From Pavlovales sp. CCMP2436 (lineage: Eukaryota > Haptophyta > Pavlovophyceae > Pavlovales): a stretch of DNA of 13,941 nt. The notes beneath the pieces were generated by a model. That model worked only from the letters and a program-made list of their open reading frames with translations. It was not told the DNA's origin and searched no databases. Below are positions 1-13,941 of the stretch, in pieces. Numbering within the stretch: position 1 is the stretch's first letter; each line of letters starts with the position of its first letter. Made by a program: the position numbers and the translations under genes. The stretch covers positions 15,562 through 29,502 of the forward strand of contig MU631965.1 in the NCBI GenBank assembly GCA_026770615.1, read 5' to 3'.

Positions 1-286
1 GGGGGGGGGGTCAGCTCTGAAGGCCTGTCCGCTACAGCAGCAGCAGCACGCGGACGGGCGCGCTTCGGGAATGCGGCGCACGGCACGTTATTATTATTAT
101 GATCGTTATAATCATTATGATCATTATGATGATGATGATCATCATCGTCATCATTATAATTACTATCATTCTTATTGTGATTATTACCATTATCATCATC
201 ATTATTATCATTTTTGTTTTGATGGCGCGGCTTACGGCGTAGGTGGAACACGAAATAGAAAGGGGGTAAAAAGAAGAAAGGCTTAC
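1..286 (-). other. TLDc intron 2 (start), with duplicated donor and an ATN-rich microsatellite
   Basis: The donor GTAAGC is at 286-281. A second copy of the junction (minus-strand CGTGTTCCACCTACGCC followed by GTAAGC) lies 51 nt downstream, with its GT at 235-234. An imperfect trinucleotide tract of ATG/ATT/ATC type fills about 88-222. A short CAG/CTG run (39-49) and a possible acceptor (GCGGACAG, ending at 20) are near the window edge, but the sequence after it does not continue a recognisable TLDc strand. The window starts with a G homopolymer, so the next exon may lie outside. Confidence 0.6.
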
Positions 287-1816
287 TGCGTAGGTGGAGC
301 ACGAGTGGCGAAAAATGGCCCTGGTGAGGTCCTCCGTCAAGCTGGCACGATAACGCGATGCGGCGCCGCCAAACCCCACGAGCTCCTCCACCCCGGCCTG
401 CCCGCGCGCCGCAGGGTTGCCGATCGCTTTGACGTTCTGCACGAAACTACAATAGTTGCCGGAGTATTTTGTGGCGGGAAATGCGTGGAAGCGCGGAGCA
501 AGTGCGAAAAGAGCGCAATCTTCGCTGCCAAAGAAGCGACCCGCCTCGGAGGGCGTCCACGGTGTGTCGACGTACGCCGCCCACGACACGCCGTTGCTCA
601 TCGACACGACGACGAGAGAGGGCCCTCCGTAGCCAACCAGAACCGCCCTAGGGGTGGGGGGGAGGAGAGGGGAGGGGGGAGGGTACGCTGTACATGAATA
701 TTGGGTCACACTGGGCTGAGGTCACACACACACACACACGTACACTCAGAACTAGCGCGAATCGCACCTCCAGCGGTTCAGCAACACACACACATACACT
801 CAGAACGAGCGCAGCATTTATATTTATTTTTATCTCAACTCCAGCGGTACATGCTGAGCTCACTGGGTCGCATAGGACTGCGGCCACACACACACACATT
901 CACACAAAAGGAGCGCAAAATACCTCCAGCGGTTCATGCTGAGCCCCTGCTCCGCCGAGGTGTACAGCAACCTCCACTCGTCAATCGGCGAGCCATTGGA
1001 CGGCTGCGGCACGGCGAGCGAGATGGCCCAGGTGAGCGCAGGAGTGAGCACAAGCGAGGGCGACTCTGCCTCCTCCGAGCCGCTCAGCCCCACCAGGCGC
1101 GGCATCCATCGCTCCTCGGCCACCCGCATTGAGCGGGCAGAGGGCAAGCTCGCAGCAGCCAGCACTGCCACGCCGCGCATCACGAGTAGTTCTGCGACCT
1201 CGCCAAGCCTCGGCACGCACGCGCACGCCCAGCGTACCCATGCAGCGCGCGAGAGCGATCCCACGAGGAGCGCGTCGGCCACCACCGGCTCTAGCGCGCT
1301 CGCCCCGCCAATACCCTGCGCGTCGGAGCAATGGCGCGCGCAGCAGACGAGCAGTGCAAAGAGCGAGGGCTCGTCGAGCGCGCGATCCTCCAGCTCGTCG
1401 CTCGACTCGAGCGCTGCCTTGTCGAGCTCGAGCACCCTGGGGTCGGGCTGCGCGTCGGCTGACGCCATGAGTTCCCACAACACGCCCAGCCGAGCCGCGT
1501 TGGCCAGTCCGGGGTTGAGGTGGGCGCCCGATGCCGGCTTCCAGGCCGCGAGCCCGTCGACCCACGCGCACCACGGCACGCGCGCCAACGGGCCCTCGCC
1601 CCGCGCCATGCGCGCGAAGAGGCGGTCGATCGCTCCAGTTGGCAACATCGCTCCAAAGGCCGTGCCAAACTGCGCGCGGCTAAGCCCGCCCGCGTCACCC
1701 TTGGCGAAGGCGCGCCGCAGGAGCACGAGTTCGTCCTCGTCGAAGCGGCCCGCCTGCGCGGGCTGCGACAGGGCCGCAGCGGCATTCGCCGGGGCGCCGC
1801 TTGGGCTGTTGCCCAT
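287..1816 (-). CDS. TLDc-domain protein, MEAK7/TLDC1-like (partial at 3' end)
   Basis: Two exons are supported: 1816-924 and 647-287, joined by a GT-AG intron (donor GTATTT at 923, acceptor CCCTAG ending at 648). The junction codon AG|G keeps frame and joins NRW to RAVLVGYGGPSLVVV, a normal TLDc core. The first 418 residues are seen. Residues 1-7 are MGNSPSG, an N-myristoylation-type start as in animal MEAK7. Residues about 25-90 are helical and EF-hand-like. The TLDc domain runs from about residue 252, with YTSAEQGLSMNRW, then ALFALAPRFHAFPATKYSG, then ELVGFGG and SLTEDLTR. I chose the ATG at 1816; the same frame opens earlier only with TTG. Exon 2 ends CSTYA|GTAAGC at 287, and the last TLDc strand must lie in a further exon that I cannot identify. 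Family knowledge: TLDc proteins bind or regulate V-ATPase, and MEAK7 is lysosomal and linked to TOR signalling. An inverted CCAAT lies at 1846-1850. The domain call is strong; the subfamily is inferred. Confidence 0.82.
648..923 (-). repeat. TLDc intron 1, made of three tandem copies of the exon-end junction
   Basis: The intron is 276 nt. On the minus strand the exon tail ACCGCTGGAG occurs three times: at the real boundary (943-924), at 858-839 and at 780-768. Each copy is followed by GCGCTCnTTnTG-like sequence and a run of GT repeats; the first and third are then followed by a GACC/GCC-CAG segment. The third copy again has GGAG followed by GT (767-766), so it is a potential second donor; the middle copy reads GGAG followed by TT. 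The units are about 85 and 71 bp long and diverged. A pyrimidine tract at 652-690 precedes the acceptor. Confidence 0.8.
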
Positions 1817-2215
1817 CGGCGTGCGTTTGGCGAGCGCGGCGGAGGCCAATCAACTGACCGAATGTGCTATGTTCAGTAGAGCGCATCCAGGGGGATGATT
1901 GTGGAGTACTCTCGATCACGGTTTTCCGGCGGTGATACCACAGGTGATACTCGTGATGACCCTCACCTCGCCGTCGGGCCGTGTAGGTTCAGGGTGATAA
2001 ACCCGTACATGAAGTTAATACCCGAACCTGAAGAAGAAAGAAACCTGAACGTCGATCATGTCAACCAGGTGTCGGGCTGAAATACCGATGTTGTTCCCCG
2101 TCAAACTCTGCGTCGTATCTGTAGGGTGTCGATAACTCAGCACGAAACATCAGCCGAGTGTCAGCTTTTCACTGTACACCGAGAGCTGGCTCCTGCATGG
2201 TGTCTTCAAGGTTCT

Positions 2216-2275
2216 ACTAGCCAATTGAGGAGCCGCTGAGCGCTAACTAGCCAATTGAGGAGCCGCCGAGCGCTA
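2216..2275. repeat. 30-bp tandem duplication
   Basis: Two adjacent 30-bp copies beginning ACTAGCCAATTGAGGAGCCG differ by a single base (GCTGAG versus GCCGAG). A third copy starts (ACT) and stops. Each copy carries a CCAAT pentamer, so the duplication also doubles a possible CCAAT box upstream of the plus-strand gene. Confidence 0.85.
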
Positions 2276-2321
2276 ACTGGGCGAGCCAAATGAGCTGCGG
2301 TGCTTGTCCAAATCCACGCCA

Positions 2322-2345
2322 AAGTGTCGCGATATCGCGACACTT
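2322..2345. promoter_or_regulatory. Perfect 24-bp palindrome
   Basis: The half site AAGTGTCGCGAT is followed directly by its exact reverse complement, with no spacer. It lies about 30 bp upstream of the TATA-like box of the gene starting at 2504 and about 500 bp upstream of the minus-strand TLDc gene. This geometry would suit a dimeric transcription factor site, but that role is inferred. Confidence 0.6.
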
Positions 2346-2503
2346 CTTGAGTTGATATCTGCCACGATGCCTGTTTAAATACCGCAGTGGGCAAGTCAAA
2401 GTACAGTTGCAACTGATTCGCCGAAGCTCTGCCGAGTTGCTCAAGCAGGCCCAGCGCGCATCAGGAGCTCTCACAGCGCGCGCCAGGACGCTCTCCCAGC
2501 GCC

Positions 2504-3031
2504 ATGGCCTTCGCACGGCCGGATAATGACCTGATGGACATCCTCTCGGCGACGACAGGCACCTACACAATGTCCGAGGAGGATGCCGAGCGCGAGGCAG
2601 CCATCCGCGTCAAGACGGAGGTGAGTGCGCCGGCGATGCAACCGGCCTCAATGGACGCATGAAGGACGGTCCCTCACTGGCTTCCCCTCCCCGCTGCCTT
2701 GCCCCTCCCCTGCAGGCGCTCGAACGATGGACGGCAATCGCCGGCCGCGCTCAGGGTGAGCCACGCACCCGCTAGCCGCAACACTGCCACCCCGATGCGC
2801 CGCGCCGATGTTCTCGCGCGCCGCTTGCAGCGAGCCTGCCTTTTGCTAGACACTTCCATGAGATTTCGTGCTGACTCTCACCTCGCCACTCCCCTGTGCG
2901 CGCCGCCTGCAGTGGCCAGCCCCACAATCGACGGTCTCGCAAACCGGATCAAAGAGCTCACGCGTGAGAAACACCGCCTGTACCAGTCGATCCATACCAG
3001 GCAAACGCTGCTCTTCGGCAAGACCTCGTGA
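2504..3031 (+). CDS. Unrecognised 91-residue protein, three exons, coiled-coil-like C-terminus
   Basis: Exons are 2504-2620, 2716-2755 and 2913-3031 (TGA at 3029-3031). Donors are GTGAGT and GTGAGC; both acceptors are TGCAG after pyrimidine-rich sequence. Phases agree (117, 40 and 119 nt; 276 nt total). The ATG sits in a good context (GCGCCATGG). The N-terminus, MAFARPDNDLMDILSATTGT, is followed by an acidic stretch (SEEDAERE). The C-terminus (residues about 58-85) has the heptad-like pattern LANRIKELTREKHRLYQSIH, suggesting a short amphipathic helix or coiled coil. No signal peptide, membrane segment or metal-binding motif is visible. I do not recognise the family. The gene model is well supported by splice signals and frame; function is unknown. 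It could be a small adaptor subunit of a larger complex, which is only a guess from size and helix. Confidence 0.72.
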
Positions 3032-3765
3032 GCTCGCGTGGAGCTCCACGATTTGAAGCGTTAGCCCGACGCTGCGCTTGCCCAAGTCGGCATGCCCAGC
3101 TCCAGCGTCGTCGTCGCCGTCGCCGTCGCCTGCTGTTCCATTGCACCCCTTGCCTATCACTATCAATCGGCCGATCCCACTGGACGCATGACAGAGTACG
3201 TCTGCACGAATCATGTATATATATATAGCTCTATTTTGATATACAATTATAAGTATATGTACTATCTGCGAGCAGTGAGGGCGACTAGCCTTGCGCAGTG
3301 TGGAGCGGGGCAATGGGCATTGGCTGAGCGGCCACCTATTTTTTATTTGGAAGAATAGGATTTGGTGGGCCTGGCAATAATAGAGCTACAAGACGGGCGC
3401 GCCAACATAGGGCCTGCCACAGGGTTGAAATCCGAATTAATCGCCAGTCCGCGAGAAAATTGAGAAAAATCCGGGGAAAATCCGGAGCGGCGGAGCTGCA
3501 ACTCACGAACCGGGTTGGGCACAAAGTTAAGAATATAGGAGTTAGTATTGGTTGCAGGTTAATCGTTGAGCCATAGTCCTAGATCGCCCGCCTCACTTTT
3601 GCCTGAAAACGAATCCTGCATCCCCCATCGACGTTCCCCGTTGGTGGAGTGCCCTCGTGTGCAGCAGCACCCAAGTGATCAAGGGAGCGGGTGCATACAA
3701 AAAAAACGAAAAAAACGGAAAAAACGAAAGCGGTCGCGTGCCTTCGGGCTTCACGCCATGCATGT

Positions 3766-3771
3766 GTGTGT

Positions 3772-3800
<29 letters not shown>
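3766..3800. repeat. GT dinucleotide microsatellite
   Basis: A nearly pure GT run follows CATGCATGTGTGTGTT and ends at TATGCCCGG. It creates Cys-Val or His-Thr ORFs on both strands, which I treat as artefacts. Confidence 0.9.
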
Positions 3801-3803
<3 letters not shown>

Positions 3804-3819
3804 CCCGGAAATAATTCAC

Positions 3820-3836
3820 GGGGGGCTTCGCCCCCC
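3820..3836. repeat. GC-rich hairpin GGGGGG-CTTCG-CCCCCC
   Basis: Six G, the pentamer CTTCG and six C form a very stable stem with a three-base loop. Similar GC-rich inverted motifs recur near 3875-3910 and at 6080-6290, so this may be a dispersed low-complexity repeat rather than a terminator. Confidence 0.6.
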
Positions 3837-4338
3837 ATACCGTCCACGTCTACGGCGGGCTTTTCTATTTTTCTAGGGGCTCCGCCGGTCCGCCCCCGAC
3901 CCCCGCGCCCACGGGCACGGCAAATTATCAGTGGTGCAGTGCGATGTGAGCTCCCCATCGATTTGCTAGAACCCGAGCTTCAAAAAAAGTAGCGCAAGCA
4001 GCACGTGGCCAGAGAGACTCGAACATGACGGGAACGCCGCGTCGTGCGCGGGCAGGGCGATTGTCTCTCTTGACAATACCATCCTGTCCAGGCGTGACGG
4101 CGACTGTCCGTCAAGGCCACCCGCTGTCCGGGCAGGACAACTGTCTGTCACTGAGACCCCCCCTCCACCCCCCCACCTCCCCACCCCACCCTCGTCGGCC
4201 GCCGCCGGACGCCGCCGCCGGCAGCGGCGGGGGTTTAGGCCCCGGAGGGCATATCTGCGACAGCACACGGCTTGGGCCAAATATTTCTTAGAAATAATTT
4301 AAAATTTAGAGCGGCTACGCGCCGAAGACTTCGACGCC

Positions 4339-5185
4339 ATGACTGGTACGGCGCGACGTGTGTGTGTTGGAGAGGGGGGGTGGCGGTGAGGGACAGGGTG
4401 GGCGGAGGACAGATGGGGTGCGCGAGAGGGTAGCCTCTGCGACTGGCGCTGAACGATCGGCGCGCCAATTGGCGCGCTTGGCGCGCAGGGGACGCTTCGT
4501 GGGGCGATGCGAGTCGAGGGCAGATGGGAGGCCTTCGCTGCATGCGGCCGCCCTGCCTGCCGCCGACTGTGCTGGAGGGGGGCGAGTTGGCTGCGAGCCG
4601 GAGAGGTTTGGCAGTGCGCGTCAGCCCCGTACTTACCCTAGCTCTCCCACGCCGCCCCTTTACCGCTCGACAGTAAAGCGCAGGAACCACGGCCGCAACA
4701 AGCACGGGCGCGGCCACGTGAAGCGCGTGCGCTGCGTGTCCACGGGGAAGGCCATCCCCAAGGACAAGGCGGTGAAGCGCTTTGTCGTGCGCAACATCGT
4801 TGAGACCTCGGCGCTGCGCGACATGAAGGAGGCGAGCTGCATCGAGGGTGCGCGCAGGCCCGTGTAGCGAATGTGGTGCCTCAGTGCCAGTGTCCCCGCC
4901 AGCGCCCCACTAGCGCCTCGCCAGTGCCACTGCCCGTGTGCGTGCGCCAGTGCCTTCTCAGGCTGACGACTGCGCGCTCGTCAGCACCGCCAGCGCCCGC
5001 TCGGCCGCTCACGCATTGGCTCCCGCGTGCCCCACCCGTGCGCAGGCTACCAGCTCCCCAAGATCTACATTAAGAACTACTACTGCATCGAGGCGGCCAT
5101 CCACCAGCGCGTCGTGCGCGTGCGCAACCGCCAGGCGCGTAAGATCCGCACGCCGCCCGAGCGGCCCCGCCCGCCGCGCCAGTAA
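4339..5185 (+). CDS. RPS26: 40S ribosomal protein eS26
   Basis: Exons are 4339-4345 (ATGACTG), 4674-4847 and 5046-5185 (TAA at 5183-5185), giving 106 residues. Introns are 328 and 198 nt with donors GTACGG and GTGCGC and acceptors CGACAG and GCGCAG. The phases fit exactly. The start [18 protein letters not shown] matches the eS26 N-terminus; VPKDK-like [17 protein letters not shown] and [12 protein letters not shown] are family hallmarks, and the tail [12 protein letters not shown] is typical. eS26 sits at the mRNA exit channel of the 40S subunit and contacts mRNA upstream of the start codon. Of the four zinc ligands known in animal eS26 (C23, C26, C74, C77), this protein keeps C23 and C74 but has T26 and A77. 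It is somewhat shorter than human eS26 (115). The seven-base first coding exon is inferred from phase and the MT start; the two other exons are certain. Confidence 0.93.
4460..4477. repeat. 18-bp perfect palindrome in RPS26 intron 1
   Basis: GCGCGCCAATTGGCGCGC is its own reverse complement and is followed by another GGCGCGC-type unit (4479-4486). It is inside the first RPS26 intron. A regulatory role is possible but not shown. Confidence 0.6.
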
Positions 5186-5845
5186 GCATTCCGGAGCATG
5201 CGCAAGCACACGGGGACGCCGGCAGGAGGTCAGCACTTCTCGCGGGCTGCGCGTGGCGCCGAGCGCTCAGGGCCCGGTGGCGAAGCGGGGACTCAGCGCG
5301 AGCCCCGCTCCGCCATCTGCGAAGAGGGCCCTCGATCTCGGCGCAAAAAGCTACGCGGCTTCGCCAGGGCTCCGAGGAGGGAGCAGCGAGGTCCGGGGTG
5401 GGGGGGCTCAGCGTGGAGTCCTCCCAGAAGTGTCTCGAATCTGCGCGCTGGCGGATTTTGGGCGCAGGCGGCGGCCTGATAGGCGCTGGCTCGAGCGCGC
5501 GCGAGATGACGCGAGGTCAGGGAGCGGCCTGGCACGATTGATACGGCTGCATCTGAATGTCGATACATACCGGGCGATACTACCCGGGCGGCCATCAGGG
5601 CTGACATGCTCTCGTAACAAACCAATAACCATGCACAACTACTCTTGCTTCCCGAATCGTGACAGGGGGGGTACGCGTACTCCCCTTGAGCGATCTCGAC
5701 TCGAGAGAGACGTTCAAAATTAAATTAAGTTAGCGAGACCTCGTCTTTTCGGTACTTACAAATTTATTGAATTGAAATTATACAGAAATAGGCCTAGGTA
5801 GCTCTGCGCCTGGTTCCGGTGGTCTGACAATTATGGAAGCGCTTA
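5186..5845. other. Region downstream of RPS26
   Basis: This stretch should contain the RPS26 3' untranslated region; no AATAAA is seen on the plus strand. It is GC-rich to about 5640 and AT-rich from 5715 to 5785. Long ORFs here lack recognisable protein character and overlap the RPS26 exons out of frame. A minus-strand AATAAA (TTTATT at 5763-5768) lies about 75 nt after the minus-strand stop at 5843-5845. Confidence 0.4.
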
Positions 5846-6008
5846 ATGCGATATGATCCCGCCAGCTAAAGCGACCAGATCTTCCCAAATTAGGCCATGG
5901 AACTCGATCGAGAGCACACGTTGCATATAACCGCCGGTTCCACCCAGGCCGGGCTGAAGGGTATTGGATCCCGTCATTGAATTCGCAAAAATGCGCATTA
6001 CTTTGAAA
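5843..6008 (-). pseudogene. Coding-like fragment, weakly haem-peroxidase-like
   Basis: The minus-strand frame ending in TAA at 5845-5843 reads GGTGGYMQRVLSIEF and then LIWEDLVALAGG, without a recognisable start. Motifs of the form W-x-DL-x-x-LAGG occur in the helix before the proximal haem region of class I and related peroxidases, but the sequence stops right after it, where a peroxidase should continue. Its 5' side runs into a poly-G/C tract. An AATAAA follows on the same strand at 5768-5763. It could be a last exon, a relic, or chance. I give the peroxidase idea low weight. Confidence 0.25.
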
Positions 6009-6290
6009 GCCCCCCCCCCCACCCCCCCAGGGTCACCGGGCTGGAATCTCTTTCTTTTGGTGCCGACCGGCGCCGGCCCCAGTGTGGGGGTTTGGCGCAG
6101 CCCCCCCCTCCCCCCCACTGTGGGGGGGGGGGGGCAGCCCCCTCCCCCCCGTGTGCGTGCGCGTGTGTGTGGGGGGGAGAGGAGGGGGGGCAGCCCCCCC
6201 ACCAGTGTGGGCGTTTAAGCTGGGAGCGTAGCGGCCCCGCCGGCCGGCGGCCGATCAGTGTAGGTGGGGGCGCGCAGCCCCCACACTGAT
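6009..6290. repeat. G/C-homopolymer repeat cluster with CAGTGTGGG...GCAGCCCC units
   Basis: Degenerate units of the form CAGTGTGGGGG then GGCGCAGCCCCC occur near 6080, 6116, 6165, 6208 and 6256. The last pairs with a closing CACACTGATGG, so individual units can fold into hairpins. Long G and C runs (6010-6030, 6100-6150, 6168-6200) make this region prone to slippage and assembly error. Confidence 0.65.
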
Positions 6291-6393
6291 GGTACCAGAC
6301 TTTCAGGGCGGCCGTGGGCCGCCTTCGCAGCTCTAATCGTGCAAGTTAATATTTCCTAATTTTATAGAACTATCACTGTAATTATTAACTATA

Positions 6394-6840
6394 TATTTAT
6401 GATAGGGGTTCAAGCTGGCGTCTGACTGTTCTGAATGTTGTGCTGGTCTGAGCGCTGCGTCGCCCATTGCCTGCTGCGTGCCTTAGTCGGCTGCGCTGGC
6501 TTGGGCGCCACCGCGCGTGCCGATGGATTTATGTATTTATGATAGGGATTCAAGCTGGCGTCTGACTGTTCTGAATGTTGTGCTGGTCTGAGCGCTGCGT
6601 CGCCTATTGCCTGCTGCGTGCCTTACAGGGGATCGCGGGCAATAAGAAACCGTCGTGTTAAGAAACTGAGCCTCGTTTTTTGCCCTTCAATAGTAATTTA
6701 AACCAAAATTTAACAATTGTTCGTATGTAATTTGCTAAGAAACTCAGCCTCAGCCTCAAAAAGCGCCGTTCTTATTGCCCGCGATCCCCTGTACATAGTA
6801 GGCTGCGCTGGCTTGAGCGCCACCGCGCGTGCCGATGGAT
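6394..6840 (+). repeat. Two tandem copies of a 140-bp dispersed repeat, second copy interrupted
   Basis: Copy 1 runs from about 6394 to 6528 and copy 2 from about 6534 to 6840. The sequence TTTATGATAGGG at 6397 recurs at 6537, a period of 140. Copies share GTCTGACTGTTCTGAATGTT, GCGCTGCGTCGCC and ACCGCGCGTGCCGATGGAT with few differences. Copy 2 is split at 6626-6791 by an element with perfect terminal inverted repeats. A third, diverged copy lies inverted at 12887-12988, so the unit is dispersed and not only tandem. Confidence 0.85.
6626..6791. mobile_element. 166-bp MITE with 23-bp perfect terminal inverted repeats
   Basis: The element starts CAGGGGATCGCGGGC and ends with the exact reverse complement; 23 bases match at each end (6626-6648 and 6769-6791). 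It is flanked by TA on both sides (6624-6625 and 6792-6793). It has no ORF and is AT-rich inside, with two related internal stretches (AAGAAACTGAGCCTCG and AAGAAACTCAGCCTCA). The uninterrupted neighbouring copy reads CCTTAGTCGGCTGCG, which is the empty site. A TA target duplication with ends beginning CAG fits the Tc1/mariner group, so this would be a non-autonomous member; other superfamilies are less likely because no longer duplication is visible. Confidence 0.85.
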
Positions 6841-7421
6841 CTCCGGTAGTGTGCCCAGGCAAGGGCGTTTAGGGAGATGATCTGCTGGTTGCTGTCTGTC
6901 GTGTTCCCACGCTGGGCAGCGATCGGGGCCAGGATCTATATGTACATATATATATTACTTTATCCCGTCCAAGAGGAGGCCGGTGTTCGTTGTCGACAAG
7001 AAGGTGGACTGCTCCGACGGTTCGACGTGCGGGCTATGGCTTCGGTCACCTCCGGTCAGTCTGCAAGTGGGGGATGACCATCCTGAGCAGTGTGCACCTC
7101 CATAATTGAAGACAGAGCTCGATCTAGGCTTGCTGGGTTCGTCTCGGAGAAGTCTATTCTATACATTTATCAGAAATTTGTGAATTCGAATGCGTGGGGT
7201 AGTAAATCAGTAACTAACAAAGTGGTCTATTTTAAAATGGGGGATTGGTGGATACAGTATTCAGCACAACGAAGAAAATATTAAAATGTGAGAAAAATTG
7301 GATACAGTATATAGCATTTTGATTTGTGCGTGTGTAATTTTAAGAGACAAGTTAGTTATTGGGCGTCCATTTTTATAAAAAGTTAGATACGAATCTACTG
7401 CAGATACATATATTTAAAAAT
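6841..7421. other. AT-rich non-coding stretch with an inverted related fragment
   Basis: A TA-rich patch occurs at 6937-6960. The segment 7032-7088 resembles, in inverted orientation, 7457-7503 inside the broken ORF that follows: 25 of 28 bases, then 15 of 18, with an 11-base insertion between. In the intervening AT-rich DNA a short motif (TTGG followed by ATACAGTATnnAGCA) occurs twice, at about 7245-7265 and 7298-7317. No gene is supported. Confidence 0.45.
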
Positions 7422-7852
7422 TTACTGGCCACATTTCGTTGTTGACTTCGGCGAAGCGCTCATGATGGTCGTCCTCTGACCGGGGGTGACCTGAGCCATA
7501 GCCTGCGCGATGACTTCGCTCTCCGTCTCCGCGTGCGGGTAATTAGTGGACGCTCCGGCCTCGACGCTCCGGCCTCCGCGAGCGGGTAGCTGGCGGGCGC
7601 AGGAGTGGACCTTTTGAAGAAGGTGGACATGAGCGGCTGGTCAGTAGCAGGGCTCTTCATCTGCTGCGGCTTGTAGGACTCATGGTCGTCAGAGTGCGCC
7701 CGATAGATATGCCCATATTTTGTGATCATGTCGTCTTTGCGCCTATTGCACACCATTTGCAAGTTGAGCAAGCCAGCGCGGTGAGCATCGAGGCAGATGG
7801 GGCAGTGGACACGCTCAATCGCCTTTCTCCGTGAACGGCAGATATTCGATTT
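7422..7852 (-). pseudogene. Zinc-finger-like ORF broken by a 14-bp tandem duplication
   Basis: The minus-strand frame is open from 7852 and contains CPIC, then a cysteine, then HIYRAH, a spacing that loosely suggests a C2H2 or BED-type zinc finger, followed by a Pro/Ser-rich linker (STFFKRSTPAPASYP). A perfect 14-bp tandem duplication at 7549-7576 shifts the frame. Downstream of it a different frame gives a natural-looking continuation (ESEVIAQAMAQVTPGQ) to TAA at 7424-7422, so the open frames before and after the duplication look like parts of one gene. No ATG precedes the CPIC motif, and a TGA lies at 7855-7853, so an upstream exon or further loss is needed. I do not recognise the family; a transposon-derived protein is one option. 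Confidence 0.4.
7549..7576. repeat. 14-bp tandem duplication, frame-shifting
   Basis: GACGCTCCGGCCTC occurs twice head to tail without mismatch. Because 14 is not a multiple of three, it changes the frame of the minus-strand ORF that covers it, and the reading that looks protein-like switches frame at this point. Confidence 0.85.
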
Positions 7853-7931
7853 TCAGTGATGGGCCTTCAGCGCACAGGCGCAGCTGGAGGTACCTGCGGG
7901 CACGGCTGATTCACTTGCGAGAGTGACGTCG

Positions 7932-8174
7932 TTATGAACCGACGATGTGCTGCCTGCGCTTGTGCCGCTTGATGTGTCCCGACTGAGCTGCCCGGTACTC
8001 GCAGTCCGGCTCGTCGTACGCTTAGGGCCGCTCGCAGCTGTGCGTGCGCTTGTGCACCTTCAGGTCCCTCACCCGAACTGTTCGGTGCTCGCAGTCCGGC
8101 TCGTCGCACGCGTACAGCTGCTCGCCGCTGTGCGTGCGCTTGTGCCGCTTGAGATCGCCCGGCTGAGCTGCCCG
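7932..8174 (-). pseudogene. Decayed C-terminal fingers 8-10 of the C2H2 array
   Basis: After the TAA at 8177-8175 the same frame continues without indels through the rest of finger 8, all of finger 9 and a damaged finger 10, ending at TAA 7934-7932. The first TAA replaces the usual Tyr codon TAC of the finger. A second TAA (8024-8022) replaces the first aromatic residue of finger 10, and its first zinc cysteine has become Tyr. The 90-bp DNA period is intact. This reads as a longer ancestral array shortened by point mutation. A GTGAGG donor-like site in finger 9 is noted but no matching acceptor was found. Confidence 0.7.
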
Positions 8175-9194
8175 TTACTCACAGTCCGGCTCGTCGCAGG
8201 CGTACGGCTGCTCGCCGCTGTGCTTTCGCTTGTGCTGCTCCAGGTGGCTCGCACGAGCTGCCCGGTACTCGCAGTCTGGCTCGTCGCACGCGTACGGCTG
8301 CTCACCGCTGTGCGTGCGCTTGTGCTGCTTGAGGTTGCTTGCCTGAGCTGCCCGGTACTTACACTCCGGCTCGTCGCACGGGAACGGCCGCTCGCCGCTG
8401 TGCGTGCGCTTGTGGCTCTTGAGGTGGCCGGATAGAATGGCGCTGCACTCGCAGCCTGGCTCGTCACACGGGAACGGCCGCTTGCCGGTGTGCGTGCGCT
8501 TGTGTGTCTCGAGGGTGCCCGAAGTAGTGGCGCTGTACTCGCAGCCCGCCTCGTTGCACGCGTACGGCCGCTCGCCGCTGTGCATGCGCTTGTGCGTACT
8601 GAGGCGGCTCGCCGCAGTGGCCGTATACCCACAGTCTGGCTCGTCGCACGCGTACGGCCGCTCGCCGCGGTGCATGCGCTTGTGAAACTTGAGGTGGCTC
8701 TTCTGAATAGCCCGGAAATCGCAGTCTGGCTCGTCGCACGCGAACGGCCGCTCGCCGCTGTGCGTGCGCTTGTGATTCTTGAGGTAGCCCGCCTGTGTTG
8801 CCCGGTACGTGCACCCGGCCTCGTCGCACGGGAAGCTGCGCGCGGGCTCGGCGCTCGGCAGCGACGCGTCGCCATCCGAGTCGACGTCGCTCGCACCGCT
8901 GACGAGCGTGCAATACTCAGCTGCTCCGGGCGCGTGCGTGCATCCGTCCCGGCGCGAGCATCTCGATGGCTCGTTGCCTCCTCCCGCGCTGACGCACCAC
9001 CCGATCACGTCGGAAGCCGGGGCCGCCCGCACCGAGCGGCGCGAACTCCTCCCGGCGGTGGGGCGCCATGCTGCCGCGCTCGCTTTTAAAACCTGTCTCC
9101 GTCGACCCGCAAGGCACGCAGCCGTCGTGAGGATATGAAAAAATCCGTACGCCAAAGGCGCAGTCCGGGTCAGCACCTGGTATCGAGTCTTCAT
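8175..9194 (-). CDS. C2H2 zinc-finger array protein (seven complete fingers)
   Basis: From residue 121 of a 339-residue frame the protein is a head-to-tail array of 30-residue fingers, each C-x4-C-x12-H-x3-H with the linker HSGERPF/Y. Finger 1 starts at 8834, finger 7 ends at 8205, and TAA at 8177-8175 stops the protein inside finger 8. The C-x4-C spacing and CDEPDC knuckle are TFIIIA-like. Backbone residues are nearly constant while helix positions -1, 2, 3 and 6 differ between fingers, as in sequence-specific DNA binders. The start is uncertain: ATG at 9194 is the only in-frame ATG, but the residues up to about 95 are not protein-like. A better-context ATG at 9069 (MAPHRREEFAPLG) is in another frame and would need an intron before the acidic stretch VDSDGDASLPSAEP. 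Likely a nuclear DNA-binding protein; target unknown. Confidence 0.75.
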   Translation of the reverse strand: MKTRYQVLTRTAPLAYGFFHILTTAACLAGRRRQVLKASAAAWRPTAGRSSRRSVRAAPASDVIGWCVSAGGGNEPSRCSRRDGCTHAPGAAEYCTLVSGASDVDSDGDASLPSAEPARSFPCDEAGCTYRATQAGYLKNHKRTHSGERPFACDEPDCDFRAIQKSHLKFHKRMHRGERPYACDEPDCGYTATAASRLSTHKRMHSGERPYACNEAGCEYSATTSGTLETHKRTHTGKRPFPCDEPGCECSAILSGHLKSHKRTHSGERPFPCDEPECKYRAAQASNLKQHKRTHSGEQPYACDEPDCEYRAARASHLEQHKRKHSGEQPYACDEPDCE

Positions 9195-9941
9195 TATTCG
9201 CACGAGGTTAGTTGCGCGTCAAGCGTCTTCGGTTGGCAGGGGTGGTCTGCTGTGCACTGATGTCCGTTGGGGGTGTGGGCTCATACTGCATCGGTGGTAA
9301 GGCCGCTGGTACCTCGTTTAGAGCGATGCTGTCCACCGGGGGTATGGGCTAATACCACATAGGTGGATTGGGATTGCCGTCGGTAGCGTTGTGTATAGAG
9401 CTCGAACTCGGCCTGGCGGCGATGCCCGCCCGCGCACGATGGCTTGTTTAAGAGATCTTGCGCAGGCGCAAAAACGTAAGTTTTTGATCCCCGATTTTCG
9501 CTCATCCATTGACTCATCGATCGCGGTGCACAGAGAGGCGGTCATGGGCCAGCGGCGTGTGTGCAACGTTGTGCACAGTTGCTCGGCCCTGTACGGGCAA
9601 CGCTCACGCCGCAGTGCTCAGCGCGAGCGAGCTCGCTCCACGCGTGCACTCGTCCAGGCACCAGCTTCCATTTCTTCAAAATGTTAAACTTGAGCCCGGC
9701 CCATATTCTCCGCAAACCGGAGACGGGGACGCGAGGACGGTCGACGCAGTGGGCTCTCCACACGCGTATGTCATATGCGTCGCGAGCGCTGCCTCTGACC
9801 CGGCTCTGCGCGACCTCAACACGCGGTCCACCATTATGGTCCAGGTGCATATTTTTCAGACATTCACACTGATCCCTGTTTCTGAGTGGGTTGAACCCTT
9901 AACCGTAGAGCTCAATAAGCGAGTGATCCGATCCCTAGGCG

Positions 9942-10118
9942 GGGCGCCACAAATCTGAGTAGGGATCCCTGGAACCACTCGTGGCGCCCAGAAAGCCCCA
10001 GCGGCCGAGTGGTTCCTGTAAGCCAATCAGTGGGCAGGGATGCACCAGCCACACAAAAAATTCTTTAAGACCTAACATCTTGCGTATGTGGCTGGTGGTT
10101 TCCTGCTTTCTCATTGGC
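9942..10118. repeat. Three nested or adjacent inverted repeats
   Basis: GGGCGCCAC (9942-9950) pairs with 9981-9989. GGAACCACTCG (9971-9981) pairs exactly with 10006-10016. A 32-bp imperfect pair (10022-10053 with 10087-10118, 25 of 32) has GCCAAT at its outer left end and ATTGGC at its outer right end, so two CCAAT motifs face each other. The arrangement suggests a folded element or a degenerate MITE rather than a gene. Confidence 0.7.
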
Positions 10119-10231
10119 TGTGTTCGCAGGTCGAGATGCGGCCCGAGATGCGGCCCGAGAGGCCGCTGGGAAATTAATTACTTTAAGCTAATTGAATAAA
10201 AAACAGTAAATTAATTAAAAATGGCCTCTCA

Positions 10232-10344
10232 GGGATCACTCAGAGATCACTCGGCGGGTTGGGATCACTCGGCGGCTTAGGGATCACTCGGCGGCTTGAG
10301 TGATTCGATCCATAGGCGGTGGAGCCGCCGAGTGAGTGATCCCT
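10232..10344. repeat. Iteron-like cluster of GGGATCACTCGGCGG units
   Basis: Units of 18-19 bp (GGGATCACTCGGCGGCTT) occur directly at 10243, 10261 and 10280, with a partial unit at 10232 and an inverted one at 10323-10344 that has an extra ACTC. Related single motifs (GAGTGATCCGATCC) occur at 9921, 10299 and 10378. The function is unknown. Confidence 0.75.
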
Positions 10345-10532
10345 AGATTGAAACCACTCGGTAGGGATCACCCACTCAAGTGATCCGAACCTAGGGAACA
10401 CTGTAATGTCTGATAATTTTAAAACTTGTTCAAGTGGCTTATCCATACGGCGCAAGCGCACGGGGGGTGGAGGGAGGGGAAGGTGTGCTGGCTGGCACCC
10501 CGCATTGAAGCAGACGTCTGCCTTTTCGCCCC

Positions 10533-11927
10533 TCACTCCCACTCCCAGCTGAGCGCGAGCAGGCTCGCTGGCCACACGTCAAGCGGCGCAAGCCTGCTCC
10601 GGTCGAGCTGGACGTGCCAGTGGCCTTCCGAGCCCGCCCAGCCGAGCACGTGCACCTTGCGCCCATTCAGCTCGGGGCGAGCCGCCAGCCCGCCGAGCGT
10701 CGCCGTGAGCCGGCGGTTGGTGCCCTATTGCGCGCTCGTCGCAGCCAGCTTGATCTCGACCGACGCGATGGGCACGGAGATGCGCTCGCCGTCGTCCAGC
10801 TCGAGCTCGACCGACTCCCACTCGGAGGAGACGGCCGTGACGACGCCCTCACGCCCGAGAAGGCAATCGCCGCCCGCCGACTGCGAGGTAATCGTGGCGC
10901 TGCGCCCGGCGAGGGCCGAGTACAGGACGAGGCGCGGCGGCATGCTGCGGCTGAGCGCGTGCGCCATCACGAGCGGCCACACATTGAGCAGCGCGACCTC
11001 CTTGCCAATAAAGTGCGCCTCCCGGACGAGCAGCTGGCCGAGCCGCAGCAGCTCGGCCGCACGCGCGCGCGCGTGCGCGCGGAAGAGTGCGCGGTTCTCG
11101 CGCGACCACGGGTCCGCTGCCGCCACCACCAGTAAGGCACCCTCGTGCGCCGGGTCGCGCGCAAGCAGCGCGCGCGCAAACCCGAAAGGCGTGGGCGCAC
11201 CGACACTGCTGCCATCGCTCGCGTGCACGTCTGCCCCGCCCACGAGGAGCTGGCGCACGCGCGCAGGCGGGAGCAGCTCGAGGTGGTGCAGCTGCGTGCT
11301 CCAGCGGCGCGTCAAAAACATCTACGCGCGTACGTCGGGGCGCGCGTTGGGGAGGATGTCCCCGCGCCGCGCACCGTAGGCGCAGAGCAGCTGCACCAAC
11401 TCTAGCCGGTCGATACCCAGGCCGTGCGCATTGAACCACCCAGCGGTCGCCAGCACGTCAGCGCCAGTCTCGAGGAGGAGGCGCGTGCAGTCGGCATGGC
11501 CTTCGGAGATCGCCGGTATAATAAATGCAGTCACGCCCTCCGTACCGGTGTAGTTCGCGTCAGTGCCGGCCTCAAGTAGGAGGCGTACACACTTGGCGTG
11601 GCCGTAGTAGCTCGCCGCCATCAGCGCAGTGATGCGATCTGCATCGGCGTGATTCACGGCGGCGCCAGCCTCGAGCAGGTGGCGCACGCACTCAGCATGG
11701 CCAGCGAAGCTCGCAACGATCAACGATGTGCGGCCATCCACCCCTGCGTTGTTATCGTTGGCACCGGCCTCGAGCAGGAGGCGCGTGCACTCGGTGTGGC
11801 CTAGGTCACTCGCCCACATCATCCCAGTGCGGCCATGCGCGTCGGCGTAGTTCGTGTTGGCACCTGCCTCGAGTAGGGTGCGTGCTCGGCCCACGTCCCC
11901 AACTTCGCAAGCATCGTAGAGCTCCAT
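10533..11927 (-). CDS. Ankyrin-repeat protein, frame interrupted by two in-frame TAG codons
   Basis: The ATG at 11927 opens MELYDACEVGDVGRARTLL and about five ankyrin repeats (99-bp units; AGHAECVRHLLEAGA and similar). The frame meets TAG at 11324-11322 after 201 residues, continues for 198 residues (WSTQLHHLELLPPARVRQLL, then a DDGERISVP segment), meets TAG again at 10727-10725, and runs 63 more residues (RPELNGRKVHVLGW) to TGA at 10535-10533. No frameshift occurs over 1,395 nt, and domain-like sequence continues on both sides of each TAG. The last parts resemble small LNGR-x-x-V beta modules next to ankyrin or MYND domains in algal proteins (from general recollection, unverified). Ankyrin repeats bind other proteins; no enzyme motif is seen. 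It could be a young pseudogene, a truncated 201-residue ankyrin protein, or a gene whose UAG is read through. Confidence 0.68.
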
Positions 11928-11942
11928 CTCCAGCCGGCGTTT

Positions 11943-12041
11943 CTGTAACCCGCCGACGCGCAGCTGACCTCGAACGGGCAGGGGAGTACCTTGCGCACGG
12001 GGCGAGGTACTCCCCTGCCCGCAGGGCAGGCGCTGACTCAC
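11943..12041 (-). promoter_or_regulatory. Probable 5'-leader intron with a 16-bp stem hairpin
   Basis: A GTGAGT donor begins at 12041 and a GTTACAG acceptor ends at 11943, 16 nt before the ankyrin ATG, giving a 99-nt intron in the leader. Inside it CGGGCAGGGGAGTACC (11975-11990) pairs perfectly with 12006-12021 across a 15-nt loop, and GCCCTGCGGGC-type sequence overlaps the stem. If the intron is not removed, the hairpin would stand in the leader about 48 nt from the ATG and could hinder scanning. Splicing is inferred from signals only. Confidence 0.45.
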
Positions 12042-12064
12042 AGAATTAAACAAACTTTAGTTAA

Positions 12065-12096
12065 GTTAGTCAGTGTGTAAGTTAGTCAGTGTGTAA
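12065..12096. repeat. 16-bp perfect tandem duplication
   Basis: GTTAGTCAGTGTGTAA occurs twice without mismatch in the short gap between the propeller gene's stop and the ankyrin leader, so it could lie in the ankyrin promoter. Confidence 0.85.
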
Positions 12097-12108
12097 AACG
12101 GATCAATT

Positions 12109-12114
12109 TTTATT
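12109..12114 (-). terminator. AATAAA polyadenylation-type signal
   Basis: AATAAA on the minus strand lies about 17 nt past the TGA of the propeller gene (12133-12131). That is close but usable. It supports 12131 as a real gene end. Confidence 0.45.
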
Positions 12115-12130
12115 AGTTACATGATCAGAA

Positions 12131-12464
12131 TCAGTTATCGTGATTTCTCGGCCGCGCGATTTCTCCCGACGGCGGCACCCGCGTCAGATTTCCGAGCACG
12201 CGGCTCAGCACGAGCAGCCGCGCCTGGCGCGAGCGCTCCGCGGCGTCGGCTATGTCGAGCTCCACGGCCGGGCTACAAGCGCCATCGAGGGGCTCGTCGT
12301 GTGCCTGCCTCCCCGGCCGTGATCCGGCGGTCGTGAGCTTGAAGCAGTAGAGGGAGTTGTCGCGGCAGCCGACGAGGACGAGTGAGCGACTCGAATAAAC
12401 GACCGGGGAGGAATGCACGGCGCCTGCACGAACCATATTACACCGAACAAACTATTATGAACCA

Positions 12465-12511
<47 letters not shown>

Positions 12512-13319
12512 TTATATTATATATATATATATATATATAAATATGTATATATTTACTTATTTATATATATTAATGATACATATATTATGAAATACTTAAC
12601 GTATCTGCCCCCGACCCAGCAAAAAAACAAAAAGAAAAGGAACGATTATAAAAAAAAAATTGGCGCGCACCCGGGAGTTGTATGGTCGCAAGTTCAGCTC
12701 CGCTGGTCGCGGAGAGGACGAGCAGGGCCCCATCGGCCGAACCCACAATGAGCAACTCTATATATATATATATATATTGTATAGCATCGCAAGTGTTAGT
12801 GCTGCTGCTGTAAAAGAAAAGGATTTTTTTTTTAAGATTGTAACTGCAGGTTGCGGAGAGGACGCGCAGTATTCAATAAATTAAAGCTAGCGCAGCCGAC
12901 TTAGGCACGCACCAGGCAATGAACGACGCAGCACTCAGACCAGCACAATATTCAGAACAGTCAGACACCCGCTTGAATCCCTATCAGAAATAAATTAAAG
13001 GACCATCGGCCGAACCCACGAGAAGTAGCTCTTTTGAAATAATAGTTCTTTTAACGTCCTGTAATAAATGATGAATACATATTAGATTATCTTCGCATTA
13101 TATGGCAAGGCACGATTTCTTTCATTTGTGGGTTCGTTCTGTGGGATAAATTTGGCTGTGCACTCCAACCAAGCCCGCTAAAAAACGAGGCGATTTTTTT
13201 TTTTTTTTTTAATGCCACCTCTTACGGCCACCTGTGCTGGGCGCTGAGTGGCCGCCGCCCTAATACTATTTAGGACATCATCCGTTTGTGTTGATGTGTT
13301 CCTTCGTTTGGGGCGTAAA

Positions 13320-13352
<33 letters not shown>

Positions 13353-13640
13353 ACGCACCTCCAAAAGTGCTGGGCGCTGAGTGGCCACCGCCCGGGCCGC
13401 GCGCGCGCCAGAGCGGAAGCCCATTTGCCGAGACACAGAGCACGTGACCGGCCTGCAGCATAGATTATATTTTATACTTCGAATGCAGATACAATTGGCG
13501 TGATTTGAAGGCTTCGCGCGCGCGCAATGCTAGCTCTGGACGCTTTTTGAAGAATCTTCCGCGCACCTGCGAGCCAGCGTAGTAGACGCTGCCGCCGCTA
13601 TTTAATCGGTGCACGCACGGCGTCGCAAAAATTGGGCCGC
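12131..13640 (-). CDS. C-terminal beta-propeller of a PQQ-repeat protein, AASDH-like candidate (5' part outside window)
   Basis: Three exons chain in phase: 13640-13567, 13452-13359 and 12423-12131 (TGA at 12133-12131). Donors are GTGCGC and GTGCGT; acceptors are TCGCAG, CTGCAG and GTGCAG. The product reads GPIFATP, then SVYYAGSQ|AGHVLCVSANGLPLW, then HSAPSTFG|GAVHSSPVV and VLVGCRDNSLYCF. This is the repeat pattern of PQQ/quinoprotein-type propeller blades (x-SSP-x, then VGS/VGC-x-D-x-x-x-Y). The C-terminal propeller of AASDH (acyl-CoA synthetase family 4) looks like this, from general recollection and not a comparison; other PQQ-propeller proteins are possible. The tail after CFKL is about 68 residues, basic and uninformative. 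Upstream blades and any enzyme domain would lie beyond 13941. The exon chain is well supported by phase; the family name is inference. Confidence 0.7.
12468..12600. repeat. TA dinucleotide microsatellite and flanking AT-rich DNA
   Basis: An almost uninterrupted TA run covers 12468-12538 with one CATTTATATTAT break, followed by ATATGTATATATTTACTTATT-like sequence. Its length is unreliable in assemblies. Confidence 0.9.
12875..13000 (-). mobile_element. Inverted third copy of the dispersed repeat, flanked by a 12-bp direct repeat
   Basis: On the minus strand, 12988-12887 matches the 140-bp repeat at 6400-6500 (GATAGGGATTCAAGC, GTCTGACTGTTCTGAAT, GTGCTGGTCTGAG). Exact 12-bp direct repeats AATAAATTAAAG lie at 12875-12886 and 12989-13000. 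Flanking host sequence (GCGGAGAGGACG left, CATCGGCCGAACCCAC right) is found joined without the insert at 12708-12746. Together these look like an insertion with target-site duplication. The mechanism is unknown. Confidence 0.6.
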
Positions 13641-13654
13641 CTGCGAGAAGAGAT

Positions 13655-13900
13655 TTAAATTAACAAATTCATGCCCAATAACCTCGTCATTGGTGTAGCT
13701 ATTTCAGTTAGTGCTGGAATATTATTCGCAGTATCAGGGTCCATGTTAGTGGTGTGTTTCAGGTGGTAATTGTGTGAAGAGTTATCGTCGTTGTTGTAGT
13801 TTTCAGTGTCATTGTCCAAATCGGAATCGGAATCAAAATCAACACCCAAATATTTATAAGTACAATCTAATAAAACTGCAAGAAGGATCATTGTCATCAA
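13655..13900 (-). CDS. AT-rich ORF with hydrophobic start and acidic, Asn-rich body (doubtful)
   Basis: From ATG 13900 the frame gives 81 residues to TAA 13657-13655. MMTMILLAVLLDC is hydrophobic; the rest (DFDSDSDLDNDTENYNNDD, then NNIPALTEIATPMTRLLG) is polar and acidic. The GC content is far below that of the neighbouring exons. The ORF lies upstream of the propeller exon at 13640, on the same strand, so it may only be open intron sequence. The frame also stays open through the 51-bp tandem repeat to the window edge. I do not recognise the protein. Confidence 0.25.
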   Translation of the reverse strand: MMTMILLAVLLDCTYKYLGVDFDSDSDLDNDTENYNNDDNSSHNYHLKHTTNMDPDTANNIPALTEIATPMTRLLGMNLLI

Positions 13901-13941
13901 ATATTTATAAGTACAATCTAATAAAACTGCAAGAAGGATCA
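13847..13941. repeat. 51-bp tandem repeat, cut by the window edge
   Basis: CAAATATTTATAAGTACAAT and the following bases recur exactly 51 bp later (13898), continuing to the last base. Since 51 is 17 codons, the overlapping minus-strand frame stays open through both copies. Each copy contains minus-strand CTTCTTGCAG, which resembles a 3' splice site. Confidence 0.85.

Follow-up and report, generated by a model that had tools for sequence, protein, structure and literature searches.

Introns of the haptophyte Pavlovales sp. CCMP2436 carry copies of their own splice junctions, probably through serial tandem duplication

At least one copy of an adjoining exon edge was found in 10 of 39 introns sampled from the genome of Pavlovales sp. 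CCMP2436. The best explanation is serial tandem duplication across splice junctions, tolerated since the outermost sites are the ones used, and a probability of roughly 0.8 was assigned to this reading. The pattern was studied in most detail in a TLDc gene located in the window, the whole stretch of DNA that was analyzed (13,941 nucleotides; positions 15562-29502 of contig C595, in an assembly of 119 Mb and 703 contigs). The readable part of the gene is laid out as follows.

924..1816, minus strand: TLDc exon 1, with the ATG at 1816 and a phase 2 end with AACCGCTGGAG; matches P0001
648..923, minus strand: TLDc intron 1, 276 bases, GT..AG; the joined exons match P0001
287..647, minus strand: TLDc exon 2, with a match to the TLDc domain PF07534 and a match to P0001
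1..286, minus strand: start of TLDc intron 2, the acceptor of which lies beyond the readable sequence (N adjoins the window)

The Pfam TLD domain was located in exon 2. A search of approximately 5.8 billion proteins gave four matches to the TLDc protein, the best being P0001, an MMETSP transcriptome protein of 510 residues, the first 418 of which are identical to the product of exon 1 and exon 2 (418/418). Since P0001 opens with these residues, intron 1 is spliced from its first donor, and because P0001 continues SCSTYA-TDTARM, intron 2 is spliced from GCA/GTAAGC (the slash marks the junction). In both introns, this MMETSP protein shows the outer donor alone. An earlier reading of the window, made from the sequence only, had given intron 1 as 648-943; the last 20 of these bases are exon, and the intron is 648-923. 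Its claims that splicing occurs here and that only the first donor yields the known protein agree with P0001.

Within intron 1, the junction at the end of exon 1 is present two more times, and the following features were recorded.

922..944, minus strand: junction copy 1, the used donor, GCTCAGCATGAACCGCTGGAG followed by GT; use shown by P0001
839..859, minus strand: junction copy 2, GCTCAGCATGTACCGCTGGAG followed by TT, not GT; 20/21 of the last exon bases
766..780, minus strand: junction copy 3, a possible donor, TGAACCGCTGGAG followed by GT; 15/15 bases across the junction, GT retained
885..898, minus strand: GT tract of unit 1, matched by TGTGTGTG; the tandem-repeat row spans 885-906
785..794, minus strand: GT tract of unit 2, matched by TGTGTGTG
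723..739, minus strand: GT tract of unit 3; the repeat row is 100% CA on the plus strand

The last bases of exon 1, ACCGCTGGAG (933-924, minus strand), recur at 848-839 and 777-768 within the intron, and these three occurrences were the only ones when both strands of the window were searched. The sequence-only reading had reported this recurrence; the two inner copies, identical over ten bases, are present, and the positions that it gave (839-858 and 768-780) were approximate. When the last 60 exon bases were aligned to intron 1, the score was 21.5. Chance is excluded as the source of this match because the maximum over 2000 dinucleotide shuffles was 13.0 (0/2000 reached the observed score); the maximum for intron 1 against the 38 exon ends of the other introns was also 13.0. 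The units held up when they were aligned formally, with the 20/21 and 15/15 matches listed above. In copy 2, the junction reads GGAG/TT and the donor GT is gone; in copy 3, GGAG/GT is intact, in line with its proposed role as a possible donor. Both intronic copies of the exon end are followed by related sequence and then by a GT tract, and units 1 and 3 can be aligned over about 80 bases, through the tract and past it. This much of the described repeat structure stood, but the array is irregular, the unit spacings being 85 and 71 bases. Translation continued past the first donor runs for 20 more codons and then ends at a TGA (862-860), the early stop that had been predicted.

The second intron of the same gene also contains a duplicated donor, overlooked in the sequence-only reading.

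280..304, minus strand: exon 2/intron 2 junction with the used donor (G at 286), TCGTGCTCCACCTACGCA followed by GTAAGCC; P0001 continues SCSTYA-TDTARM
229..253, minus strand: copy of the intron 2 donor junction, TCGTGTTCCACCTACGCC followed by GTAAGCC, 51 bases inside the intron

The junction (304-280) and its copy (253-229) are identical at 23/25 bases, and the exon part alone scored 15.0, which was reached by 1/2000 shuffles. Between the two donors, the sequence is open and in frame for 17 codons; the 17 residues are absent from P0001. Intron 2, as well as an acceptor-side copy located 86 bases upstream in the TLDc paralogue L003, had been pointed to by an earlier direct-repeat scan of 93,366 readable bases, whose hits combined protein repeats and satellites with junction copies and were excluded from all counts.

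Other repeats were observed in the window. A 30-base unit is present twice (96% alike) at 2216-2278, close to the beginning of a plus-strand gene. On the minus strand, an array of units of about 90 bp at 7951-8830 encodes C2H2 zinc fingers, and a piece of a propeller-like gene with VLSATSG motifs lies at 12461-12884, where an AT microsatellite separates exon-like parts and a coding motif is repeated 144 bases apart. At the window end (13847-13941), there is an AT-rich, perfect 44-base direct repeat with a spacing of 51 bases.

For the sample from elsewhere in the genome, introns were taken from protein families having intron-split domains in the same genome (kinases, kinesins, and SNF2), using short stretches over the gaps. 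The AMP-binding, dynein, ABC, and DEAD families were also searched for split domains and contributed no introns. The sample is a subset of the split matches, and gaps without an intron or very long ones (C91) were left aside. Intron boundaries were curated by reading frame and homology, with transcript support for TLDc introns 1 and 2 and an independent gene model for the intron of C299. Of 30 stretches, 24 yielded 38 introns, which made 39 together with intron 1 of the window. The other six had no usable intron: L033 was partly N, no intron was needed in L040, L042, L046, and L060, and L043 had no AG acceptor. The second gap of L051 was dropped, as it had no GT donor, and the 39 include neither window intron 2 nor L003 (one side only). 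Each 60-nt exon edge was aligned to its own intron, and a score of at least 14 was called a copy.

Some of the stretches showed features of their own. In L051 (C114:39960-40720), the kinase exons NFKFGQ and NFKEFVG have the same nine bases flanking the gap that lacks a GT donor; this may be a GC-AG intron within coding sequence that was duplicated. The kinase intron of L043 (C26:483690-484240) has a GT donor, no AG near the expected acceptor, and an internal tandem repeat. A dispersed repeat, GGATTCA(A/C)GCTGGCGTCTGACTGT...GCTGTGCTGGTCTGAGCGCTGCG, was seen in an intron at L059:1372-1446, minus strand (C186:231291-231365); most of the 42 matches listed are 90-94% identical, similar sequences were recognized by eye in L002, L003, L049, and L054, and the repeat could be a short mobile element.

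Own exon edges reached the threshold on the donor side in 7/39 introns and on the acceptor side in 4/39 (window intron 1 included), as against 6/1482 donor and 10/1482 acceptor tests when exon edges were aligned to introns of other genes (16/2964 for this cross-gene null). With the window intron set aside, 9/38 introns carried a copy (donor side in six, acceptor side in four, both in one), and 10/76 tests were positive (binomial p = 1.5e-11, assuming independence of the tests). The sequence-only reading had treated a single intron; the pattern that it described there is real, and its scope was too narrow, as these other introns include acceptors as well as donors. Codon-shuffled exon edges reached 14 in 16/3900 cases, and a length-matched null (introns >500 bp) was higher, at 10/608 tests. 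All of these rates come from one genome. Templated insertion in both orientations was rejected, since reverse-complement copies are nearly absent (donor 0/39, acceptor 1/39). The single acceptor match belongs to C299 (L049), where the downstream exon edge was matched in reverse complement with a score of 16.0, the sole case of at least 14 among 78 tests.

Of the 11 direct matches, ten are no more than 3 bases from the junction and the other is 8 bases off; such an abutting position is what duplication across a junction must give. The exon part of the copies reaches 56 bases. In C417a, there are three junctions with 48 exon bases each (two extra donor copies), C37 carries three additional copies on the donor side and two on the acceptor side, and C299 has three extra acceptor copies. 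C165b carries copies at both ends, the donor one scoring 12.5, under the threshold of 14. Six further introns were read in two genes picked for holding copies. Two of them, AurA (acceptor, 30.0) and MKa (donor, 25.0), had copies, and the other four were without, two of these being longer than 600 bp (AurB, 639 bp; AurE, 802 bp). The last acceptor of C299 (YMSPERIVGEGYSYPADVWSVG) is used in P0125, the NCBI model of the MAP2K-like gene from Pavlovales sp. CCMP2436, which is identical over 81% of the MAP2K query.

The decay of the copies was followed in 20 copies with scores of at least 12 from 10 introns. Compared with the exon, mismatches amounted to 24/251 (9.6%), 26/254 (10.2%), and 43/251 (17.1%) at codon positions 1, 2, and 3, respectively (chi-square p = 0.017), and seven indels were counted. 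If a copy changes freely while its exon is constrained, positions 1 and 2 should mismatch equally often and position 3 at most twice as often, and the observed rates fit; it is as if the copies decayed freely beside constrained exons. Selection on the copies, considered in view of the third-position differences in C398 and C37, was rejected, because in the pooled data the ratio agrees with one partner being free and the other constrained. At the aligned place, the donor GT is retained in 8/12 copies and the acceptor AG in 6/8.

Copy-bearing introns (136-1133 bp) were longer than the others (81-1125 bp; Mann-Whitney p = 0.0007). Among introns longer than 500 bp, copies were present in 7/8 in the set of 39 and in 9/12 when the two further genes were added. 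Length and copies are not independent, because duplication itself lengthens the intron. Direct repeats that are wholly intronic and outside junction arrays were seen by manual reading in two introns only, C186c and C323d. Some of the excess at junctions is to be anticipated, since every junction pair includes a conserved exon. GT/CA tracts of at least 8 nt were present in 7/10 copy-bearing introns and 6/29 others (Fisher p = 0.008), whereas C runs of at least 8 did not differ (5/10 and 14/29, respectively). The sequence-only reading had proposed the GT microsatellite as a possible driver of the duplications. This was not shown, as the excess of tracts is confounded by intron length (6/9 copy-bearing introns against 4/10 others in a recount of introns >200 bp only), and the driver role is kept as unproven.

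Related proteins were compared at 11 intron sites: two in the TLDc gene, five in an Aurora kinase gene, and four in the MAP2K-like kinase gene, some of these introns being without copies. The relatives are metagenome-predicted proteins, so that interruption of a site was read from the protein alone. Both relatives compared run through nine of the 11 sites without interruption, and at each of the 11 at least one does. The TLDc intron 1 site is uninterrupted in the predicted proteins P0003 and P0004; at the intron 2 site, P0004 is uninterrupted and P0003 has an apparent read-through intron. In the Aurora kinase, P0005 (97% identical) is uninterrupted at 5/5 sites and P0035 at the 4/4 sites that it covers, and in the MAP2K-like kinase, both P0126 and P0127 are uninterrupted at 4/4. 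The proteins P0003, P0005, P0035, and P0126 end in or run into unlike, low-complexity residues, which are read as probable genomic read-through; were they derived from cDNA contigs, the reading of uninterrupted sites would be void. Around the intron 1 site, the TLDc protein has NRWRAVLVGY and the relatives have NRLSKHLIGY and similar residues, a difference that would fit a disturbed site and proves nothing. On these comparisons, the TLDc, Aurora, and MAP2K-like introns look recent.

In the mechanism that we propose, small tandem duplications of about 50-150 bases would straddle a splice junction and recur in the same introns, each one placing a copy of the exon edge with the adjoining intron edge inside the intron. 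The outermost sites are in use wherever independent data are available, namely the donors of TLDc introns 1 and 2 (transcript) and the last acceptor of C299 (NCBI model). As long as the first donor and the last acceptor stay dominant, the protein would be unchanged; the extra copies would be tolerated and diverge at roughly the neutral rate, and they would make the intron longer. Where such duplications fell wholly within exons, they would alter the protein and be removed; therefore, the survivors would look like introns built from their own borders. Growth by tandem duplication of the donor region, as suggested in the sequence-only reading, is the best account of the copies in intron 1.

The copies could instead be scars of intron birth, in which a coding segment was tandem-duplicated and its two copies supplied the donor and the acceptor (the Rogers AGGT model), rather than products of later growth. 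The uninterrupted sites in the relatives and the recent look of the introns speak for this, as do C323d, whose first 13 bases repeat the start of the exon downstream of it, and C115a (9/12 bases matched), both in keeping with that model. Over the 39 introns, however, the in-register match of the intron start to the start of the downstream exon was 3.67/12 for self and 3.51 for non-self comparisons, and that of the exon end to the intron end was 3.67 and 3.93, respectively. In addition, the acceptor side of TLDc intron 1 holds no exon-edge copy (score 7.0), and its units hold sequence that is absent from the downstream exon. Scars of birth are therefore considered unlikely, and classic AGGT birth as a general cause was rejected, there being no in-register signal in the 39 introns. 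Somewhat less likely still is that the copies are functional, their inner sites regulating splicing or adding short peptides by acting as decoys or alternative sites. Several inner donors do look usable (GTAGGT in C37, GTAAGT in C412b), the inner donor of TLDc intron 2 would add 17 codons in frame and free of stops, and some pairs differ mainly at third positions (C398: 1, 0, 5). Function is countered by the pooled divergence of about 10% at codon positions 1 and 2, by the indels, by a stop-like change in copy 3 of C37, by the loss of GT from 4/12 donor copies, and by P0001 (the sequence standing for its cluster), which takes the outer donors in both TLDc introns.

An assembly artefact, with diverged haplotypes or read errors joined in tandem, would be conceivable at the window start, which adjoins an unreadable N stretch and a poly-G run. 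This is very improbable given that divergence among the copies is about 10-17% and follows a codon pattern, that dissimilar sequence separates them, that they occur in at least 11 independent genes with up to three extra copies per side, and that the transcript matches the TLDc exons exactly. The lowest probability was given to introner-like or other mobile elements having brought the sequence in: the genome does have a dispersed repeat located in several introns (42 matches listed), but TLDc intron 1 matched only itself in its own genome (simple repeats skipped, much of the sequence reading N), and the copies in each set look like the exon they adjoin, not like a shared element.

The origin and lengthening of introns is a long-standing question with few cases caught in the act. 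About a quarter of the sampled introns have duplicated borders of differing ages, and the relatives are apparently without the introns; such a genome would allow direct measurement of the duplication rate, of the choice among near-identical splice sites, and of intron decay. It also poses a puzzle of splice-site recognition, namely how one of up to four junction copies gets chosen. Tentatively, and at somewhat less than even odds, serial junction duplication may be the main lengthener of recently gained introns in the pavlovophyte lineage and perhaps helps to establish them; each intron would then stack older versions of the exon edge, amounting to a dated fossil record of how the exon evolved, while the spliceosome would reliably pick the outermost of the competing junctions.

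The class of mechanism is known, and its reach in the one genome covered looks unusual. None of the titles and abstracts of the open-licence literature searched reported junction-copy arrays from pavlovophytes or described them as a common type of intron. Zhuo is said to have associated human introns with tandem arrays in 2007, and a tie between introns and tandem arrays would be shared with the present case.

Introners (Gozashti 2022, PMC9860276) likewise involve lineage-specific spread of introns; they have sequence in common between different genes, whereas the arrays described here copy their own exon, and no similar sequence was found for intron 1 in introns of unrelated genes in the readable part of its own genome, simple repeats being skipped. 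The text of PMC9860276 does not mention the terms haptophyte, Pavlov, Diacronema, Emiliania, or tandem. Direct repeats near splice junctions are also the subject of Rogers and Bendich 2025 (PMC11782384), whose available text describes short pairs (mean about 11 bp) that link the 5' and 3' borders; in the present introns, the copy is of a single border and brings as many as 56 exon bases into the intron. In IFI6, a minisatellite has several splice donors and, as cited in the accessible part of PMC4526556, downstream units are reported as used, giving three mRNA species. Tandem units containing a splice donor at the exon end are common to both, but here the outer donor is used by transcript evidence, and the units are longer, decayed, and found in many genes.

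That introns can be gained by tandem duplication is accepted, according to the available portion of PMC3443670. Five Drosophila intron cases are ascribed to tandem duplications inside the reading frame in the accessible sections of PMC2891723, and fission-yeast introns across two or four 24-bp exon duplicates are mentioned in those of PMC4974935. Local tandem duplication near a splice site with an unchanged protein is shared with the AGGT model, in which both splice sites come from the exon copy; here the copies come on top of a donor and an acceptor that are separate. Among the 39 introns, only C323d, and weakly C115a, look as if their donor and acceptor derived from two exon copies. The potato RdRp gene offers a case of intron gain by a tandem duplication crossing the intron-exon boundary (Ma, Lan and Niu 2016, PMC4974935). 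As in that case, a direct copy of the exon end and intron start, junction included, lies next to the original, and the protein is preserved via the parental splice signals (418 residues of P0001). In the available text, the potato duplication likewise spans the splice junction and inherits the parental splice signals, and the intron that it produced is absent in relatives, as the introns here may be, but it was a single duplication in one gene that created a second intron. In Pavlovales sp. CCMP2436, the duplications are repeated, affect the donor and acceptor sides in many genes, and each time enlarge one intron.
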